A DNA stretch of 64,000 nt from Streptomyces sp. CG4 (lineage in GTDB: Bacteria; Actinomycetota; Actinomycetes; Streptomycetales; Streptomycetaceae), in the NCBI RefSeq assembly GCF_041080655.1, contig NZ_CP163525.1, forward strand, positions 558,001-622,000. The letters are read 5' to 3'. Positions 1-64,000 of this stretch are shown here, piece by piece. Position 1 is the first letter of the stretch; each line of letters opens with the position of its first letter. The notes under the pieces were generated by a model that saw only the letters and a list, made by a program, of their open reading frames with translations, did no database searches and was not told where the DNA came from. Made by a program: the position numbers and the translations under genes.

Positions 1-691
1 GCTGGCCGGGCTCGTGGTCCACGCGATCGACCAGTACCGCGCCGAGCGCCCGCCGACCGGACTGCTGCTGTCCAGGATCAGCTACGACATCCTGGGGCTG
101 ATCGCCCTGGACGAGTGCGAGATCCAGGTGGAGTCGATCCGGCCGGGCCGCACCATCGAACTGCTCGAAGCGGTGGTGCGCATCGCGGACCGGCCGGTGG
201 TGCGGGCCCGCGCCTGGCTGCTGACCGAGGTGGACACCGGCGCCGTGACCGGTGGTGCCGAGGCACGGCTCACCCCGCCGGACGGGCTCGCCGGTCAGTC
301 GCTGGGCTCGGTCTGGCCGGGCGGCCACTGTGCCTCCGTCGAGGTCCGGCCGGCCGGCCCCGCGCAGCCGGGCCGCGCCACGGCCTGGATCACCACGCCC
401 CTCGACCTCGTCGCCGGCGAGCCGAGCAGCCCGCTCGCGTCCTATGTCGCGCTGATCGACACGGCCAACGGAATCGCCGTACGTCGGCCGCCGACCGAGT
501 GGATGTTCCCCAACGTCGACCTCACGGTCCAGCTGCACCGGCAACCGGTGGGCCGCTGGGCCGGCCTGGACACCACGGTCGTCTTCGGCCCCACCGGCCA
601 GGGCCTCACCAGCAGCGTCCTGCACGACATCAACGGCCCGGTCGGGCAGGCCCAGCAGACCCTCACGGTGCGCCCGCTGCCCGGCCGGTGA
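1..691 (+). CDS. Thioesterase-like (hot-dog fold) protein, 5' end outside window
   Basis: The reading frame is open from the first bases of the window, so the N-terminus is missing. The visible part resembles the TesB-like acyl-CoA thioesterase group of actinobacteria: a segment RPPTGLLLSRISYDILG, then alternating hydrophobic strands, and a C-terminal half with SYVALIDTANGIAVR and DLTVQLHRQPVGRWAGLDT, which is typical of the second hot-dog domain. Such proteins hydrolyse acyl-CoA thioesters in the cytoplasm; the substrate cannot be read from sequence. The family assignment rests on overall pattern, not on a unique catalytic motif. The stop is at 689-691, and no clear partner gene follows. Confidence 0.6.
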   Translation, partial: LAGLVVHAIDQYRAERPPTGLLLSRISYDILGLIALDECEIQVESIRPGRTIELLEAVVRIADRPVVRARAWLLTEVDTGAVTGGAEARLTPPDGLAGQSLGSVWPGGHCASVEVRPAGPAQPGRATAWITTPLDLVAGEPSSPLASYVALIDTANGIAVRRPPTEWMFPNVDLTVQLHRQPVGRWAGLDTTVVFGPTGQGLTSSVLHDINGPVGQAQQTLTVRPLPGR

Positions 692-828
692 CACGCGCTC
701 CGCGCACGCGCGCCGTCGGGCAGCTGCGGCGGCCGGCATGACCTGGAGGGCAGGGCGCGAGCACGGCGCATACCCCCGCCAGTTGGAAGGTGTACGGCAC
801 GACGCTTGAAGTCCCGGACGGGCACGGA

Positions 829-1042
829 GCGGTGGCTGTGTCCCGTGGCGTGTAGAGGTAGGGGGATGGGGGCGGGCTGTCTGCTTCGGGACGGCGGCGC
901 GCAGGCTCTGCCCCGGGGGCCGAGCGGTTCGAGGCTCTCGTCCGCAACCGGCTCAAACGCCTCCCGTACCGGCCCGACGCCCTCGACGGCTTCATGGCCG
1001 GCACCGGCCCGACTCCCGGTGATCCAACGTCACCTTGACAGC
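829..1042 (+). mobile_element. Internally deleted IS630-family remnant (MITE-like)
   Basis: Bases about 829-900 match the 5' part of the IS630 copy at 6456-7320 (shared GTGGCTGT and ATGGGGGCGGGCTG). Bases about 925-1042 match the 3' part of the same transposase, including the frame for LVRNRLKR and the terminal sequence CCAACGTCACCTTGAC. That terminal sequence also ends the inverted remnant at 6258. The transposase centre is absent, so this is a roughly 210-base derivative with both ends and no coding capacity. The rest of 692-1388 has no convincing gene. Confidence 0.7.
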
Positions 1043-1388
1043 TCGTCGACCCGCTGATCGCGTCACCGGCGCCACGGAACCGCGGTGCCTCCCGGTCGAT
1101 CCCCATGGATCCTTCACGGGCTGGTGCACAACCATGGCCAAACCATGGGGATGGCCACAGTCGAGTTGGGCCCTTTGCATGGTTCTTCACGATTTATCCG
1201 ATAGCTTGTCATGTACGGGCCGACATGGGAATGTGCGGCGGCATCGAACGCATGTCGCAGTCATCTACGAGTCGCTGCCGGTGGGCGCGAGCGGCGCGAG
1301 AGGACCAACACCCGTGTCTGGAAAGTACTTAAGAAGGATCCAGCTCTGCCCCGAGGGACCCGGAGGGCAGAGCCAGAAGGGAAACGTC

Positions 1389-2490
1389 TTGCCTGGTACG
1401 TCCAGAAGAAAGCTCATCCTTCGCCGGATAACCGTCGGCACCGCGGCGCTGCTGCTCCTGGGATCCGGGGCGGCGACCGCGACCGCAGCCGACGGTGGCG
1501 GCGGCTTCGACCGCAACCTGAATCCGAACGCCGCACCGTCCACCCGACCGGCCGCCGGGCCCGCGATGAAAGCCGTCGCCGCAGCGTCCCGGCCGATGTC
1601 GGGCAAGAACCCCTCGGCGGGCCGGGCCAGAAGGACACCTCCGGTGTCTGGCAGGTCACCACCCCCAGGGTCAGGCTGAGCAACACCGTGACCGACGCCG
1701 ACGGCAGCACGGCCAACCTCACCTTCGAGGTCTGGGCCGCCGACCCCTCGGGGAACGCCAAGACCCAGGTGAAGATCAGCGACAACCAGTACGGCGTCCT
1801 GGTGTCCGACTTCGTCAAGTCCGGCTCCACCACCTCCGTGACCGTGGGCGCCGGAAGGCTGAAGCCGAACGTCGACTACGTCTTCCACACCTCCGCCTAC
1901 GCCAAGGACAGCGGCCTGTACGAGACGTCATGGTCGCCCTGGGCCCGATTCCGCGTCACGATGCCCGTCGACCTGACCCTGCCCAACCCCAATGCCTCGG
2001 CGCAGAACCCGGACCAGTCCGCCCAGCCGTACACGGACACGATGGCGCCGCCCGACGGTGATCTGCCCCTCCGGATGGGGCGGCGGCCAACGGCGACACC
2101 AGCGCCCTCAACGGCACGACGGACAAGGAGCTGAACTGCGACGAGTTCGCGTTCAACGCCACCTACAACAGCGGCGGGATGCCCTCGCTCGCGGGTGACC
2201 TGAACCCGGTCAGCAGCGGGGACGCCTGTGTGCAGACCCTTGCGAGCAAGCAGGACGGCACCGTGCACCTGCTCAACATCGACGGCCTCGTGCCGACGTG
2301 GAAGGAGGTCTGCGGACGGTCCGCGATCTCCGGGAACGACAACAGCGGTTCGATGGCCGGGTTCGCAGCATTCAACGCGAACCAGCGACTACTGGACCGT
2401 GACCCGTACTGGCTGAACACGAACATGCGCGCCGCGTGCTCCGCCGACAGCACGACCGTGAAGTGCACCATGACCGCGAACAACCAGTAG
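1389..2490 (+). pseudogene. Frameshifted secreted protein, NucA/NucB nuclease-like C-terminus
   Basis: A TTG start at 1389 is preceded by AGAAGGG. It opens a signal peptide (basic RRKLILRR, hydrophobic TAALLLLGSGA, then ATATAADGG). The frame then changes near 1610 to one encoding a beta-rich domain (VWQVTTPRVRLSNTVTDADG, then FEVWAADPSGNA). It changes again near 2050-2090 to NCDEFAFNATYNSGG and a tail ending in TMTANNQ, stop 2490. Codon bias fits coding sequence on both sides of each break, so this was one gene of about 365 codons. The CDE-FxxTY motif resembles the NucA/NucB DNase domain of secreted Streptomyces proteins. Two shifts suggest inactivation, though sequencing error is possible. 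Confidence 0.6.
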
Positions 2491-2509
2491 GAGCAGCACC
2501 CCGCTCACA

Positions 2510-2542
2510 GGGGGCGCCGCGCCGAAAGGGCGCGGCGCCCCC
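2510..2542. terminator. Strong hairpin between convergent genes
   Basis: A perfect 14-bp stem, GGGGGCGCCGCGCC at 2510-2523 pairing with 2529-2542, has a GAAAG loop. It starts 20 bases after the upstream stop at 2490 and lies just before the end of the convergent gene at 2561. No U-tract is visible, as is usual in Streptomyces. It could serve both strands. Confidence 0.75.
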
Positions 2543-2560
2543 GCTGCTACCGGTTCCGGT

Positions 2561-3226
2561 TCACACCGGCGAGGGCAGGTGCACCGCGGGCAGCAGCCCC
2601 AGCTCGATCTCCCGACGCGGCAGCGACAGCCCGAGATGCTCGCCCACCGCCGCGAACAACCGCTTCGCCAACTCCTCGGCCTCGTCCTCGGGGTCCTCAC
2701 AGCCGGGGAAGGTGTCCCGCACCGCCCCGGCCCGGCGCATGGCCGCGTCCAGCGCGGCGAACGTCCCGAGCCGATCCCTGGGCGGGACCGCGGTCTCCAG
2801 CAGGCTGTCACCCGGCTCGCCGGAACCCACTTCGCCGGCTGCGTCGACGCAGCACATCCACGGGTGCTCGTGCAGGAAGCGGTCCAGGCAGACGAGTTCG
2901 TCGCCCTGCTCCACCAAGGTGTCCTGGCCCAGCCGGTCGAGGAAGAGGAGGTGCCAGGTGGACCGCTCGACCTCCAGGACGTAGGTCCACTCGCCGCTGC
3001 GGCCGAACATCGCCACGCTGTCGCCGAGGTTCACGCTCAGCCTGTCGAAGTCCTTGAACAACGGCGGCCGTTCGGCCATGCCACGGTCGGCGCCGAGGCG
3101 CACCACGAAGTCCACCGGGTCCACGCCCCGCACCGCCGCGACGCTGATGTCCGAGAGCATCCCGTCCTTGGCGATCGCACCGCTGTACCAGTGCTCGCCG
3201 ATCCACGCCAAGCCGTTGTCCGTCAC
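2561..3226 (-). CDS. DUF6461-like hypothetical protein
   Basis: A 221-residue soluble protein without signal peptide or membrane segment. The N-terminal part has RGVDPVDFVVRLGAD, a central part has WTYVLEVERSTWHLLFLDRL, and the C-terminal part is acidic and helical (EDPEDEAEELAKRLF). This layout resembles the DUF6461 family common in Streptomyces, whose function is unknown. The start is ATG at 3226. It is convergent with the nuclease-like pseudogene and shares its terminator. No operon partner is visible. Confidence 0.6.
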   Translation of the reverse strand: MTDNGLAWIGEHWYSGAIAKDGMLSDISVAAVRGVDPVDFVVRLGADRGMAERPPLFKDFDRLSVNLGDSVAMFGRSGEWTYVLEVERSTWHLLFLDRLGQDTLVEQGDELVCLDRFLHEHPWMCCVDAAGEVGSGEPGDSLLETAVPPRDRLGTFAALDAAMRRAGAVRDTFPGCEDPEDEAEELAKRLFAAVGEHLGLSLPRREIELGLLPAVHLPSPV

Positions 3227-3263
3227 GGTGGCGACCCCTCTCCTCGACCTTCGCGCACACGTT

Positions 3264-3292
3264 ACTGAGGACGACGGTTTGATGTCGTCTCG
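3264..3292 (+). repeat. Solo copy of an IS-end sequence, inverted relative to 6216-6245
   Basis: TTTGATGTCGTCTCG at 3278-3292 is an exact inverted match to 6216-6230. The flanking ACTGA and CGACGG blocks are also shared, with small indels. The two copies bracket the gene at 3328-4989 and the IS630 copy at 5090-6165, so this looks like a detached element end or an older insertion boundary. Confidence 0.6.
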
Positions 3293-3327
3293 TGACCGGC
3301 GCGCCAGCCGGAGAGGGACCTGTTATC

Positions 3328-4989
3328 TCAGGGCCGCACCAGTATTCGTGTGACCCCGGCGACCAGCGTCGTGGCTAGTGTCCAGCCACTGATGATTAGC
3401 GCATAGGCCAGCGCCTGGCTGGACCCGCTCGGATTCCACGCGCCCGATTGACCGAGGCTCACTACCGGCACCAACAGGTCGAGCGTGTAGGCGACCGGGT
3501 TGAAATGCGGTCCGCCCGTGCCCAGCGGTGCGGGGCGGTGGGAGGCGAAGTAGACCGATCCGGCGGCGAGCAGGCCCAACAACCACAGCCCGGCCAGCCA
3601 CGGCCGATACCCGTAGCCGACCGTTGCGTCCTGGAGAAGGCCCCATGCTTTCGCCGGCAGGCCCGCCGCCTCACGTCGCCGCCGCTGCTGGGCAAGCAGC
3701 ACCCGCCGCGACTCGCCGTCACGCCCCACCGCGCGGTAGCGCGCGGCCAGCTGCTCGTAAGGCTGAGGCTGATACGCGTCACGAGCCAGCCACGGCAGTC
3801 GCATCCCGGCCGTCGGCAACGGCATCAGTTCGTCATAGACGAAGCCGTCCAGGCGCAGCTTGTCGGGCCAGGACGCGGCGTCGTCCTCGAACGTTGTAGT
3901 CCGTGCCCGCCGCAAGTCCAGGCTGTGCGCGGTGAATCCCTCAGTGCAGAACATCGCCCCTTCGACGCGCGCGCCGGAGGCGTCGAGCGTGCCCAGTCGC
4001 GAACCGCTCAGTGTCAGCGGCCCGACGACGCGGGCCGAGTTGAGCAGGACCGCGCCCGAAGCCGTGACGCCCGACAGGTTGACACCGCCCTCGACCGAGA
4101 TGTGGTCTGCGCGCAGCGCCGTTTGGCCGCGGTCGTCCACCAGGTCGGCGTCGGGCAGCATGAGCCCGCCCTTGATCGTGGCGTCGCTGAGGTCGACGCC
4201 GCCGGTGACGGTGAACCGGTTCTTCGCTCGGGTGTTGCCACGGCGGGCGAACATGCCGGTGTCCACGCGCAGCCCCTGCGCCAGCAGGGCGGGCGTGGGT
4301 GGGCGGTTGGGCTCCTCGTGGGTGATCCGGGCGCCGTCCAGATGCAGGTAGCCGCCGATGCGCGCGCCGGGGAGCCGGAACTGTCCGTCGATGACGACGT
4401 CGTGGCAGTACATCGCGGTGTCGACGACGAGCAGGTCGCCGTTGACGGCGGTGCGCGGCGGCGTCCAGTCGGCGTCAGGGGCCGGTGGTTCGGGCGGGGG
4501 CGCGGTGATCGTGGTCCCGCTGATTTCGATCTCGAAGACGCGTGCCGCGTAGAGGCTGAGCCGGTCGAGGCGGCAGCCCTCCATCTGGAACTCGCCGCGG
4601 ATCTCGGCGCGGTTGGCTTCCAGCACGGTGAGATAGCAGCCGCGCAGGCGCACGCTGCGAGTCTCGGCTTCGGCGAGGTCCAGGCCGTCGTCGAAGCAGC
4701 AGTGCTCGAAGTCGAGTGCGTAGGGGACTTGCGTGTGGGCGAGCGTGAGTCGCCCGACGACACGAGCGCCGGCCAGTTTGACCCCCGCGCCGCGGTTCGC
4801 ATCGGGCCCGCTGCCGGTCAGCAGCGCCGCGATCACTTCGGCGCGAATGTCGCAGGTGCGCGGCCACGACGTCGCTTGGCCGGGGCCGTCGTCGGGTCCG
4901 GAGCGCAGGTCGACCAGGGCGCCGGTGGGGAAAGCGTGCCGGAGCCGCTCCTCGGTGGCCGTCAGGGTGCTGATCTGGAAGCCGCTCAC
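3328..4989 (-). CDS. Beta-helix (pentapeptide-like) protein with C-terminal two-helix membrane module
   Basis: The protein has 553 residues. After a short N-terminal region, residues about 60-380 are built from repeated short strands of the form A-x-L-x-G or V-x-L-S (VKLAGARVVGRLTLAHT, GVNLSGVTASGAVLLNSA), as in pentapeptide-repeat-like right-handed beta helices. The C-terminus has two hydrophobic helices, about residues 465-482 and 526-546. Between them a re-entrant-looking segment (YTLDLLVPVVSLGQSGAW) resembles the pore loop of two-helix channels. Close Streptomyces relatives are usually labelled membrane-associated oxidoreductase, but no cofactor motif is visible here. The gene sits between IS630 ends and has no partner gene. 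Function unknown; a channel-like role is inference. Confidence 0.6.
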   Translation of the reverse strand: MSGFQISTLTATEERLRHAFPTGALVDLRSGPDDGPGQATSWPRTCDIRAEVIAALLTGSGPDANRGAGVKLAGARVVGRLTLAHTQVPYALDFEHCCFDDGLDLAEAETRSVRLRGCYLTVLEANRAEIRGEFQMEGCRLDRLSLYAARVFEIEISGTTITAPPPEPPAPDADWTPPRTAVNGDLLVVDTAMYCHDVVIDGQFRLPGARIGGYLHLDGARITHEEPNRPPTPALLAQGLRVDTGMFARRGNTRAKNRFTVTGGVDLSDATIKGGLMLPDADLVDDRGQTALRADHISVEGGVNLSGVTASGAVLLNSARVVGPLTLSGSRLGTLDASGARVEGAMFCTEGFTAHSLDLRRARTTTFEDDAASWPDKLRLDGFVYDELMPLPTAGMRLPWLARDAYQPQPYEQLAARYRAVGRDGESRRVLLAQQRRRREAAGLPAKAWGLLQDATVGYGYRPWLAGLWLLGLLAAGSVYFASHRPAPLGTGGPHFNPVAYTLDLLVPVVSLGQSGAWNPSGSSQALAYALIISGWTLATTLVAGVTRILVRP

Positions 4990-5065
4990 GGCATTCGAGC
5001 ATCGCTGGACAGGGTCGGCAGCGCAAGGGGATTGCCTGCGCGGCGGACGATCGCAGCGGGCGAGT

Positions 5066-6185
5066 TTCCGACGATGGCGTTTCGCGACGTCATGGCGGTA
5101 GCAGGTGGAAGGTCAGGCCGGTCTCCGCAACGAAGCCGTCGAGGACGACGGGCCGGTACTGAAGGCGCTTGAGTCGGTTGCGGATCAGCGTCTCCAGCGC
5201 ATCGACGGTGAGCGCGGCCAGGTTGGCCAGGCTGCGTTTGACGTGGGACCACACGCCCTCGACCGGGTTCAGGTCCGGGGCGTAGGCCGGGAGCAGCACG
5301 ACGGTCAGCCAGGCCCGTTCAGCGATCATCTGTTTCATGGTTGCCGACACGTGGGTGTTCAGCCGGTCCCAGACCAGGATGATCGGGGCTCTCAACTGCT
5401 GGTGGGCGGCGTCGATCAGTCCGATGTAGTCGCGTTCGGACAAGGAGCGTCGATCGTTCTTGCGGCCGCGGTGGATGCGCAGCCGGTAGATCAGTCTCGT
5501 GCGCGCCCCGGGACGGACCGCGATCACTCCGGCGATCGACACCCGCCCGGAGCTGCGCCCGGCCACCTTCACGATCGGGGTCTGGCCCCGACGTCCCCAG
5601 GTTCGGCCGCGCGGCGGCGTCAGATGCTGGCCTGCCTCGTCCTCGAAGCAAACGAAGGCGCCGAGCGCGGCCTGTGTCCTTTTACCGCAGGCCACGTTGT
5701 TTCCTTCCAGGCGGCGATCGCGAGCTCGTCGCGCTGGGCGGCCCGTCGCGCCGGCATCTGCGGGGTGAAGCCGAGCCGACGGATCAACCGGGATGCCGCG
5801 TCGGCGCTGTAGGAGACATGGAGTTTGCGGCCGATCAGCTCGGCGACCCGAGCCCCGGTCCACACCTGGTCCTCATCCCAGCCGAACGCCGCCGGGCCCT
5901 CGTTCAGCATCGCAGCCAGCTTGACCTGCGACTTCGTACTGAGCTTGCACCGCTGCCCCAGCAGGCCCCGGCTTGCCAGCGCCGCCGTCCCGCCGCGCTC
6001 GAAGTCAGCCCTCCACCGGTATATCGACCGCACCGTCACCCGCAGCCGCTTGGCGATCCACGAAGGTGTGACGTCCTCGACGAACATCGCGGCAGCCTGC
6101 ATCCGCAACGCCTCGCGGCGTGCCCGCCCCGCGGCGTCCAGCCCGCCGCCTTGCGCATATCTCACTTCAACTACAAAGCGCCGTC
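5066..6185 (-). mobile_element. IS630-family insertion sequence, near full length
   Basis: The element carries the transposase at 5090-6165. Imperfect terminal inverted repeats are suggested by GACGATGGCGTTTCG near 5069 and the complement of AAAGCGCCGTCAG near 6174. A further copy of the right-end sequence lies at 6216-6245, so the outer boundary is uncertain by about 60 bases. Confidence 0.65.
5090..6165 (-). CDS. IS630-family transposase, two frames joined by probable -1 frameshift
   Basis: The first frame (ATG at 6165) encodes the helix-turn-helix half (RMQAAAMFVEDVTPSWIAKRL and RSIYRWRADFERGG), up to AAWKETTWPAVK. The second frame encodes the DDE domain: FEDEAG, VWDRLNTH, then PDLNPVEGVWSHVKR, and ends at 5090. 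The frames meet at GTA-AAA-GG (5678-5685). A -1 slip on A-AAA-G joins them into one protein of about 358 residues, the usual family length. The same slip site is kept in the second copy at 6862-6868, which favours programmed frameshifting over a mutation. The transposase cuts and joins DNA at TA targets. Confidence 0.75.
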
Positions 6186-6215
6186 AGGGCCGTTCGTCAG
6201 CACGGTGAACCTCGG

Positions 6216-6245
6216 CGAGACGACATCAAAGCGCCGTCGTCAGTA
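6216..6245 (-). repeat. IS-end sequence, inverted partner of 3264-3292
   Basis: CGAGACGACATCAAA at 6216-6230 is the exact reverse complement of 3278-3292. Outside it, CGCCGTCGTCAGTA matches the flank of the other copy after small indels. A partial second copy (CAAAGCGCCGTCAG) lies at about 6172-6186. Confidence 0.6.
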
Positions 6246-6257
6246 GTGGCTTCGGCT

Positions 6258-6411
6258 GGTCAAGGTGACGTTGGACCTCCGGGAGTCAGGCCGGTGCCGG
6301 CTACGAAGCCGTCGAGAGCGCAGGGCCGGTACTGGAGGCGTTTGAGCCGGTTGCGGACGAGAGCCCCGAGCCGGCCGAGAGCGACGACTGCGAGGCCGGC
6401 CAAGCTGCGTT
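6258..6411 (-). mobile_element. 3' fragment of an IS630-family transposase
   Basis: The minus strand encodes a tail SLAGLAVVALGRL, then VRNRLKRLQYRP and DGFVAGTGL. This is the same C-terminus as the transposase at 5090-6165. Its outer end, the complement of CCAACGTCACCTTGAC, equals the end of the remnant at 829-1042. It is fused directly to the next remnant. Confidence 0.75.
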
Positions 6412-6455
6412 TACTGACTTCGGCTCGTTGGGGTGCTCTTTCCTGAAGTCTCTGA

Positions 6456-7320
6456 TGAGCCTGGAGTGGTGGCTGTAGCCCGTGGTGTGTGAGGTATGCG
6501 GATGGGGGCGGGCTGACCGCTGCGGGGCGTCGGCGCCGGGAGACAGCGCGGATGCAGGCGGCCGAGCTGTTCGAGCAGGAGGTCAAGCCACCGGAGGTGG
6601 CACGGCAGCTGCGGGTGAGCCGGAAGCCGGCCTACCAGTGGCACCGGATGTGGCGGGACGGCGGTGTGCATGCTCTGTCCTCCCGCAACCCGAGTGGGTC
6701 GCGGTGCCGTCTGTCCCCGGGCTGCCTGGAGAGGCTGGCCGTGTATCTGGAGCAGGGGCCGGCCGTGCACGACTGGGTGGAGGACCAGGTGTGAACGGCC
6801 GCTCGGGTGGTCACGTGACGAGCAAGCCGTCACCACGTGGAAGGAGGCGACCTGGGCCGAGGTAAAAGAGACCGGGCGGCCTGCGGAGGCTGCCTCTGCT
6901 TTGAGGACGAGGCAGGCTTCACGCGACGGCCGCCCAAAGGACGCACCCGCCCCGCTGGCACAGGGCGAACGCCGCAGCATGGACGAACGCGACTTCATCG
7001 CCCTGGTCGACGGCACAGCCAGCTCTTCAATGCACCGATTGTGCTGGTCTGGGACCGGCTCAACACCCATGTCTCCCACGTCATGCGTGAGTTGATCGCC
7101 GAGCGTGAATGGCTGACGGTGTTCCTGCTGCCCCCGTACTCGCCGGACCTGAACCCGGTAGACGGCGTGTGGGCTCACGTCAAACGCAGCCTGGCCAACC
7201 TCGCAGTGGTCGCCCTCGACCGGCTCGAAGCTCTCGTACACAACCGGCTCAAACGCCTCCAGTACCGGCCCGACACCCTCGACGAGTTGGTTTCACGTTG
7301 ACGAGCCAAAGTCGGTAGCT
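6456..7320 (+). pseudogene. Deleted IS630-family transposase
   Basis: An ATG at 6489 opens the same N-terminal half as the 5090-6165 copy (RMQAAELFEQEVKPPEVARQL) and stops at 6792-6794 after VEDQV. A deletion follows, and homology resumes at TTWKEATWAEVK (6828 on). The slip site GTAAAAG at 6862-6868 and FEDEAG are present. A second deletion removes the stretch between the first and second catalytic Asp (joined at GRRHSQLFNAP). VWDRLNTH and PDLNPVDGVWAHVKR remain and the frame ends at 7301. Two internal deletions make it non-functional. Confidence 0.75.
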
Positions 7321-7323
7321 CTC

Positions 7324-8250
7324 TCAGCAGGCCTTGTAGGCATCATGGTGGGCGAGTGCCTCCTGGGCTGTGGCCGGGGTGAACGGGTCGAGGGTGGTGA
7401 CAGCGAAGTGCCGCAGGCGCAGGTAGCGTTGACCGGTTTCGGCGAGGGTCCACTGGTGGCGGGTACGCGCGGTCATGGGCTGGCCTTCGCGGGTGATGCC
7501 CTCCCAGGCGAATTCGACCGAGAGGTCGTGGGTGTCGTCTGTTTGGAGGGTGGTGGCGAGGTTGGCGAGGTGGTGGGTGCTGAAGTCGACCAGGCCGGAG
7601 GTGTCCGTGTACCAGGCGGCGATCTGGTCGAAGGTGTGCAGGACATGGCCGTCGGTGAGGGTCATGGTGACGTCGGCGTCCAGCAGTTCGCGCAGCGGCT
7701 CGGCGTCGGCGCCGGGCCGCTCCAGCAGCGAGAGCCAGTAGTGGACGAAGGCGAGCACCCGGTTCTCGGCGTAGGCAGCGACGAACGGCGTCTGCTGGTA
7801 GGTGAGGACGTGCACGCCCATGGTGCTGATCCGGGGCAGGCGCTCGCTGGGTTCTTGGACGAATTCGAGGTCGTAGCGCAGGCGTGCGGCGCCGGTCATG
7901 GCCGGGCCGACGGTCTCGAAGTCGTGGGTGACCACCGCCTGCGCGGTGTTCGCACCGTTGTGCTCGATGGCGAGGGTGCGCAGGTGATGGGCGTTGTTCT
8001 GCCCGGAGGGGAGAGCGGAGACGCTGTCGAGGTAGGCCTGGCGGCCATGGACGCTGGGTATGTTGCCCTCGGGCGGGCGGTGCATGGTGAAGTCGTCGGT
8101 GACGAGTTCACCCTGGAGATCGAGGTTCATACGCGGGGCCTCGTAGCCGCAGTACGAGCGGTGCACCACGGTCAGGACCCGGTGCTCGTAGGAACTCGCG
8201 GCCAGGGTGGCGCGCAGGCGGTCGAGGTCCGTGGTGGTGTTGTCGGACAT
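7324..8250 (-). CDS. Tandem SnoaL/NTF2-like protein
   Basis: A 308-residue protein. The ATG at 8250 (MSDNTTTDLDRLRATL) is preceded by AGAGGG; in-frame sequence upstream is not needed. It appears to contain two consecutive NTF2/SnoaL-like folds: one with MNLDLQGELVTDDFTMHRPPEGNIPSVHGRQAYLDS, and a second with PLRELLDADVTMTLTDGHVLHTFDQIAAWY. Such domains act as small-molecule isomerases, cyclases or binding modules. It lies 43 bases downstream of the SDR gene at 8294 on the same strand, so the two are probably co-transcribed under MarR control and may act on one substrate. The reaction is unknown. Confidence 0.65.
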   Translation of the reverse strand: MSDNTTTDLDRLRATLAASSYEHRVLTVVHRSYCGYEAPRMNLDLQGELVTDDFTMHRPPEGNIPSVHGRQAYLDSVSALPSGQNNAHHLRTLAIEHNGANTAQAVVTHDFETVGPAMTGAARLRYDLEFVQEPSERLPRISTMGVHVLTYQQTPFVAAYAENRVLAFVHYWLSLLERPGADAEPLRELLDADVTMTLTDGHVLHTFDQIAAWYTDTSGLVDFSTHHLANLATTLQTDDTHDLSVEFAWEGITREGQPMTARTRHQWTLAETGQRYLRLRHFAVTTLDPFTPATAQEALAHHDAYKAC

Positions 8251-8293
8251 GGTCGGCCCTCTTCTGCGGCGGTGGTGGGGCGGGCGGCGGTGG

Positions 8294-9115
8294 TCAGCGC
8301 ACCCAGCCGCCAGTGAGGGCGAGGACGGCGGAGCCGTCACCATCCGTGAGCTTCACGGCGGTGAAACCGCGTGCGGCGTCCGAGGTCTGCACCCGGAAGG
8401 CGGGCCGCTCGGCCGCGAGCAGCTCGACCATCTGCGCCGCCACGTCCTGCGGCTCCTGCGCACCGGCGAAGGCACCGCGGGTGCGGTCCAGATAGGCGGA
8501 CAGGGCCGGCGCGTACGAGCCGGCCTGCTCCAGTGCGTTGTCGGCGAGACGCACGTTGCTGACGAACTCGCTGGCCACCGCGCCCGGCTCGACCACGCTG
8601 ACGGACACGCCGACCGTGGCCGCGACCGGCGCGAGGGACTCCATGAAGCCCTCCACCGCGAACTTGGCGGCACAGTATGCCTCGTTGAAGGGCTGCCCGA
8701 TCACTCCGCCCACGCTGGTCACGGTCAGCACGCGGCCCTTGCTCGCGCGCAGCAGGGGCAGGGCGGACTTCGTGACGTGCAGCACGCCGAAGAAGTTGAC
8801 CTCCATGACGGCGCGCACGTTCTCGACGCTCTCCTGCTCCAGCGTGCCAACGTGCCCCGCGCCGGCGTTGTTGACCAGCGCATCCAGCCGGTCGAGGCCG
8901 GCCAGGCATGCCTCGACCGAGGCCGGGTCGGTCACGTCCAGGGCCCGGACGTCGACGGTGACTCCAGCTGCCTCGGCCGCCGCCAGCAGCGGGCCCGCCT
9001 TGGCGGTGTCGCGCATGGTGGCGATCACCTGCCAGCCGCTTCGTGCGGCGGCGACGGCGGTGGCCAGGCCGATACCGGAGGAGGTGCCGGTGATCAGGAC
9101 GGTCTTGGTGCTCAT
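8294..9115 (-). CDS. Short-chain dehydrogenase/reductase
   Basis: A 273-residue SDR starting at MSTKTVLITG (ATG at 9115). It has the cofactor motif TGTSSGIG near residue 10, NNAG near residue 85, and the catalytic pair as YCAAK near residue 150. This is a classical NAD(P)-dependent oxidoreductase of the cytoplasm. It is divergent from the MarR gene at 9214, with an AT-rich palindrome between them, and is followed by the NTF2-like gene. The simplest reading is a ligand-inducible two-gene operon repressed by MarR. The substrate is not identifiable. Confidence 0.85.
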   Translation of the reverse strand: MSTKTVLITGTSSGIGLATAVAAARSGWQVIATMRDTAKAGPLLAAAEAAGVTVDVRALDVTDPASVEACLAGLDRLDALVNNAGAGHVGTLEQESVENVRAVMEVNFFGVLHVTKSALPLLRASKGRVLTVTSVGGVIGQPFNEAYCAAKFAVEGFMESLAPVAATVGVSVSVVEPGAVASEFVSNVRLADNALEQAGSYAPALSAYLDRTRGAFAGAQEPQDVAAQMVELLAAERPAFRVQTSDAARGFTAVKLTDGDGSAVLALTGGWVR

Positions 9116-9130
9116 CCTCAGTAACCCCAC

Positions 9131-9167
9131 ATAGTTATGGATCATAATTAATATGAGCCATAACTAT
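9131..9167. promoter_or_regulatory. MarR-type operator palindrome
   Basis: ATAGTTATGG at 9131-9140 is a perfect inverted repeat of CCATAACTAT at 9158-9167, with the AT-rich core CATAATTAATATG between. It lies in the divergent promoter between the SDR operon (start 9115) and marR (start 9214), the usual place for a MarR dimer site. Its low GC content stands out. Confidence 0.75.
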
Positions 9168-9213
9168 GATCGGGGATACTTCAGCTGTCAAGCACGTCGG
9201 TAGGCTGAGTCTC

Positions 9214-9633
9214 ATGTCCACCGCAACGGATGAGCTCACCAGGGTGATCGTCGGCCTCTTCGCGGCCATCAACCGCCGCTACACCCAGGAGTCCGAGGCC
9301 GCCGCGGCAACCCACGACCTGACCCCGCTCCAGGCCAAGGCACTGCTAGCCGCCGAAGAGCCGGTCCCGACGCGCCACATCGCCGACCGGTTGAGCGCGG
9401 AGCCCTCCAACGTGACCGTGATCATCGACCGGCTGGAGACCCGCGGCCTCGTCGAGCGCAGCCCCGACCCGGGCGACCGCCGCGTCAAACGCGTCGCCGC
9501 CACCACGGCCGGCCGCACCGTCGCCGCCGACCTCCGCGCCCGCATGCCCTTCGCCGCCGAACCCCTGGCCCGGCTCACCACGCAGCAGCGCGAGACCTTG
9601 CGCGAGCTGTTGCAACTGGTTCTGGAGGCATGA
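9214..9633 (+). CDS. MarR-family transcriptional regulator
   Basis: 139 residues from ATG 9214. The winged-helix region is clear: LTPLQAKALLAA, then TRHIADRLSAEPSNVTVIIDRLETRGLVER, then the wing SPDPGDRRVKRVAATTAG. MarR proteins are dimeric repressors released by small phenolic or lipophilic ligands or by oxidation. No Cys is seen in the DNA-binding part, so a ligand signal is more likely. It probably represses itself and the divergent SDR/NTF2 operon through the palindrome at 9131-9167. Confidence 0.85.
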   Translation: MSTATDELTRVIVGLFAAINRRYTQESEAAAATHDLTPLQAKALLAAEEPVPTRHIADRLSAEPSNVTVIIDRLETRGLVERSPDPGDRRVKRVAATTAGRTVAADLRARMPFAAEPLARLTTQQRETLRELLQLVLEA

Positions 9634-9850
9634 CGGCAGACTGCGCCCGCAGCGATCAGCCCGCCCCGCATCCGCTTCGACAACATGACCCGGCCGCAGC
9701 GGGCGCCGGTGGTGAACGTCTTGGCTCTTTGACCGCGGTACTCGTGCTGCTGTCGGTGATCCCGAATCTACGTCGCCCAACGACTGTTGGCGGACACGGC
9801 GACGTCGAGCCGGGTGTGCCACCCTGTACGGCGGACGGACAGGGGGTCGC

Positions 9851-10549
9851 ATGAAGACAGAGGACACACGGGACGCAGGGGACGCAGGCGGCCCGGCGCG
9901 GGCGGTCCGCGCGGCGTACGAGGCGGCCTCGGCGGTCGTCGCGGGCCTGGGTGACGAGGAGTCATGGCTGCCGACAGGCTGTACGGGTTGGGCGGTCCGT
10001 GACCTCGTCTTCCACTGTCTGACCGACGCCCAGCGCGCTCTGGTGGCTCTGCACACGCCGTCACCGGAGCCGACGGACCGGGACGCGGTGTCGTACTGGC
10101 AGGACTGGGCGCCGAACACCGTCGGGGCGGCGAACGGCCGGCGCTGGGTGCGGGTGAACGCGAGCATGTTCCTCGACTTCGGCCAGTTGCAGGGCCTGTA
10201 CCTGGAGACGCTGGCGGCGGCCGCGCACGCGGCGGAGGCCGCCGATCCCGCACAGCACGTCGGCACCCAGGGGCATGTGCTGACGGCGGGGGATCTGCTG
10301 ACCACCCTCGCGGTGGAGGCGACCGTGCACCACCTGGACCTGACCGTCGCCCTCCCGCTCGCCCCGGGACCCGCGCCCGAGGGACTGGCCGCGGTGCGGG
10401 CCACGCTGGACGGTCTGCTCGGCCGGCCCGCGCTCCCGGAGTGGGGCGACGCGCACTATGCGCGTGTGGGCACCGGCCGGGCCCCGCTCACCGAGGCCGA
10501 ACGGGCCGCGCTGGGCCCGGCGGCGGACCGTTTCCCGGCGTTCGGCTGA
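9851..10549 (+). CDS. Maleylpyruvate isomerase-like (DinB superfamily) protein
   Basis: 232 residues from ATG 9851, with AGGGGG just upstream. The N-terminal four-helix part has SWLPTGCTGWAVRDLVFHCLTDAQRALVAL, the signature of the mycothiol-dependent maleylpyruvate isomerase N-terminal domain. A later VEATVHHLDLTVAL supplies further metal-type histidines. Family members use mycothiol as a cofactor for isomerisation or conjugation. No catabolic partner is adjacent, so the substrate is unknown. It is monocistronic, between marR and the chitinase. Confidence 0.75.
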   Translation: MKTEDTRDAGDAGGPARAVRAAYEAASAVVAGLGDEESWLPTGCTGWAVRDLVFHCLTDAQRALVALHTPSPEPTDRDAVSYWQDWAPNTVGAANGRRWVRVNASMFLDFGQLQGLYLETLAAAAHAAEAADPAQHVGTQGHVLTAGDLLTTLAVEATVHHLDLTVALPLAPGPAPEGLAAVRATLDGLLGRPALPEWGDAHYARVGTGRAPLTEAERAALGPAADRFPAFG

Positions 10550-10654
10550 CGCACCGGCTCCCGACCCGAACGTCCGTCAACTCCCGTCGACATCCTGCCG
10601 GTTGACTCCCCCATGAACGGGCAAAAGGCGGCTCCCGCACCTTGACCCAGGGTT

Positions 10655-10682
10655 TGGTCCAGACCAATCATGGACTAGACCA
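10655..10682 (+). promoter_or_regulatory. Two DasR-type direct repeats in the chitinase promoter
   Basis: TGGTCCAGACCA (10655-10666) and TGGACTAGACCA (10671-10682) match the 12-bp repeats known from Streptomyces chitinase promoters and the DasR-responsive element (ACTGGTCTAGACCAGT type). A TTGACC hexamer at 10643-10648 precedes them. They lie 49-76 bases upstream of the chitinase start, consistent with control by the GlcNAc regulator DasR. Confidence 0.8.
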
Positions 10683-10730
10683 TTAGCCCCGGCCGGGCCG
10701 CACAGTGTCGTTCGCCATCCGGGAGTACCG

Positions 10731-12479
10731 ATGACACGTCCGAGACCCGTACGCGCCCTGCTCGCAGGCCTGACCACGCTGGCCGCCTCCGCCGGGCTCG
10801 CCCTGGGGGCCGGAGGCACCGCGCACGCGGCGACCCCGCTGCCCACGCATGTCTTCGCGCCCTACTTCGAGGCCTACAACGGCGACAGCCCCGCCGCGCT
10901 CTCCCAGGCCTCCGGCGCCAAGTATCTGACCATGGCCTTTCTGCAGGCCGACAAGAAGGGCTCCTGCACCCCGTACTGGAACGGCGACACCAACACGCCC
11001 GTCAGCTCCTCGGTCTTCGGCGCCGACCTCACCACCATCCGCTCGCGCGGCGGCGACGTGATCCCCTCCCTCGGCGGCTACGCGGCCGACAACGGCGGCA
11101 CCGAGATCGCCGACAGCTGCACGAACGTGGATTCCATCGCCGCGGCCTACGAGAAGATCATCACGACCTACGACGTCTCCCGGCTCGACATGGACGTCGA
11201 GGACAACTCCCTCACCGACAGCGCCGGTATCGACCGCCGCAACCAGGCCATCAAGAAGGTTCAGGACTGGGCGGCCGCCAACGGCCGCTCGGTGCAGTTC
11301 TCGTACACCCTGCCGACCACGACGACCGGGCTCGCCGACAGCGGCCTCGCCGTGCTGCGCAGCGCGAAGAGCGCGGGTGCCAAGGTCGACGTCGTCAACA
11401 TCATGACGTTCGACTACTACGACGGCGCCACCCACCACATGGCCACCGACACCGAGACGGCCGCGACCGGACTGCACGACCAACTGGCCGAGCTGTACCC
11501 CAACCTGTCGGACACCCAGCTGTGGAACATGGTCGGCGTCACCGAGATGCCTGGCATCGACGACTACGGCGCGGCGGAGACCTTCACCACCGCCGACGCG
11601 ACGAGCGTGTACGACTGGGCGGTCTCCAAGGGTGTCAACACCCTCTCCTTCTGGGCCCTGCAGCGCGACAACGGCGGTTGCCCCGGCACCGGCGGGTCCG
11701 ACCACTGCTCCGGTATCGCCCAGGACACCTGGTACTTCACCCACGCCTTCGCACCCTTCACCGGCGGTACGACGACCCCGCCGGCCGACGACTTCTCGGT
11801 GTCCCTGTCCCCCGCCACCGCCGCGGTCGACCCCGGCGCCACCGCGACGGCGACCGTGAAGACGTCCGTGACCTCCGGCGGCGCCCAGCCCGTCGATCTG
11901 TCGGTGAGCGGCGCGCCGAGCGGAGTCACCGCCTCGCTGAGCCCGTCCTCGGTCACCGCGGGCGGCACCGCCACGCTCACCGTGAAGACGGCCGCCTCAA
12001 CAGCACCCGGCACCTACACCCTGACCGTCACCGGCACGGCGGGCTCGACCCGGCACGGCTCCGCGCTCACCCTGACGGTCAACGGATCCGGCGGCACGGC
12101 CGTCCTCGCCAACGGCGGCTTCGAGACCGGCTCGCTCACGCCGTGGACCTGCGACACCGGAGCCTCGGTCGTCTCCTCCCCCGTGCACGGCGGCTCCCAC
12201 GCGCTGAAGACCGCGCCCTCCGCCTCGCAGACCGGCCGGTGCGCCCAGACCCTGACCCTGAAGCCCAACACCTCCTACACGCTGAGCGGTTGGGTGCAGG
12301 GTCCGTACGCCTACCTCGGCGTCAGCGGGGGCGCGACGGCCAGTTCCTGGACCTCGTCCTCGTCGTGGTCACAGCTCACGGTGCCCTTCACGACCGGCTC
12401 CTCGGGCACGGTCACGGTGTATGTGCACGGCTGGTACGGCCAGGGAGCGGTGTACGCCGACGACCTGACCGTGAGCTGA
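10731..12479 (+). CDS. Secreted GH18 chitinase with Ig-like and carbohydrate-binding domains
   Basis: 582 residues. A signal peptide (RPRPVRALLAGL, hydrophobic run, AHAA cleavage site near residue 34) leads to a GH18 barrel, about residues 36-345, with the catalytic line SRLDMDVED (D153, D155, acid E157) and a downstream MTFDYYDG. Next come a Ser/Thr/Pro-rich Ig-like module, about 350-450 (FSVSLSPATAAVDPGATATATV), and a C-terminal carbohydrate-binding domain from about 457 (NGGFETGSLTPWTCD, ending in VYADDLTVS). It hydrolyses chitin outside the cell to GlcNAc oligomers. DasR-type repeats upstream give a regulatory link to chitin and GlcNAc metabolism. Confidence 0.9.
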   Translation: MTRPRPVRALLAGLTTLAASAGLALGAGGTAHAATPLPTHVFAPYFEAYNGDSPAALSQASGAKYLTMAFLQADKKGSCTPYWNGDTNTPVSSSVFGADLTTIRSRGGDVIPSLGGYAADNGGTEIADSCTNVDSIAAAYEKIITTYDVSRLDMDVEDNSLTDSAGIDRRNQAIKKVQDWAAANGRSVQFSYTLPTTTTGLADSGLAVLRSAKSAGAKVDVVNIMTFDYYDGATHHMATDTETAATGLHDQLAELYPNLSDTQLWNMVGVTEMPGIDDYGAAETFTTADATSVYDWAVSKGVNTLSFWALQRDNGGCPGTGGSDHCSGIAQDTWYFTHAFAPFTGGTTTPPADDFSVSLSPATAAVDPGATATATVKTSVTSGGAQPVDLSVSGAPSGVTASLSPSSVTAGGTATLTVKTAASTAPGTYTLTVTGTAGSTRHGSALTLTVNGSGGTAVLANGGFETGSLTPWTCDTGASVVSSPVHGGSHALKTAPSASQTGRCAQTLTLKPNTSYTLSGWVQGPYAYLGVSGGATASSWTSSSSWSQLTVPFTTGSSGTVTVYVHGWYGQGAVYADDLTVS

Positions 12480-12494
12480 TCCCCCGCTCCGCGC

Positions 12495-12523
12495 GGCCCC
12501 GTTCGGTGATCACCGGCGGGGCC
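12495..12523 (+). terminator. Hairpin after the chitinase gene
   Basis: GGCCCCG at 12495-12501 pairs with CGGGGCC at 12517-12523. The inner CGGTGATCACCG can extend the stem. It starts 15 bases after the chitinase stop and has no U-tract. Confidence 0.65.
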
Positions 12524-12910
12524 GATCCATGCCCCCGCCGAGCCCCGCTGCCCGATCCGGCGTCCGGGCGGTGTCTTCCGTAGGCTGAAGGTACCCGAAG
12601 CCACTCCGCTGGATCCCGGCCCTGTGCCTGTGCCTGTGCCTCGGCGGGCCGGCCGGGGCCGTACTGCTGTCCGGGCACCTTCGCCGACCGCGGCGTCACG
12701 GCGTTCCTGCGGTCCTGGCAGACGTACGGCTTCGCGCTGACCGGCGTCGCCGCCTTGGCTCGTACCGGAGGCGTGCGATGCGCTGCTGATCGTCGTGGGC
12801 GTGGTGGTGCTCAGCCGGGCCGTCCAGGACATCACCGTGGCACCGGTGCGGGCGGAACAGTGGATCCCGGCGACCTGAGCCGGGCCGGGGACCGCCCCAC
12901 GGGGCTTTGC
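12524..12910. other. 387-base gap, possible decayed small membrane protein
   Basis: No intact gene is visible. A plus-strand frame at about 12780-12878 encodes a hydrophobic run (LLIVVGVVVLSRAVQDITVAPV) before a stop, and upstream frames give other fragments, as if a short membrane protein had been frameshifted. It is not supported well enough to call a gene. Confidence 0.3.
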
Positions 12911-13963
12911 CTACCGTCGCCGAGGGCGTGTCAGCCGTACGTCCGCCACGCCGAGCAGGCCGAGGAGCGGGACCTTGCCGGTCGTCTGACCGGGGTCGAC
13001 GACGAGTCCCGAGCCGCGGACCAGGTCCAGCAACAGCTCGGCGAGCGGCATCACCATGTGTCTGCCCCAGCAGCGTTCGGAGGAGTGGCCGAAGGGCAGA
13101 TAGCCCGGAGTCGTCTCGGGGTCGAGGTCGTCCCAGCGCTCCGGGCGGAAGGCGTCCGGGTCGTCCCACAGGGCCGGGTCACGGTGGGACAGCAGTGGCA
13201 GCACCAGGACGTCGTCCCGCTCGCCGATCCGGTCGTCGATGGCCGGGTACTCGGGCGAGGCGTTGCGCAGGATGTTCCACGAGGGCGGCAGCAGCCGCAG
13301 GGACTCGAGGATGATGTTGCGGTGGGGTGGGGCGTCGCCGAAGGGCGCTCCGAGCCAGAGCGCGTTGGCCACCAGCGTCGAGACGGTGAAGCACACGGGG
13401 GCGGCCGCCCTGCGGTACATGCCCATGGCGTACCGGCGTTCCTGGTAGCCGGTGGCCTGTGCGGCTCGGCTCGCGAGACCGGTGAGCCGGCTGCTCGGCC
13501 GGGGCCAGCCGGGCAGCGCGGCGCCGATTGCGATCACGGACCAGGTGAGCTTCGGGGTGAGTTCGAGAGTGCGGCTCATCAGCATGCGCAGCCGGTAGGG
13601 GTCCTGGCCGAGGATGAGGTCGCGCAGGAAGAGATGCCCGGTCAGCGGCCAGGAGCCGGCCAAGTCCACGTCCTTGGGCAGCGGCCCGGCCAGTGCCTCG
13701 CGTACGTCGTTGCCGATGGTGCGGGTGACCGTGGACGCCTCGGTGCGTGTGATGGAACGCCCGTGCAGCGGCTTGAAGGTGGGCCGCTCGGTCTCCGTCG
13801 CCCGGCGTGCGGCGAGGATGCGATCGGCGACCTCGTGTCCCGCGACTCCGATCGTGTCGGGTTCCAGCCGGAAGACGTCCTGTCCTGTGTGGGTGCCCAT
13901 GAGCGCGGCGAGCCGCGGGGAGAACACGGTGGTGCGCACACGCGTGGCGGAGGGCGGCGGCAT
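12911..13963 (-). CDS. Cytochrome P450, probable atropopeptide-crosslinking enzyme
   Basis: 350 residues from the ATG at 13963, which has GGGAG five bases upstream; an ATG at 14065 would give 384 but lacks a ribosome site. P450 hallmarks are present: ExxR as ESLR (E220, R223), PERW, and the haem-binding loop PFGHSSERCWG with Cys298. The loop is atypical: the usual Gly two residues after FG is Ser, and the usual Arg/His two before Cys is Glu. The I-helix region (APVCFTVST) lacks the common A-G-x-D-T motif. The gene lies 167 bases downstream of a precursor peptide ending AWYLWY, on the same strand. In tryptorubin-type pathways one P450 forms the C-C and C-N bonds between aromatic side chains; that role is inferred here. 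Confidence 0.8.
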   Translation of the reverse strand: MPPPSATRVRTTVFSPRLAALMGTHTGQDVFRLEPDTIGVAGHEVADRILAARRATETERPTFKPLHGRSITRTEASTVTRTIGNDVREALAGPLPKDVDLAGSWPLTGHLFLRDLILGQDPYRLRMLMSRTLELTPKLTWSVIAIGAALPGWPRPSSRLTGLASRAAQATGYQERRYAMGMYRRAAAPVCFTVSTLVANALWLGAPFGDAPPHRNIILESLRLLPPSWNILRNASPEYPAIDDRIGERDDVLVLPLLSHRDPALWDDPDAFRPERWDDLDPETTPGYLPFGHSSERCWGRHMVMPLAELLLDLVRGSGLVVDPGQTTGKVPLLGLLGVADVRLTRPRRR

Positions 13964-14095
13964 GGATGCTCCCGGTGGCGAACGGGCAGGTGGGGAAGAG
14001 TGCGAGGGAACCGAAGGCCGCGGTACGGCGTACCACCGTTGTCCGGCCGGGCCGTGACCACGCATGGCCGGACAACGATGTCACCTCGCCTGCGC

Positions 14096-14130
14096 GGCGT
14101 GGCGTGGCGTGGCGTGGCGTGGCGTGGCGT
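14096..14130. repeat. Seven tandem copies of GGCGT
   Basis: Seven perfect GGCGT units run from 14096 to 14130. The last base is also the last base of the precursor peptide stop codon (14130-14132 on the complement). The repeat fills the start of the spacer between the precursor and P450 genes. Such pentanucleotide runs change length easily by slippage, but here a change would not alter either protein. Confidence 0.85.
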
Positions 14131-14210
14131 CAGTACCAGAGGTACCAGGCGTTGGCCTTGAGGCTCTTGGCGGCCGCGACCTTGTTGCGGATGGCGAAGA
14201 GAAGCTTCAT
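14130..14210 (-). CDS. Atropopeptide-like RiPP precursor peptide (core AWYLWY)
   Basis: A 26-codon gene: ATG at 14210, stop TGA at 14130-14132. The start is preceded by a perfect AGGAGGT seven bases upstream. The peptide begins MKLLFAIRNK, continues with an Ala/Lys-rich leader and ends KSLKAN-AWYLWY. The last six residues match the tryptorubin core AWYIWY except Leu for Ile. A short basic leader, an aromatic C-terminus reaching the stop codon and an adjacent P450 gene are the defining features of atropopeptide clusters. The expected product is a hexapeptide with crosslinked Trp and Tyr side chains after leader removal. No dedicated protease or exporter is visible nearby, which is also true of the known minimal clusters. 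Confidence 0.85.
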   Translation of the reverse strand: MKLLFAIRNKVAAAKSLKANAWYLWY

Positions 14211-14292
14211 CACTGCACCTCCTGGAGAGGGTGGGCGGGTGACACACGGCGACACCGAAGCAGATCGGTGAAGATCATGTGTCGATGACTCC

Positions 14293-14320
14293 GGGAAACT
14301 TCCCTTGTCCGACCGTCGGA
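14293..14320. promoter_or_regulatory. Paired palindromes upstream of the precursor gene
   Basis: GGGAAACTTCCC (14293-14304; arms GGGAA/TTCCC) and TCCGACCGTCGGA (14308-14320; arms TCCGAC/GTCGGA) lie side by side 83-110 bases upstream of the precursor start. They are candidate regulator sites for the precursor/P450 transcript. The rest of 14211-14563 shows no gene. Confidence 0.45.
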
Positions 14321-14563
14321 TAATCGCCACGGGAATCAAAATCGTTCCGGCCTGGCCGATTTCGGACTTTCTCCATTCACCGGCGCTCCGCTTTGACCAA
14401 CCACCCAGCAGCGCGCGCCCCCCGCGCCCCTTCCGACCCTCGCGCGCTGATGAGAGGACGTGCCGGCCGTCCGGATGCCGGACGGCTCGACAGTGGGAGC
14501 GGACACCCGCCCGGTCTCCGCCCAGCCCTTCAGCGGCCGGAGATTGGCCAGATAGAAGGGGTC

Positions 14564-15217
14564 CTATCGTCCCGCGATCCCGTCGATCCAGGACTGGAGG
14601 CGTTCGCCCTGGACAGTCATCAGGCCGGGGTCGCGCAAGGTGTTGGTGAGGACGGACATGCCCTGGTAGGCGGCGACGAGTTCGACGGCGAGGGCGTCGG
14701 CGTCGGCGCGGCCGAGCTGGGTGAACTGGGCCTCCACCCAGGCGAGCAGAGCTCGCATGACCTTCGCCGCGGCTTGATCCAGGCCGTCGTCCCGCTTGTC
14801 GAGCTCGGTGGCGAGGGTGCCGAAGGGGCAGCCGAAGCGGGCCGCGGTCTCGCGCTGGTCGACCCAGCCGGCGACAAGCGCCTTCAGTCGGGCCGCCGGA
14901 TCCGGAAAGGCATCCAACTGGGCAGTCAGCGCGTCGAGTTGCTCGCGGTGGGCGTGCACCGCGGCGTCGACGAGCTGGTCCTTGGTCTTGAAGTAGTAGT
15001 AGACGTTGCCCAGCGGAACCTCGGCCGCGCGGGCGATGTCACCGAGGGTGGTCTTCTCCACGCCCTGCTCATGGAAGACCTGGACGGCCGCCGTCACCAG
15101 GCGCTCGCGCTTGCCTCCCCGGCTGCCGCCGTGGCCTGATCGACCGGATCGGCTCGACCGCGCGGCCTCGGCCGTCCCCGCAATATCTGAGTCAGTCACC
15201 TGACTAAGGATAGACAA
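14564..15217 (-). CDS. TetR-family regulator
   Basis: 217 residues if the TTG at 15217 is used; a GTG at 15199 is an alternative that would place one operator half over the start. After a low-complexity Ser/Gly/Arg stretch, the helix-turn-helix is clear: RLVTAAVQVFHEQGVEKTTLGDIARAAEVPLGNVYYYFKTKDQLV. The C-terminal ligand-binding domain includes RFGCPFGTLATEL. TetR proteins repress as dimers until an inducer binds. It is divergent from the NmrA-like gene at 15283, with palindromes between, so it likely controls that gene and itself. Confidence 0.85.
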   Translation of the reverse strand: MSILSQVTDSDIAGTAEAARSSRSGRSGHGGSRGGKRERLVTAAVQVFHEQGVEKTTLGDIARAAEVPLGNVYYYFKTKDQLVDAAVHAHREQLDALTAQLDAFPDPAARLKALVAGWVDQRETAARFGCPFGTLATELDKRDDGLDQAAAKVMRALLAWVEAQFTQLGRADADALAVELVAAYQGMSVLTNTLRDPGLMTVQGERLQSWIDGIAGR

Positions 15218-15262
15218 CGAGGTCCGCCACGGACTAATGTCTCGACTTAGTTAGTCAACTAA
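15190..15262. promoter_or_regulatory. TetR operator candidates
   Basis: TTAGTT-AGTC-AACTAA (15247-15262) is a perfect 6-bp inverted repeat. AGTCA/TGACT arms at 15190-15194 and 15201-15205 form a second one. Both lie in the divergent space between the TetR and NmrA-like genes and share the (T)AGT..ACT(A) theme. Confidence 0.6.
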
Positions 15263-15282
15263 CTCACACAGGGAGAGTTGCC

Positions 15283-16104
15283 ATGATCGTTGTCACGGGC
15301 GCCACGGGGAACGTCGGACGGGCCCTGGTCGCCGAGTTGATCGAGGGCGGGGAGACGGTGACAGCCGTCGCCCGGCACATCAGGACGGAGGACGTGCCGC
15401 CGGGCGTGCGGGCAGTAGCTGCCGATCTCGGGCGGCCTCAGGCCCTCGCCCCCGCCCTGGAAGGCGCCAAGGCACTGTTCCTGCTGGTGGCCGGCGAGGA
15501 TCCCGCCGGCATCCTGCAGCAAGCCGCCGCGGCCGGGGTCACCAAGGTCGTGCTGCTCTCCTCGCAGGGTGCGGGCACCCGGCCCGAGATATACACGCAC
15601 GCGTTGCGCTTCGAGCAGGCCCTGGCCGAGTCGGGCCTCCCCATCACCGTCCTACGCTCGGGCGGGCTGGCCTCCAACGCGCTGGCCTGGGCGGAGCCGA
15701 TCCGCCGGCACCGTACCGCGGCGGCGCCCTTCGCCGATGTGGCACTGCCGTTCGTCGACCCTGACGATGTCGCCGCGGTGGCGTCGGCCGTACTGCGTGA
15801 GGACGGACACGACGGCGCCACCTACACACTGACCGGCCCGGAGCCCACCACCCCTCGGCAGCGGGCCGTCGCCATCGCCGCGGTACTCGGCGAGCCGGTG
15901 GCGTTCGTGGAGCAGAGCCGCGAGGAGGCTCTGGCGCAGATGGTCCGGTTCATGCCGCCCGCCGTCGCCAAGGGCACGCTCGCGGTCCTCGGCTCACCCA
16001 CCCAGGAGGAGCAGACGGTCGGCACGGACGTCGAGCGCCTGCTGGGCCGCCCCGCGGCCGCTTTCTCCGCGTGGGCGGCACGGAATGTGACGGCGTTCCG
16101 CTGA
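15283..16104 (+). CDS. NmrA-like NAD(P)-binding protein
   Basis: 273 residues from ATG 15283 (GGGAGAG upstream). The N-terminal Rossmann motif is VTGATGNVGRALV. Strand 4 (VTKVVLLSSQGAG) follows, and no YxxxK pair is in the usual place, which fits the NmrA/azoreductase-like atypical SDR group. Such proteins bind NAD(P)(H) and act either as quinone/azo reductases or as redox sensors. The gene is single and divergent from its probable TetR repressor. It resembles the gene at 23355 in overall layout but not in detail. Confidence 0.8.
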   Translation: MIVVTGATGNVGRALVAELIEGGETVTAVARHIRTEDVPPGVRAVAADLGRPQALAPALEGAKALFLLVAGEDPAGILQQAAAAGVTKVVLLSSQGAGTRPEIYTHALRFEQALAESGLPITVLRSGGLASNALAWAEPIRRHRTAAAPFADVALPFVDPDDVAAVASAVLREDGHDGATYTLTGPEPTTPRQRAVAIAAVLGEPVAFVEQSREEALAQMVRFMPPAVAKGTLAVLGSPTQEEQTVGTDVERLLGRPAAAFSAWAARNVTAFR

Positions 16105-16279
16105 TCCGCCGAACGGCGCCCCAGGGCCGACCGGGTGACACCGGTGACGCTTGACAACACCTTTGCCCGCCACGCCGCACCAGATCAGCCTATTTATATG
16201 CTTATAGGAATTATGGTGCAGGTGTTGGAGGCATGGACCGAGGGGGTGCACAACGCGTCGTGGCAGGGCGCGGGTTGGG

Positions 16280-17533
16280 ATGGCGATGGGTGGAATCAGC
16301 CGCCGGAATGCGGCACGCCTGGGGCTCGGCGCCGGGATCGGTGTGGCCGCCGCCGCTTCCCTGGCGGCGTGCGGCGGGCTGGACGGACCGAACGGCTCGC
16401 CCGGAGGCCCGGAAGGGCAGGGCGCGGCGCCTCGGCAAGGGGCTCCGCGGCTGATCGGGGACGGCTCGACCGCGTACACCGGACGGCAGCCGCACCAGCC
16501 GGAGCGGCCCACGCCCCTCGAACCCGGCGAAACTCCCCCGCAGTTCGTGGTGTTCTCCTGGGACGGCGCCGGCGAGTTGGGCACCGGCCTGTTCCCGCGC
16601 TTCCTCGAACTCGGCCGCACCCACGGCGCACACATGACGTTCTTCCTGTCCGGGCTCTACCTCCTCCCCGAGGAGAAGAAGCGGCTCTACGACCCGCCGA
16701 ACAACCCGGTCGGCGCCTCGGACATCGGCTACCTCACCCACTCCCACCTGAAGCAGACACTGAAGTACGTACGTCAGGCCTGGCTGGACGGCCACGAGAT
16801 CGGCACGCACTTCAATGGGCACTTCTGCGAGGGTTCCGGATCGGTGGCCAACTGGACGCCGGCGCAGTGGCGTTCGGAGATCGAGCAGGCGCGGACTTTC
16901 GTCACGTCGTGGCGCTCACACACTGGTTGGCACGACGATCCGCCCCTCCCGTTCGACTACGGCAAGGAACTCGTGGGCGGCCGCACCCCGTGTCTGCTCG
17001 GACAGGAGAACCTGCTGCCGGTCGCGCGGGAACTGGGCTGGCGCTACGACGCCTCCTCGCCGGGCGGACTGCAACGCTGGCCGAAGAAACGGCACGGCCT
17101 CTGGGACCTGCCGCTGCAGAGCATCCCGTTCCCCGGGCACACCTTCGAAGTGCTGTCCATGGACTACAACATGATGGCGAACCAGTCCAAGAACTCGACG
17201 CGGGCGCCCTCCTACAACTACCCGTACTGGCGCGCCCAGGCGACACAGGCGTATGTGGCCGGATTTCAGCGGGCGTACGAGACAAACCGGGCGCCGCTGT
17301 TCATCGGCAACCACTTCGAGCAGTGGAACGGCGGCATCTACATGGATGCGGCGGAGGAGGCGCTCAAGCAGATCGCCGACCGGGAGGATGTGCGCCTGGT
17401 CTCCTTCCGGCAGCTCGTCGACTGGCTCGACACTCAAACCCCCGGAGTCCTCGCGCACCTGCGCACCCTCCGGGTCGGCGAGAGGCCGGCCGGCGGCTGG
17501 GCCGCCTTCCTTCGCCCCGCCAACCGGGCCTGA
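16280..17533 (+). CDS. Secreted lipoprotein with NodB-like (polysaccharide deacetylase-type) fold
   Basis: 417 residues. The N-terminus combines a twin-arginine-like SRRNAARLG, a hydrophobic stretch and a lipobox SLAAC (Cys near residue 31), so it is anchored outside the membrane. The catalytic-type region has FVVFSWDGAG (metal Asp in SWDGA) and HEIGTHFNGHF (HxxxH). Later it has RYDASSPGG and LFIGNHFEQWNGG. This pattern suggests a divergent CE4/NodB enzyme acting on cell-surface or environmental polysaccharide. An AT-rich stretch at 16188-16215 may hold the promoter. The start at 16280 could instead be 16286. Confidence 0.7.
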   Translation: MAMGGISRRNAARLGLGAGIGVAAAASLAACGGLDGPNGSPGGPEGQGAAPRQGAPRLIGDGSTAYTGRQPHQPERPTPLEPGETPPQFVVFSWDGAGELGTGLFPRFLELGRTHGAHMTFFLSGLYLLPEEKKRLYDPPNNPVGASDIGYLTHSHLKQTLKYVRQAWLDGHEIGTHFNGHFCEGSGSVANWTPAQWRSEIEQARTFVTSWRSHTGWHDDPPLPFDYGKELVGGRTPCLLGQENLLPVARELGWRYDASSPGGLQRWPKKRHGLWDLPLQSIPFPGHTFEVLSMDYNMMANQSKNSTRAPSYNYPYWRAQATQAYVAGFQRAYETNRAPLFIGNHFEQWNGGIYMDAAEEALKQIADREDVRLVSFRQLVDWLDTQTPGVLAHLRTLRVGERPAGGWAAFLRPANRA

Positions 17534-17556
17534 CAGAAGGCATCGCTGATGAGGAT

Positions 17557-17577
17557 CCCTGACAGGGGGCTGTCGGG
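17557..17577. terminator. Hairpin between convergent genes
   Basis: CCC-T-GACAG (17557-17565) and CTGTC-GGG (17570-17577) form an 8-bp stem with one bulged base and a GGGG loop. It lies between the lipoprotein stop (17533) and the end of the TetR gene (17607). Confidence 0.6.
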
Positions 17578-17606
17578 CAGCCGCAGCATCCGCGCTGTCG
17601 GCGGTG

Positions 17607-18194
17607 TCAGTTCTCGGGGAGCGGCGGCGTGGATGTCAGTCCGTCCAGCGTGAGGTCCAGAAGGCGTTCCGCTTGGTCGCGTTGCTCTGGATGTGCAGAA
17701 GTGAGGGCGATACCGGCGAGGGCGGCGAACAGGTCGGTCGGGCGGATGTCGGAGCGGAGGGCGCCGACGGCGGTGCCGGCTTTCATGAGGGCGGTGATGG
17801 CGGTCTGGATCAGCTCGCGGCTGTGGCCGTAGGGGTCGCCTCCCGAGGCGACGACGGCGCGCAGGGCTTCGGCCATGCCCAGTTTGGCGGTGGCGTAGTC
17901 GATGAAGCGGCCCATCCAGGTGCGGAGGGCCTCCCGCGGTGGCATGGTGGCCAGGAGATCGGGGACGGCATCGCACAGCCGGGCCACCTCGTTGCGGTAC
18001 GCCGCCTCGATGAGCGTCTCCCGGGTCGGGAAGTTGCGGTAGAGGGTGCCGGTTCCCACGCCCGCTTCCCGCGCGATGCGCTCGAAGTGCGCGTCCAGCC
18101 CTTCCTCGGTGAACACTCGCACCGCGGCAGCCAGGATCTTGTCCCTGTTGCGTTGCGCGTCTGCCCTCAGCGGGCGTCCCGTATCCCGTGCCAT
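17607..18194 (-). CDS. TetR-family regulator
   Basis: 195 residues from ATG 18194. The DNA-binding part reads RDKILAAAVRVFTEEGLDAHFERIAREAGVGTGTLYRNFPTRETLIEAAY. The C-terminal domain (ALRTWMGRFIDYATAKLGMAEALRAV) is of the common actinobacterial type. It is divergent from the SDR gene at 18324, with a perfect inverted repeat at 18224-18243, and likely represses that gene and itself. Confidence 0.88.
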   Translation of the reverse strand: MARDTGRPLRADAQRNRDKILAAAVRVFTEEGLDAHFERIAREAGVGTGTLYRNFPTRETLIEAAYRNEVARLCDAVPDLLATMPPREALRTWMGRFIDYATAKLGMAEALRAVVASGGDPYGHSRELIQTAITALMKAGTAVGALRSDIRPTDLFAALAGIALTSAHPEQRDQAERLLDLTLDGLTSTPPLPEN

Positions 18195-18223
18195 CGGCGG
18201 CTCGCTCCCTCGTCCTCATTGCG

Positions 18224-18243
18224 AAGTGGAGGCACGTCCACTT
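18224..18243. promoter_or_regulatory. TetR operator candidate
   Basis: AAGTGGA (18224-18230) and TCCACTT (18237-18243) form a perfect inverted repeat with a 6-base spacer, placed between the divergent TetR (18194) and SDR (18324) genes. Confidence 0.7.
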
Positions 18244-18323
18244 ACGGTGGGAGTCAACCGGCGGCGCCTCCAGTTCCACCCTAGGGCATGCGCTGCGCTC
18301 ACATTCCTCCTGAAGGAGCCATC

Positions 18324-19058
18324 GTGTCGGAAATCGAGGGCAAGGTCGTCGCGATCACGGGCGCCAGCAGCGGGATCGGCGAGGCGACGGCCCTTCTGCT
18401 CGCCGAGCGCGGCGCGAAGGTCGTACTCGGGGCCCGTCGGCTGGAACGACTTCAGGCGCTGGCCGCCCGCATCGAGAAGGCCGGCGGCCAAGCCGCCTAC
18501 GCCCGCACGGACGTCAAGCGCCGCGCGGATCTGTCCGGCCTGGTCGACCTCGCCCGCGACCGGTACGGCAAGATCGACGTCCTGGTCGGCAACGCCGGGA
18601 TCGGCCTCATCTCCCCGTTGGACGACCTGCGCGTCGAGGACTGGGAGGAGATGATCGACGTCAACCTCAAGGGCGTCCTGTACGGGATCGCCGCGGCGTT
18701 GCCCGTCTTCCGGCAGCAGGGCTTCGGACACTTCGTCAACATCGTCTCCACGGCGGGACTGCGCATCGTGCCGTCCCAGACGGTGTACGCCGCCACCAAG
18801 AACGCCGTACGCACCCTCTCCGAGGGCCTGCGCCAGGAAGCCGGCGACAGCCTGCGCGTGACGGTCGTCTCGCCTGGACTCACGCGCACGGAGCTCGCGG
18901 ACTCCATGGCGCCGGAGATGAAGGCTCAGATCCTCGACAGCATGACCAAGATCGCGATCCCGCCGGACGCCATCGCCCGCGCCATCGCCTTCACCATCGA
19001 ACAGCCGGCCGACGTCGACGTGGGCGACATCGTCGTACGCCCCACAGCGCAGAACTAG
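18324..19058 (+). CDS. Short-chain dehydrogenase/reductase
   Basis: 244 residues from GTG 18324 (GAAGGAG upstream). It has the cofactor motif TGASSGIG, NAGIG, and the catalytic YAATK. The C-terminus has the EQPADVDVGDIVVRPT ending common in NADP-dependent clavaldehyde-like or serine/threonine-dehydrogenase-like SDRs. It is a cytoplasmic oxidoreductase under probable control of the divergent TetR. The substrate is unknown. Confidence 0.88.
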   Translation: MSEIEGKVVAITGASSGIGEATALLLAERGAKVVLGARRLERLQALAARIEKAGGQAAYARTDVKRRADLSGLVDLARDRYGKIDVLVGNAGIGLISPLDDLRVEDWEEMIDVNLKGVLYGIAAALPVFRQQGFGHFVNIVSTAGLRIVPSQTVYAATKNAVRTLSEGLRQEAGDSLRVTVVSPGLTRTELADSMAPEMKAQILDSMTKIAIPPDAIARAIAFTIEQPADVDVGDIVVRPTAQN

Positions 19059-19099
19059 ACCGCTCACCACCGCGGGGCGACGTGACGGGAGTAGGGCAT

Positions 19100-19116
19100 G
19101 GGGCAGCTTGTGCCCC
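19100..19116 (+). terminator. Short hairpin after the SDR gene
   Basis: GGGGCA (19100-19105) pairs with TGCCCC (19111-19116) around a GCTTG loop, 41 bases after the SDR stop. The remainder of the gap to 19444 holds no clear gene. Confidence 0.5.
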
Positions 19117-19444
19117 GGTCCAACTCCCCCATTACCGTCCTCGTGGCTCCGCAACGGGGTTCCCGGCCTCCGGGCCCGGCAGGCTCCGTCAGGCGTCGCG
19201 GTCAGCGCGGAAGCACGATCAGGCCCCTTGTTAGCCTGCGCGCGACAGTCGGCCGGGCTGGGCGTTCTCCATGACCCAAGACGCCGAGCCGACCGTGCCG
19301 GAAGTAGCGGGAAGGGCCAAGATCGCGACGGCATTGTTGTGTCGGACGAGACCTCTGTCCGCGCCTGGGGCCTTGAAGACTTGCAGCACACGACAGACCT
19401 GTGTGGTCGTCATGTCCTGCTCGTCCGGCCGAAGGATCCTTCTC

Positions 19445-20656
19445 GTGAACCAGCGCGTGATCTCACCCCGAAACCGTGGCTTCCTCTTTCTCGACTCCCA
19501 CCCGGCCGGCTGCCGCGAGCTGGTGAACGCCATGTGGCGCGACATACCGGCCCCCGCCGCAGAGCCCACAGGAGACGGGCCCGTTGCCGTGGTCATCGGC
19601 TCGTCGGCCGGGTACGGCCTGGCCGCCACGCTCGCCGGGCTCAAGCGCGCAGGCATCCGCGGTGTCGGCGTCTGCTTCGAAAAGGCGCCCAGTACGCGGC
19701 GCACGGCCACGGCCGGCTGGTACCGCACCGCCGCCACCTGGGACCTTGCCCGCGCCGCAGGCCGGGACATGGTCTTCCTCAACGGGGACGCCTTCTCCGA
19801 CGCGATGAAGAACCAGGTCGCCGACCTGCTGCAGGAGCGCTTCCAAGGACGCGTGGACTACCTCGTCTACTCGGTCGCGGACCCCCGGCGCACCGATCCC
19901 GACACCGGCGCCACCTATGCCTCGGTCCTCAAGCCCATCGGCACGGCGCATCGCACCAAGACGCTCGTCTTCGACGAGGGCGGCAATCCCGATGTCCGCG
20001 AGGTCGAGACGGAACCTGCCCTGGGGGACGACATCGAACAGACTGTGGCGGTGATGGGCGGCACCGACTGGGAACGCTGGATCGACCACCTCGCCACACG
20101 GAACATGCTCGCCGACGGCTTCACCACCGTTGCCCTGTCCTACATCGGCTCACCTCTGACCGCCGCGATCTACCGCCAGGGCACCATCGGAGCGGCCAAG
20201 GCCCACCTGGAAGCCACCGCTCGTGACCTCGATGAACGCCTGGCCCAACTCGTCAGCGGACGTGCCGTGACCTCGGTCAACGGCGCCGCCGTCACCCAGT
20301 CCTCCACCGCTGTCCCCGGCATCGCCCTCTACACCGGACTGCTGCGCGGCGTGCTCGGCGACAGCCTCGTCCCGCCGACGGATCAGTTGGCCGATCTGTG
20401 GGACCAACTGACCGGCACCACCGGGCTGATGCTCGACAGCGAGGGCCGTGTCCGCCTCGACCGCTGGGAGCTCGCCGGCGAAGTGCAGCAGGCTGTCGCC
20501 GAACGCTGGGACAGGGCGACCACCGACACCATCGGCGGCCTTGCCGATCTCGACTGGTTCCGAGGCGAGGTGCAGCGCTTGTACGGCTTTGCCGTACCCG
20601 GCATCGACTACACCGTCCCGATCGAGACCGACACACCGTGGCCCCACACAGCCTGA
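19445..20656 (+). CDS. fabV: FabV-type trans-2-enoyl-CoA/ACP reductase
   Basis: 403 residues from GTG 19445, chosen because GAAGGA lies 9 bases upstream and the product begins like other FabV proteins (VISPRNRGFLFLDSHPAGC). The nucleotide-binding region is VVIGSSAGYGLA. The active-site line is SYIGSPLTAAIYRQGTIGAAK, giving the FabV Y-x8-K pair (Y243, K252). Length matches the family (about 400). FabV reduces trans-2-enoyl-thioesters with NADH in the last step of fatty-acid elongation and is typically insensitive to triclosan. There is no fatty-acid or polyketide gene beside it, so this is an orphan copy. Confidence 0.9.
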   Translation: MNQRVISPRNRGFLFLDSHPAGCRELVNAMWRDIPAPAAEPTGDGPVAVVIGSSAGYGLAATLAGLKRAGIRGVGVCFEKAPSTRRTATAGWYRTAATWDLARAAGRDMVFLNGDAFSDAMKNQVADLLQERFQGRVDYLVYSVADPRRTDPDTGATYASVLKPIGTAHRTKTLVFDEGGNPDVREVETEPALGDDIEQTVAVMGGTDWERWIDHLATRNMLADGFTTVALSYIGSPLTAAIYRQGTIGAAKAHLEATARDLDERLAQLVSGRAVTSVNGAAVTQSSTAVPGIALYTGLLRGVLGDSLVPPTDQLADLWDQLTGTTGLMLDSEGRVRLDRWELAGEVQQAVAERWDRATTDTIGGLADLDWFRGEVQRLYGFAVPGIDYTVPIETDTPWPHTA

Positions 20657-20848
20657 GCACACGCTCGGCCGGTCAGGCCGACCGTTGTGGCTGGGGCGGT
20701 CGGTCGGCTGAGCTGTTGGAGTGATCCTGCGGACGACGGTATGTGCTGTGTCACGCATCCGGGCGGTGTCGGTGTGCAATGTCGTTGCCCGGCGCACATA
20801 CAAGCATGCAATCCGTCGTCCATACATACATTCAAGAGGAGAGCACAG

Positions 20849-21766
20849 GTGCCTCGGATCCGGACTTCGGTTGTGTGCGGAGTCGCCCTGGTCGCCGCGA
20901 TGTGCGCGGCTGGAGCAACGCCCGCCGCGGTCGAGCAGCCACGCGCCCGGCGGCACCCGACGGCCGTGCGGCCGGCGTCCCAGCGCGACGGCAGCCTCTG
21001 CAAGACGGATCAGCAGGCCGTCGCCGCCGGCATCGGCGGCGTACACCCCACCGGCCCTGCCGCACGCATGGCCCCCTCGCCCACTGCGGGTAAATCCCTG
21101 GTTTTCGATGAGGAGTTCACCGGCCCCATCACCTTCGGCAGCCGCTGGAACGGCTCCACCACCAGCGCCTACAAGTACGGCAATCACAACCCCGGCGATG
21201 ACAAACTCGACTGGCTGACTCCCTCCGCGATCACCGCGTCCGGTGGCACGGTCACCTTCACCGCCAAACCCGGCAGTAACATCCTGGAAAACGGCAAACG
21301 GTCGTGGGACACCGGATTGCTGACCACCGAAGGCACCACGGAGAACTTCCAAGCCCGTACAGGCGACTACGCCGAGGTCCGCGTCCAGCTGCCCGGTGCC
21401 CAAGGTGCCTGGCCCGCCATGTGGACCTGGATCGACGGGGACGACGAGGTGGACGTATTCGAGTACCACCCCGACAAGAACGAGCTGGAGGTCGTCAACC
21501 ACGTCAACTACGCCTACACGTTCTACACCGACCCCGCGACCATCTTTCCAGGGGCGTGGATTGCCGTAGGCGCCCACTACGGCGCCACCAACGACGACTG
21601 GTATCTCAACGGCGACCTGATCTACTCCGACCACACCGGCGTCGGCAGCACCTGGTCGGCCAACATCGTCCTCAACCTCTCCATCAACGCCGGCTTCTAC
21701 CATCCCGCACCCAGCAGCAACACCCCGATCACCTTCAACGCCAACTACGTATGCGTGTGGCGCTGA
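20849..21766 (+). CDS. Secreted GH16-family endoglucanase-like protein
   Basis: 305 residues from GTG 20849 with AGAGGAGAG upstream. A signal peptide (TSVVCGVALVAAMCAAGATPA) precedes a linker with two Cys. The GH16 domain runs from about residue 85 (SLVFDEEFTG) to the C-terminus. The catalytic motif ExDxxE is DEVDVFE, with E200, D202 and E205. GH16 enzymes cleave beta-1,3/1,4-glucans or galactans; the exact polymer cannot be read. A single gene. Confidence 0.8.
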   Translation: MPRIRTSVVCGVALVAAMCAAGATPAAVEQPRARRHPTAVRPASQRDGSLCKTDQQAVAAGIGGVHPTGPAARMAPSPTAGKSLVFDEEFTGPITFGSRWNGSTTSAYKYGNHNPGDDKLDWLTPSAITASGGTVTFTAKPGSNILENGKRSWDTGLLTTEGTTENFQARTGDYAEVRVQLPGAQGAWPAMWTWIDGDDEVDVFEYHPDKNELEVVNHVNYAYTFYTDPATIFPGAWIAVGAHYGATNDDWYLNGDLIYSDHTGVGSTWSANIVLNLSINAGFYHPAPSSNTPITFNANYVCVWR

Positions 21767-21926
21767 TCTCGGAGGTTGGTCGGTGGGCTTCCGGCCGCAC
21801 AGGCTCCGCCCGGCGTTCTGCCCGATCCTGGAGTCAGAGGCGTTCCTCAGCCCTCCTCGCAATCAAGGCCACTTTCCTTCGGTTGGACTTTGTCCGGGAG
21901 GGATTGGCTTTCCTAGCGTGGGTGGC

Positions 21927-22478
21927 ATGGCATCACGTGGAACGACAGATGGCGCGCGCGTCGGAGACGTGGTCGTCGGGGTGAGCGACTCTCTCGCCGG
22001 GTTGGCCGCGTTGCGCCGGGGCATCCTGGAGGCCCGCAGAACCGGCCGCACGCTGGTGGCCGTGCGGGCCTGGGAGCCACCGGAGGGCGAAGCCGTCTAC
22101 CGGCGCCGGCCCGAGCCTTCGTGGGCCCGGCTGTGGGCCGGCGAGGCACGGCAACGGCTGGACCGGGCCTTCGACCTGGCGACCGGCGGGCCTCCGGCCG
22201 ACTTGCGGATCGTACGGCGGGTCGTCCGAGGTCCGGCGGGGCCGGTGCTGTGTGCGATCGCGTCGTCTCCGGCCGACCTGCTGGTCATCGGCATGGCCAG
22301 ACCCCGCGGTCTGGCGGCCTGGCTGCACATCCGGCCGGTGCACCGGCACATCCCGGCCCGGGCCGAGTGCGAGGTCCTGGTCGTGGCCGGTCCACGACTG
22401 CTGCCACGCGAGGGACGGATCCTGCGGCGCGGCGACCTCCTGGAACGGCGGGCCCGGACGTCGCGCTTGACGCCGTGA
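21927..22478 (+). CDS. Universal stress protein-like
   Basis: 183 residues from ATG 21927. The Usp fold is suggested by VGDVVVGVSDSLAGLAALRRGILEARRTGRTLVAVRAWEPP at the start and by SPADLLVIGMARP followed by AECEVLVVAGP near the end. The ATP-binding Gly motif (G-2x-G-9x-G-S/T) is not well conserved, so it may not bind ATP. The tail after residue 165 is rich in Arg. It is convergent with the RidA gene. Confidence 0.65.
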   Translation: MASRGTTDGARVGDVVVGVSDSLAGLAALRRGILEARRTGRTLVAVRAWEPPEGEAVYRRRPEPSWARLWAGEARQRLDRAFDLATGGPPADLRIVRRVVRGPAGPVLCAIASSPADLLVIGMARPRGLAAWLHIRPVHRHIPARAECEVLVVAGPRLLPREGRILRRGDLLERRARTSRLTP

Positions 22479-22752
22479 GCCCGGCCGCAGCAGGGCGGCA
22501 ACGACCTGGCAGGACCGGCACCGTGGCAGGACAGGACAGGACCGGACAGGACCGGATAGGCCTGCGTCGCGGCACATCCCGTGCCGGGGCGGAGCAGGGA
22601 CGGATCGGCCTACACCACGGCGGGCCCAAGCCAGGCCGGGATCAGCCTGCGCCACAGGCGGGGTCGTCCGCGCCACAAGAGGGGCGGATCGCCGCTGCGG
22701 GCGGGGGCGGAACGCCGCTCCGTGCGGGGGCAGTCCGCCGCTGCGGGCGTGA
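22479..22752. other. Low-complexity gap with short GC-rich repeats
   Basis: No gene is seen. The stretch contains short direct repeats (GGACAGGACC near 22530-22556; CCGCTGCGGGCG twice near 22691-22750) and lies between convergent genes. Confidence 0.6.
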
Positions 22753-23142
22753 TCAGCCCCCGGTGCGGCGGGCGTACACCTCGATCTCGATCTTCATGCG
22801 AGGGTCGGCCAGGCCGCACTGCAGCATGGTGGCGGCCGGACGGACCTCGCCGAAGCAACGGCGCAGCACCGGCCAGCAGGGCTCGAAGTCCGCGCGGTCC
22901 GGGAGCAGATAGCGCACCCGCACCACATCGGCGAAGGTGCACTTCGCTTCGGTGAGGGCGGCCTCGATGTTCCACAGGCACTGCTCCGCCTGCTCCACCA
23001 CGTCGTCCGAGATCGTCATGGTGGCGTAGTCGAACCCGGTGGTCCCGGACACATGCACCCAGTCGCCGTCGACCACGGCACGGGCGTAACCGATCTGTTC
23101 CTCGAAGGTCGAGCCGCTGAGGATCGCACGTCGCTCTGTCAT
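22753..23142 (-). CDS. RidA-family enamine/imine deaminase
   Basis: 129 residues from ATG 23142. The family is recognisable from RAVVDGDWVHVSGTTGFD, ADVVRVRYLLPD, and the C-terminal RPAATMLQCGLADPRMKIEIEVYA, where the Arg aligns with the substrate-binding Arg and the Glu with the catalytic Glu. RidA proteins hydrolyse reactive enamines formed by PLP enzymes; some relatives have catabolic roles. It is divergent from the NmrA-like gene at 23355. Confidence 0.85.
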   Translation of the reverse strand: MTERRAILSGSTFEEQIGYARAVVDGDWVHVSGTTGFDYATMTISDDVVEQAEQCLWNIEAALTEAKCTFADVVRVRYLLPDRADFEPCWPVLRRCFGEVRPAATMLQCGLADPRMKIEIEVYARRTGG

Positions 23143-23354
23143 GCGCGGAACGCTAGGTGACCAGCGTCGATACGTCTAACTGACAAAAATGCGTTCGGCG
23201 GGAGACTAGAGCCGCCTTCACGCTGCCTGCCATCCTCGCCGTGGCCGACAGCATGTCGTTGGACAACTGCGTTCGTCGGTCGACTCAACGTGGGACGGGG
23301 CTGTCCTCTTTCGGTGGGGCGTCCCCCTGAGTAGCGACGATCAGAGGGAGCATC

Positions 23355-24227
23355 ATGGCGATCTTGGTGACCGGAGCCACCGGTAATGTCGGCCGGAACG
23401 TGGTCCGGCAACTCGCTGGGGCCGGCGCGGAGGTGCGTGCTCTGACCCGCAGCCCACACGCGGCTGGGTTCCCGGAAGTCGTGCGCGTGGTTGCGGGAGA
23501 TCTCATGCAACCGGAATCACTCGCGGACGCGTTGAAGGGCGTCGACCGGATGTATCTCTTCCCAGTCGCCGAAACGGCATGGGAAGTGGCTGCCTTGGCA
23601 CGGCAGGCTGGCGTGCGCCGTATTGTGGTGCTGTCCTCCGGGGCTGTCACGACAGGCTTCGACAGCGACTTCCACTTGCCGGTCGAGCAGGCCGTAGAGG
23701 CGTCGGGCCTGGAGTGGACTCACGTGCGCCCCGGCGAGTTCGCGCTGAACAAGCTGGCCCTTTGGGGCCCGTCCATCCGTGCTGAGGGGATGGTGCGCGA
23801 CCCCAACCCCGATGCGGCCGGGTGCCCGGTGCATGAGCAGGACATCGCCGATGTTGCGACCCTGGCTCTGCTGGAGGACGGACACTGTGGACGGGCTTAC
23901 ACCCTCAACGGTCCCGAGATGTTGTCGCATCGTCGACAGGTTGAACTCATCGCTGAGGCCATCGGGCGCCCAATCCGTTTTCAAGTCGTGAGTCGGGACG
24001 AGGCACGGGAGAACTACCGCAGGCAAGGAGGCTTCGCAGCGGCGAACGCGGATTTCCTGCTCGGTTTCGAGGACTATTCGGGCGGCGAGACAGACCTGCA
24101 GGCACTCAAGGATTTCGATCCGATGGCGACAGGCCCGGTACCCACAGCCGAGGAGGCGACCGGGGTCCCGGCTCGCACCTTCGCCCGGTGGGCACACGAC
24201 CATGCCCGGGAGTTTCTCCCCGGCTGA
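23355..24227 (+). CDS. NmrA-like NAD(P)-binding protein
   Basis: 290 residues from ATG 23355 with GGGAG upstream. The Rossmann motif is VTGATGNVGRNVV. Further family features are VRRIVVLSSGAVT, GLEWTHVRPGEFALN, and a C-terminal helical region. It is an atypical SDR of the NmrA/azoreductase-like type, probably a reductase or redox-responsive binder. Codon use at 23590-24000 is somewhat less GC-biased than neighbours, and an IS5-like element starts directly after the stop. Confidence 0.8.
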   Translation: MAILVTGATGNVGRNVVRQLAGAGAEVRALTRSPHAAGFPEVVRVVAGDLMQPESLADALKGVDRMYLFPVAETAWEVAALARQAGVRRIVVLSSGAVTTGFDSDFHLPVEQAVEASGLEWTHVRPGEFALNKLALWGPSIRAEGMVRDPNPDAAGCPVHEQDIADVATLALLEDGHCGRAYTLNGPEMLSHRRQVELIAEAIGRPIRFQVVSRDEARENYRRQGGFAAANADFLLGFEDYSGGETDLQALKDFDPMATGPVPTAEEATGVPARTFARWAHDHAREFLPG

Positions 24228-24232
24228 GGTTT

Positions 24233-25597
24233 TCATTCGGCGGACCGGAGCTTTCGAAGGCAGATGATGCTGCACGTCAGGGTCAACAACCCATGGTGGA
24301 TGTCGGCGCGTCGTTCGTAGCGGACACGGAGCCGTTTGAACTGGTGCAGCCAGGCGAAGGCACGCTCGACCACCCAGCGCACCTTGCCAAGCCCCGAACC
24401 ATGGAGGACGCCGCGGCGGGCGATCATCGACTTGATGCCGCGTTTCCATAGCAGGCGGCGGTACTTGTCGAAGTCGTAGCCCCGGTCGGCGTAGAGGCGC
24501 CGGGGTTTGCGGCGGGGGCGTCCCCGCCGGCCCCGGATCGGTGGGATGGCGTCGAGCAGCGGCAGGAGCTGGGAGACGTCGTGGCGGTTGCCGCCGCTAA
24601 GCGTGACGGCGAGCGGGGTTCCGCGGCGGTCGACTATCACATGATGCTTCGAGCCTGGGCGGGCGCGGTCGACGGGCGAGGGGCCGACGTGATCCCCCCT
24701 AATCCAGTGCGTAAGCAGATGGCCCGGGCCCATGCAACGACCCAGGGCAACTGCTCGCACAGGACAGCGAATGCCTGGATCCCCCCTGGCCGTCAAGGCC
24801 TCCTCAAAGAGCGGCATCGCTGTCCGTTGCGGGGCTCGCGGTGATGACGCGGGCGCCGGGCTGATGCCTCCGTTTCCCCGGGCCCTTGAGGCCTCTGTCA
24901 AGAGCGGCGCGGCCCGGCGCCTCCGGCAAGAAGCGGTTCGTCGGCCGACGCTTCGTCAAGAACAATCGCCTCATCAACGCCGGCTTCCTCTGGGCCTTCG
25001 CCGCCCTCACCACCTCACCGGGAGCGAACGCGCACTATCGACGCCGACGCGAGCACGGAGACTGGCATGCCGCCGCACAACGGCACTTGCTGAACCGCTT
25101 CCTCGGCCAGCTCCACTACTGCCTCAAGACCCGGCAGCATTTTGACGAACAGCAGGCCTTCGCACCGCTCCTGTCACCTCCGACCGAACAGGCGGCTTGA
25201 CTTCTTGGCCCCCTGAGATGTCTTTGAGGGCCCAAACGTGGGACCCGTCCACGGCGCAGTCGTCCAACTCCACAAGCTCCGCCTGGCGTAGCTCGGTCAG
25301 GAGGGCGGCGTGCAGGCGGGGCCAGGCGCCAACTTCGGTCCAGTCCCGCAGTCGACGCCACGCCGTCACCCCGGAGCAGCCCACGACCTCGGTGGGAACG
25401 TCGCGCCATGCGATACCGGTCCGCAACACGTACAGCACGCCTGCGAGTGCCATCCGGTCCGCAACGCGCAAACGCCCGGGATAGCGGCGGCGCCGTTCAG
25501 GAACGGGAGGCAGGAGCGGAGCCACACGCTCCCACAGGTCATCCGGAACAAGACCAGAACGCACCCGGATACTCTGCCGGACAAGATCACCAAGCAC
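24233..25597 (-). pseudogene. IS5-family transposase split by an insertion
   Basis: The minus strand carries the N-terminal half at about 25226-25597 (LVPDDLWERVAPLLPP, GIAWRDVPTEVVGCSGVTAWRRLRDW, LDDCAVDGSHVWALK). The C-terminal half is at 24233-24702 (GDHVGPSPVDRARPGSKHHVIVDR, LYADRGYDFDKYRRLLW, VERAFAWLHQFKRLR). Joined, they make a typical IS5-group DDE transposase of about 280 residues. About 525 bases (24702-25226) interrupt it between WALK and GDHVGP, so it cannot be expressed as one protein. Confidence 0.8.
24702..25226 (+). mobile_element. IS110-family remnant inserted in the IS5-like gene
   Basis: The plus strand at about 24905-25200 encodes GKKRFVGRRFVKNNRLINAG, then AHYRRRREHGDWHAAAQRHLLNRFLG, then YDEQ-like FDEQQAFAPL and a stop. 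This is the C-terminal end of IS110-type (DEDD) transposases. The catalytic N-terminal part is absent, so it is a fragment. GGGGG tracts flank both junctions. Confidence 0.7.
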
Positions 25598-25671
25598 AAG
25601 ACCAACGAGTACAACTCATTCTGAAACGATCAGTAATACACGCATCGGCATGAACTGATGTCCCTGGGGAT

Positions 25672-25890
25672 ATGGACCGCCCCGAACTCCCGCTGCCGCC
25701 GCTGCATGCCCTCGTCGGGCTCGCGGAAGAACTGCACTTCAGCCATGCCGCCGCCCGCCTGGGCATCGCCCAGCCCCCGCTGAGTCAGCAGATCCGCCGG
25801 CTGGAGCAGAAGGTCAGGTACCCGCGCTGTTCGAGCGTGAACCGGAGCGGGTGACACTCACCCCGGCCGCGGGCCAGCTCCTTGGTGATC
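25672..25890 (+). pseudogene. LysR-family regulator, N-terminal fragment
   Basis: ATG 25672 opens [21 protein letters not shown] and [17 protein letters not shown], a complete LysR helix-turn-helix. A frameshift near 25820 leads to [19 protein letters not shown] in the next frame, and then homology stops. The effector domain is missing. Confidence 0.75.
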
Positions 25891-26080
25891 AGCACGTAGC
25901 AGGGGGTGCAGACGGGGGTGTCGCCGAACTCCCCGGGACGGCGAGGCCGAAGATGCCGAGCTTGCTTCTTCATCTACTCGATCAGGGTCTCCGCATAGGT
26001 GTCGGTGTGCTCCAGCTCTCGAACGACCGGCTTGACCTCTTTGTCGCCGAACTCGTGCACCGTGCGGACGCGGAGGTATG
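25880..26080 (-). pseudogene. Acyl-CoA dehydrogenase, N-terminal fragment
   Basis: Read on the minus strand, the sequence gives VRTVHEFGDKEVKPVVRELEH, then DTYAETLIE, a stop codon, and after a shift FGLAVPGEFGDTPVCTPCYVL and ITKELAR. This is the N-terminal helical domain of an acyl-CoA dehydrogenase with a nonsense codon and a frameshift. It ends where the LysR fragment begins. Confidence 0.65.
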
Positions 26081-26150
26081 TGTTACCCACGGAAGCGCGT
26101 GTCTGCCCGTGGAGGTCGGGCCGACCGTCTCAGACGTCGGGCTGCCCGAC

Positions 26151-26670
26151 TCAGAGGGCTCCCTCCGCCCGCAGGACCTCGATCTCGACCGGGCCGTAGC
26201 CGAGTTCGGGAAGGGTTGGTTCGGTGTGCTCGCCGACGGCCGGGACGGCATCCATGCGAGGGACCACGCCTGCCAGGTCGATCGGCGGAAGCAGGGCGGG
26301 AACCTGCGCGCCTCCGGGAATCGACATGTCCCGCCATCGGTCGCGGGCGGCGAGCACGGGGTGGTGAGCCACGAAGCCTTCGACGTCGTTGACCCCGGCG
26401 TTGGCAATGCCGATCTCGTCCAACGCGCTGCGCACCTTCGTACTGTCCGACGCAGCGAAGCGCTCGGCCACGATCGCGTTCAGTTCGGCGCGGTGGGCGA
26501 CGCCCGCGGAGCCGGTGACGAAACGCGGTTGTGCCGTAGCCGGAGTTCGAACAGGGGACCAGTGATGGGAACCGCTCGTGCAACGCGTCCGCCTCCAGCC
26601 CCAATCGGACGGCCGCCCCGGGCACCAGGTTCTGCACGAAAACGTCGGCGTGCGCGAGCAGTTGCTACCA
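26151..26670 (-). pseudogene. CaiB/BaiF CoA-transferase, deleted and frameshifted
   Basis: On the minus strand the N-proximal part reads LLAHADVFVQNLVPGAAVRLG and ends near GYGTT. After an internal deletion and a frame change the C-terminal part reads PRFVTGSAGVAHRAELNAIV, AERFAASDSTKVRSALDEIG, and PELGYGPVEIEVLRAEG with a stop at 26151. The middle of the enzyme is missing. CaiB-type enzymes move CoA between organic acids. Confidence 0.7.
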
Positions 26671-26689
26671 CTCGGGCGGCAGCGCGACG

Positions 26690-27026
26690 GCGCGGCTCCC
26701 GGCCGCGCTGGACGACGCGGCCGTACCCGAGCCCGAGGGCCCGTGGCAGCTGCGGCTCCAGCCGACCGAGACCTTACTTACCATTCCGGTTCAGCGCGCT
26801 CACCGTCAACGCCCATCGCATCCCTACGACACCCCGTACTGCCGTGAAGTCGACGGCTACCCCGGACTCGTCGTCCACGGTCCCCTGCTGGCCCTGCTCA
26901 TGCTGGAACTGGTGCGCAGGAACGCCCCCGAGCGGCAGATCCGGTCGCTGTCCTACCGGCTGCACCGGCCGGCCTTCGTGGGCGAGCACCTCCTCGTCGA
27001 CGGCACCCAGCACCCACGGCGGTCTA
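26690..27026 (+). pseudogene. MaoC/FAS1-like dehydratase, frameshifted C-terminal fragment
   Basis: The plus strand shows ALDDAAVPEPEGPWQLRLQP, then in other frames FRFSALTVNAHRI and YCREVDGYPGLVVHGPLLAL, then LSYRLHRPAFVGEHLLVDGT. This order is typical of the FAS1-like/mesaconyl-CoA hydratase-type dehydratases. At least two frameshifts and the lack of an N-terminus mark it as a relic. Confidence 0.65.
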
Positions 27027-27902
27027 AGCCGACGGGCCTATGAGTTCGTCGGCGACCCACTGGGCGACACCCGTGGGGTACGGCGAGGACAGTCCTAGGA
27101 CGATGTGCCGGAAGCCGGCGTCGATCGCTTCGCCGATCGCGTCCCGGGTGCTGCCGGGGTGGTCGTAGGAGACCGGCAGGTGGATCGAGCGGGTTACCGA
27201 GGCGGGGTCGCGGCCTGTCTCTGTGCAGTAGCGGTCCAGCAGTGCACTGCGGCGGGCGAGGTCGTCGATGTCGCCGCCGCCGGGGATGTTCCACAGGTCG
27301 GCGTGCTCGGCGGCCACGCGCAGGGTGGCGGACGAGCGGCCGCCGATGAGGATCGGCGGGTGGGGGCGCTGGACGGGTTTGGGACTGCCGAAGGCGCCGG
27401 TGAGGTGGTGGTAGGTGCCGTGGAAGTCGAAGGGGTCGGGCTCCGTCCACAACCGCCGGATCACCGTACAGGCTTCAGCGAGGCTCCCCATGGCATGTGC
27501 GGAATCGTGGAAGGGCAGTCCGTGCGCTTCGTATTCGCGCCGGGCCAGCGGATGGCTGGGGCGTGAGCCGACGCCGATGCCGAAGTCGAGCCGGCCGCCG
27601 GAGACGACGTCGACGGTCGTGGCGATCTTGGCCAGCATCGCGGGCGGCCGGAACCGGTTGCTGGTCACGAGCAGACCGATGCGCAGGCGCCGGGTGTGGG
27701 CGGCGAGGGCCGAGAGCAGCGTCCAGCCCTCGTAGGTCGGTCCACCGGGATCGCCGAAGATCGGCATGAGGTGATCGAACAACCATGCGTGCTCGATCTC
27801 CGGGATCCCGTCCGCCTCGCGCCAGACCCGCAGGACATCGTGGTAGTCGACCTGGGAGGGGGCGGTCATGATTCCGAAACGAGGCCGAGGTGTGTGCGGC
27901 AT
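27024..27902 (-). CDS. LLM-class (F420-dependent) oxidoreductase
   Basis: 292 residues from ATG 27902 (MPHTPRPRFGIMTAP). Luciferase-like monooxygenase features: EIEHAWLFDHLMPIFGDPGGPTYEGW, RLRIGLLVTSNRFRPPAMLAKIATTVDVVSGGRLDFGIGVG, and HPPILIGGRSSATLRVAAEHADLWN. Actinobacterial members usually use cofactor F420. The gene is divergent from the TetR gene at 28225, whose probable operators lie at 28150-28191, so TetR control is likely. Its 3' end runs into the decayed CoA cluster. Confidence 0.85.
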   Translation of the reverse strand: MPHTPRPRFGIMTAPSQVDYHDVLRVWREADGIPEIEHAWLFDHLMPIFGDPGGPTYEGWTLLSALAAHTRRLRIGLLVTSNRFRPPAMLAKIATTVDVVSGGRLDFGIGVGSRPSHPLARREYEAHGLPFHDSAHAMGSLAEACTVIRRLWTEPDPFDFHGTYHHLTGAFGSPKPVQRPHPPILIGGRSSATLRVAAEHADLWNIPGGGDIDDLARRSALLDRYCTETGRDPASVTRSIHLPVSYDHPGSTRDAIGEAIDAGFRHIVLGLSSPYPTGVAQWVADELIGPSA

Positions 27903-28149
27903 GAGCTGCTGGTCCTTTCGACGTGGGGAACTTGGTTCGCTGCTGCCGGGCGGGCGTTCCGCGAACACGGGGCTGCGCCAAGGGACATGGGCGCCGACCT
28001 GCGACGCTCAGCGGCGCCGCAGTGACTGGTCGAGCAATGCAAGGGGGCGGATCGGCAACCGATTACAGGAAGGGGGAGCTCACAGCGAGGGCGAGGCTGG
28101 ACTGGACTGAGCTGGACTGTCGGGCCGGCACTCTGACACCATGAGCAAG

Positions 28150-28191
28150 CGGAACATCGTTCCGGTAGGAACGATACGGAACAGCGTTCCG
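28150..28191. promoter_or_regulatory. Two identical-type TetR operators
   Basis: CGGAAC-ATC-GTTCCG (28150-28164) and CGGAAC-AGC-GTTCCG (28177-28191) are perfect 6-bp inverted repeats with 3-base spacers, 27 bases apart centre to centre. A further half site, GGAACG, lies between them. They sit 34-75 bases upstream of the tetR start at 28225. The rest of 27903-28149 shows no gene. Confidence 0.8.
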
Positions 28192-28224
28192 TTTAGCAAG
28201 TGTGGTTGTGGAAGGAGCGGTGCG

Positions 28225-28842
28225 ATGAACGACAGCGGCGAAGGAGCAGGACGCGCGGCTCAGTCCAAGCGGAGCGACGCCCGGCGCAACAAGGAGACGC
28301 TGCTCGAGGCGGCCGCGGCGGCATTCGTCGCATCGGGCGTGGAAGCGCCTGTACGCGACATCGCGGCCAGAGCCGGTGTCGGGGTGGGCACGATCTACCG
28401 CCACTTCCCGGCGCGCGCGGATCTCATCGTCGCCGTCTACCGGCATCAGGTGGAGAGCCTGGCCGAGGCCGGACCCGCCCTGCTGAAGACGAGTACAACT
28501 CCCCATGCCGCCCTCGGACAGTGGATCGATCTCTTCGTCGACTTCTTGGTCACCAAGCACGGACTGGCCGGTGTCCTGAAGTCCAACAATGCCGGCTTCG
28601 ACGCGCTGCACGCCTACTTCTTGGACCGCCTGGTGCCTGTCTGCACTCAGCTGCTGGAAGCCGCGGAGGCCGCCGGCGAGATCCGCTCCGACCTGCAGGC
28701 CTACGAGCTGATGCGCGGCGTCGGGAACCTCTGCATCGGCGCGGAGAGCGATCCCCGGTACGACGCGCGTCGACTGGTCCAGCTCCTGATCACGGGCCTA
28801 CGCGCCGACCACACCGACCACCGGTCCAGCAGCCGCGGCTGA
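28225..28842 (+). CDS. TetR-family regulator
   Basis: 205 residues from ATG 28225, selected over 28141 because GGAAGGAG precedes it and the two palindromes would otherwise be coding. The helix-turn-helix part is KETLLEAAAAAFVASGVEAPVRDIAARAGVGVGTIYRHFPARADLIVAVYR. The C-terminal half (WIDLFVDFLVTKHGLAGVLK) resembles the SbtR-like group. It probably binds CGGAAC-N3-GTTCCG and controls itself and the divergent LLM oxidoreductase gene. Confidence 0.88.
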   Translation: MNDSGEGAGRAAQSKRSDARRNKETLLEAAAAAFVASGVEAPVRDIAARAGVGVGTIYRHFPARADLIVAVYRHQVESLAEAGPALLKTSTTPHAALGQWIDLFVDFLVTKHGLAGVLKSNNAGFDALHAYFLDRLVPVCTQLLEAAEAAGEIRSDLQAYELMRGVGNLCIGAESDPRYDARRLVQLLITGLRADHTDHRSSSRG

Positions 28843-28867
28843 GAGAAGGGCGGGTGCGAAGCCGTGG

Positions 28868-28959
28868 TCAGCACCAGATCGCCGTAATCAGAGCCAGAGC
28901 GCCGTCATCAGAACCAGATCATTGTCGTCAGCACCAGATCCGCTCGTCAGAACCAGATC
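28868..28959. repeat. Five tandem 20-bp repeats at the 3' end of a gene
   Basis: The 13-mer TCAGAACCAGATC (or TCAGCACCAGATC, TCAGAGCCAGAGC) occurs at 28868, 28888, 28908, 28928 and 28947, a period of 20, 20, 20 and 19. The last copy encodes, on the minus strand, the final IWF and stop of the gene at 28947-29567. The other copies are extra, non-coding duplicates of that gene end. Confidence 0.8.
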
Positions 28960-29567
28960 CGCGAGGACATCAGGCCCAGGCCCGCTGCCGCAGCCTGTCT
29001 CCACACCCGCAGCGGCTGGTCGAGAATGTCGACGGCCTCCTTGTCCCCGGGCCAGTCATCGATACGGCCAAGCACCTGCTCCCGTTCCGCTCCGGACAGT
29101 GCGAGCACGGACTCGACGGCTTCCAGGTGACCGCGCACCTCGGCGGCGGTCAGTACCGCGTCTCCCGCCCAACCCGGCAGGATCCGGGCGCGCTGCGGAC
29201 CCAGGCCGTGGAACAGGGCCGCCACGGGATTGTCCTTGCGTACGGAGACGATGAACGGCTCGACATCCTCGTCGAATCGCTCCCACCACTCCATGACATG
29301 CAGCTCACACGCGTCGTCCAGGGCGTCGAAGGCCGATGCGTTGACCATGTCGTACAGCTGCAGTGCCGCATCGGTGGTGTAGCCGTCGGGTCGCGCGACC
29401 GGCACCGCCCCGCCGCCGCGAGCCACGTCCTTCTCCCAGCGCGACCAGGCGTCCTGCGCCGACTCGTGCTCCCCCATCTCCTTGATCATCGGCCCTGCGA
29501 CCGAGGCGATCTCCGCCACCTGCTCGTCGCTCAGCGCTCCCACCGCCCACCAGCTGGACATGCCCAT
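28947..29567 (-). CDS. Hypothetical protein of unknown family
   Basis: 206 residues from ATG 29567 (MGMSSWWAVGALSDEQVAEIAS). It is acidic and mostly helical, rich in Trp and Ala, with no signal peptide or membrane helix. Notable stretches are TTDAALQLYDMVNASAFDALDD and DDWPGDKEAVDILDQPLRVW. I do not recognise the family; some features recall small DUF1877-type cytoplasmic proteins, but this is weak. Its last codons are part of a tandem repeat that continues beyond the stop. Confidence 0.65.
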   Translation of the reverse strand: MGMSSWWAVGALSDEQVAEIASVAGPMIKEMGEHESAQDAWSRWEKDVARGGGAVPVARPDGYTTDAALQLYDMVNASAFDALDDACELHVMEWWERFDEDVEPFIVSVRKDNPVAALFHGLGPQRARILPGWAGDAVLTAAEVRGHLEAVESVLALSGAEREQVLGRIDDWPGDKEAVDILDQPLRVWRQAAAAGLGLMSSRIWF

Positions 29568-29688
29568 ACCGCTCGCCTTCCCCCGTATCCGACTTCACCG
29601 ACTCGGCACCCACCCGGTCACCACCGTGGCCGCGTTCGAGAGCCCGTACGCACATCATGGCAACGGGCACTGACAATGCCCGGCCTGA

Positions 29689-29744
29689 TCGGCTCTCACA
29701 TCTCGTCTCGGCTCTCACATCTTTCTTAGATTCGGTTGTGAGAG
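29689..29744. promoter_or_regulatory. Direct repeats upstream of a secreted hydrolase gene
   Basis: TCGGCTCTCACATCT occurs twice without mismatch, at 29689-29703 and 29708-29722 (19-base period). GTGAGAG, the complement of CTCTCAC, follows at 29738-29744, ten bases before the GTG start at 29754. This looks like a binding array for a regulator of the downstream gene. Confidence 0.6.
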
Positions 29745-29753
29745 TCCACGGCC

Positions 29754-31748
29754 GTGAAGGCGAGGAAACTCAAGAAGACGAAGACACAGACCAAGGTCAT
29801 CGCAGTGAGCAGTGCGCTCGTGACGGTCGGCGTGATCGGTACGGCCACCGCGTTCGGTACCGGCACGGAGGAACCCCGGCGCATCGAAGCGCACGGATCG
29901 CAGCTCTCCGTACCGGTCGACGGGGGCCGCGCCACAGTCGACCTCACGTCCCTGGCGGTGCGGGCCCGAGCGGACGACGGCCGCACATGGCAGTTGTCGG
30001 CTCCGGCCGCCGGTGATCTGGGCGCGCCGGGGAGGGTCAGCATCCATGAGGGGAAGGCCAGTTGGCGGTACGGCGACAGGGGGCTGACCGTCACCGCGTC
30101 CGCGCAGGATGGACGCCTGGCCGTCACCGTGCGCTCGGCTCGGCAGTCCAGCCTGACCTGGCCGGTCTCCGGCACGGACCGGACGACCGAGGAACTGCAG
30201 GTCCCGCGCGGTGAGGGCTTGTCCATTCCGGTCGCCGACCGGTGGTGGAACTCCGCGTCGGCGGGCCTGGCGGGCAACGGGGCCGACATGGCCGAGGGCC
30301 TGACCATGCCGTTCTGGGGCACCAGTCAGTCCGGGCAGCACGGCGCGAGCTACATCGTCGAGTCCGACATCGGCACGACCCTCAAGTTCGTCTCCTCCGG
30401 CGGGCATCTGCACACGGAGGCCGAGCATGAATTCGCGCCGCGGCAGGCCACGGGGAACTACGCCGTGACCTTCGCGCTCACCGACGGATCGCCCGTCGCC
30501 GCGGCGCGCGACTACCGTGCTTGGCTCCAGGACCACGGTGGCATCACGACACTGCGGCAGAAGATCGCCCGCAATCCCGAAGCCGCCAAGCTGATGGGCG
30601 CTTTCCACGCCTACACGTGGGGCCAGGCTCGTACCGCCGAGGGCGTCCGGCGCCTGCGGGAGCTGGGGATCGACCGGATGTGGCTGGGATACGACGCCGA
30701 CGGCAACCCCATGGACCGCAAGGCCACGCGCCTGGCCCAGCAGGCCGGATATCTCGTCGGGCCCTACGACTCCTGGGCCAACGCGCAGGATCCGGCATCG
30801 GCCGACACCTCTGTCTCCGCCTGGCCCGCCCCGGTGTGGCAGGACGCCTGTGTGCGCCGGGCGGACGGCACGCTCGTGACCGGTTTCGGTGGCCGCGGCT
30901 GCTACGTGAGCTCCGAGGCGCTCCGGCGCGCCGAACCCTCCCGGCACTATCTGGCCGACCGCACCAAGGAGATGACCGCCAACGGCGCCACGAGCTACTT
31001 CCTGGACGTCGACGCCGCGGGTGAACTGTTCACCGATCACTCTCCGGCGCATCCGATGACCAAGGCGCAGGACCGGCGCAACCGGTTGGCACGCATGGCC
31101 TGGCTGTCCGGCGACCGTCGCCTGGTGCTCGGTTCGGAGAGCGCGGGCTCGTGGGCGAACGGCGTGCTGTCCTTCAGCCATGGCTCGGGCACACCGGTCG
31201 ACGACCGGCTGTGGAAGCTGGAGAAGGACCGCAAGACGTGGGGCGGCTACACGCCTTACAACGCTCCGGCGGTCTATTTCAAGCCCGTTCGCCTCCCGGC
31301 CGACCTCGCCAAGACGATGTACGACCCGAGGTACCGGGTGCCGCTCTATCAGACGGTCCTGCACGACTCGGTGATCAGCACCGAACGCTGGGAGCTGTCC
31401 TGGTCGAAACTGCCGGACCAGAGCCGTACCCGCGCTCTGCTCGCGATGCTATACAACGTGCCTCTCAACCTGGTCCTCGACCAGGACGAGCTGGACCGGC
31501 ACGGCAAGGAGATCGCCCAGGTGCAGCGGTACTTCGAGCCATTGCACAAGGCTGCGGCCACGCAGCCGATGACCGACTTCCGCTGGCTGACGGACGACCA
31601 TCTCGTGCAGCGGACCACGTTCGGCAAGGGGGTGCTGACCGTGACGGCCAACTTCTCCACCACATCCCACGACGGGCTGCCCGCCGGGTGTGTCGACGCG
31701 GTGGTCAACGGCGGTGCCAGGCACCGGTTGTGCCCCACGGGGTTGTGA
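29754..31748 (+). CDS. Secreted glycoside hydrolase-like protein (GH101/DUF5696-like)
   Basis: 664 residues from GTG 29754. A basic N-terminus (RKLKKTKTQTK) and hydrophobic segment form a signal peptide. Residues about 35-260 are beta-rich (VPVDGGRATVDLTSLAVRAR), as in the N-terminal sandwich of large glycosidases. From about 275 a TIM-barrel-like part follows: KLMGAFHAYTWGQ, LRELGIDRMWLGYDADGN, ATSYFLDVDAAGELF, RLVLGSESAGSW. LDVDA is a plausible nucleophile strand and GSESAG a plausible acid, by analogy with GH101-like enzymes. The C-terminus is another beta domain. The substrate is unknown. The ribosome site is weak. Confidence 0.55.
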   Translation: MKARKLKKTKTQTKVIAVSSALVTVGVIGTATAFGTGTEEPRRIEAHGSQLSVPVDGGRATVDLTSLAVRARADDGRTWQLSAPAAGDLGAPGRVSIHEGKASWRYGDRGLTVTASAQDGRLAVTVRSARQSSLTWPVSGTDRTTEELQVPRGEGLSIPVADRWWNSASAGLAGNGADMAEGLTMPFWGTSQSGQHGASYIVESDIGTTLKFVSSGGHLHTEAEHEFAPRQATGNYAVTFALTDGSPVAAARDYRAWLQDHGGITTLRQKIARNPEAAKLMGAFHAYTWGQARTAEGVRRLRELGIDRMWLGYDADGNPMDRKATRLAQQAGYLVGPYDSWANAQDPASADTSVSAWPAPVWQDACVRRADGTLVTGFGGRGCYVSSEALRRAEPSRHYLADRTKEMTANGATSYFLDVDAAGELFTDHSPAHPMTKAQDRRNRLARMAWLSGDRRLVLGSESAGSWANGVLSFSHGSGTPVDDRLWKLEKDRKTWGGYTPYNAPAVYFKPVRLPADLAKTMYDPRYRVPLYQTVLHDSVISTERWELSWSKLPDQSRTRALLAMLYNVPLNLVLDQDELDRHGKEIAQVQRYFEPLHKAAATQPMTDFRWLTDDHLVQRTTFGKGVLTVTANFSTTSHDGLPAGCVDAVVNGGARHRLCPTGL

Positions 31749-31982
31749 TGCGAGTCCGGCTCTCCGCACACCCGGCCGCGAGGCAGCTGCAACGGCTGCC
31801 GGCCAGCCACGTCGTCCGCCCGCAGGCCGCGACTTTCGCCGGTCGGCCGGATCGACAGCGGTCGCCGGTCCTGCCGCCGGTCGGCCGCATCGGCGCCGGG
31901 CATCCCCTACGGATACCCTGAGGGACAATATCGGGGGCCGACCCGGATGTGCGGAGGGCCGACGAGCCGTCAGCCTTGATCC

Positions 31983-33266
31983 ATGTCGAATTCTCTCCCG
32001 CGCCACCGCAGCAGCGGCTCCGGGCGGCGACGAACCCTCGCCGCCTGCGCCGTTGCCGCTTTCTGCACACTGACCGCCGCTCTCCCCGCCGGTGCGGCCA
32101 CGGGTGCCGCCCGCACCGGTTCGCCCCCGTCCTCCGCTCGCCCCCTCTCCCTTCCCGCGCCGACCGGGCAATACCGGGTCGGCGAGGTGGAGTTGCATTT
32201 AGTGGACCACTCACGGCCCGACCCATGGCATCCCGCGCAGGACCGGCGCGAGCTGATGGTCAGCGTGTACTACCCCGCGACGCACACGGCCGGGCGTCCG
32301 GCGGCCCCGTACATGCTGCCCGCGGCGGCCGGCCACTTCGACAAGGTCACAGCGAACGACTACCTCTCGCTGCATGTCCCGGCCGGCCGGGCTGACTGGG
32401 CCCGCACCACGACCCACGTGGCCCAGAGCGCCCCGGTGGCCGCCGGTCGCGGTGGGCGGCTTCCTGTGGCGCTCTATTCCCCGGGGCTGGGCGAGCCGCG
32501 CACCTGGGGCACGGCGGCTGCGGCCGATCTGGCCAGCCGCGGCTACGTGGTCGTCGCCATCGACCACACCTACGAGTCGCCCGAGGTCCAGTTCCCGAAC
32601 GGCTCCCTCGCCACCGTGTCGCTGCCCTCGGACGACGGCAACGCCTTCATACGTAAGGCGCTGGCCGTGCGGGTGACCGACACCAGCTTCGTCCTGGACC
32701 AGCTCCGGGTGTTGAACAGCGGGCGCAATCCCGACGCGGACGGACAGCCGTTGCCAGCCGGCCTGACCGGGGCGCTGGATCTGGCCGAGGTGGGCATGTT
32801 CGGCCATTCCATGGGCGGCACCGCAGCCGCACTGGCGATGGACGCCGACCACCGCATCACCGCGGGCATCGATATTGACGGCAATCTGGCCTACACCGAC
32901 GGCTCGCTGATGCCGGTCGCCCAACACGGCCTCGACCGGCCCTTCCTGCTCATGGGCAAGGACGGCAAGACCGACACCGGCCCGGGCTGGCAGGCGTTCC
33001 GCACCCACACTCCTGGGTGGACCCGTCAGCTCACCCTGCTCGGTTCGGAGCACGCCTCGTTCACGGACGCGGAGGTTCTGGTGCCGCAGCTGCATCTGAG
33101 GCCCTCCGACCAGATCGACGACATAGGCACCATCGACCCGGCCACCGCAATACGCACCAACGAGGCCTACGTCTCGGCCTACTTCGACCACTGGCTACGC
33201 GGCCGCAGCGGACGGCTGCTGGAGGAGCCGTCACCCAAGTACCCGGACATGGTGTTCGTGAAGTGA
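31983..33266 (+). CDS. Secreted alpha/beta hydrolase, PAF-acetylhydrolase-like
   Basis: 427 residues from ATG 31983. A long signal peptide (RRRTLAACAVAAFCTLTAALPAGA) precedes the hydrolase. The nucleophile elbow is GHSMGG (about residue 280). Before it come LPVALYSPGLGEPRTWGTA, which forms the oxyanion region, and RGYVVVAIDHTYESPE. Near the C-terminus ASF after SEH provides the likely catalytic His. This matches the platelet-activating-factor acetylhydrolase/lipase group of Streptomyces. It acts outside the cell on ester lipids, substrate not determined. It stands alone, with 234 bases upstream that show no gene. Confidence 0.8.
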   Translation: MSNSLPRHRSSGSGRRRTLAACAVAAFCTLTAALPAGAATGAARTGSPPSSARPLSLPAPTGQYRVGEVELHLVDHSRPDPWHPAQDRRELMVSVYYPATHTAGRPAAPYMLPAAAGHFDKVTANDYLSLHVPAGRADWARTTTHVAQSAPVAAGRGGRLPVALYSPGLGEPRTWGTAAAADLASRGYVVVAIDHTYESPEVQFPNGSLATVSLPSDDGNAFIRKALAVRVTDTSFVLDQLRVLNSGRNPDADGQPLPAGLTGALDLAEVGMFGHSMGGTAAALAMDADHRITAGIDIDGNLAYTDGSLMPVAQHGLDRPFLLMGKDGKTDTGPGWQAFRTHTPGWTRQLTLLGSEHASFTDAEVLVPQLHLRPSDQIDDIGTIDPATAIRTNEAYVSAYFDHWLRGRSGRLLEEPSPKYPDMVFVK

Positions 33267-33560
33267 AGGCGGCGCCGTCGAGGAGAGTCGAGGAGAAGGG
33301 AGGGGAAGGCAGGGGCACTGCAGGCGGCTACCCCGCGGGGCGCGCCCCGCTCGTGCCCCGGGAGCGGCGCCGGCCGACGAGGTGCCGACCGTACCGACGG
33401 TACCTCCACTGCGTCCGAGGGACTGACGAGACATCATGCCCCCACATGTAGCCGGGAGTTTGCCAGTCGTCCGTAGACCCGGTACGGCCGCGTGCGCTGT
33501 GCTGGTCACGGTCGGCGGCTTATGGTGGGCCGTCACTTGCGTCCGTTCTGAGGGGAACCG

Positions 33561-34553
33561 ATGGAGCCCAGGACCAGGATCGTGAGATACGCCGCCGTCT
33601 GCGCGGCAGCCCTTCTGCTCTGTGCCGGCGTGACCACCGCGGCGTCCGCCGACAGTACCAAGGCCGGACCGAACCCGTTGGCTGGCCGACTGGACGCCTA
33701 CTGGACCCCCGCTCGTATGGCGGCCGCGCTGCCCGCCGACACCCGCAAAGGTTCCCAGACCGCCACGCCTGCGCCCACCGTGTCCCCTGCGGTGGACGGA
33801 CCGCAGCCGGGCGAGTACATCCCGCCGAGCCGGAGCTTCGACGGCATCCCCGAGGCCGGCACCTTCTTCTGGACGGACGCCACCGGCACCGGCCGCACCT
33901 GCAGCGGCTCCGTCGTGCACAGCCCCGGCCGCGATCTGGTGCTGAGTGCCGGGCACTGCCTGAAGGGCTACGCGGGCACCTCGCCCAAGCGTCATCTGGC
34001 CTTCGTGCCGCAGTACCACGACACCCTCAAACCGTTCGGGATCTTTCCGGTGCGGACCGACGGCGTCTACGTCTCGCAGCAGTACTACGACCTGGGTGAG
34101 CACGCGGGCGCCGCGTACGACTTCGCGTTCGCGGTCACCGAACCCAACCAGGACGGAACGCGCCTGGAGGACGCGGTCGGTGGAGTGCGCCTGCTCACCG
34201 GGACGGGTTACTACCACGTGCCGGTGCGGATGATCGGCTACCCGTCGGGCGCGGAGAAGCCTCTGGAGTGCTGGAGCTGGACCACCCGGTGGGACAGTGA
34301 CGACCCGGCCGACCCGGGTACGTTCCCACGCATCGCCTGCGACGCCTTCGTGGGCGGGACCAGCGGCGGCCCCATGCTCGTGCCGTGGCCGGGCGGATGG
34401 GCGGTCATCGGGGTCATCGGCGGCTACCACACCGGCGGCAACACCCCGCAGATCTCCTACAGCGCCTACTTCGGCGCCGCCACCCAGTCCCTCTATCGCG
34501 CGGCGGTCACCGGGGCCCCACCCGCCGGCCCGCACCTCACCGGCGGTTCGTGA
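33561..34553 (+). CDS. Secreted trypsin-like serine protease
   Basis: 330 residues from ATG 33561 with GAGGGGA upstream. A signal peptide (YAAVCAAALLLCAGVTTAASA) is followed by a pro-like region. The catalytic triad is visible: His132 in LVLSAGHC, Asp in YDFAFAV, and Ser268 in FVGGTSGGPML. Two Cys flank the His region, as in trypsin-like folds. It resembles the secreted peptidase group widespread in Streptomyces. The upstream 294 bases have no gene. Confidence 0.88.
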   Translation: MEPRTRIVRYAAVCAAALLLCAGVTTAASADSTKAGPNPLAGRLDAYWTPARMAAALPADTRKGSQTATPAPTVSPAVDGPQPGEYIPPSRSFDGIPEAGTFFWTDATGTGRTCSGSVVHSPGRDLVLSAGHCLKGYAGTSPKRHLAFVPQYHDTLKPFGIFPVRTDGVYVSQQYYDLGEHAGAAYDFAFAVTEPNQDGTRLEDAVGGVRLLTGTGYYHVPVRMIGYPSGAEKPLECWSWTTRWDSDDPADPGTFPRIACDAFVGGTSGGPMLVPWPGGWAVIGVIGGYHTGGNTPQISYSAYFGAATQSLYRAAVTGAPPAGPHLTGGS

Positions 34554-34647
34554 GCCGCCAGGAAACAATGGCTGCACGTCCACCGCCGAGGGCGCGTCAC
34601 CGTGGCACGATAGTGATGCATATCACCCTACTGAGGGGGTATCGGCC

Positions 34648-36294
34648 ATGGCCGTGTCAGAGGCAGCGCCCGGCCCGAAGACCCACAAACCCGGGCTTCG
34701 GCGTGAGATCGGCTTCATCGGACTCATCTGGGCGTCGGAAGGGTCGATCATCGGATCCGGCTGGCTCTTCGGCGCCCAGGGTGCCCTGGCTGCCGCGGGT
34801 CCGGCGGCGATCATCTCCTGGGCAGTCGGCGGTCTGGCCATCCTCATCCTGGCGCTGGTCCATGCCGAACTCGGCGGCATGTATCCGGTGTCGGGCGGCA
34901 CTGCACGCTTCCCGCACTACGCCTTCGGTGGCGCCGCCGGGGCGTCGTTCGGCTGGTTCTCCTGGCTGCAGGCGGCCACGGTGGCGCCCATCGAGGTGCT
35001 GGCGATGATCACATACGGCCAGCACTACTCCTGGGCGAGCGGCTGGGAGAAGGTCAAGGGCGGCGAGCACGTCCTGACCCCGCCCGGTATCGCCGTCGCC
35101 GTCGGGCTGATGGCCGTCATCACGGCCATCAACTTCCTCAGCATCCGGCTGCTGGCCCGCACCAACAGCGCCGCGACCTGGTGGAAGGTCGGCATCCCAC
35201 TGCTGACGATCTTCGTGTTCGCCATCGCCCAGTTCCATACCAGCAACTTCACGGCGGCCGACGGATTCGACCCGTACGGGGCCAAGGGCATTCTGTCCGC
35301 CGTCTCCACCAGCGGCATCATCTTCGCGCTGCTGGGCTTCGAGCAGGCGGACCAGCTCGCCGGGGAGAGCGCCAACCCCAAGCGGGACATCCCGCGTGCG
35401 GTGATCGGGTCGATCGTCCTCGGCATCCTGATCTACATCCTGCTGCAGGTCGCGTTCCTCGCCGCGCTGCCCGCCTCCCAGATCGGCAGCCACTGGGCGA
35501 ACTCCGCATTCACCGCGCTGAGCGGGCCCTTCGCCCAGGTAGCCACGCTCATCAGCCTGGGCTGGCTGGCAACGGTCCTCTATCTCGACGCCGTGATCTC
35601 CCCCGCCGGCACGGGTCTGATCTACATCACCGGCTCCTCCCGGGTCTCCTACGGCCTGAGCCGCAACGGCTATGTGCCGTCCGTGTTCGAGGCGACCAAC
35701 AAGCGCGGCGTGCCCTGGGTCGGTCTGATCACCGCCTTCGTCATCGGCTGCATCTGCTTCCTGCCGTTCCCCAGCTGGCGTTCCCTCGTCGGCCTGATCA
35801 CCAGCGCCAGTGTGCTGATGTACGCCGGCGCGCCGCTGTCCTTCGGGGTGTTCCGCAACCGGCTGCCCGACGCCCACCGCCCCTACCGGCTGCCCGGCGG
35901 CGGCTGGCTGTCGCCGCTCGCCTTCATCGTCGCCAACCTGCTGATTCTGTGGTCGGGTTGGACCACCGACTGGAAGCTGGGCGTGGCCATCCTCATCGGC
36001 TACGTCATCCTGGTCGCCAACCGGGCGTTCAAGATGAACCCCATCACCCCCCAGCTCAACCTGCGTGCCGCTCAGTGGCTGCCGGCCTATCTGGTGGGCA
36101 TGGGACTCATCGTCTACCTCAGCGACTTCGGTCCGCTCAAGCACCCCTGGTTCCCGCTGTGGTGGGACATCGGGGTCGTGGCCGTCTTCAGCCTTGTCAT
36201 CTATTACTGGGCCATGGCGGTCGCGCTGCCCACCGACCGGATCCAGCGTCTGATCGACCAGGTCGTGGTTCCGGAGGAGGCGGACCTTCACTGA
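34648..36294 (+). CDS. APC-superfamily amino acid permease
   Basis: 548 residues from ATG 34648, with GAGGGGG upstream. About twelve hydrophobic helices are visible, beginning with REIGFIGLIWASEGSIIGSGWLFG, the family signature in the first helix (GSxxGSGW). A cytoplasmic loop has LAGESANPKRDIPRAV, the conserved E-x-x-N-P-x-R-x-I-P motif of amino-acid/polyamine transporters. The substrate is probably an amino acid or related amine taken up by proton symport. No metabolic partner is adjacent. It is convergent with the epimerase gene, 32 bases away. Confidence 0.88.
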   Translation: MAVSEAAPGPKTHKPGLRREIGFIGLIWASEGSIIGSGWLFGAQGALAAAGPAAIISWAVGGLAILILALVHAELGGMYPVSGGTARFPHYAFGGAAGASFGWFSWLQAATVAPIEVLAMITYGQHYSWASGWEKVKGGEHVLTPPGIAVAVGLMAVITAINFLSIRLLARTNSAATWWKVGIPLLTIFVFAIAQFHTSNFTAADGFDPYGAKGILSAVSTSGIIFALLGFEQADQLAGESANPKRDIPRAVIGSIVLGILIYILLQVAFLAALPASQIGSHWANSAFTALSGPFAQVATLISLGWLATVLYLDAVISPAGTGLIYITGSSRVSYGLSRNGYVPSVFEATNKRGVPWVGLITAFVIGCICFLPFPSWRSLVGLITSASVLMYAGAPLSFGVFRNRLPDAHRPYRLPGGGWLSPLAFIVANLLILWSGWTTDWKLGVAILIGYVILVANRAFKMNPITPQLNLRAAQWLPAYLVGMGLIVYLSDFGPLKHPWFPLWWDIGVVAVFSLVIYYWAMAVALPTDRIQRLIDQVVVPEEADLH

Positions 36295-36326
36295 CGCCCC
36301 GTCAGGCCGCATGGCGGCACGACCTC

Positions 36327-37325
36327 TCAGACGGCGTAGCGGCCCGGTGCGAACAGGTGGAGGTTGGCGCGGATCCAGTCCGAGGTCTGGCGCAGGCCTT
36401 CGTCCAGGGAGACCTGGGGCTTCCAGGAGGCCCAGGTGCGGGCGCGGGAGTTGTCCGACAGCAGTCGGTGCACCTCGCTGCCGGCCGGGCGGAGCCGGGC
36501 CTGGTCGACGACGACCTCCGCGTCCCGTCCGGAGACGGCGATCAGCTTGCGGGCCAGGTCGCCGATGGCGATCTCCTCGCCGGTGCCGAGATTGACGACC
36601 TCGCCGAGCGCACGGTCGCACTGGGCCACGGCGAGGAAGCCCCGGGCGGTGTCGGTGACATAGGTGAAGTCGCGGGTGGGGGTCAGCGAGCCGAGGCGTA
36701 TCTCGCGGGCACCGGAGTGCAGTTGGGCGAGGATGGTGGGGATCACGGCGCGGGCGGACTGGCGGGGGCCGTAGGTGTTGAAGGGGCGGACGACCGTCAC
36801 GGGCAGCTCGAAGGCGTGGTGGTGGGAGAGCGCCATCATGTCGGCGCCGATCTTCGACGCGGAGTACGGCGACTGCGGCTGGAGCGGATGGTCCTCGCCG
36901 ATCGGGGCGGTCAGGGCGGTGCCGTAGACCTCGCTGGTGGAGGTGTGCACGAGGCGGCGCACCTGGTGGCGGCGGCAGGCCTCGGCGATGTTCTCGGTGC
37001 CGGTGACGTTGACGGCGACGTAGGCGCCCGGTGAGTCGTAGCTGTAGGGGATGCCGATGAGGGCGGCGAGGTGGAAGACGGTGTCGCAGTCGGCCACGGC
37101 GTCCATCACCCGGCCCGGATCGCGCACGTCACCCGCGATCAGCTCCACCTGGGGGTGGTCCAGGAGGTGGGCGAGGTTGCCCTTCTCGGCATAGGGCTTG
37201 TAGTGGACCAGGGCGCGGACCGTGGCGCCCTCGCGGACGAGCAGGTCCACGAGGGTCGATCCGATGAACCCCTCGGCTCCGGTGACGAGGACGGTACGGC
37301 CGTGGAAGAAGCCGGATGCGTGCAT
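36327..37325 (-). CDS. NAD-dependent sugar-nucleotide epimerase/4,6-dehydratase
   Basis: 332 residues from ATG 37325 (MHASGFFHGRTVLVTGAEGFIG). It is an extended SDR: NAD motif TGAEGFIG, YSASK as the catalytic Tyr/Lys, TSTSEVYG, and RPFNTYGPRQSARAVIPT. The N-terminus and the LVHYKPYAEKGNL stretch resemble LegB/GDP-mannose-4,6-dehydratase-like enzymes of nucleotide-activated amino sugars. It lies 56 bases downstream of the murG paralogue on the same strand, so one transcript is likely. The pair suggests making and transferring an unusual sugar to a lipid carrier. Confidence 0.75.
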   Translation of the reverse strand: MHASGFFHGRTVLVTGAEGFIGSTLVDLLVREGATVRALVHYKPYAEKGNLAHLLDHPQVELIAGDVRDPGRVMDAVADCDTVFHLAALIGIPYSYDSPGAYVAVNVTGTENIAEACRRHQVRRLVHTSTSEVYGTALTAPIGEDHPLQPQSPYSASKIGADMMALSHHHAFELPVTVVRPFNTYGPRQSARAVIPTILAQLHSGAREIRLGSLTPTRDFTYVTDTARGFLAVAQCDRALGEVVNLGTGEEIAIGDLARKLIAVSGRDAEVVVDQARLRPAGSEVHRLLSDNSRARTWASWKPQVSLDEGLRQTSDWIRANLHLFAPGRYAV

Positions 37326-37381
37326 GGTGGTGCCTTTCTCGAAGTCAGCCTTTGTGGAACGGGTTCTTCTGGAGGGGCCGG

Positions 37382-38548
37382 TCAGAGTGCGGTGGGGACG
37401 GCTGCGGGCACGTGGTGTCCGGCCAGTCGGAGCACCTTGGCGGCCAGCCGGTCCGCGGCGGTCCGGTGGTGCGCACCGACGCCCGCCCCCGCCGCGGCCC
37501 GGGACATCGCGTGCAGCCGGACCGGGTCGTCGAGCAGCGAGCCGGCCACGGCTTCGAGGGACCCGGCGGTGGTGTCCTCGTCCCGCAGCAGGACCCCCGC
37601 CCCGATCCCGGTGAGGGCGCGGGCGTTGTGCGTCTGGTGGTCGCCCGGGGCGTGCGGGTACGGCACCAGTACGGCGGGCAGCCCGATGGTGGCCAGCTCG
37701 GCGACGGTCGCCGAGCCCGCGCGGCACACCACCAGGTCGGCGGCGGCGTACGTCAGATCGATGCGGTCCAGGTAGGCCACCGCGTCGGCGACCCGGTCGG
37801 CGCCGGTGGCGGCCAGCCGGGCGCGGGCCGCGTCCAGCCCCGCCGGACCGGTCTTGATCAGGAGCCGTACGTCGGTGCGGTCCCGCCGGCGTTCGGCCAG
37901 GCCCAGGGCCGCCTCGGTGAGCCGGGCCGCGCCCAGGCTGCCGCCGTTGACGAGCAGCAGCCTGGTGTGCGGCGGGATGCCGAGCGCCCGGCGGGCGTCC
38001 GCGCGCTCGGCGTCGCGGTCGAGGGCGGCGAGCGGCCCGGACAGCGGCATGCCGACGAGTTCGGGCCGGCAGGACGCGGGCAGGTGGGCGCCGCCCGCCG
38101 CGAAGGCGAGCGCGACATGCGGGGTGAGCCGGGCCGCGAAGGCGTTGGCTCGGCCAGGCACGGCGTTGGACTCGTGGATGAGGCTGGGCAGCCCGGCGAG
38201 GCGGGCGCCGAGGATGACGGGGGCGCTCGGATAGCCGCCCATACCGACGGCGACCTGCGCACGCTGGTCACGCAGGATGGTCCGGCACTGGCCGGCGGAC
38301 TTCAGCAGGGCGGCGGGCAGGGTGAAGCGCCGGGCGCCGAGGGAGCGGTCGTAGGGGATCATGTCGACCGTGTGCAGGCGGTAGCCCGCGTCGGGGATGA
38401 GCCGGGTTTCCAGGCCGCGCTCGGTGCCGACGAACGAGATCACCGCGTCGGGCACCCGGCGGCGCAGCGCTTCGGCGAGCGCCAGCCCGGGATAGATATG
38501 GCCACCGGTGCCCCCGGCACCGATCACGACGGAGAGCGGAATGTCCAT
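37382..38548 (-). CDS. murG: MurG-family UDP-GlcNAc:undecaprenyl-PP-MurNAc transferase paralogue
   Basis: 388 residues from ATG 38548 (MDIPLSVVIGAGGTGGHIYPG). Family motifs are all present: the N-terminal GTGGHIYPGLALAEAL, the second Gly-rich loop VGMGGYPSAPVILGA, HESNAVPGRAN, and in the C-terminal domain LLVNGGSLGAARL and the UDP-binding CRAGSATVAELATIGLPAVLVPYPHAPGDHQTHNA. MurG transfers GlcNAc from UDP-GlcNAc to lipid I at the inner membrane face. This copy is not in a division/cell-wall cluster; its partners are a sugar epimerase and a two-component system. It may therefore be an accessory or stress-induced enzyme. Confidence 0.85.
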   Translation of the reverse strand: MDIPLSVVIGAGGTGGHIYPGLALAEALRRRVPDAVISFVGTERGLETRLIPDAGYRLHTVDMIPYDRSLGARRFTLPAALLKSAGQCRTILRDQRAQVAVGMGGYPSAPVILGARLAGLPSLIHESNAVPGRANAFAARLTPHVALAFAAGGAHLPASCRPELVGMPLSGPLAALDRDAERADARRALGIPPHTRLLLVNGGSLGAARLTEAALGLAERRRDRTDVRLLIKTGPAGLDAARARLAATGADRVADAVAYLDRIDLTYAAADLVVCRAGSATVAELATIGLPAVLVPYPHAPGDHQTHNARALTGIGAGVLLRDEDTTAGSLEAVAGSLLDDPVRLHAMSRAAAGAGVGAHHRTAADRLAAKVLRLAGHHVPAAVPTAL

Positions 38549-38571
38549 GCCCGGCACGGTCCCGATCTGTT

Positions 38572-38588
38572 CTAAGAGGTCGTTAAGA
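38572..38588. promoter_or_regulatory. Response-regulator-type direct repeats
   Basis: CTAAGA (38572-38577) and TTAAGA (38583-38588), 11 bases apart, lie between the divergent murG-like and response-regulator genes. Half sites spaced by one helical turn are typical for OmpR/PhoB-type regulators, so the system may control both directions. Confidence 0.45.
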
Positions 38589-38612
38589 ACGCCGTTTGGC
38601 AGGCTTGGTCTC

Positions 38613-39332
38613 ATGAACGACGCAGGTCAGGACCTATCCCCCACCGGTGCCGCACGCGTGCTGGTAGTGGACGACGATCCCGAGGTACGCGCCGCCCTGG
38701 AGGACGGGCTGGCCCTGGAGGGCTTCACCGTTCGGGGCGCGGCGGACGGACACGCGGCGCTGTCGGCCGTGGCGGACTGGGAGCCGGACGCGCTGGTGCT
38801 GGACGTGATGATGCCGGTGGTGGACGGGCTCGCGGTGTGCCGGCAGTTGCGGGCCCTCGGCGACCGCACGCCGATCCTGGTGCTGACCGCGCTCGACGCG
38901 GTCAGCGACCGGGTGGACGGACTGGACGCGGGAGCGGACGACTACCTGGTCAAGCCGTTCGCGCTGGACGAGCTGGCGGCCCGGCTGCGCGCCCTGCTGC
39001 GCCGCGCCGGCTCCGGCGAGCCGGCCCCGTCCGCGCAGCTGCGCCTCGCCGACCTGGTCGTGGATCCGCAGACCCGTACGGCGCAGCGGGGCGGGCGGCG
39101 GCTGGAGTTCACCCGCACCGAGTGGAGCCTGCTGGATCTGCTGCTGCGCCACCCCGGCCAGGTACTGGAGCGGGAGACCATCATGCGCTGGGTGTGGGGC
39201 CGGGACCTCGGCCCGGACTCCAATTCCCTCGCCGTCTACATCGGGTATCTGCGCCGGAAGCTGGAGGCCGGCGGCGGCTCGCGGCTCGTCCACACGGTGC
39301 ACGGCGTCGGCTACCGGTTGGACGAGCGGTGA
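38613..39332 (+). CDS. OmpR/PhoB-family response regulator
   Basis: 239 residues from ATG 38613. The receiver domain has the acidic pocket VVDDDPE, phosphoacceptor Asp64 in LVLDVMMP, Thr in VLTALDA, and Lys in YLVKPFA. The C-terminal winged helix has EFTRTEWSLLDLLLRHPGQVLERE and IGYLRRKLEAGGGSRLVHTVHGVGYRL. Its stop overlaps the kinase start by four bases (GTGA), so the two are co-translated. It is divergent from the murG-like operon and may regulate it. Confidence 0.93.
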   Translation: MNDAGQDLSPTGAARVLVVDDDPEVRAALEDGLALEGFTVRGAADGHAALSAVADWEPDALVLDVMMPVVDGLAVCRQLRALGDRTPILVLTALDAVSDRVDGLDAGADDYLVKPFALDELAARLRALLRRAGSGEPAPSAQLRLADLVVDPQTRTAQRGGRRLEFTRTEWSLLDLLLRHPGQVLERETIMRWVWGRDLGPDSNSLAVYIGYLRRKLEAGGGSRLVHTVHGVGYRLDER

Positions 39333-39406
39333 CCCGGCGTCGCTCGTCGACCGGACGAGCCGTGCCCTGGCGTCGGCCAGGGGCTGGACGAGCCGCGACC
39401 CGGCGT
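39321..39406 (+). repeat. Three 33-bp repeats at the regulator/kinase junction
   Basis: GACGAGCGGTGACCCGGCGT (39321), GACGAGCCGTGCCCTGGCGT (39354) and GACGAGCCGCGACCCGGCGT (39387) are spaced exactly 33 bases. The first copy contains the regulator stop and the kinase start; the others lengthen the basic N-terminus of the kinase by 11 residues each. Confidence 0.75.
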
Positions 39407-40819
39407 GGGCTGTGGATCGCCCGGCCCCGCCGGCACCGGCGTCCTCCGCTGCGCCGCCGGCTCGCGCTGACCGCGTCGGCCGCGGTGGCGGGCGTGGCGC
39501 TGGCGGTGTGCGCGGGCGCGTACGCCGTCACCGTCTACACCCTGCACCGGCAGTTCGACCTGCAGCTGACGCAGGCGGCCACGCTGGCCGTCCAGCAGCA
39601 CCAGCAGGACGGCCCGGGCGTGCAGGCCGGCGAGTGCCGGTATCTGGCCGCACCCGCCTGCGCCCAACTGGTGCCCGAGTCCGCCGCGGACGACCCGCGC
39701 CAGCCCTATCTGCTGCCCGTCACCGATGCGGTGCGCGAGGTCGCCGGCCGCCGGCGGGCGCCGTACTACAACACGGCCTCGGTGGCCGGGCATCCGGTGC
39801 GGGTGCTGACCACGCCCGCCCGCAAGGGGCTGGCCATGCAGGTGGCGCTCCGCTCGGACGGGGTACAGCGGGCCGAGCGGCAGGCGGCCGGGCTGCTGGC
39901 CGCGATCGGCGGGGCGGGTGTGCCGGTGGCGGCGCTGCTGGGCTACTGGGTGTCGCGTTCGGGACTGGCTCCGGTGACCCGGCTGACCTCGACCGCGGAA
40001 CGGATCACCGCGACGCGGGACGCCGGGCTCCGGATCGAACTGCCCGCGGAGCCACGGGGCAGCGAGGACGAGATCACCCGGCTCGCCGTCACCTTCAACA
40101 CGATGCTGGACGCCCTGGAGGAGTCGCTCGCCGCGCAACGGCGGCTGGTCGCCGACGCCTCGCACGAGCTGCGCACGCCGCTGACGGCGTTGCGTGCCAA
40201 CGCCGAGATCCTGCTGCGCGCAGACCAGCTGACGCCACGCCAGCGGGAGCGGGCGACCGGCGCCCTCGGCCGTCAGCTGCGGGAGGTGACCACGCTGGTC
40301 AACGACCTGATCGACCTGGCGCGTGAGGAAGAGCCGCAGCAGGCGCTGGAGTCGGTGCAGCCGGCTGCCCTGCTGGAGCACGCGGTGGCGGCCGCCCGCG
40401 ATCACTGGCCGCACGTGCCGTTCGTCCTCGACACCGATCCCGCGGCCGCGTCCGCGCTGGCGGCGGCTGTGCCGAGCCGGCTGACGCGGTTGTTCTCCAA
40501 CCTGCTGGACAACGCCGCGAAGTTCTCCCCGCCCGGCGGCCGGGTGGACGTGGCGGCGCGCCGGTCACCGGACGGTGCGCGTGTGGAAATCACCGTCCGC
40601 GACCACGGTCCCGGAATCGACGTGGCAGACCTGCCCCATGTGTTCGACCGCTTCTACCGGGCCCGAGCCGCCCGTGCCCTGCCCGGCTCGGGCCTCGGTC
40701 TGGCCATGGCCCGGCAGATCGCGCACACCCACCACGCCGAACTCACCGCCCACCAGGCACCGGGCGGCGGCGCCCTGTTCCGGCTGAGCCTGCCCGTGGA
40801 CACGGGCACGGGTTCCTGA
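39329..40819 (+). CDS. Sensor histidine kinase
   Basis: 496 residues from GTG 39329. A very Arg-rich cytoplasmic start, enlarged by an 11-residue repeat, leads to a first membrane helix (LALTASAAVAGVALAVCAGAYAV). An external domain of about 115 residues with two Cys follows, then a second helix (AGLLAAIGGAGVPVAALLGYWV), a HAMP linker, the H-box SHELRTPLTALRANAEIL, N-box NLLDNAAKFSPPGG, and ATP lid motifs DHGPGI and GSGLGLAMA. It autophosphorylates on His and passes phosphate to Asp64 of the partner regulator. The signal is unknown. Confidence 0.93.
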   Translation: MTRRRSSTGRAVPWRRPGAGRAATRRGLWIARPRRHRRPPLRRRLALTASAAVAGVALAVCAGAYAVTVYTLHRQFDLQLTQAATLAVQQHQQDGPGVQAGECRYLAAPACAQLVPESAADDPRQPYLLPVTDAVREVAGRRRAPYYNTASVAGHPVRVLTTPARKGLAMQVALRSDGVQRAERQAAGLLAAIGGAGVPVAALLGYWVSRSGLAPVTRLTSTAERITATRDAGLRIELPAEPRGSEDEITRLAVTFNTMLDALEESLAAQRRLVADASHELRTPLTALRANAEILLRADQLTPRQRERATGALGRQLREVTTLVNDLIDLAREEEPQQALESVQPAALLEHAVAAARDHWPHVPFVLDTDPAAASALAAAVPSRLTRLFSNLLDNAAKFSPPGGRVDVAARRSPDGARVEITVRDHGPGIDVADLPHVFDRFYRARAARALPGSGLGLAMARQIAHTHHAELTAHQAPGGGALFRLSLPVDTGTGS

Positions 40820-40980
40820 GATCCGTCCCTTCACCCCGGCGAGATCCACACCCCGTACAGCCCGGCTTTGTGTCTGAACCAAGCTCTTGACTGGGTACCG
40901 GATGTGACACTGCGTCAGGCGACCGGCTGTTTCTGCACCGCGCCTTCTTGACAGCAGGGGCCAATGGGTCCAGCTTTCGG

Positions 40981-40992
40981 GACAACGTTGTC
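40981..40992. promoter_or_regulatory. LacI-type operator palindrome before the mannosidase gene
   Basis: GACAACGTTGTC is a perfect 12-bp palindrome with the central CG typical of LacI-family operators. It lies 29-40 bases before the GH92 start at 41021, just downstream of a TTGACA hexamer at 40948-40953. This is the usual position for a sugar-responsive repressor. Confidence 0.65.
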
Positions 40993-41020
40993 TAAAGGAC
41001 ATCGAAGGGACCTGGTCACG

Positions 41021-43924
41021 ATGGTGCCGTTCCGACTTCTGTCCGTGCTGGCCACGGGCGCCCTGGCCCTGGGTGCCGCCTCCGTTCCCGTCCACGCCGA
41101 TCCCGTCTCGCTCGCGCCGGCCGCCGATCCGGCCTCCCTCGTCGATCCGTTCATCGGAACCACCCACGCCGCCGACGACTTCCCGGGGGCCGACACCCCC
41201 TTCGGGATGGTCCAGTGGAGCCCCGACACCAGCCCCCACCGGCCGGACGGCGGTGGCTACGAGTACACCGACTCGGCCATCACCGGTTTCGGACTCACCC
41301 ACATCGCGGGACCGGGCTGCCGGGCCGCCGGCGACATCCCGGTGCTCCCGACCGTCGGCGCCGTCGACTCGGGCGCCACGGACAGCTTCTCGCACGCCCA
41401 CGAGTCGGCCACGCCCGGCTCGTACACCGTCTCCCTGGACAACGGCGTCAAGACGGAGCTGACCGCCACCACCCGCAGCGGCATGGCCCGCTTCACCTTC
41501 CCCTCCACCAGCCGGGCGAACCTCCTGTTCAAGCTGACGGCCAGCGCGAACGGGGACACCGCCACCGAGTTCGACGTGGTGAACGACAGAGAGGTCAGAG
41601 GCGAGGTCACCAGCGGCAACTTCTGCGGCGAGGGCAACTCCTACACCGTCTACTACGACATGGTGTTCGACCAGCCGTTCCGCCACAGCGGTACCGCGGT
41701 GGCCGCCGCCACGCCCTCCACCCCCAGGACCCACGCCTCCCCGAACGCCCCCGAGGCACCGAACAAACCGGTGCTGCACGGCGATGCGCCCCGTACGCCC
41801 CACACCTTCGCTGCCCGGGCGAGCGGCTCCGACGGCTATGTCACCTTCGACACCACCAGCCACCGGGCCGTCCAGGCCAAGGTCGGCATCTCCTACGTCT
41901 CGGCGGCCGACGCCGTGGGCAACCGCCAGGCGGAGAACCCCGGTTGGAATCTGGCCACGGTGCGCGGCGCGGCGCACGACGCCTGGAAGTCGCTCCTCGG
42001 CCGGGTGCGGATCGCCGGCGGGTCGCCCGACCGGCAGACCGTCTTCTACACGGCGCTCTACCACGCGCTGCTGCACCCGAACGTGATCAGTGACACCAAC
42101 GGCCGCTATCCCGGTTTCGACGGCAAGACCCACACCGTCGACAAGGGCCACGGCGCCGCCTACGCCAACTACTCGGGCTGGGACGTCTACCGCTCGCAGG
42201 CCCAGCTGGAGGCCCTCGTCGCCCCCCAGGTCGCCTCGGACACCGCCCAGTCGATGGTCGACGACTACCGCCAGACCGGACTGTTCCCGAAATGGTCGGA
42301 GAACAACGGCGAGACCCATGTCATGGTGGGCGATCCGGCGGACGAGATCATCGCCGACTACTACTCCTTCGGCGCCCGGACATTCGACACCGCCGCCGCA
42401 CTCAAAGGCATGATCGCGGGCGCCACCGTCCCCAACGACAACCGCCCCGGGCTCACCTATCTGGAGCAGTTGGGCTGGCTGCCCAGCAACGGCAAGTACG
42501 GCTGCTGCAACTTCTACGGCCCGGCCTCCACCACGCTGGAGTACAACTCGGCGGACTTCGCGATCTCCGCCTTCGCCGGCGCCCTCGGCCACACCGCCGA
42601 TCAGCACCGGTTCGCGGACCGGGCGCAGGACTGGCAGAACCTCTTCGACCACGGCAGCGGATTCATCCAGCCGCGCGACACCTCGGGTACGTGGACGGCC
42701 GGGTTCTCGCCCACCTCGGGCAGGAACTTCGTCGAGGGCGACTCCTGGCAGTACACGCCGATGGTGCCGTTCAACCTGCATGGACTGTCCACCGCCCTGG
42801 GCGGCGACGCGGCCATGGCAAAGTACCTGGACACGGACCTGTCCTCGCTGACCGGCGCCGGCGGCCACACCGACCTCGGCAACGAACCCAGCCTCAACAT
42901 CCCCTGGGAGTACGACTACATCGGCCGCCCGTACGAGACGCAGAAGGTCGTCCGGCAGGTCCAGGACCAGATCTGGACCGACAGTCCCTCCGGGCTGGCC
43001 GGCAATGACGACCTGGGCGAGATGAGCTCGTGGTACGTGTGGTCCGCCCTCGGCATGTATCCCGAGACCCCCGGCACCGCCGATCTGGCGCTGGGCAGCC
43101 CGTTCTTCCCGCAGGCGGTGCTCACGCTGCCGTCCGGCCACACCCTCACGGTCAACGGCACGGGCGCGGCGGACGACGCCCCGTACGTCCAGGCGGCCAC
43201 CTGGAACGGTGCCGCATGGAACGCGGCGCACGCTCCCGGGGGCGCCCTCACCGGCGGCGGCACCCTGACCTACACCCTCGGCACGGCTCCGAACACGTCC
43301 TGGGCGTCGGCCCCCTCCGCCGCCCCGCCCTCCTACCCGGGCGCGCCCGCCTACAGCGACGTCGGCACATCAGCCGACACCGCCGCGGCCTCGGCCAACT
43401 TCGACGGCGCGGGCTTCAGCTACTCCGCGCACGCCCTGGCCACCGCGGGTGTCACCCCCGGCGCCAAGGTCACCGTCGGCGGAGTGACGTTCACCTGGCC
43501 GAACGTGGCGCCCGGGGCGCGAGACAACTACGAGGCGAACGGGCAGTCGGTACCGGCCTCCGGCTCCGGCAGCATCGCCTTCCTGGGGGCCGCCAACAAC
43601 GGCCCGGTCTCCGGCACCGCGACCGTCACCTATACGGACGGCACGACCCAGTCGGTCCCGCTCGGTCTGTCCGACTGGACGCTGAGCGCGGGTGCCGCCT
43701 CGCCCCGCGCCGACAACACCGTCGCGGTGACGATGCCGTACCGCAATCACGCGGGCAACGCGTCCGACAGCACGAAGACATATGTGTTCGCCACGACGCC
43801 CGTGGCACTGAGTCCGGGCAAGACGGTCAGCGGCGTGCGCCTGCCGTCCGACGTCGCGTCCGGGGGCCTGCATGTCTTCGCGATCGGTTTCGGCGGCGCG
43901 TCCTCGGCGCCGGGCCGGAGCTGA
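41021..43924 (+). CDS. Secreted GH92-family alpha-mannosidase
   Basis: 967 residues from ATG 41021 (GAAGGGA upstream). A signal peptide (LLSVLATGALALGAASVPVHA) precedes the GH92 region. Characteristic stretches are VDPFIGTTHAADDFPGADTPFG, GFGLTHIAGPGC, YSGWDVYRSQ, IPWEYDYIGRPYETQ, and the family line GNDDLGEMSSWYVWSALGMYP with the catalytic Glu. C-terminal beta domains run from about residue 780. GH92 enzymes are calcium-dependent exo-alpha-mannosidases acting on glycans outside the cell. The LacI-type palindrome upstream suggests sugar control. Confidence 0.9.
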   Translation: MVPFRLLSVLATGALALGAASVPVHADPVSLAPAADPASLVDPFIGTTHAADDFPGADTPFGMVQWSPDTSPHRPDGGGYEYTDSAITGFGLTHIAGPGCRAAGDIPVLPTVGAVDSGATDSFSHAHESATPGSYTVSLDNGVKTELTATTRSGMARFTFPSTSRANLLFKLTASANGDTATEFDVVNDREVRGEVTSGNFCGEGNSYTVYYDMVFDQPFRHSGTAVAAATPSTPRTHASPNAPEAPNKPVLHGDAPRTPHTFAARASGSDGYVTFDTTSHRAVQAKVGISYVSAADAVGNRQAENPGWNLATVRGAAHDAWKSLLGRVRIAGGSPDRQTVFYTALYHALLHPNVISDTNGRYPGFDGKTHTVDKGHGAAYANYSGWDVYRSQAQLEALVAPQVASDTAQSMVDDYRQTGLFPKWSENNGETHVMVGDPADEIIADYYSFGARTFDTAAALKGMIAGATVPNDNRPGLTYLEQLGWLPSNGKYGCCNFYGPASTTLEYNSADFAISAFAGALGHTADQHRFADRAQDWQNLFDHGSGFIQPRDTSGTWTAGFSPTSGRNFVEGDSWQYTPMVPFNLHGLSTALGGDAAMAKYLDTDLSSLTGAGGHTDLGNEPSLNIPWEYDYIGRPYETQKVVRQVQDQIWTDSPSGLAGNDDLGEMSSWYVWSALGMYPETPGTADLALGSPFFPQAVLTLPSGHTLTVNGTGAADDAPYVQAATWNGAAWNAAHAPGGALTGGGTLTYTLGTAPNTSWASAPSAAPPSYPGAPAYSDVGTSADTAAASANFDGAGFSYSAHALATAGVTPGAKVTVGGVTFTWPNVAPGARDNYEANGQSVPASGSGSIAFLGAANNGPVSGTATVTYTDGTTQSVPLGLSDWTLSAGAASPRADNTVAVTMPYRNHAGNASDSTKTYVFATTPVALSPGKTVSGVRLPSDVASGGLHVFAIGFGGASSAPGRS

Positions 43925-43971
43925 CCGGCGGAACATGCCGTTGAGTGGAGCAATGACCGGGGTACGGCGGC

Positions 43972-45165
43972 GTGGCGCACCAGGCTGGTCGGGTGAAGGA
44001 CGAACGGACCGGCCGGGAGCCGGAGGACGCCGCCGCGCTCCGGCCCCGGTTGCCGGCGCCGCCGCTGTGGCTGCGCTGGCTTCCGGTCCTCTACGTCGCG
44101 GCCGTCCTGCTGCTGGAGCCGGTCACGCCCGTGGACTGGCCGGTGAGCTTCGCGCTGATCTGCGTGCCCGTGCTGGCCGCGTTCGCGCACGGGCCGCGGG
44201 GCGTCGCCGCGGCCACGGTGTTCTCCGTCGTCCTCGAAGGGGTGCTGGCCGGTACGCCGTGCTGCGCGGGCCGCGCCGTCGGCTATCTGTGGGACCGTCA
44301 CTACGTCGCCTCCTACATCTGTACGGCCCTGGTGGGCGGCCTCGGCACGATCCTGGCCGCCCACCGGATCCGGCGGGAACGCACGCTCGCCGACGTCCGG
44401 TTCGTGGCCGAGACCGCGCAGCGCGTCCTGCTGCGCCCCGTGCCGCACCACATCGGCAACCTCCGGCTGGAGAGCCTCTACCTGTCCGCGAGCGCGGAGG
44501 CCCGCATCGGCGGTGACCTCTACGAGGCGGTTCCCACCCGCTTCGGGGTCCGCCTGCTCATCGGCGACGTCCGTGGCAAGGGACTGCTGGCGGTGGAGAC
44601 CGCCGCCACGCTGCTCGGCGCGTTCCGCGAGGCGGCGTACGACGAACCCGATCTGCCCGCGCTGGCCGGCCGGGCGGACAGGAGCATGAACCGCAGGGCG
44701 GCGCAGCTCGGCGGAACCGAGACGGGCGAGCGGTTCGTCACCGCGGTGTTCGCGGAGATCCCTGCCGACGGGCACATCGTCCGCCTCGTCAACTGCGGCC
44801 ATCCGCCGCCCATCTCCCTGCGGGACGGCGAGGTGTGCGAACTGGACAGCGGGCGGCCGGCGCCGCCCCTGACCCTCGGCAAGCTGGTCGAGGACCCGTA
44901 CCACGTCGACGAGTACCCCTTCCGGCCCGGTGATCAGCTGCTGCTGTACACGGACGGCGTCACGGAGACGCGGGACGCGGCGGGCGCCTTCTATCCGCTG
45001 CTCCAGCGGCTGCGCGCCTGGGGTCCCCTGCCGCCGAAGGAGCTGCTCGACCGACTCCACGACGACCTGTTGGCCTACAGCTGCAACAGGATGCAGGACG
45101 ACACCGCGGCGCTCGCGGTCTGTCTGGTTCCCGAGCCGCCGTCGGCGACGGCACCGGCCGAGTGA
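43972..45165 (+). CDS. Membrane-bound SpoIIE-family PP2C phosphatase
   Basis: 397 residues if the GTG at 43972 is used (43993 is an alternative). Three or four N-terminal hydrophobic helices (LPVLYVAAVLLLEPV, FALICVPVLAAFAHG, YICTALVGGLGTILAA) precede the phosphatase. The catalytic domain has ARIGGDLYEA, LLIGDVRGKGLLAVETAATLLG, VNCGHPPPISL, and LLLYTDGVTETRD, with metal Asp residues in GGD, GDV and DGV. Such proteins dephosphorylate anti-sigma-factor antagonists in partner-switching systems. No sensor PAS/GAF domain is seen; the membrane part may sense. Confidence 0.85.
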   Translation: MAHQAGRVKDERTGREPEDAAALRPRLPAPPLWLRWLPVLYVAAVLLLEPVTPVDWPVSFALICVPVLAAFAHGPRGVAAATVFSVVLEGVLAGTPCCAGRAVGYLWDRHYVASYICTALVGGLGTILAAHRIRRERTLADVRFVAETAQRVLLRPVPHHIGNLRLESLYLSASAEARIGGDLYEAVPTRFGVRLLIGDVRGKGLLAVETAATLLGAFREAAYDEPDLPALAGRADRSMNRRAAQLGGTETGERFVTAVFAEIPADGHIVRLVNCGHPPPISLRDGEVCELDSGRPAPPLTLGKLVEDPYHVDEYPFRPGDQLLLYTDGVTETRDAAGAFYPLLQRLRAWGPLPPKELLDRLHDDLLAYSCNRMQDDTAALAVCLVPEPPSATAPAE

Positions 45166-45189
45166 GCCGGGCCCCGTTGCGCAAGCGGG

Positions 45190-46002
45190 TCAGAACGCCG
45201 TGTGGGCGAACCAGTTGTCCAGGACCGCGCGCTGTCCCGTGATCTCGAAGGCCTGGTCCTGGTAGGAGCGCCGGCCGTAGAGGAGGAGCAGGAGGTCCGC
45301 CGCCCCGCCGTGCACCGCCGTGACCGGCACGGCTGCGCCGGCCTCGCGGTCCGCCCGTGCGAGCGGGCGGAAGCCGTCCGGGTCCAGCCGGATCCGCCAC
45401 TCCTCGGCGGATCCGCCGTCGGAGCCCGCGCAGCGGAACGCGAGGGTCTCGCCGTCGCCGCGCAGCTTGGTCACACCGGGGGCGAAGAGGCCCGCGTAGG
45501 GAAGGTTGACGAGGAACTCGTCCACGCCGTCCGCCGCGAGCTCGGGGTCGATGTCCGAGGTCAGGCCGACGGCCTGCTCCGCGTCCACCCGGTGCACCAG
45601 CGTCTCGAAGAGCATCCGGCGGGCCCAGAACCGGGCGTGCCGGTCCTCGCCCCAGACCCACATGGGTGCGTCGGGATCCGTGTCGCGCAGGACGGCCGCC
45701 ACGCCGGGCACGCCCGCCGCCACCCAGTCGGGATAGTCGCGGGCGTCGGCCGGCAGCCCCAGTTCGACGTCGCGGCTGCGGGGCGGCTCCTGCACCAGCT
45801 GGGTCAGCAGGGCGCTGAACCAGCGCTGCAGCGCTCCCACGTGCCGGGTGAGGTCGGCCAGGGTCCAGTCGGGGCAGGCGGGCACGGCGCTCGCCGGGTC
45901 GGCACCGCGGACCGCCTCGGTAAAGCGCAGGGTCTCGCGGGCGATGGCCTCGCGGTAGGTGTCGTACGGCAGAGGATGCCCCGCCCCGTGTGTCGCTGCC
46001 AT
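45190..46002 (-). CDS. Maleylpyruvate isomerase-like (DinB superfamily) protein
   Basis: 270 residues from ATG 46002, chosen because AGGATGG lies upstream; 46014 is an alternative. The N-terminal domain has VPACPDWTLADLTRHVGALQRWFSALL, the mycothiol-dependent isomerase signature with its metal-binding His. A later ETLVHRVDAEQAVG is also typical. The C-terminal part is the MDMPI-type domain. The protein may use mycothiol for isomerisation or conjugation. It lies between two SpoIIE-type phosphatase genes without obvious functional link. Confidence 0.75.
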   Translation of the reverse strand: MAATHGAGHPLPYDTYREAIARETLRFTEAVRGADPASAVPACPDWTLADLTRHVGALQRWFSALLTQLVQEPPRSRDVELGLPADARDYPDWVAAGVPGVAAVLRDTDPDAPMWVWGEDRHARFWARRMLFETLVHRVDAEQAVGLTSDIDPELAADGVDEFLVNLPYAGLFAPGVTKLRGDGETLAFRCAGSDGGSAEEWRIRLDPDGFRPLARADREAGAAVPVTAVHGGAADLLLLLYGRRSYQDQAFEITGQRAVLDNWFAHTAF

Positions 46003-46089
46003 CGCCGCTGCCATCCTGTTCTGTTGCCCGGCACGGATTCCGTCGCCGACAGTGTGACCGCTGGAGTCCACTCGAAGGCAAATCCGCGC

Positions 46090-48549
46090 TCAGGGGATCT
46101 CCTGTTCGGCCCAGATGATCTTCCCTTCGGCGGTGTAGCGGGCGCCCCAGCGCTGGGCGAGCTGGGCGACCAGGAAGAGCCCACGGCCGCCCTCGTCCGT
46201 GCTCCTGGCGTGTCGGAGCCGGGGGGCCGTACTGCTGGCGTCGGAGACCTCGCAGGTGAGGCGGGTGTCGCGGAGGAGTCGTAGCCGGATGGGCGGGGTC
46301 GCGTAGCGGAGGGCGTTGGTGACCAGTTCGCTGACGATGAGTTCCGTCGTCATGGCCGTTTCCGCGCCGAGGCCCCAGTCCTCGACCTGGCGGGTTGCCT
46401 GGGCGCGCAGGGTGCCGACGGCGGCCGGGTCGGGCAGGACGTCCCAGGAGGCGACCTGGTCGGCGCCGAGCACATGGGTGCGGGTCAGCAGCAGGGCGAT
46501 GTCGTCGGACTGCGGCACGGGCACGAGCGCGCGCACGGCGGAGGTGCACAGCGCCTCCAGGTCCTCGCCGGTACGGGTGAGGGCCTGTGCGAGCAGCGAC
46601 ATGCCACGCTCCACGTCGTGGTCGCAGCCCTCGATGAGGCCGTTGGTGTAGAGGCCGAAGAGGCTGTTCTCGGGAAGTTCGATCTCGGTGGCCTCGAAGG
46701 CCATTCCACCGAGGCCGAGTGGTGGGCCGACGGGGATCTCCGGGAAGTGGGCAGGTTCGTCCGGTGTCACGACGACGGGCGGCGGGTGTCCGGCCCGGGC
46801 CATCGCGCACCGCCGGGTGACGGGGTCGTAGACGGCGTAGAGGCAGGTCGCGCCGATGAAGGTGCTCCGGGCGGCCGTGCCGGCGGCGGCCTCCTCGTCG
46901 CTGAGCCGGAGCACGAGGTCGTCGAGGTGGGCGAGCAGGTCGTCGGGGGGCATCTCCATGGCGGCGAGGGTCTGGACAGCCGTGCGCAGCCGGCCCATAC
47001 CGGCCGCCGCGGCGATGCCGTGGCCCACGACGTCACCGACGACGAGACCCACGCGGGCGCCGGACAGCGGGATCACGTCGAACCAGTCGCCGCCGACGCC
47101 TCCGGAGGGGTCCGCCGGCCGGTAGGAGGAGGCCACCTCCAGCGCGGTGCCGCCCGTCAGGGCGGGTGGCAGCAGGCTGCGCTGGAGGGTGATCGCCGCC
47201 GTGTGCTCCCTGGTGTAGCGGCGGGCGTTGTCCACGCAGACGGCGGCACGGGCCACGAGTTCCCGGGCCAGCAGGACGTCGTCGGTCCCGAAGGAGACCG
47301 GGTTGACCGACCGGGCGAATGTGGCGAGGCCGAGGGGGGTGTTGCGGGCCCGCATGGGCACGGCGATGACCGAGTGCAGGCCGTACTCGCGGACGCGTGC
47401 CGTCCGCTCCGGATCCCGTGTGACCCACAGCTCGTCGGACGGGTCGAGGACCGGGATGAGCACCGGCTCGCCGTCGATGACCAGGTGCGCGTCGTGGGGC
47501 GGCGGGAGGAAGTCGACACGCTCGCCGATCCGGACGACGGCCTCGGGAGTGCCCTCGCGCACCGAGCGCTGCGCCGCCCGGCGCATCACCGGCCTGGCGG
47601 GCGCCGGGCCCGCATCGCTCAGCCATGCTCCGTGACCCTCGGTGCTGAGCACGGGTTCCAGCAGGTCGACGATGACGAAGTCGGCGAAGCGGGGGACGGC
47701 GAAGTCGGCGAGTTCCTGGGCGGTCCGCATCACGTCGAGGGTCCGGCCGATGCTGGTACCGGCTTCGTTGACCATGGTCAGCAGCCGGCGGGCGTTCCAG
47801 CGCTCGGTGACGTCCTGGACCATGTAGCAGACACCGGTGACGGCGTCCTCGGCGTCCACCAGCGGGAAGAACGAGGTCGCGTAGGCGTGCCGGCGGTGCG
47901 GGTCGGCCCAGCACCAGCCGACGTACTCGTAGTCGGTGACCGGCACGCCGGTGGCGAGCACGTCGCGCATCAGGTTTTCCAGGCCCGCCGCCTGCAACCC
48001 GGGCAGCAACTCGCCCAGCCGCTTGCCGAGCCGCTCGTCACCGGGGACCCCGCTCATGCGTTCCAGGGTGTCGTTCACCCAGACGTACCGCAGCTCGGTG
48101 TCCAGGACGGCCAGGCCGACCGGCGAGCGGGTCAGGAACCCGTCCAGGACCGACTGGCCCATGGTCCACCGCTGCCGCTGTTCGCGGGCCGACACCAGGA
48201 AGCAATCGGTGTGGCCCATCCGGAACGACGCCGAGACCCGCAGCTGGACGTCGAGGCGGCGGCCGTCCCGGTGTCGTACGGCGATCTGGCCGCTCCAGCC
48301 GTTTCCGGCGCGGCACCGCGCCACGACACCGGCGAGCCGTGCCGGGTCCTCGGGCATGGCAAGCAGGCGCGCGGCGGAGACACCGACGACGTCCGGTGCC
48401 GCGTGGCCGAGGAGTACTTCGGCGCTGCGGGTCCAGCCGACGACGATGCCGTCTTCCGATATCACCGCGGCCGCGTCGGTGGACGCGTCGAAGAGATCAC
48501 CCGGTCCCCCGGGTGGGCCCGCGGCGAAGCCCTCTCGCGCAGATTCCAT
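46090..48549 (-). CDS. PAS-PAS-GAF SpoIIE phosphatase with HATPase domain
   Basis: 819 residues from ATG 48549 (an ATG at 48558 is also possible; neither has a strong ribosome site). Domains in order: PAS about 20-130 (DAAAVISEDGIVVGWTRSAEVLLG), PAS about 140-265 (SPVGLAVLDTELRYVWVND), GAF about 275-450 with VIAVPMRARNTPLGL, PP2C about 460-680 (GVGGDWFDVIPLSG, VVGDVVGHGIAAAAGMGRLR, ARAGHPPPV), and a C-terminal anti-sigma-like ATPase about 690-819 (TELIVSELVTNALRY, GGRGLFLVAQLAQRWG). The phosphatase and kinase-type domains in one chain point to partner-switching signalling. Divergent from the similar gene at 48667. Confidence 0.9.
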   Translation of the reverse strand: MESAREGFAAGPPGGPGDLFDASTDAAAVISEDGIVVGWTRSAEVLLGHAAPDVVGVSAARLLAMPEDPARLAGVVARCRAGNGWSGQIAVRHRDGRRLDVQLRVSASFRMGHTDCFLVSAREQRQRWTMGQSVLDGFLTRSPVGLAVLDTELRYVWVNDTLERMSGVPGDERLGKRLGELLPGLQAAGLENLMRDVLATGVPVTDYEYVGWCWADPHRRHAYATSFFPLVDAEDAVTGVCYMVQDVTERWNARRLLTMVNEAGTSIGRTLDVMRTAQELADFAVPRFADFVIVDLLEPVLSTEGHGAWLSDAGPAPARPVMRRAAQRSVREGTPEAVVRIGERVDFLPPPHDAHLVIDGEPVLIPVLDPSDELWVTRDPERTARVREYGLHSVIAVPMRARNTPLGLATFARSVNPVSFGTDDVLLARELVARAAVCVDNARRYTREHTAAITLQRSLLPPALTGGTALEVASSYRPADPSGGVGGDWFDVIPLSGARVGLVVGDVVGHGIAAAAGMGRLRTAVQTLAAMEMPPDDLLAHLDDLVLRLSDEEAAAGTAARSTFIGATCLYAVYDPVTRRCAMARAGHPPPVVVTPDEPAHFPEIPVGPPLGLGGMAFEATEIELPENSLFGLYTNGLIEGCDHDVERGMSLLAQALTRTGEDLEALCTSAVRALVPVPQSDDIALLLTRTHVLGADQVASWDVLPDPAAVGTLRAQATRQVEDWGLGAETAMTTELIVSELVTNALRYATPPIRLRLLRDTRLTCEVSDASSTAPRLRHARSTDEGGRGLFLVAQLAQRWGARYTAEGKIIWAEQEIP

Positions 48550-48666
48550 CAAATACACCCATACACCACTATGAGACAGTTTCTACAGTGGTGTGCACGG
48601 ATACTCCGCAAAGACCGGTCGTCCGTAGTCGTGCACGCCCGTCCGGCCGGTGGAGGTGAACCCGGC

Positions 48667-50733
48667 ATGGCAGTGAACTCCTTCGAAGCCGGCCACGACG
48701 GGCAACGTACCGAGCTGCCCCGGCCGACCGGGCTGCTGGATGTGCTGAGTGTGGCCGCGGTGGCCCTGGACACCCGCGGCCGGATCGTCTTCTGGACCCC
48801 GCAGGCCGAGGAACTCTTCGGATACTCCTCGGAGGAGGCGCTCGGCAAGCATGCGGCGCGCCTGCTCATCCATCCGGAACATCTGCAGGCCGTGGTGGGT
48901 CTGTTCACGGAGGTGCTGGAGACCGGCCGGGGCTGGGCCGGCGCCTTCCCGGTCCGGCACAAGGACGGCAGCAGCCGGCTCACCGAGTTCCGGACCATGC
49001 GGCTGCTGGACGATCTCGGGGACGTCTACGCCCTCGGCATCGCGGCGGACCACACGCTGCTCCAGCGCGTCGAGACCGATCTGGCGCTGTGCGAGCAGCT
49101 GATCAACCAGTCCCCGATCGGTCTGGCCCTGCTCGACCCCGAGCTGCGCTATCTCCTGGTCAATCCGGCGCTGGAGCGGATCGACGGCATTCCCGCCGAG
49201 GAGCACATCGGCCGCCACCTGCGGGAGACGCTGCCCCTGCCGGACGTCGAGACCGTCGAGTCCGCCCTGCGCCAGGTGCTCACCACCGGTACGCCGCTCC
49301 TCGACCAGTACCACGTCGGCCGCCCCCCGGGCGATCCCGGCCACGAGCACGCCTGGTCGCTGTCGTTCTACCGCCTGGAGGATCCCGGCGGGCGGGTCCT
49401 GGGCGCGGCCGCCTCGGTCGTCGACGTCACCGAGCGGCATCGCGCGGCGGCCGAGGCCGACCGGGCGCGGCGGCGCCTGGCGCTGATCGCGGACGCCTCC
49501 GCGCGGGTCGGCACCGCGCTGGACGTGGAGCAGACGGCCCATGAGCTGGCGGAGATCGCCGCGCCGGCGCTGGCCGACGTGGTCGCCGTGGACGTTCTCG
49601 ACTCCGCGCTGTCCTGCCGTCGTATCAGCAGACCGGACAACGGCCCGGAGCTGTTCCGGGCCCTCGCCCTCAAGGCCGCCCACCCCACGGTCGCGCTGCG
49701 CGCCGCCGACCCGCCCGGCGACATCGCCGCCTACGCGGGTGACCGTCTGGTGACCCTGTGCGTCCACACCGGGCGACCGGTCCTGGTGCCCCATGTGGGG
49801 CCGCATGATCTGCCGCGCATCGCCCGGGACGCGGCGGCCGGCGCCCTGCTGGCGGAGGCCGGTGTCCACTCGTATCTCGCGGTGCCGCTGATCGCGCACG
49901 GCGAGGTGCTCGGCGCCCTCGATCTCAAGCGGACCCGCAATCCGGCGCCGTTCGACGAGGACGACATCGTGCTGGCCGCCGAACTCGCCGGCCGAGCCGC
50001 CGTCGCCATCGACAACGCCCGCTGGTTCCAGAGCGTCCGCAACACCGCGCTCACCCTGCAGCGCAGTCTGCTGCCCGACCACCCGGCGCTCCACACGGGC
50101 CTGGAACTCGCCTCCCGCTATCAGCCCGCGCAGGCGACGAGCGAGGTCGGCGGCGACTGGTACGACGTCATCCCGCTCGCCGACGACAAGACCGCCCTGG
50201 TGGTCGGCGACGTCATGGGCAACGGCATCGACGCGGCCGCCACCATGGGCCGGCTGCGCACGGCCACCTGCGCCTACGCCGATGTCGACCTCGCCCCCGA
50301 CGCGGTGCTCCAGCACCTGGACAAGATCACCTGCGATCTGGAGCACTACATCGTCACCTGCCTGTACGCGGTGTACGAACCCCGCACCGGGAGGTGCAGC
50401 ATCGCCAACGCCGGGCACATGCCGCCCGCGCTGGCGCGTCCCGGCGAGCCGCCGCGGCTCCTGGACCTGCCGGCCGGGGCGCCGCTCGGCGTCGGCGGCA
50501 TCCGGTTCGAGACCACGACGGTCCCGCTGCGTCCGGGCGACCTGCTGGTCCTTTACACCGACGGCCTCGTGGAGACCCGTCAGCACGCCATCGACGACCG
50601 GCTGAACGCCCTGCTGGACATCCTCGACGAACCGCGCCGGCCGCTGGAGCAGATCTGCGACGCCCTGCTGTACGGACTGCGCAACCCCGACGACCACGAC
50701 GACGTGGCCCTGCTCGTCGCCCGCGCCCTGTAG
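48667..50733 (+). CDS. PAS-PAS-GAF SpoIIE-family phosphatase
   Basis: 688 residues from ATG 48667 with GGAGGTGA eight bases upstream. PAS domains lie at about 20-125 (VAALDTRGRIVFWTPQAEELFGYS in essence) and 145-265 (SPIGLALLDPELRYLLVNPALERIDG). The GAF domain is at about 280-450 (SYLAVPLIAHGEVLGALDLKR). The PP2C domain is at about 465-688 (SEVGGDWYDVIPLAD, VVGDVMGNGIDAAATMGRLRT, ANAGHMPPAL, LVLYTDGLVETR). Unlike its divergent neighbour it lacks the C-terminal ATPase domain. It likely dephosphorylates an STAS-type antagonist in response to a small ligand or redox signal. The pair probably arose by duplication. Confidence 0.9.
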   Translation: MAVNSFEAGHDGQRTELPRPTGLLDVLSVAAVALDTRGRIVFWTPQAEELFGYSSEEALGKHAARLLIHPEHLQAVVGLFTEVLETGRGWAGAFPVRHKDGSSRLTEFRTMRLLDDLGDVYALGIAADHTLLQRVETDLALCEQLINQSPIGLALLDPELRYLLVNPALERIDGIPAEEHIGRHLRETLPLPDVETVESALRQVLTTGTPLLDQYHVGRPPGDPGHEHAWSLSFYRLEDPGGRVLGAAASVVDVTERHRAAAEADRARRRLALIADASARVGTALDVEQTAHELAEIAAPALADVVAVDVLDSALSCRRISRPDNGPELFRALALKAAHPTVALRAADPPGDIAAYAGDRLVTLCVHTGRPVLVPHVGPHDLPRIARDAAAGALLAEAGVHSYLAVPLIAHGEVLGALDLKRTRNPAPFDEDDIVLAAELAGRAAVAIDNARWFQSVRNTALTLQRSLLPDHPALHTGLELASRYQPAQATSEVGGDWYDVIPLADDKTALVVGDVMGNGIDAAATMGRLRTATCAYADVDLAPDAVLQHLDKITCDLEHYIVTCLYAVYEPRTGRCSIANAGHMPPALARPGEPPRLLDLPAGAPLGVGGIRFETTTVPLRPGDLLVLYTDGLVETRQHAIDDRLNALLDILDEPRRPLEQICDALLYGLRNPDDHDDVALLVARAL

Positions 50734-50859
50734 GCCGCCCGAAGCAGCACGAGGCCCTTCCCTGAACCGTGCCGTGTGGTGGACACTCCGCGCACCGGAC
50801 CGACGTCGTCACCCTGGTCGCGGCGCTCTCCCCCACCCCCTACCGTCAAGGGTCCCCGG

Positions 50860-52788
50860 ATGCCGATCGCACCTGCCGCCCTGCGCCTGGCCGGCGCAGT
50901 GGCTGGCTTCCTGCTCGTCGCCACCACGTCCACTGCGGCCTCGCCCGCCCCTGAGCAGCCAACTCACCATAATATATGGGCAGTTGCGGCCACGACCCCG
51001 GCCACGTGGTCGCCGCCACTGTCCACGCAAGGCCGCTACGTCGTCGACATCCAGGGCAACCGCTTCCGCCTGAAGGGCGCCAACTGGGATGGTGCACAAG
51101 GCTCATGGACGGGCAGCGGGAGCGTCGACGATCCCGCCAACCACCACGCCGGCCAGGACTCCCACGGCATCCCGCTCGGCCTGGACCGTGTACCACTGGA
51201 CCAACTCATCGGCGATTTCCACCAGTTGGGTATCAACACCATCCGGCTGCCGTTCTCGAACGAGATGATCCACAGCACGGCTCCGGTGCCCGACAACGCC
51301 GTCGCCGCCAATCCCGGACTACGCGGAAGGACACCGCTGGAGATCTACGACGCGGTGGTCGAGTCGCTCAGCGCCAGTGGGTTCGCCGTGATCCTCAACA
51401 ACCACACCAACACCTCGCGCTGGTGCTGCGGCGTCGACGGCAACGAGCGCTGGAACAGCTCGCAGTCGGCACAGGCCTGGGCCGACGACTGGGTCTTCAT
51501 GGCCCGCCGCTACGCCGGCGTCCCCCGGGTGGCCGGCGCGGACCTGTACAACGAGGTGCGGCGCGATGTCCTGGACGACCCCAACTGGGGCCTGGGCGAC
51601 AGCCACGACTGGTACGCCGCGGCCCGGCTCGCCGCCGACCGCATCCTCACGGAGGCGAACCCGCGCCTCCTCATCGTCATCGAGGGCATCAACTGGACCG
51701 GGATACCCGCGGACGGACTCCCCCACGGGCGCCCCGTGCTGACCCCCGCCGGCACCCTGTCCCACACCCTCGTCGACACCCACAAGCTCGTCTACTCCGC
51801 GCACTCCTACGGCTACACCGGCCCCCACCACAGCGGCGCGACCGGCGTCGGCGAGACCCACGATCCCCGCTACCAGGACCTGAGCCGCGACGACCTGTAC
51901 ACGGCGCTCCACGACGAGGCGTTCTTCGTGCAGGAGCCGGGCCGGCACTACACCGCACCCGTCTGGGTCAGCGAATTCGGCATCGGCGCGAACGAGTCGA
52001 ATCCGGCCGCCCGCACCTGGTTCGGCAACGTCACCGACTACTTCGCCGACCATGACGCCGACTTCGCCTTCTGGCCGCTGGTCGGCTTCACCGGCCACGA
52101 CGACTGGGCCCTGCTGCAGTACGACCGGACCGGGCACCGCTCCGGCATCCTCGACGCGGGCGACTGGCGTGCCGCGGCCTGGCAGCACCTCATGGCGGCG
52201 CCGAGCGACACCGGTGAGGTGGCGGCGGTTCCGGTCTGGCGGATGCTGGCCATCGACCACGGCGACGCGGTGGAGTCGGTGCGGGTGCGGGCCACCGGCG
52301 ACTGGGATCCGGGGGCGTACAAGGCCGCCTGCCCCGACGGGCTGCGGCTCGTCGGCCTCGGCCACACCAGTGGACGTGGGCTGTGCACCGACAGCACCGG
52401 CGGCGGCCCGGGCGATCTGCGGGCGGCTGTCACCGGCCAGACGGTCGTCACGGACGAGCGCTACGTCCCGGCCGGCGGCGACTGGGCATCGGGATTCACC
52501 AAACTGCAGTGCCCCGAGGGTAGTTTCCTCATCGGGTACAGCGCCCGCGGCGCACGGGTGTCGGCGGCCCTGTGCGTGCCCGCCCGGAACCCACTGGCGG
52601 GAGCGGGCCGTACGGTGTGGTTCGACCGGTCCGACAACCGTCCCAGCGGCGCCGCCGGCGGCGACTTCGCGTACGGCGACTACAAGGGCCAGTGCGGCGA
52701 CGACGAGTACGCCGCCGGAATCGCCTACACCACCCGGGCGGGCAGCCGCCCCGGGCCCGCCGCCCTACTGTGCCGCCGGCTCCCCTGA
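50860..52788 (+). CDS. Secreted GH5-family glycosidase with three Cys-repeat modules
   Basis: 642 residues from ATG 50860 (CAAGGG upstream). A signal peptide (LRLAGAVAGFLLVATTSTAASPA) is followed by a GH5 barrel, about 60-450: VDIQGNRFRLKGANWDGA, TIRLPFSNEMI, general acid in LYNEVRRD, YSAHSYGYTGPH, and nucleophile in PVWVSEFGIG. The C-terminus (about 458-642) holds three repeats of about 60 residues, starting GDWDPGAYKAACPDG (480), GDWASGFTKLQCPEG (540) and GDFAYGDYKGQCGDD (601), each with a second Cys later. GH5 members cleave beta-glucans or mannans. The repeat tail may bind sugar or wall; this is inference. The gene overlaps the convergent tetR by 24 bases. Confidence 0.85.
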   Translation: MPIAPAALRLAGAVAGFLLVATTSTAASPAPEQPTHHNIWAVAATTPATWSPPLSTQGRYVVDIQGNRFRLKGANWDGAQGSWTGSGSVDDPANHHAGQDSHGIPLGLDRVPLDQLIGDFHQLGINTIRLPFSNEMIHSTAPVPDNAVAANPGLRGRTPLEIYDAVVESLSASGFAVILNNHTNTSRWCCGVDGNERWNSSQSAQAWADDWVFMARRYAGVPRVAGADLYNEVRRDVLDDPNWGLGDSHDWYAAARLAADRILTEANPRLLIVIEGINWTGIPADGLPHGRPVLTPAGTLSHTLVDTHKLVYSAHSYGYTGPHHSGATGVGETHDPRYQDLSRDDLYTALHDEAFFVQEPGRHYTAPVWVSEFGIGANESNPAARTWFGNVTDYFADHDADFAFWPLVGFTGHDDWALLQYDRTGHRSGILDAGDWRAAAWQHLMAAPSDTGEVAAVPVWRMLAIDHGDAVESVRVRATGDWDPGAYKAACPDGLRLVGLGHTSGRGLCTDSTGGGPGDLRAAVTGQTVVTDERYVPAGGDWASGFTKLQCPEGSFLIGYSARGARVSAALCVPARNPLAGAGRTVWFDRSDNRPSGAAGGDFAYGDYKGQCGDDEYAAGIAYTTRAGSRPGPAALLCRRLP

Positions 52789-53388
52789 AGCGGCCGTGGA
52801 CGACCGGTCGGCGGCCCCGCGCACGAGCAGCAGGAGGGCGTCGATCAAGTCGTCCGCCAGATCGTCCGCGGGATCGCCCGTGGCCAGCCGGCGCAGTTGC
52901 AGGCCCATCACGAGAGCGACGGTCGTGGCGGCCAGGCGCTGCGCGTCCGGGACGCCCAGCGCGCCGAGAATGCGGGCGGCGAGCAGGTCGTAGGCCCCGA
53001 ACGCCTCGGCCGCCGCCTCCCGCAGCCGCGCGTCACGCCCGGCGTGCAGGTACAGCTCGAACGGGGCGAGCTGAGCGCTGTCCAGCGCCGAGCCACAGGC
53101 GACCTGGCCGGCCAGGGACGCCGCGTCCTCGACGGCGAGGCCCTCCGTCTGGCACTGCTCGGCCAGCTCGGTGAAGTGCCGCGCCTCCTCGCGCACGAAG
53201 TACAGCAGGCTCTCCCGCAGCAACTCGTGCTGGGTCTCGAAGTGGTAGGTGACCGAACCGAGGGACACGCCCGCCTCCTTGGCGATCCGCCGGTTCGTGA
53301 CCGCCGCGACTCCGTCCTCACCGATGATCCGCAGGACAGCGGTGATGATGCGCTGGCGCATCGGGGCGGGGGGAGCGGTGTGCGGCAT
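52765..53388 (-). CDS. TetR-family regulator
   Basis: 207 residues from ATG 53388. The helix-turn-helix part is QRIITAVLRIIGEDGVAAVTNRRIAKEAGVSLGSVTYHFETQHELLRESLLYF. The C-terminal part is the TetR_C-type ligand domain. It is divergent from the SDR gene at 53490 across a perfect 16-bp palindrome. Its 3' end overlaps the GH5 gene tail by 24 bases on the other strand. Confidence 0.88.
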   Translation of the reverse strand: MPHTAPPAPMRQRIITAVLRIIGEDGVAAVTNRRIAKEAGVSLGSVTYHFETQHELLRESLLYFVREEARHFTELAEQCQTEGLAVEDAASLAGQVACGSALDSAQLAPFELYLHAGRDARLREAAAEAFGAYDLLAARILGALGVPDAQRLAATTVALVMGLQLRRLATGDPADDLADDLIDALLLLVRGAADRSSTAASGEPAAQ

Positions 53389-53450
53389 GGCGTGCATTCT
53401 TTCATCCCGGCCATCCGTACCGGTGGACAGGGCGGTCTGCGCTCCCTAGT

Positions 53451-53466
53451 GTTCGTTCGAACGAAC
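53451..53466. promoter_or_regulatory. TetR operator palindrome
   Basis: GTTCGTTCGAACGAAC is a perfect 16-bp palindrome between the divergent tetR (53388) and SDR (53490) genes, ending 23 bases before the SDR start. Confidence 0.8.
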
Positions 53467-53489
53467 GGGGCTGTGACTGGAGGGTAGTC

Positions 53490-54281
53490 GTGCACATTGC
53501 CGGGTCGACCGTTCTGCTCACCGGTGTCACCGGCGGCATCGGCGGTGCGCTCGCCGCCGAACTGTCCGCGCGTGGCGCCCGCCTCGTGCTCAGCGGCCGG
53601 CGGGCCGAGGCGCTCGCACCGCTCGCCGAGCGCTACGGCGCGCGGACCATCGCGGCCGATCTGGCCGACGCCGACGACGTCCAGCGGCTGGCCGCGGAGG
53701 CCGCCGATACGGACATCCTGATCGCCAACGCGGCCCTGCCCTCCAGCGGTGACGTCCTCGACTACACACCGGAGCAGATCGACCGGGCCCTCGCGGTCAA
53801 TCTGCGGGCCCCCGCCATGCTCGCCCGGCTGCTGGCGCCCGGCATGCTGGCCGCCGGACGCGGCCACCTCTGCTTCGTCGGGTCGCTGTCCGGCATGGCG
53901 GCCACCAAGTCGTCGTCCCTGTACACCGCGACGAAGTTCGGGCTGCGCGGCTTCTCGCTGGCCTTCCGCCAGGATCTGCACGGCACGGGCGTCGGCGTCT
54001 CGATCGTCCAGCCGGGCTTCGTACGCGAGCTGGGCATGTTCGCGAAGACGGGCTCGTCGACGCCCGGCGGTGTCCGCACCGTCTCGCCCGAGCAGGTGTG
54101 CAAAGGCGTGATACGGGCGATCGAACGCGATGTCGCCGAGATCAACGTGGCACCTCCCGAGCTGCGCTTCCTCACCAAGGTGGCATCGCAGTTCCCGGGC
54201 TTCGCGGAGCGGGTGCAGCGGCGCGCGGGGGCGGAGCCGACCGTGCACGCGATCGTGGCCGCGCAGCGTTCGAGCCGCTGA
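53490..54281 (+). CDS. Short-chain dehydrogenase/reductase
   Basis: 263 residues from GTG 53490 with GGAGGGTAG upstream. It has TGVTGGIGGALAAEL as cofactor loop, ANAALPSSG, and the catalytic YTATK. The end (LRFLTKVASQFPGFAERVQRR) is typical of the DltE/DHRS-like SDRs that act on lipophilic substrates. It is probably repressed by the divergent TetR through the palindrome at 53451. It is convergent with the RibD-like gene, 14 bases away. Confidence 0.88.
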   Translation: MHIAGSTVLLTGVTGGIGGALAAELSARGARLVLSGRRAEALAPLAERYGARTIAADLADADDVQRLAAEAADTDILIANAALPSSGDVLDYTPEQIDRALAVNLRAPAMLARLLAPGMLAAGRGHLCFVGSLSGMAATKSSSLYTATKFGLRGFSLAFRQDLHGTGVGVSIVQPGFVRELGMFAKTGSSTPGGVRTVSPEQVCKGVIRAIERDVAEINVAPPELRFLTKVASQFPGFAERVQRRAGAEPTVHAIVAAQRSSR

Positions 54282-54295
54282 CTAGCCGCTGCGGG

Positions 54296-54862
54296 TCAGC
54301 GCTGGCTCGCGGGGCTGCCCGGCAGTGGCGGCCGGCTGCCCTTGCAGGAGTAGACGATCTCCACGGACCCGCCCGGCAGCGCGCGCTCACGCTGGAAGGT
54401 GAGCCCGGTGGTCGGGTCGAGCGCGGGTGTCAGCCGTGTCCCGCCGCCGAACAGCAGCGGCACGACGACCAGCTCCAGTGTGTCGAGGGCGCCGAGGGCG
54501 TGAAAGGCCTGAATCGTGCGCGGGCCGCCGACGAGGTGGACGTCGCCGCCGCGGTTGGCCGCGCGGATCCGCTGCAGCAGCCGCGCCGGATCGCTGTCGG
54601 TGACGACGTGGTCCGGGGTGCCGGCCGGGCGGTGGAAGCCGAGCACGAACACCTCCAGGTCCGGCCAGGGCCAGCGGTTGTTGGTCAGCGCGGGCTCGAA
54701 GGTGGTACGGCCCATCAGCGCCGCCTCGCACCCTTCGAGGAACTCCCGGATGCCGTGACTCTCGCCGGACACGAAAGCGGGGTCGGCCGTCAGCGCCGGC
54801 CATCCGGTCGGCGTGGTCACATAGCCGTCGGCGCTCATGCTCACGCGGGCACGGATCTTCAT
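54296..54862 (-). CDS. Dihydrofolate reductase/RibD C-terminal-like protein
   Basis: 188 residues from ATG 54862 with GGAGAC upstream (MKIRARVSMSADGYVTTPTG). Family signs: SADGY at the start, EAALMGRTTFEPALTNNRWPW, VHLVGGPRTIQAFHALGALDTLELVVVPLLFGGGTRL. This is the RibD_C/DHFR-like reductase fold that binds NADPH. Its substrate in this stand-alone group is unknown. Confidence 0.82.
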   Translation of the reverse strand: MKIRARVSMSADGYVTTPTGWPALTADPAFVSGESHGIREFLEGCEAALMGRTTFEPALTNNRWPWPDLEVFVLGFHRPAGTPDHVVTDSDPARLLQRIRAANRGGDVHLVGGPRTIQAFHALGALDTLELVVVPLLFGGGTRLTPALDPTTGLTFQRERALPGGSVEIVYSCKGSRPPLPGSPASQR

Positions 54863-55082
54863 GACGTCTCCTTCGGTCTGCTCTTCCGAGGCGGAGGCGG
54901 AAAGCACCTCCATCCAAGCGTCGAACGAGCCACACGCACTTCGACACACAGCCGGGCATCAACGATTCCGGCGTCCCCCATCGGCCGCCGCCGGTACTGA
55001 GCCGTCTGCTCTCGGGCAGCGTTCTCCGGTATCCGTTCTCCGGGCGGTGGCTGTGCCGGCGGCGCCCTCTGCTCGGCGCCTG

Positions 55083-55300
55083 CCGAGGGCACGGCCGAAC
55101 TGGCAGGTGTGGGCGCCCTCCCCGGGTACCGGGGGCGCGGCATCGCCGCCGCGGTCACCTCGACGCCGGCCGGGACGATGTTCGGCCGCGGAGCGGAGTC
55201 CGTATGGCTGGAGTACTCGGGCGAGGGCTCCCGCCCCGCGTACGAGAGGGTCGGCTGCCGGCCCTGTGGCACGCGCCTGTACGTCTCGCTCGAAGGGTGA
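55083..55300 (+). pseudogene. GNAT acetyltransferase C-terminal fragment
   Basis: The plus strand encodes AELAGVGALPGYRGRGIAAAV, with the Q/RxxGxG/A acetyl-CoA loop as YRGRGIA, then ESVWLEYSGEGSRPAYERVG and a stop after LYVSLEG. The N-terminal half of the acetyltransferase is absent. The rest of 54863-55342 has no recognisable gene. Confidence 0.6.
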
Positions 55301-55342
55301 CCTCCTGGGCCGGGGGGACGGGATCCACGTCCCCGCCGGGAG

Positions 55343-56191
55343 TCAGCCTTCTCCGGGCAAGGGGTGGTCCTTGACGAAGCGGCGGATCTCCTCGGTGAGG
55401 GCCGCCGGGTTGTCCAGCTGGACCAGTGTGCGGGCGTTGGGGATCTCCGCGTAGCGGGCATTCGGGAGCAGTTCGGCAAGGCGGCGGCCCGTCGCGGGCG
55501 GCATCATGCGGTCCTCGGCGCCCCAGGCGACCAGTGCCGGGCGGGTGAACTCCGGGAGGTTCCGGGCCGCCTGCAGATAGCAGTCCTTCCGGGTGGCAAG
55601 GAGGAACTTGGCGAAGTCACGGCGGATGTGACGGTCCGTCATCAGTGGGCGGTACCAGCGGGCGATCAGCTCCTTCGGCAGCCGCTTCTTCGCCATGCCG
55701 CCGAGCGAGGTCTGCATGCGGGCGAGGAAGGGGAAGCGGAAGGACTGCACGAGGAGGAAGATGCCGCCGGGGACTTTGCAGGCCGCGGACAGGATCCGGC
55801 CCTGGATGCCGGGCGGGTAGTTGTCCAGGGCCTCGCAGGAGGTCAGGACGAGCCGGGCGATGCGGTCGTCCCGGGTGCCGACGAGGAGTTGGGCCGTACC
55901 GGCGTCGTTCTGGACGAGGGTGACGTCGCGCAGGTCCAGGAGGTCCATGAACTCGGCCAGCAGGCGGGCGACGCCGTGCGCGGAGAGGTCCGCGTCAGGC
56001 CGCATGGGACGCCGGTGGCTGCCGAGGGGCAGTACGGGGACCAGGACGCGGAAGTCGGGGCGCAGGGCGGAGACGACGTCGGCCCAGACCGATTCGTCGA
56101 AGCCGAGGCCGTGGGCGAGGACCACGGCGGGGCCGTCGCCTCCGGTGTCCTGGTAGTCGATGGTTCCCGCGCTCAGCTCGATCTCCGGCAT
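55343..56191 (-). CDS. Alpha/beta hydrolase with Asp nucleophile position
   Basis: 282 residues from ATG 56191 (MPEIELSAGTIDYQDTGGDGPAVVLAHG). The oxyanion HGLGFDESVW and the cap region are of the haloalkane-dehalogenase/epoxide-hydrolase-like group. The nucleophile elbow reads LVQNDAGTAQ, so Asp takes the place of Ser. The usual final His (as in NAGHF) is replaced: the matching stretch is IPNARTLVQLDNP. Either the His is elsewhere or the protein is not a conventional hydrolase. It is divergent from tetR at 56311. Confidence 0.75.
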   Translation of the reverse strand: MPEIELSAGTIDYQDTGGDGPAVVLAHGLGFDESVWADVVSALRPDFRVLVPVLPLGSHRRPMRPDADLSAHGVARLLAEFMDLLDLRDVTLVQNDAGTAQLLVGTRDDRIARLVLTSCEALDNYPPGIQGRILSAACKVPGGIFLLVQSFRFPFLARMQTSLGGMAKKRLPKELIARWYRPLMTDRHIRRDFAKFLLATRKDCYLQAARNLPEFTRPALVAWGAEDRMMPPATGRRLAELLPNARYAEIPNARTLVQLDNPAALTEEIRRFVKDHPLPGEG

Positions 56192-56240
56192 GCCCGTGTC
56201 TCCGCTCCGGTCGTCCGTCTCGGCCGTCACTGCTACTTGA

Positions 56241-56252
56241 TAGATCGTTCTA
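56241..56252. promoter_or_regulatory. TetR operator candidate
   Basis: TAGATCGTTCTA has 10 of 12 positions symmetric (TAGA/TCTA arms) and lies between the divergent hydrolase (56191) and tetR (56311) genes. Confidence 0.5.
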
Positions 56253-56310
56253 GTGACAGAATAGGCGCCGACCGCCCTTTGGCAACAGCGGCTCCCCGGA
56301 GGTGCCACCC

Positions 56311-56910
56311 GTGAGCGACGGCAAGGCCATCAGCACCCATGAGACCCGGCGGCGCATCGTGCACGCCGGCACGGAGTTGTTCCGGCGCTCGGGCTACACC
56401 GGCACCGGGATGAAGCAGATCGCCGCGGAAGCCGGTGCCCCGTTCGGCTCGATCTACCACTTCTTTCCGGGCGGAAAGGCCCAGTTGGGCGAGGAGGTGA
56501 TCCGCACCTCGGGCGCCGTCTATCTGGAGCTCATCAGCACACTGATGACGCCGTACGAGGACCGGGTGGCAGCCACCGCCGACGCCTTCGCCGCCGCGGC
56601 CGGCACCCTCGCGGAGCTGGACTTCGCCGACCCGTGCCCGATCGCCACGGTCGCGATGGAGGTCGCGAGCACCAACGAGACGCTGCGACAAGCCACTTCG
56701 GAGGTGTTCGACAGCTGGATCGACCATCTGGCCGCCTACTACGCCCAGGGCGGCATCCCCGCGCCCGCCGCCCGGGCGACGGCGAGTTCGGTCGTCGCCC
56801 TGCTGGAGGGCGCCTTCATGCTCGGCCGGGCCGCGCGCAGCACCGAACCGGTGCGGGCCGCGGGCGCGGCGGCGGCGGCGATGGTACGGGCGGCACTGGC
56901 CGGGGAGTGA
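56311..56910 (+). CDS. TetR-family regulator (LmrA/YxaF-like)
   Basis: 199 residues from GTG 56311, preferred over 56302 because GGAGG lies eight bases upstream. The DNA-binding part is THETRRRIVHAGTELFRRSGYTGTGMKQIAAEAGAPFGSIYHFFPGGKAQLGEEVI. The PFGSIYHFFPGGK stretch and the C-terminal CPIATVAMEVAST are typical of the LmrA/YxaF group. It likely represses the divergent alpha/beta hydrolase gene. Confidence 0.88.
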   Translation: MSDGKAISTHETRRRIVHAGTELFRRSGYTGTGMKQIAAEAGAPFGSIYHFFPGGKAQLGEEVIRTSGAVYLELISTLMTPYEDRVAATADAFAAAAGTLAELDFADPCPIATVAMEVASTNETLRQATSEVFDSWIDHLAAYYAQGGIPAPAARATASSVVALLEGAFMLGRAARSTEPVRAAGAAAAAMVRAALAGE

Positions 56911-56928
56911 GGGGACCGGCCACGGCCG

Positions 56929-57582
56929 TCAGGCCTGCCGGTTCGTTCGGCTCGCCGGGTGCGCTCGGTTCGCCCGGTAGAGGTCGCGGAGCAGGGCGAT
57001 CTCGGCTCCGTGGTGCAGCACTTCCTGGTTGACCCACCACACGATGTCGAGGAAGGGTTCCTCCGCGTCGCTGCCGTACGGGTAGGTGCAGTACCCCACC
57101 GTGTCCAGGGCCGCGTCGTCGGCACTCAGCAGCGCCTGTCGCCAGGCGGCGGCCCCGGCCCGGAAGGCCGCGATCGCACCGGCGGCGTCGCCGCTGACGG
57201 GGTGCTCCTCCCGGGTCGCCGTGCGGCTGCCCGCGGTGTGGTCGGCGCGCAGGGACAGCATCTCGGTGAGATGGCTCAGGCGCCAGGCCAGGGTCGTGAC
57301 GGGCGGCGGCCAGGGGTGCGGATACGGCGCGGCGTCCCGCCCCCACGGGCCGCCGCCCGCCAGGAAGGCCGCCCGCGGCCCCGGCCCGTCCACGCGCCGT
57401 CGGACCGTCCAGCAGCCGGGGACCGGTGCCCAGAGGTACTCGTCGTCGGTCAGCGGCTCGACCTCGGTGTCCGCACCGTCGCCGCTGTCCATGACGGGCC
57501 CGGCCAGCCGGCCGAGGAGGCGCTCGCAGGCGAAGTCGAACTGGTCCAGCAACGGGAGGAGTCGGGGCGGTGATGTCGTCAT
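56929..57582 (-). CDS. DinB-family protein
   Basis: 217 residues from ATG 57582 (MTTSPPRLLPLLDQFDFACERLLGRL). A long helical protein with LSHLTEMLSLRADHT and NQEVLHHGAEIALLRDLY, giving His residues in the positions used for metal binding by DinB/MDMPI-type folds. These are thiol-dependent transferases or of unknown activity. It is convergent with tetR at 56910, 18 bases apart. Confidence 0.7.
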   Translation of the reverse strand: MTTSPPRLLPLLDQFDFACERLLGRLAGPVMDSGDGADTEVEPLTDDEYLWAPVPGCWTVRRRVDGPGPRAAFLAGGGPWGRDAAPYPHPWPPPVTTLAWRLSHLTEMLSLRADHTAGSRTATREEHPVSGDAAGAIAAFRAGAAAWRQALLSADDAALDTVGYCTYPYGSDAEEPFLDIVWWVNQEVLHHGAEIALLRDLYRANRAHPASRTNRQA

Positions 57583-57714
57583 CGGACACTCCTGGCTGAA
57601 AGACCGGCACCTGGCGGACCGACCGGCACGACGGTCCACCACCCCGCCACCCTGACACAGTCGGCACCGCACCCGCGCCCGCTTTTCCGGCGCCGGGGGC
57701 CCTTCGGCGGCGGC

Positions 57715-58958
57715 TAGTGCTTTGACCGGGATGGTTCGCCGGATTGGTGCTGCGGGCGGTTGGATGTGCGGTGGCGTCCGTTGATCCGACTGCTGGGGGT
57801 GTGGTGGCAGAGCCTGTCCGTGTGCGCAGGTTGACCGACCAGGAGGGGCAGAAGCTGCAGCAGATCGTGCGCCGGGGCAGCACCAGTTCGGTGCGGTTCC
57901 GTCGGGCGATGATGCTGCTGGCCTCGGCCGGCGGGAACCGGGTCCCGGTGATCGCTCAGCTGGTACAGGCTGATGAGGACACCGTTCGCGACGTGATCCA
58001 CCGGTTCAACGAGGTCGGCCTGGCCGCTCTGGACCCTCGGTGGGCGGGAGGCCGTCCCCGCCTGCTCAGTCCTGACGACGAGGACTTCGTCGTCCAGACG
58101 GCCACCATCCGCCCGACCAAACTCGGCCAGCCCTTCACCCGCTGGTCCATCCGCAAACTCGCTGCCTACCTGCGCAAAGTCCACGGCCGCGTGATCCGGA
58201 TCAGCCGCGAGGCGTTACGGTGCCTGCTCGCCCGCCGCGGCATCACCTTCCAGCGCACCAAGACATGGAAGGAATCACCCGACCCCGACCGCGACACCAA
58301 GCTCGACCGCCTCGAAGAGGTCCTGGACCGTTTCCCCGACCGGGTCTTCGCGTTCGACGAGTTCGGGCCGCTCGGCATCCGCCCCACCATGGGCTCCGGC
58401 TGGGCCCGGGCCGGTCACCCCGAGCGGCACCCCGCGACCTACCACCGCACCCACGGCGTGCGGTACTTCCACGGTTGCTACTCGGTCGGCGACGACACCC
58501 TCTGGGGCGTCAACCGACGCAGGAAGGGCGCCGCGAACACGCTGGCCGCGCTCCGCTCGATCCGCGCGGCCCGCCCGGACGGCGCCCCGATCTACGTCAT
58601 CCTGGACAACCTGTCCGCCCACAAGGGCGAAACCATCCGACGCTGGGCCAAGAAGAACCGCGTCGAGCTGTGCTTCACCCCTACCTACGCGTCCTGGGCC
58701 AACCCCATCGAGGCCCACTTCGGGCCCCTTCGGCAGTTCACGATCGCTAACTCGAACCACCGCAACCACACCGTCCAGACCCGCGCCCTGCACGTCTACC
58801 TGCGCTGGCGTAACACCAACACACGCCACCCGGACGTGCTGGCCGCCCAACGACGTGAACGCGCCCGAATCCGCAGCGAGAAAGGAATCCGCTGGGGCGG
58901 ACGCCCACTTGCCACAGCAGCCTGAGCGAACCGGTGTCCCTGTCCGGTGGAGTTGCTA
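57715..58958 (+). mobile_element. IS630-family insertion sequence, intact
   Basis: The element carries one transposase and is bounded on both sides by CTAG (57714-57717 and 58956-58959). The inner TA pair fits the TA target duplication of IS630. Inner ends share ACCGG and GGTTCGC in inverted orientation. It is a different subgroup from the copies at 5-7 kb, with a single uninterrupted frame. Confidence 0.75.
57804..58925 (+). CDS. IS630-family transposase
   Basis: 373 residues from GTG 57804 (GGGGGT upstream). The N-terminal helix-turn-helix region has RRAMMLLASAGGNRVPVIAQLVQADEDTVRDVIHRFNEVG. The DDE core is RVFAFDEFGPL (first Asp), YVILDNLSAHKG (second Asp), and YASWANPIEAHFGPLRQF (Glu). 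No slip site or frameshift is needed, unlike the other IS630 copies in this window. It appears intact and could be active. Confidence 0.9.
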   Translation: MAEPVRVRRLTDQEGQKLQQIVRRGSTSSVRFRRAMMLLASAGGNRVPVIAQLVQADEDTVRDVIHRFNEVGLAALDPRWAGGRPRLLSPDDEDFVVQTATIRPTKLGQPFTRWSIRKLAAYLRKVHGRVIRISREALRCLLARRGITFQRTKTWKESPDPDRDTKLDRLEEVLDRFPDRVFAFDEFGPLGIRPTMGSGWARAGHPERHPATYHRTHGVRYFHGCYSVGDDTLWGVNRRRKGAANTLAALRSIRAARPDGAPIYVILDNLSAHKGETIRRWAKKNRVELCFTPTYASWANPIEAHFGPLRQFTIANSNHRNHTVQTRALHVYLRWRNTNTRHPDVLAAQRRERARIRSEKGIRWGGRPLATAA

Positions 58959-59273
58959 GTCGTCGAACTCGAAGCCCGAAGTCTCCGCCTGGGCGATGAT
59001 GTCGCGGACCGCGTCGGTGCTCGTGATGACTGACTCAACGGCCGTCTTGAGTCGCGCGAGGTCACTCGGAGTCCCGACCGCGCAGAACATGCCGGCCTCG
59101 CTGTCGAAGTCGAGGCGCTTGGCAATGTCCGGCCAGGCAAACCGCACGAGACCTTCCCAGAAGTACCCGTTCGGCTCGTGACCTGCATCGGCTACTGCCG
59201 CGTCAGCAGCCAGGCCACCGACGTCCAACGTCAGCGAGTGTTCGCCGTCGAAGTCATGAAGCTGGATGGTCAC
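58956..59273 (-). CDS. Imm51-like immunity protein, 3' end at an IS junction
   Basis: 105 residues from ATG 59273 (MTIQLHDFDGEHSLTLDVGG). The stretch GHEPNGYFWEGLVRFAWPDI, then FDSEAGMFCAVG, and the C-terminal FEFDD resemble the Imm51 immunity family of polymorphic toxin systems. Its stop TAG is the CTAG at the edge of the IS630 element, so the insertion either fell exactly at the stop codon or cut off further C-terminal residues. No toxin gene is visible on either side, so this is an orphan immunity protein. Confidence 0.7.
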   Translation of the reverse strand: MTIQLHDFDGEHSLTLDVGGLAADAAVADAGHEPNGYFWEGLVRFAWPDIAKRLDFDSEAGMFCAVGTPSDLARLKTAVESVITSTDAVRDIIAQAETSGFEFDD

Positions 59274-59374
59274 GGCCGCGATCTTCTCACGGCCAGCTCG
59301 GGCGGCCGGATCCGCTCCAGCGCAGTCCGCTCCCTCGCCGCTCCTGACCCCGGTGAACCTTTGCGGTCACGGCA

Positions 59375-60340
59375 CTAGACCCGGGCCGCGTACCGGTCGG
59401 TCGCCGCCACCAGCGCCTCCGCCATGCCCGGCGCCCCGCTGTGGTGGCCGGTGTCGCCGACGAGCACCAACTCGCTGTCGGACCAGGCCTGTCGGAGCCG
59501 CCAGACGATCCCGAGGAGGTTGCCGAAGTCGAGGCTTCCCTGGACCAGGGTGCCGGGGATGCCCTTGAGCAGGTGGGCGTCGCGCAGGACCACGCCCTCG
59601 TCGTTGCCCTCGCCGAGGAAGTGGTCGTTGCCCCAGTAGTGCGTGACGGTGCGGGCGAAGCCCATGCGGAAGACGGGGTCCTCGTAGCGGGCGACGGAGC
59701 GCGGGGGCGCCGGGATCGTGGCCGTCTCCCAGTCGGTCCAGGTCCGCGCGGCCCGTTCCCGCACTTCGGGGTCGGGGGATTCGAGCAGCCGGTTGCAGGC
59801 GGCGGCGAGGTTCCCGTCGCGTTCCCCGGCCGGCAGCGCGGACCGGAACCGTTCGTAGGCGTCGGGGAAGATCCGGCCCAGTCCCCTGGTCAGCAACTCG
59901 ACTTCGGCGTTCGACCCGGTGGCGACGCCCGTGAGCACGAGCTCGGAGACCACGCCCGGGTGGGTCTGTGCATAGCGCAGCGCGAGCACCGATCCCCAGG
60001 ACACGCCCCACACCAGCCACCGTTCGACGCCCAGGTACCGGCGCAGCAGTTCCAGGTCGGCCATGAGGTGCGCCGTGGTGTTGACGCTCATGTCGGTGTC
60101 GTGGCGGCTCGCGTGCGGGCTGGACCGGCCGCAGCCGCGCTGGTCGAGCAGGACGATCCGATAGGCGGCCGGGTCGAACAGGCGCCGGGGGTAAGGGGTG
60201 CAGCCGGATCCCGGCCCGCCGTGCAGGACGACGGCGGGCTTGCCGTGCGGATTGCCGCAGGTCTCCCAGTAGACGTGGTTGCCGTCGCCCACGTCGAGCA
60301 TGCCGTGCGCGTACGGTTCGAGCTCCGGATAGAGGGCCAT
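59375..60340 (-). CDS. pip: Proline iminopeptidase
   Basis: 321 residues from ATG 60340 (MALYPELEPYAHGMLDVGDG). Peptidase S33 signatures: HGGPGSGCTPYPRRLFDP, LDQRGCGRSSPHAS, nucleophile elbow GVSWGSVLAL, and the C-terminal His in GDTGHHSG. The enzyme removes N-terminal proline from peptides in the cytoplasm. Family length is about 315, which matches. It is divergent from the polysaccharide deacetylase gene at 60555. Confidence 0.92.
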   Translation of the reverse strand: MALYPELEPYAHGMLDVGDGNHVYWETCGNPHGKPAVVLHGGPGSGCTPYPRRLFDPAAYRIVLLDQRGCGRSSPHASRHDTDMSVNTTAHLMADLELLRRYLGVERWLVWGVSWGSVLALRYAQTHPGVVSELVLTGVATGSNAEVELLTRGLGRIFPDAYERFRSALPAGERDGNLAAACNRLLESPDPEVRERAARTWTDWETATIPAPPRSVARYEDPVFRMGFARTVTHYWGNDHFLGEGNDEGVVLRDAHLLKGIPGTLVQGSLDFGNLLGIVWRLRQAWSDSELVLVGDTGHHSGAPGMAEALVAATDRYAARV

Positions 60341-60554
60341 CAGGGCACCGTACCGACTCCGGCGGCCGAGACCGCCGGGAACGGCGGCGGCCGCGGCGGC
60401 CGTGTCGTCTGTCGCGGAAGCGCCCTGGAATTGTCCGTGATCGGTAACAACCGGACCCAGCTTTGAACCCCCCACTCAACCCCCACCGTCCTGACAGGTG
60501 CACAGAGCACGGGTGCACAGGGCCAAACGGACACGGAACGAATCGGGGCGGGAC

Positions 60555-61334
60555 ATGGCGCGGCATGACGGGCGAGGATGGTACGGCCGGATGATCGCGG
60601 CAGCGGTGGGGGTCACGGCGGTGGCGGCCGCCGCGTCGGTGTGGACCGCGCAGGCCGGCCAGAGCGGCGGCGGTTCGGCGGCGCCGGACATCTCGGCACA
60701 GCAGCCCGCCGCGCCGAAGCAGGAGACACCCGTCTCCGCCGACATCGCCCATGCCTCGGACGCGGGCGCGCACGCGGTCAACATCACCATCGACGACGGA
60801 CCGAACCCGGTCTGGACCCCGCAGGTGCTCCAGATCCTGCGCGAGAACGGCGTGAAGGCGACGTTCTGCATGATCGGCCCGCAGGCCCAGGCGCACCCGG
60901 ACCTGGTCCGGCAGGTGGTGGCGGCCGGGCACCGGCTGTGCGACCACACCGTGTCGCACGACACCACGATGGACAAGAAGTCGCAGGCCTACCAGTCGCA
61001 GCAGATCATGGAGGCCGAGCAGCAGATCACCAAGGCGTCCGGCGGTGTGAAGCCGATGTACTACCGGGCTCCGGGCGGCGCCTTCACCCCGTACAGCCGG
61101 CAGCTGGCGGCCTCGCACGGGATGCGGCCGCTCGGCTGGAACGTGGACTCCAAGGACTTCGCGCGGCCGGGCAGCGCCGCCATCGTCAGCACCGTCAAGC
61201 GCGAGTTGTCCAACGGGCCGACGATCCTCTTCCACGACGCGGGCGGCGACCGCTCGCAGACCGTGGCCGCGCTGCGCACCCTGCTGCCGTGGCTGAAGCA
61301 GCAGGGCTACTCCTTCGGTTTCCCGGTGCGCTGA
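60555..61334 (+). CDS. Secreted CE4 polysaccharide deacetylase
   Basis: 259 residues from ATG 60555. A signal peptide (RMIAAAVGVTAVAAAASVWTAQA) and a low-complexity linker precede the NodB domain: NITIDDGPNPVWTPQ (catalytic Asp and metal Asp), CDHTVSHDTTMD (HxxxH metal motif), YYRAPGGAFTP, and LFHDAGGDRSQTV. CE4 enzymes remove acetyl groups from chitin, xylan or peptidoglycan. It may act with the chitinase and lipoprotein in this window only indirectly. Confidence 0.92.
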   Translation: MARHDGRGWYGRMIAAAVGVTAVAAAASVWTAQAGQSGGGSAAPDISAQQPAAPKQETPVSADIAHASDAGAHAVNITIDDGPNPVWTPQVLQILRENGVKATFCMIGPQAQAHPDLVRQVVAAGHRLCDHTVSHDTTMDKKSQAYQSQQIMEAEQQITKASGGVKPMYYRAPGGAFTPYSRQLAASHGMRPLGWNVDSKDFARPGSAAIVSTVKRELSNGPTILFHDAGGDRSQTVAALRTLLPWLKQQGYSFGFPVR

Positions 61335-61499
61335 ACCGGCACCTGCGGGGGCAACGCGCCTGGTCAGGGGGCTCGCCGTAGGCCACCTGCGGGTGAACCC
61401 CGGGGGAATTCTTGGTCATCGACATCTTGGGACGGGTGTTCGGATCCGGAACGGCGCCTACCATGAGGCCGTTGCGTACGTCGTTCGGAAAGGCTCGCC

Positions 61500-62708
61500 A
61501 TGCCGTTGCCTCGCCTCGGCACGCGGTCCGTTCGTCTCCGGACGGCGCCCGCGGTGTTCGTCGTCCTCGCCGTGGCCGTCGCGGGCACGCTCCTCGCGTA
61601 CTCGCTGGGCGGACCACGGCACGGCCGGGCCGCCGGCGCCCCCTCGGGCCATGTCGTCATCGACGTCTCGCAGAGCCACTGCGGCAGCGGCTGGACCCGG
61701 CCCGAGCCCGGGGTACGCACCTTCGACCTGCACAACTCCTCCGACGGCGCCGCCGAGGTCTACCTGGAGGATCCGGGCAGCCAGGCGGTGTACGGCGAGG
61801 TGGAGGGCATCGGGCCCGGGACGACACGGGAGTTGACCGTCCAGCTGGGCAAGGGGTCGTACGCCTTCAAGTGCGTGCCCGACGACGCCGACGCCGTCAC
61901 CGGGCCCACCGTGCACATCACCAGCGGCACCCGCGGCCCGGGCGCCGCGCCCGTCACGCAGCACGATCTGATCCCGCCCGCCCTCGCCTACCAGAAGTGG
62001 GTCGGCGGTGGCCTGGACGGCGTCGTGCGGCTGACGACGCAGCTCAAGGACGCGATCGACGGGGGTGACCTCGCGGCCGCCCGCTCGGCCTGGCTGCCGG
62101 CCCATCTGGAGTACGAGCGGCTGGGTGCGGCGTACGACGCCTTCGGGGACGCGGACGCAGCGATCAACGGCACCGGCGCCGGGCTGGCCGGCGGGGTGCA
62201 CGACAAGGACTTCGCCGGGTTCCACCGCATCGAGTACGGGCTGTGGCACGGCGAGTCGGCCGCCCGGCTGCGCGCCCCGGCCGCGGCGCTGGTGAAGGCG
62301 GTCACCGGGCTGCGGGACAGCTGGTCGCAGACCCGGATGGACCCCGCCCAGCTGGGTCTGCGCGCGCACGAGATCCTGGAGAACACCGTGCAGTTCGAGC
62401 TGACCGGCCGTACCGACCACGGCAGCGGCAGCAACCTCGCCACCGCCCGCGCCAACCTGGACGGCACCCGCGAGGTGCTGTCCCAGTTGCGCCCGCTGCT
62501 CACCACCCGGTACGCCGATCTGCCGCTCCTGGACAAGGAGTTGGACCGTGCCCAGCACACCCTCGACGGCTTCCGGCACAGCGACCGCTGGACCCCGCTC
62601 GGCGAGCTGAGCCGCGCGCAGCGGGAGCAGGCCGACTCCGTGCTGGGCGACCTGGTGGAGCGGCTGGCCTCGGTGGCCACCCTGTGCGACCCGCGGAGGA
62701 CCGTGTGA
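61500..62708 (+). CDS. efeO: EfeO iron-uptake protein (cupredoxin plus M75 domain)
   Basis: 402 residues from ATG 61500. An N-terminal membrane/signal helix ([18 protein letters not shown]) is followed by a cupredoxin-like domain to about residue 140, with C in SQSHCGSGW and FKCVPDD. The M75 domain then has [25 protein letters not shown] (HxxxE) and [12 protein letters not shown]. EfeO binds ferric/ferrous iron or a copper co-factor outside the membrane for the EfeUOB system. Its stop overlaps the efeB start by four bases. Confidence 0.92.
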
Positions 62709-63943
62709 GCAGCGCCGAACGATCCGACGGCCTGGCCCGGCGCGGCTTCCTGCGCGGTGCCGCCCTGGCCGGCGCCGGCCTCGCCACGAGCGCCGCGGCC
62801 CCCGCCACCGCCCCCGCCGCCGCTCCGGCCGGCGCGACGGATGCCGTCGCGCCCTTCCACGGCGTCCACCAGGCCTCGGCGATCGCGGCCCCGCGCCGCA
62901 CGAGTGTGTTCGCCTCCCTCGACGTGACCGCCGGGAGCCGTGCGGACCTCACCGACCTGCTGCGCACGCTCACCGACCGGGCCCGCTTCCTCACCTCGGG
63001 CGGGACGCCGTCTCCGGCCGGTATCACCGCCCCGCCCACCGACTCGGGCGTCCTCGGCGACCAGCTGCCCTCCGGTCAACTGGCCGTCACCGTGGGCGTC
63101 GGCGCCTCGCTCTTCGACGACCGGTTCGGGCTGGCCGCGCAGCGGCCCCGCCGGCTGACCGCCATGCCCGAGTTCCCGGACGACGACCTCCGGGCGGACT
63201 GGTGCCACGGTGACCTGAGCCTCCACCTGCACGCCGACGAGCCGGACACCACCCTGCACGCACTGCGGGACATAGCCCGGCACACCCGGGGCGCCCTGCA
63301 GGTCCGCTGGCGGCTGGACGGCTTCTCCAGCCCGCCCCGGCCCTCCGGCACCCCGCGCAACCTCCTGGGGTTCAAGGACGGCACCGCCAACCCGGACGCC
63401 GCGAACGCCCGCGAGATGGACCGTCTGGTGTGGGTCGGCAAGGGCGCCGGCGAGCCGGACTGGGCGGCCGGCGGCAGCTATCAAGTCGTGCGGCTCATCC
63501 GGATGCTGGTGGAGTTCTGGGACCGGGTCTCGCTCAGCGAGCAGGAGCGGATGTTCGGCCGCGCCCGCTCCTCCGGGGCGCCGCTGGACGGCGACCACGA
63601 GCACGACACGCCGAAGTACGCCGACGACCCCAAGGGTGACGTCATCCCGCTGGACTCGCACATCCGCCTCGCCAACCCTCGCACGTCCGCCACCGCCGAC
63701 CAGCGCCTGCTGCGCCGTGCGTACAACTACGACCGGGGCATGGACGCCAACGGCAACCTGGACATGGGCCTGTTGTTCTGCTGCTACCAACAGGACCTGA
63801 AGCGGCAGTTCGAGACGGTGCAGCACCGGCTGGCGGGTGAGCCGCTGACGGACTACATCAGCCCGTTCGGCGGCGGCTACTTCTTCGCGCTGCCCGGCGT
63901 CAGGGATGCCTCGGACTGGTACGGGCGCGCCCTGTTCGGCTGA
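62705..63943 (+). CDS. efeB: EfeB Dyp-type peroxidase
   Basis: 412 residues from GTG 62705, overlapping the efeO stop. The start has a twin-arginine signal ([16 protein letters not shown]), so it is exported folded. Dyp-peroxidase hallmarks: GFKDGTANP (the GxxDG motif with catalytic Asp), proximal His in [10 protein letters not shown], and [15 protein letters not shown] near the end. It uses haem and peroxide, and in EfeUOB it is proposed to assist ferrous oxidation or haem iron release. The permease gene efeU is not in this window; it may follow after 64000 or lie elsewhere. Confidence 0.93.
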
Positions 63944-64000
63944 ACCTGTCCGGACAAGTCACCGGGCCGACCAGGTCAACACACAGTCAAGTTTTGCCCT

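Follow-up and report, generated by a model that had tools for sequence, protein, structure and literature searches.

The locus lies on the reverse strand of the 64-kb window (the whole 64,000-nucleotide stretch of DNA that was analyzed) and consists of a short precursor peptide gene followed by a cytochrome P450 gene. The precursor gene (14130..14210, minus strand) reads from 14210 to 14130, with 26 codons and a TGA stop codon, and its translation is MKLLFAIRNKVAAAKSLKANAWYLWY. It carries the KSLK leader motif, which is the family motif according to PMC11450843, at codons 15 to 18 (14157..14168, minus strand). Its C terminus is KSLKAN-AWYLWY, in which AWYLWY is the predicted core (codons 21 to 26; 14133..14150, minus strand). 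An AGGAGGT ribosome-binding site (14217..14223, minus strand) sits six bases upstream of the ATG, and AGGTGCAGTGATG at this site is nearly invariant among 14 aligned relatives. A sequence-only reading of this DNA had described the 26-codon gene, its AGGAGGT site, its KSLKAN-AWYLWY terminus, and a P450 gene on the same strand, and sequence and translation confirmed all of them. The precursor matches NCBIfam NF038372 (tryptorubin_fam) over all 26 positions at 52.1 bits, the cut-off being 33. It is the sole tryptorubin-family match in its own 10.2-Mb genome, where it is also above the cut-off. A KSLKxxxWxxWx terminus was found in 1 of 1,728 stop-to-stop segments of the 64-kb window (both strands, three frames each).

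Upstream of the precursor gene, a MAFFT alignment of 14 relatives, the jum locus among them, revealed a conserved block, GATTAT ... GGGAAG ... GATCTTCACC (14267..14325, minus strand), which is possibly a promoter or operator. A scan of positions 12400 to 15300, this block included, found no match to a consensus sigma-70 promoter. On the other side, a tandem array of GCGTG (7.8 copies, 97% match; 14092..14130, minus strand) begins on the final base of the precursor stop codon. Among the best 80 of 234 relatives, four have the flanking GH18 gene, and the TetR and NmrA-like neighbors on the other flank occur in two each. Because these flanking genes are not conserved, we take the unit to be two genes. 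Elsewhere in the window are two SpoIIE-type phosphatase genes (43972-45165 and 46474-50733), the second of which encodes a 1,419-residue protein containing multiple PAS and GAF domains. Both are on the same strand as nearby genes for GH92 and GH5 glycosidases.

The P450 gene (12911..13963, minus strand) is an open reading frame of 350 codons plus a stop codon, and its product is the predicted cross-linking enzyme. Its ExxR motif (E220/R223) and heme cysteine (C298; 350-residue numbering) are both invariant in an alignment of 33 sequences. The longest P450 reading frame begins at an ATG at 14065, within the intergenic hairpin described below. We favor the ATG at 13963 as the start because the closest relatives have about 348 to 350 residues and because GGGAG, a likely ribosome-binding site, is at 13969..13973 (minus strand). 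With this start, the spacer between the precursor and P450 genes is 166 nt. The Pfam match spans only residues 216 to 311 of the 350-residue reading. Decay or truncation of the gene was considered as the cause of this short match, and it was ruled out by the equal length of the relatives and by a predicted model that covers the whole P450 fold (mean pLDDT, 76.8; residues 55 to 69 and 229 to 234 are below 50). Most P450s have a longer J-helix region between the I and K helices. In the predicted model (12914-13963), the P450 of this family is short: its I helix has 32 residues, and the K helix follows after only about 10 more.

These sequence features support the assignment of the pair as a minimal atropopeptide (tryptorubin-type) locus, typical of a known family of which more than 650 clusters have been reported (PMC11450843). 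That report defines atropopeptides by a Trp in the second core position together with a KSLK motif, which it places at precursor residues 17 to 20. The precursor in the window has KSLK in its leader at codons 15 to 18 and Trp at position 2 of AWYLWY. With A-W-Y-L-W-Y behind a KSLK leader, it also has the xWxxWx pattern of the bitryptide subfamily, the definition of which is cited in PMC11450843. The neighboring P450 belongs to the atropopeptide clade and is nested in a 71-P450 tree that was built without an outgroup P450 family by a quick method, with 20 of 68 inner branches left open and L012 and L080 added by hand. The window P450 is 78% identical to the characterized jum P450 (L059, NZ_VCLA01000160.1, S. 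jumonjinensis), and heterologous expression of the jum locus on that contig led to amyxirubin B (PMC11450843). The closest relative, L001 (Streptomyces sp. IMTB 2501), has an identical core, a precursor that is one residue apart (A15T), and a P450 that is 95% identical over 348 columns, whereas its spacer has no GCGTG array.

A precursor with a hexapeptide core was readable at 75 of the 80 P450 loci among the best 80 of 234 relatives. The remaining loci (L020, L047, L064, L076, and L077) encode a family P450 without a pattern-readable precursor, and they may have a divergent precursor or none. When 392 genomes were sampled in the genus, 44 had a match, 42 of them above the cut-off. An atropopeptide locus with the core AWYIWW also lies on linear plasmids (L112, Streptomyces clavuligerus plasmid pF1D18A); the gene table of that record has the P450 but not the precursor. 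Clustering of the P450 with unrelated families and lack of conservation of the short gene would each have spoken against the sequence-only reading. Neither was found, since the P450 lies in the atropopeptide clade and the precursor is readable at those 75 of 80 loci. With the NCBIfam cut-off also passed, the identification of the locus as an atropopeptide locus stands, but the novelty that had been claimed for its Leu residue is not supported.

That claim had presented Leu at core position 4 as a point of interest. Among the 75 readable cores from the best 80 of 234 relatives, AWYIWY occurred 21 times, AWYLWY 20 times, AWYFWY 15 times, AWYGWI 5 times, SWYIWY and AWYHWY 4 times each, VWYLWY twice, and AWYVWY, AWYAWY, AWYIWF, and AWYIWW once each. 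The AWYLWY carriers in this set include Xanthomonas, Luteibacter, and Burkholderia records. In the 71-P450 tree, core position 4 varies among I, L, F, H, G, V, and A with 20 parsimony changes, and Leu at this position (23 rows) accounts for 10 parsimony changes. The window locus groups there with L001 and further AWYLWY loci. Also, the P450 ScaB accepted ScaA-I25L, another precursor in which the matching residue had been changed to Leu (PMC12352619). Leu at core position 4 is therefore ordinary, and the free natural sampling of this position speaks against Leu being disruptive there. A literature search for AWYLWY found no paper. The Leu product would be isobaric with tryptorubin A, since Leu and Ile do not differ in mass, so the LC-MS check proposed in the sequence-only reading, which overlooks this, could not tell the two apart.

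By analogy with characterized relatives, the KSLK leader would dock on the P450, which would cross-link the two Trp residues of the core and the neighboring Tyr residues via aryl bonds with a loss of about four hydrogens, as for varsorubin B1. A host protease encoded outside the locus would then release the hexapeptide and also a pentapeptide without the Ala. This follows the published model, in which the leader recruits the P450, the core is cross-linked, and a cluster-external protease frees the peptide (PMC11450843). We infer that the locus makes a cross-linked AWYLWY peptide. A simpler P450 product than tryptorubin, such as a peptide joined by just one Trp-Trp bond or a shortened tetrapeptide, is unlikely but has precedents: the sva locus also yields a one-bond product, the sca locus yields a one-bond tetrapeptide, and the authors of that work consider P450 phylogeny to be a poor predictor of structure (PMC11450843). 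Against it, the window core departs from that of tryptorubin A only in having Leu where the latter has Ile, and tryptorubin B was obtained when lauA and lauB1 were coexpressed (PMC11450843).

The spacer between the two genes contains a predicted GC-rich hairpin (14034..14080, minus strand). Its 15-pair stem, CATCGTTGTCCGGCC / GGCCGGACAACGGTG, has arms at 14066-14080 and 14034-14048, and it was called from the fold and from compensatory changes in relatives. The local fold has a free energy of -31.7 kcal/mol and a z-score of -2.74. The z-score of the whole 166-nt spacer is only +0.3, no better than that of shuffled sequences, and the GCGTG array may mask its folding signal. Because the stem ends 70 nt upstream of the P450 start, the hairpin leaves the P450 ribosome-binding site uncovered. 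No U-tract terminator was found in the window region (scan of 12400 to 15300). Rfam gave no match above the gathering score and two weak matches (E values of 0.72 and 0.76), neither of which is at the hairpin.

Pairing is conserved in the relatives. In alignment A1, standard pairs make up 96.1% of the cells of 17 pairs across 16 of the 19 loci of the window's clade, a count that leans towards structure because L009 and L014, which formed no stem, and L094, which had no anchor, were omitted (L012 and L080 were manual additions). Compensatory changes on both sides occurred in 5 of the 17 pairs. None of 500 shuffles reached the covariation score of A1, 2 of 500 reached its number of both-side pairs, and pairing was 30 to 61% in versions in which the arms were slid. 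Eight both-side events were counted by parsimony on the P450 tree (15 of 16 taxa; L093 is absent from the tree). The sense strand has 32 G-U cells versus 2 A-C cells, an excess that fits RNA pairing because a DNA dyad under selection would show no preference between G-U and A-C. Alignment A2, from a second clade of 12 loci with an unrelated stem, has both-side changes in 3 of 12 pairs. Its further pair types were not above those of shuffles (195 of 500), and it has no G-U excess (1 G-U and 3 A-C). No loop or stem sequence is common to the clades. The intergenic hairpin is well supported as a conserved structure.

We extended the folding analysis to the spacers of the relatives, using z-scores against dinucleotide-preserving shuffles. 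A precursor-P450 pair was assigned at 92 of 111 loci, and 19 were missed by the search patterns or at contig ends. Of the 92 spacers, 79 were used, including that of the window itself; duplicates, very short spacers, and those with N were omitted. Nearly every spacer has an inverted repeat, and its sequence is unrelated between clades. The median z-score of the 79 distinct spacers was -3.3, with 58 below -2 and 46 below -3. The corresponding counts were 4 of 79 and 0 of 79 for same-length stretches within the P450 gene and 14 of 79 and 5 of 79 for those taken 5' of the precursor. Other co-directional gaps at the same loci, called by a crude purpose-made gene caller, gave 21 of 79 below -2 and 14 of 79 below -3. 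The difference between the spacers and these gaps has a Mann-Whitney P value of 3e-10, with shared ancestry ignored. Convergent gaps gave 5 of 23 and 4 of 23. Perfect arms of at least 9 bp were present in 48 of 79 spacers versus 5 of 79 and 4 of 79 in two control sets.

Collapsing related P450s weakens the hairpin signal. At 90, 80, and 75% P450 identity, the median z-scores were -3.1, -2.7, and -2.65, and the clusters below -3 numbered 25 of 46, 9 of 24, and 4 of 12, respectively. The short spacers of L067, L070, and L073 have no hairpin, and 6 of the 12 listed loci from outside the Streptomycetaceae have z-scores above -2. The spacer of L112, on the S. clavuligerus plasmid, also has a hairpin. 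The antisense fold was more stable in 55 of 79 whole spacers, but the controls were biased alike, and the sense strand is not favored. A U-tract (at least five T in the 10 nt past the stem) was found in only 4 of 79 spacers.

How the hairpin might act is suggested by its position, by its strand bias, and by what is known of other RiPP operons. The precursor and P450 genes would share one transcript, and the hairpin would either lower read-through into the P450 gene or shield the short precursor mRNA at its 3' end. RiPP precursor genes are commonly first in their operons and followed by imperfect terminators that damp the later genes (PMC7113386). By this analogy, the hairpin is likely to be an attenuator or processing element that sets the peptide-to-enzyme ratio, with the enzyme scarcer than the peptide. 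Between precursor and enzyme gene, the window has the stable hairpin expected of an attenuator, but no U-tract follows it. Because U-tracts are rare in the spacers and there is none in the window, a canonical intrinsic terminator is unsupported. A broader proposal is that atropopeptide operons share a conserved RNA switch-point, a fast-evolving and always re-paired hairpin under base-pairing selection, which sets this ratio and whose sequence is replaced entirely from one clade to the next. We regard that proposal as evenly balanced between holding and failing.

The alternative that survives best, and one to be taken seriously even if we would not bet on it, is that the hairpin is mainly a processing or 3'-stabilizing element of the precursor mRNA. 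Polymerase would read through, and the P450 part of the transcript would decay faster. The scarcity of U-tracts past stems that are commonly strong fits this alternative, as does the fact that the clades share pairing and not a specific binding sequence, with no loop or stem sequence linking them. However, terminators without a U-tract have been described in actinomycetes. Attenuators are, moreover, the usual arrangement after RiPP precursors (PMC7113386). It is improbable that the arms are instead a DNA operator for a regulator and the hairpin a by-product. The arm in the window's clade, GACATCGTTGTC, is itself a GACA-TGTC dyad, and the 5' arm is steadier than the 3' arm (16 versus 29 parsimony changes), but the compensatory pairs and the one-strand excess of G-U over A-C (32 versus 2) fit RNA pairing, and other clades carry sequence-unrelated stems at the same place. 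Equally doubtful is that the hairpins reflect chance or the ordinary level of operon spacers in GC-rich actinomycete intergenic DNA, because, although 14 of 79 other co-directional gaps also reach z-scores below -3 and the whole spacer of the window scores +0.3, the spacers reach 46 of 79 (P = 3e-10, ancestry ignored) against dinucleotide-preserving shuffles, they have compensatory changes, and the cluster medians hold at -3.1, -2.7, and -2.65.

The locus is one more AWYLWY member of a well-charted family, and the hairpin, the function of which we infer, is the single addition. We consider it very probable that this is a minimal atropopeptide locus with an intact precursor, an intact predicted cross-linking P450, and a conserved hairpin spacer that is likely an attenuator or processing site giving more peptide than enzyme. 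Insertion of a ribosome-binding site before svaB increased yield 100-fold (PMC11450843). This means that P450 expression can be limiting, and it says nothing about the hairpin. If the RNA switch-point proposal is true, it would help to explain both this gain and the poor expression of characterized clusters. If the hairpin works as proposed, it would be a simple control element whose removal or retention would allow yield to be adjusted easily, and a short open reading frame, a hairpin, and a short P450 gene would together be a search signature for such loci. The main texts of PMC11450843 and PMC12352619 do not consider such an element in heterologous expression, and neither contains the words hairpin, terminator, stem-loop, or intergenic.

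The arrangement can be compared with known systems. Atropopeptide spacers mostly have no U-tract and are known here from sequence, in which they differ from RiPP attenuators such as that between btmD and btmE in the bottromycin cluster, but these likewise have a stable hairpin 3' of the precursor and before the enzyme gene (PMC7113386). The tryptorubin A (trp) locus, the founding member of the atropopeptides, with the P450 WP_007820080.1, was compared by layout and precursor. It has the same order of precursor and then P450, a KSLK leader, and a six-residue xWYxWY core, and the window differs from it at core position 4, where Leu replaces Ile. Tryptorubin A has the core AWYIWY, with which the WYIWY given in PMC12352619 is consistent. 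The jum locus (L059) differs in its core, AWYIWW versus AWYLWY in the window, but it resembles the window locus in its P450 (78% identical), in its gene order, and in having a spacer hairpin (fold z-score, -3.5).
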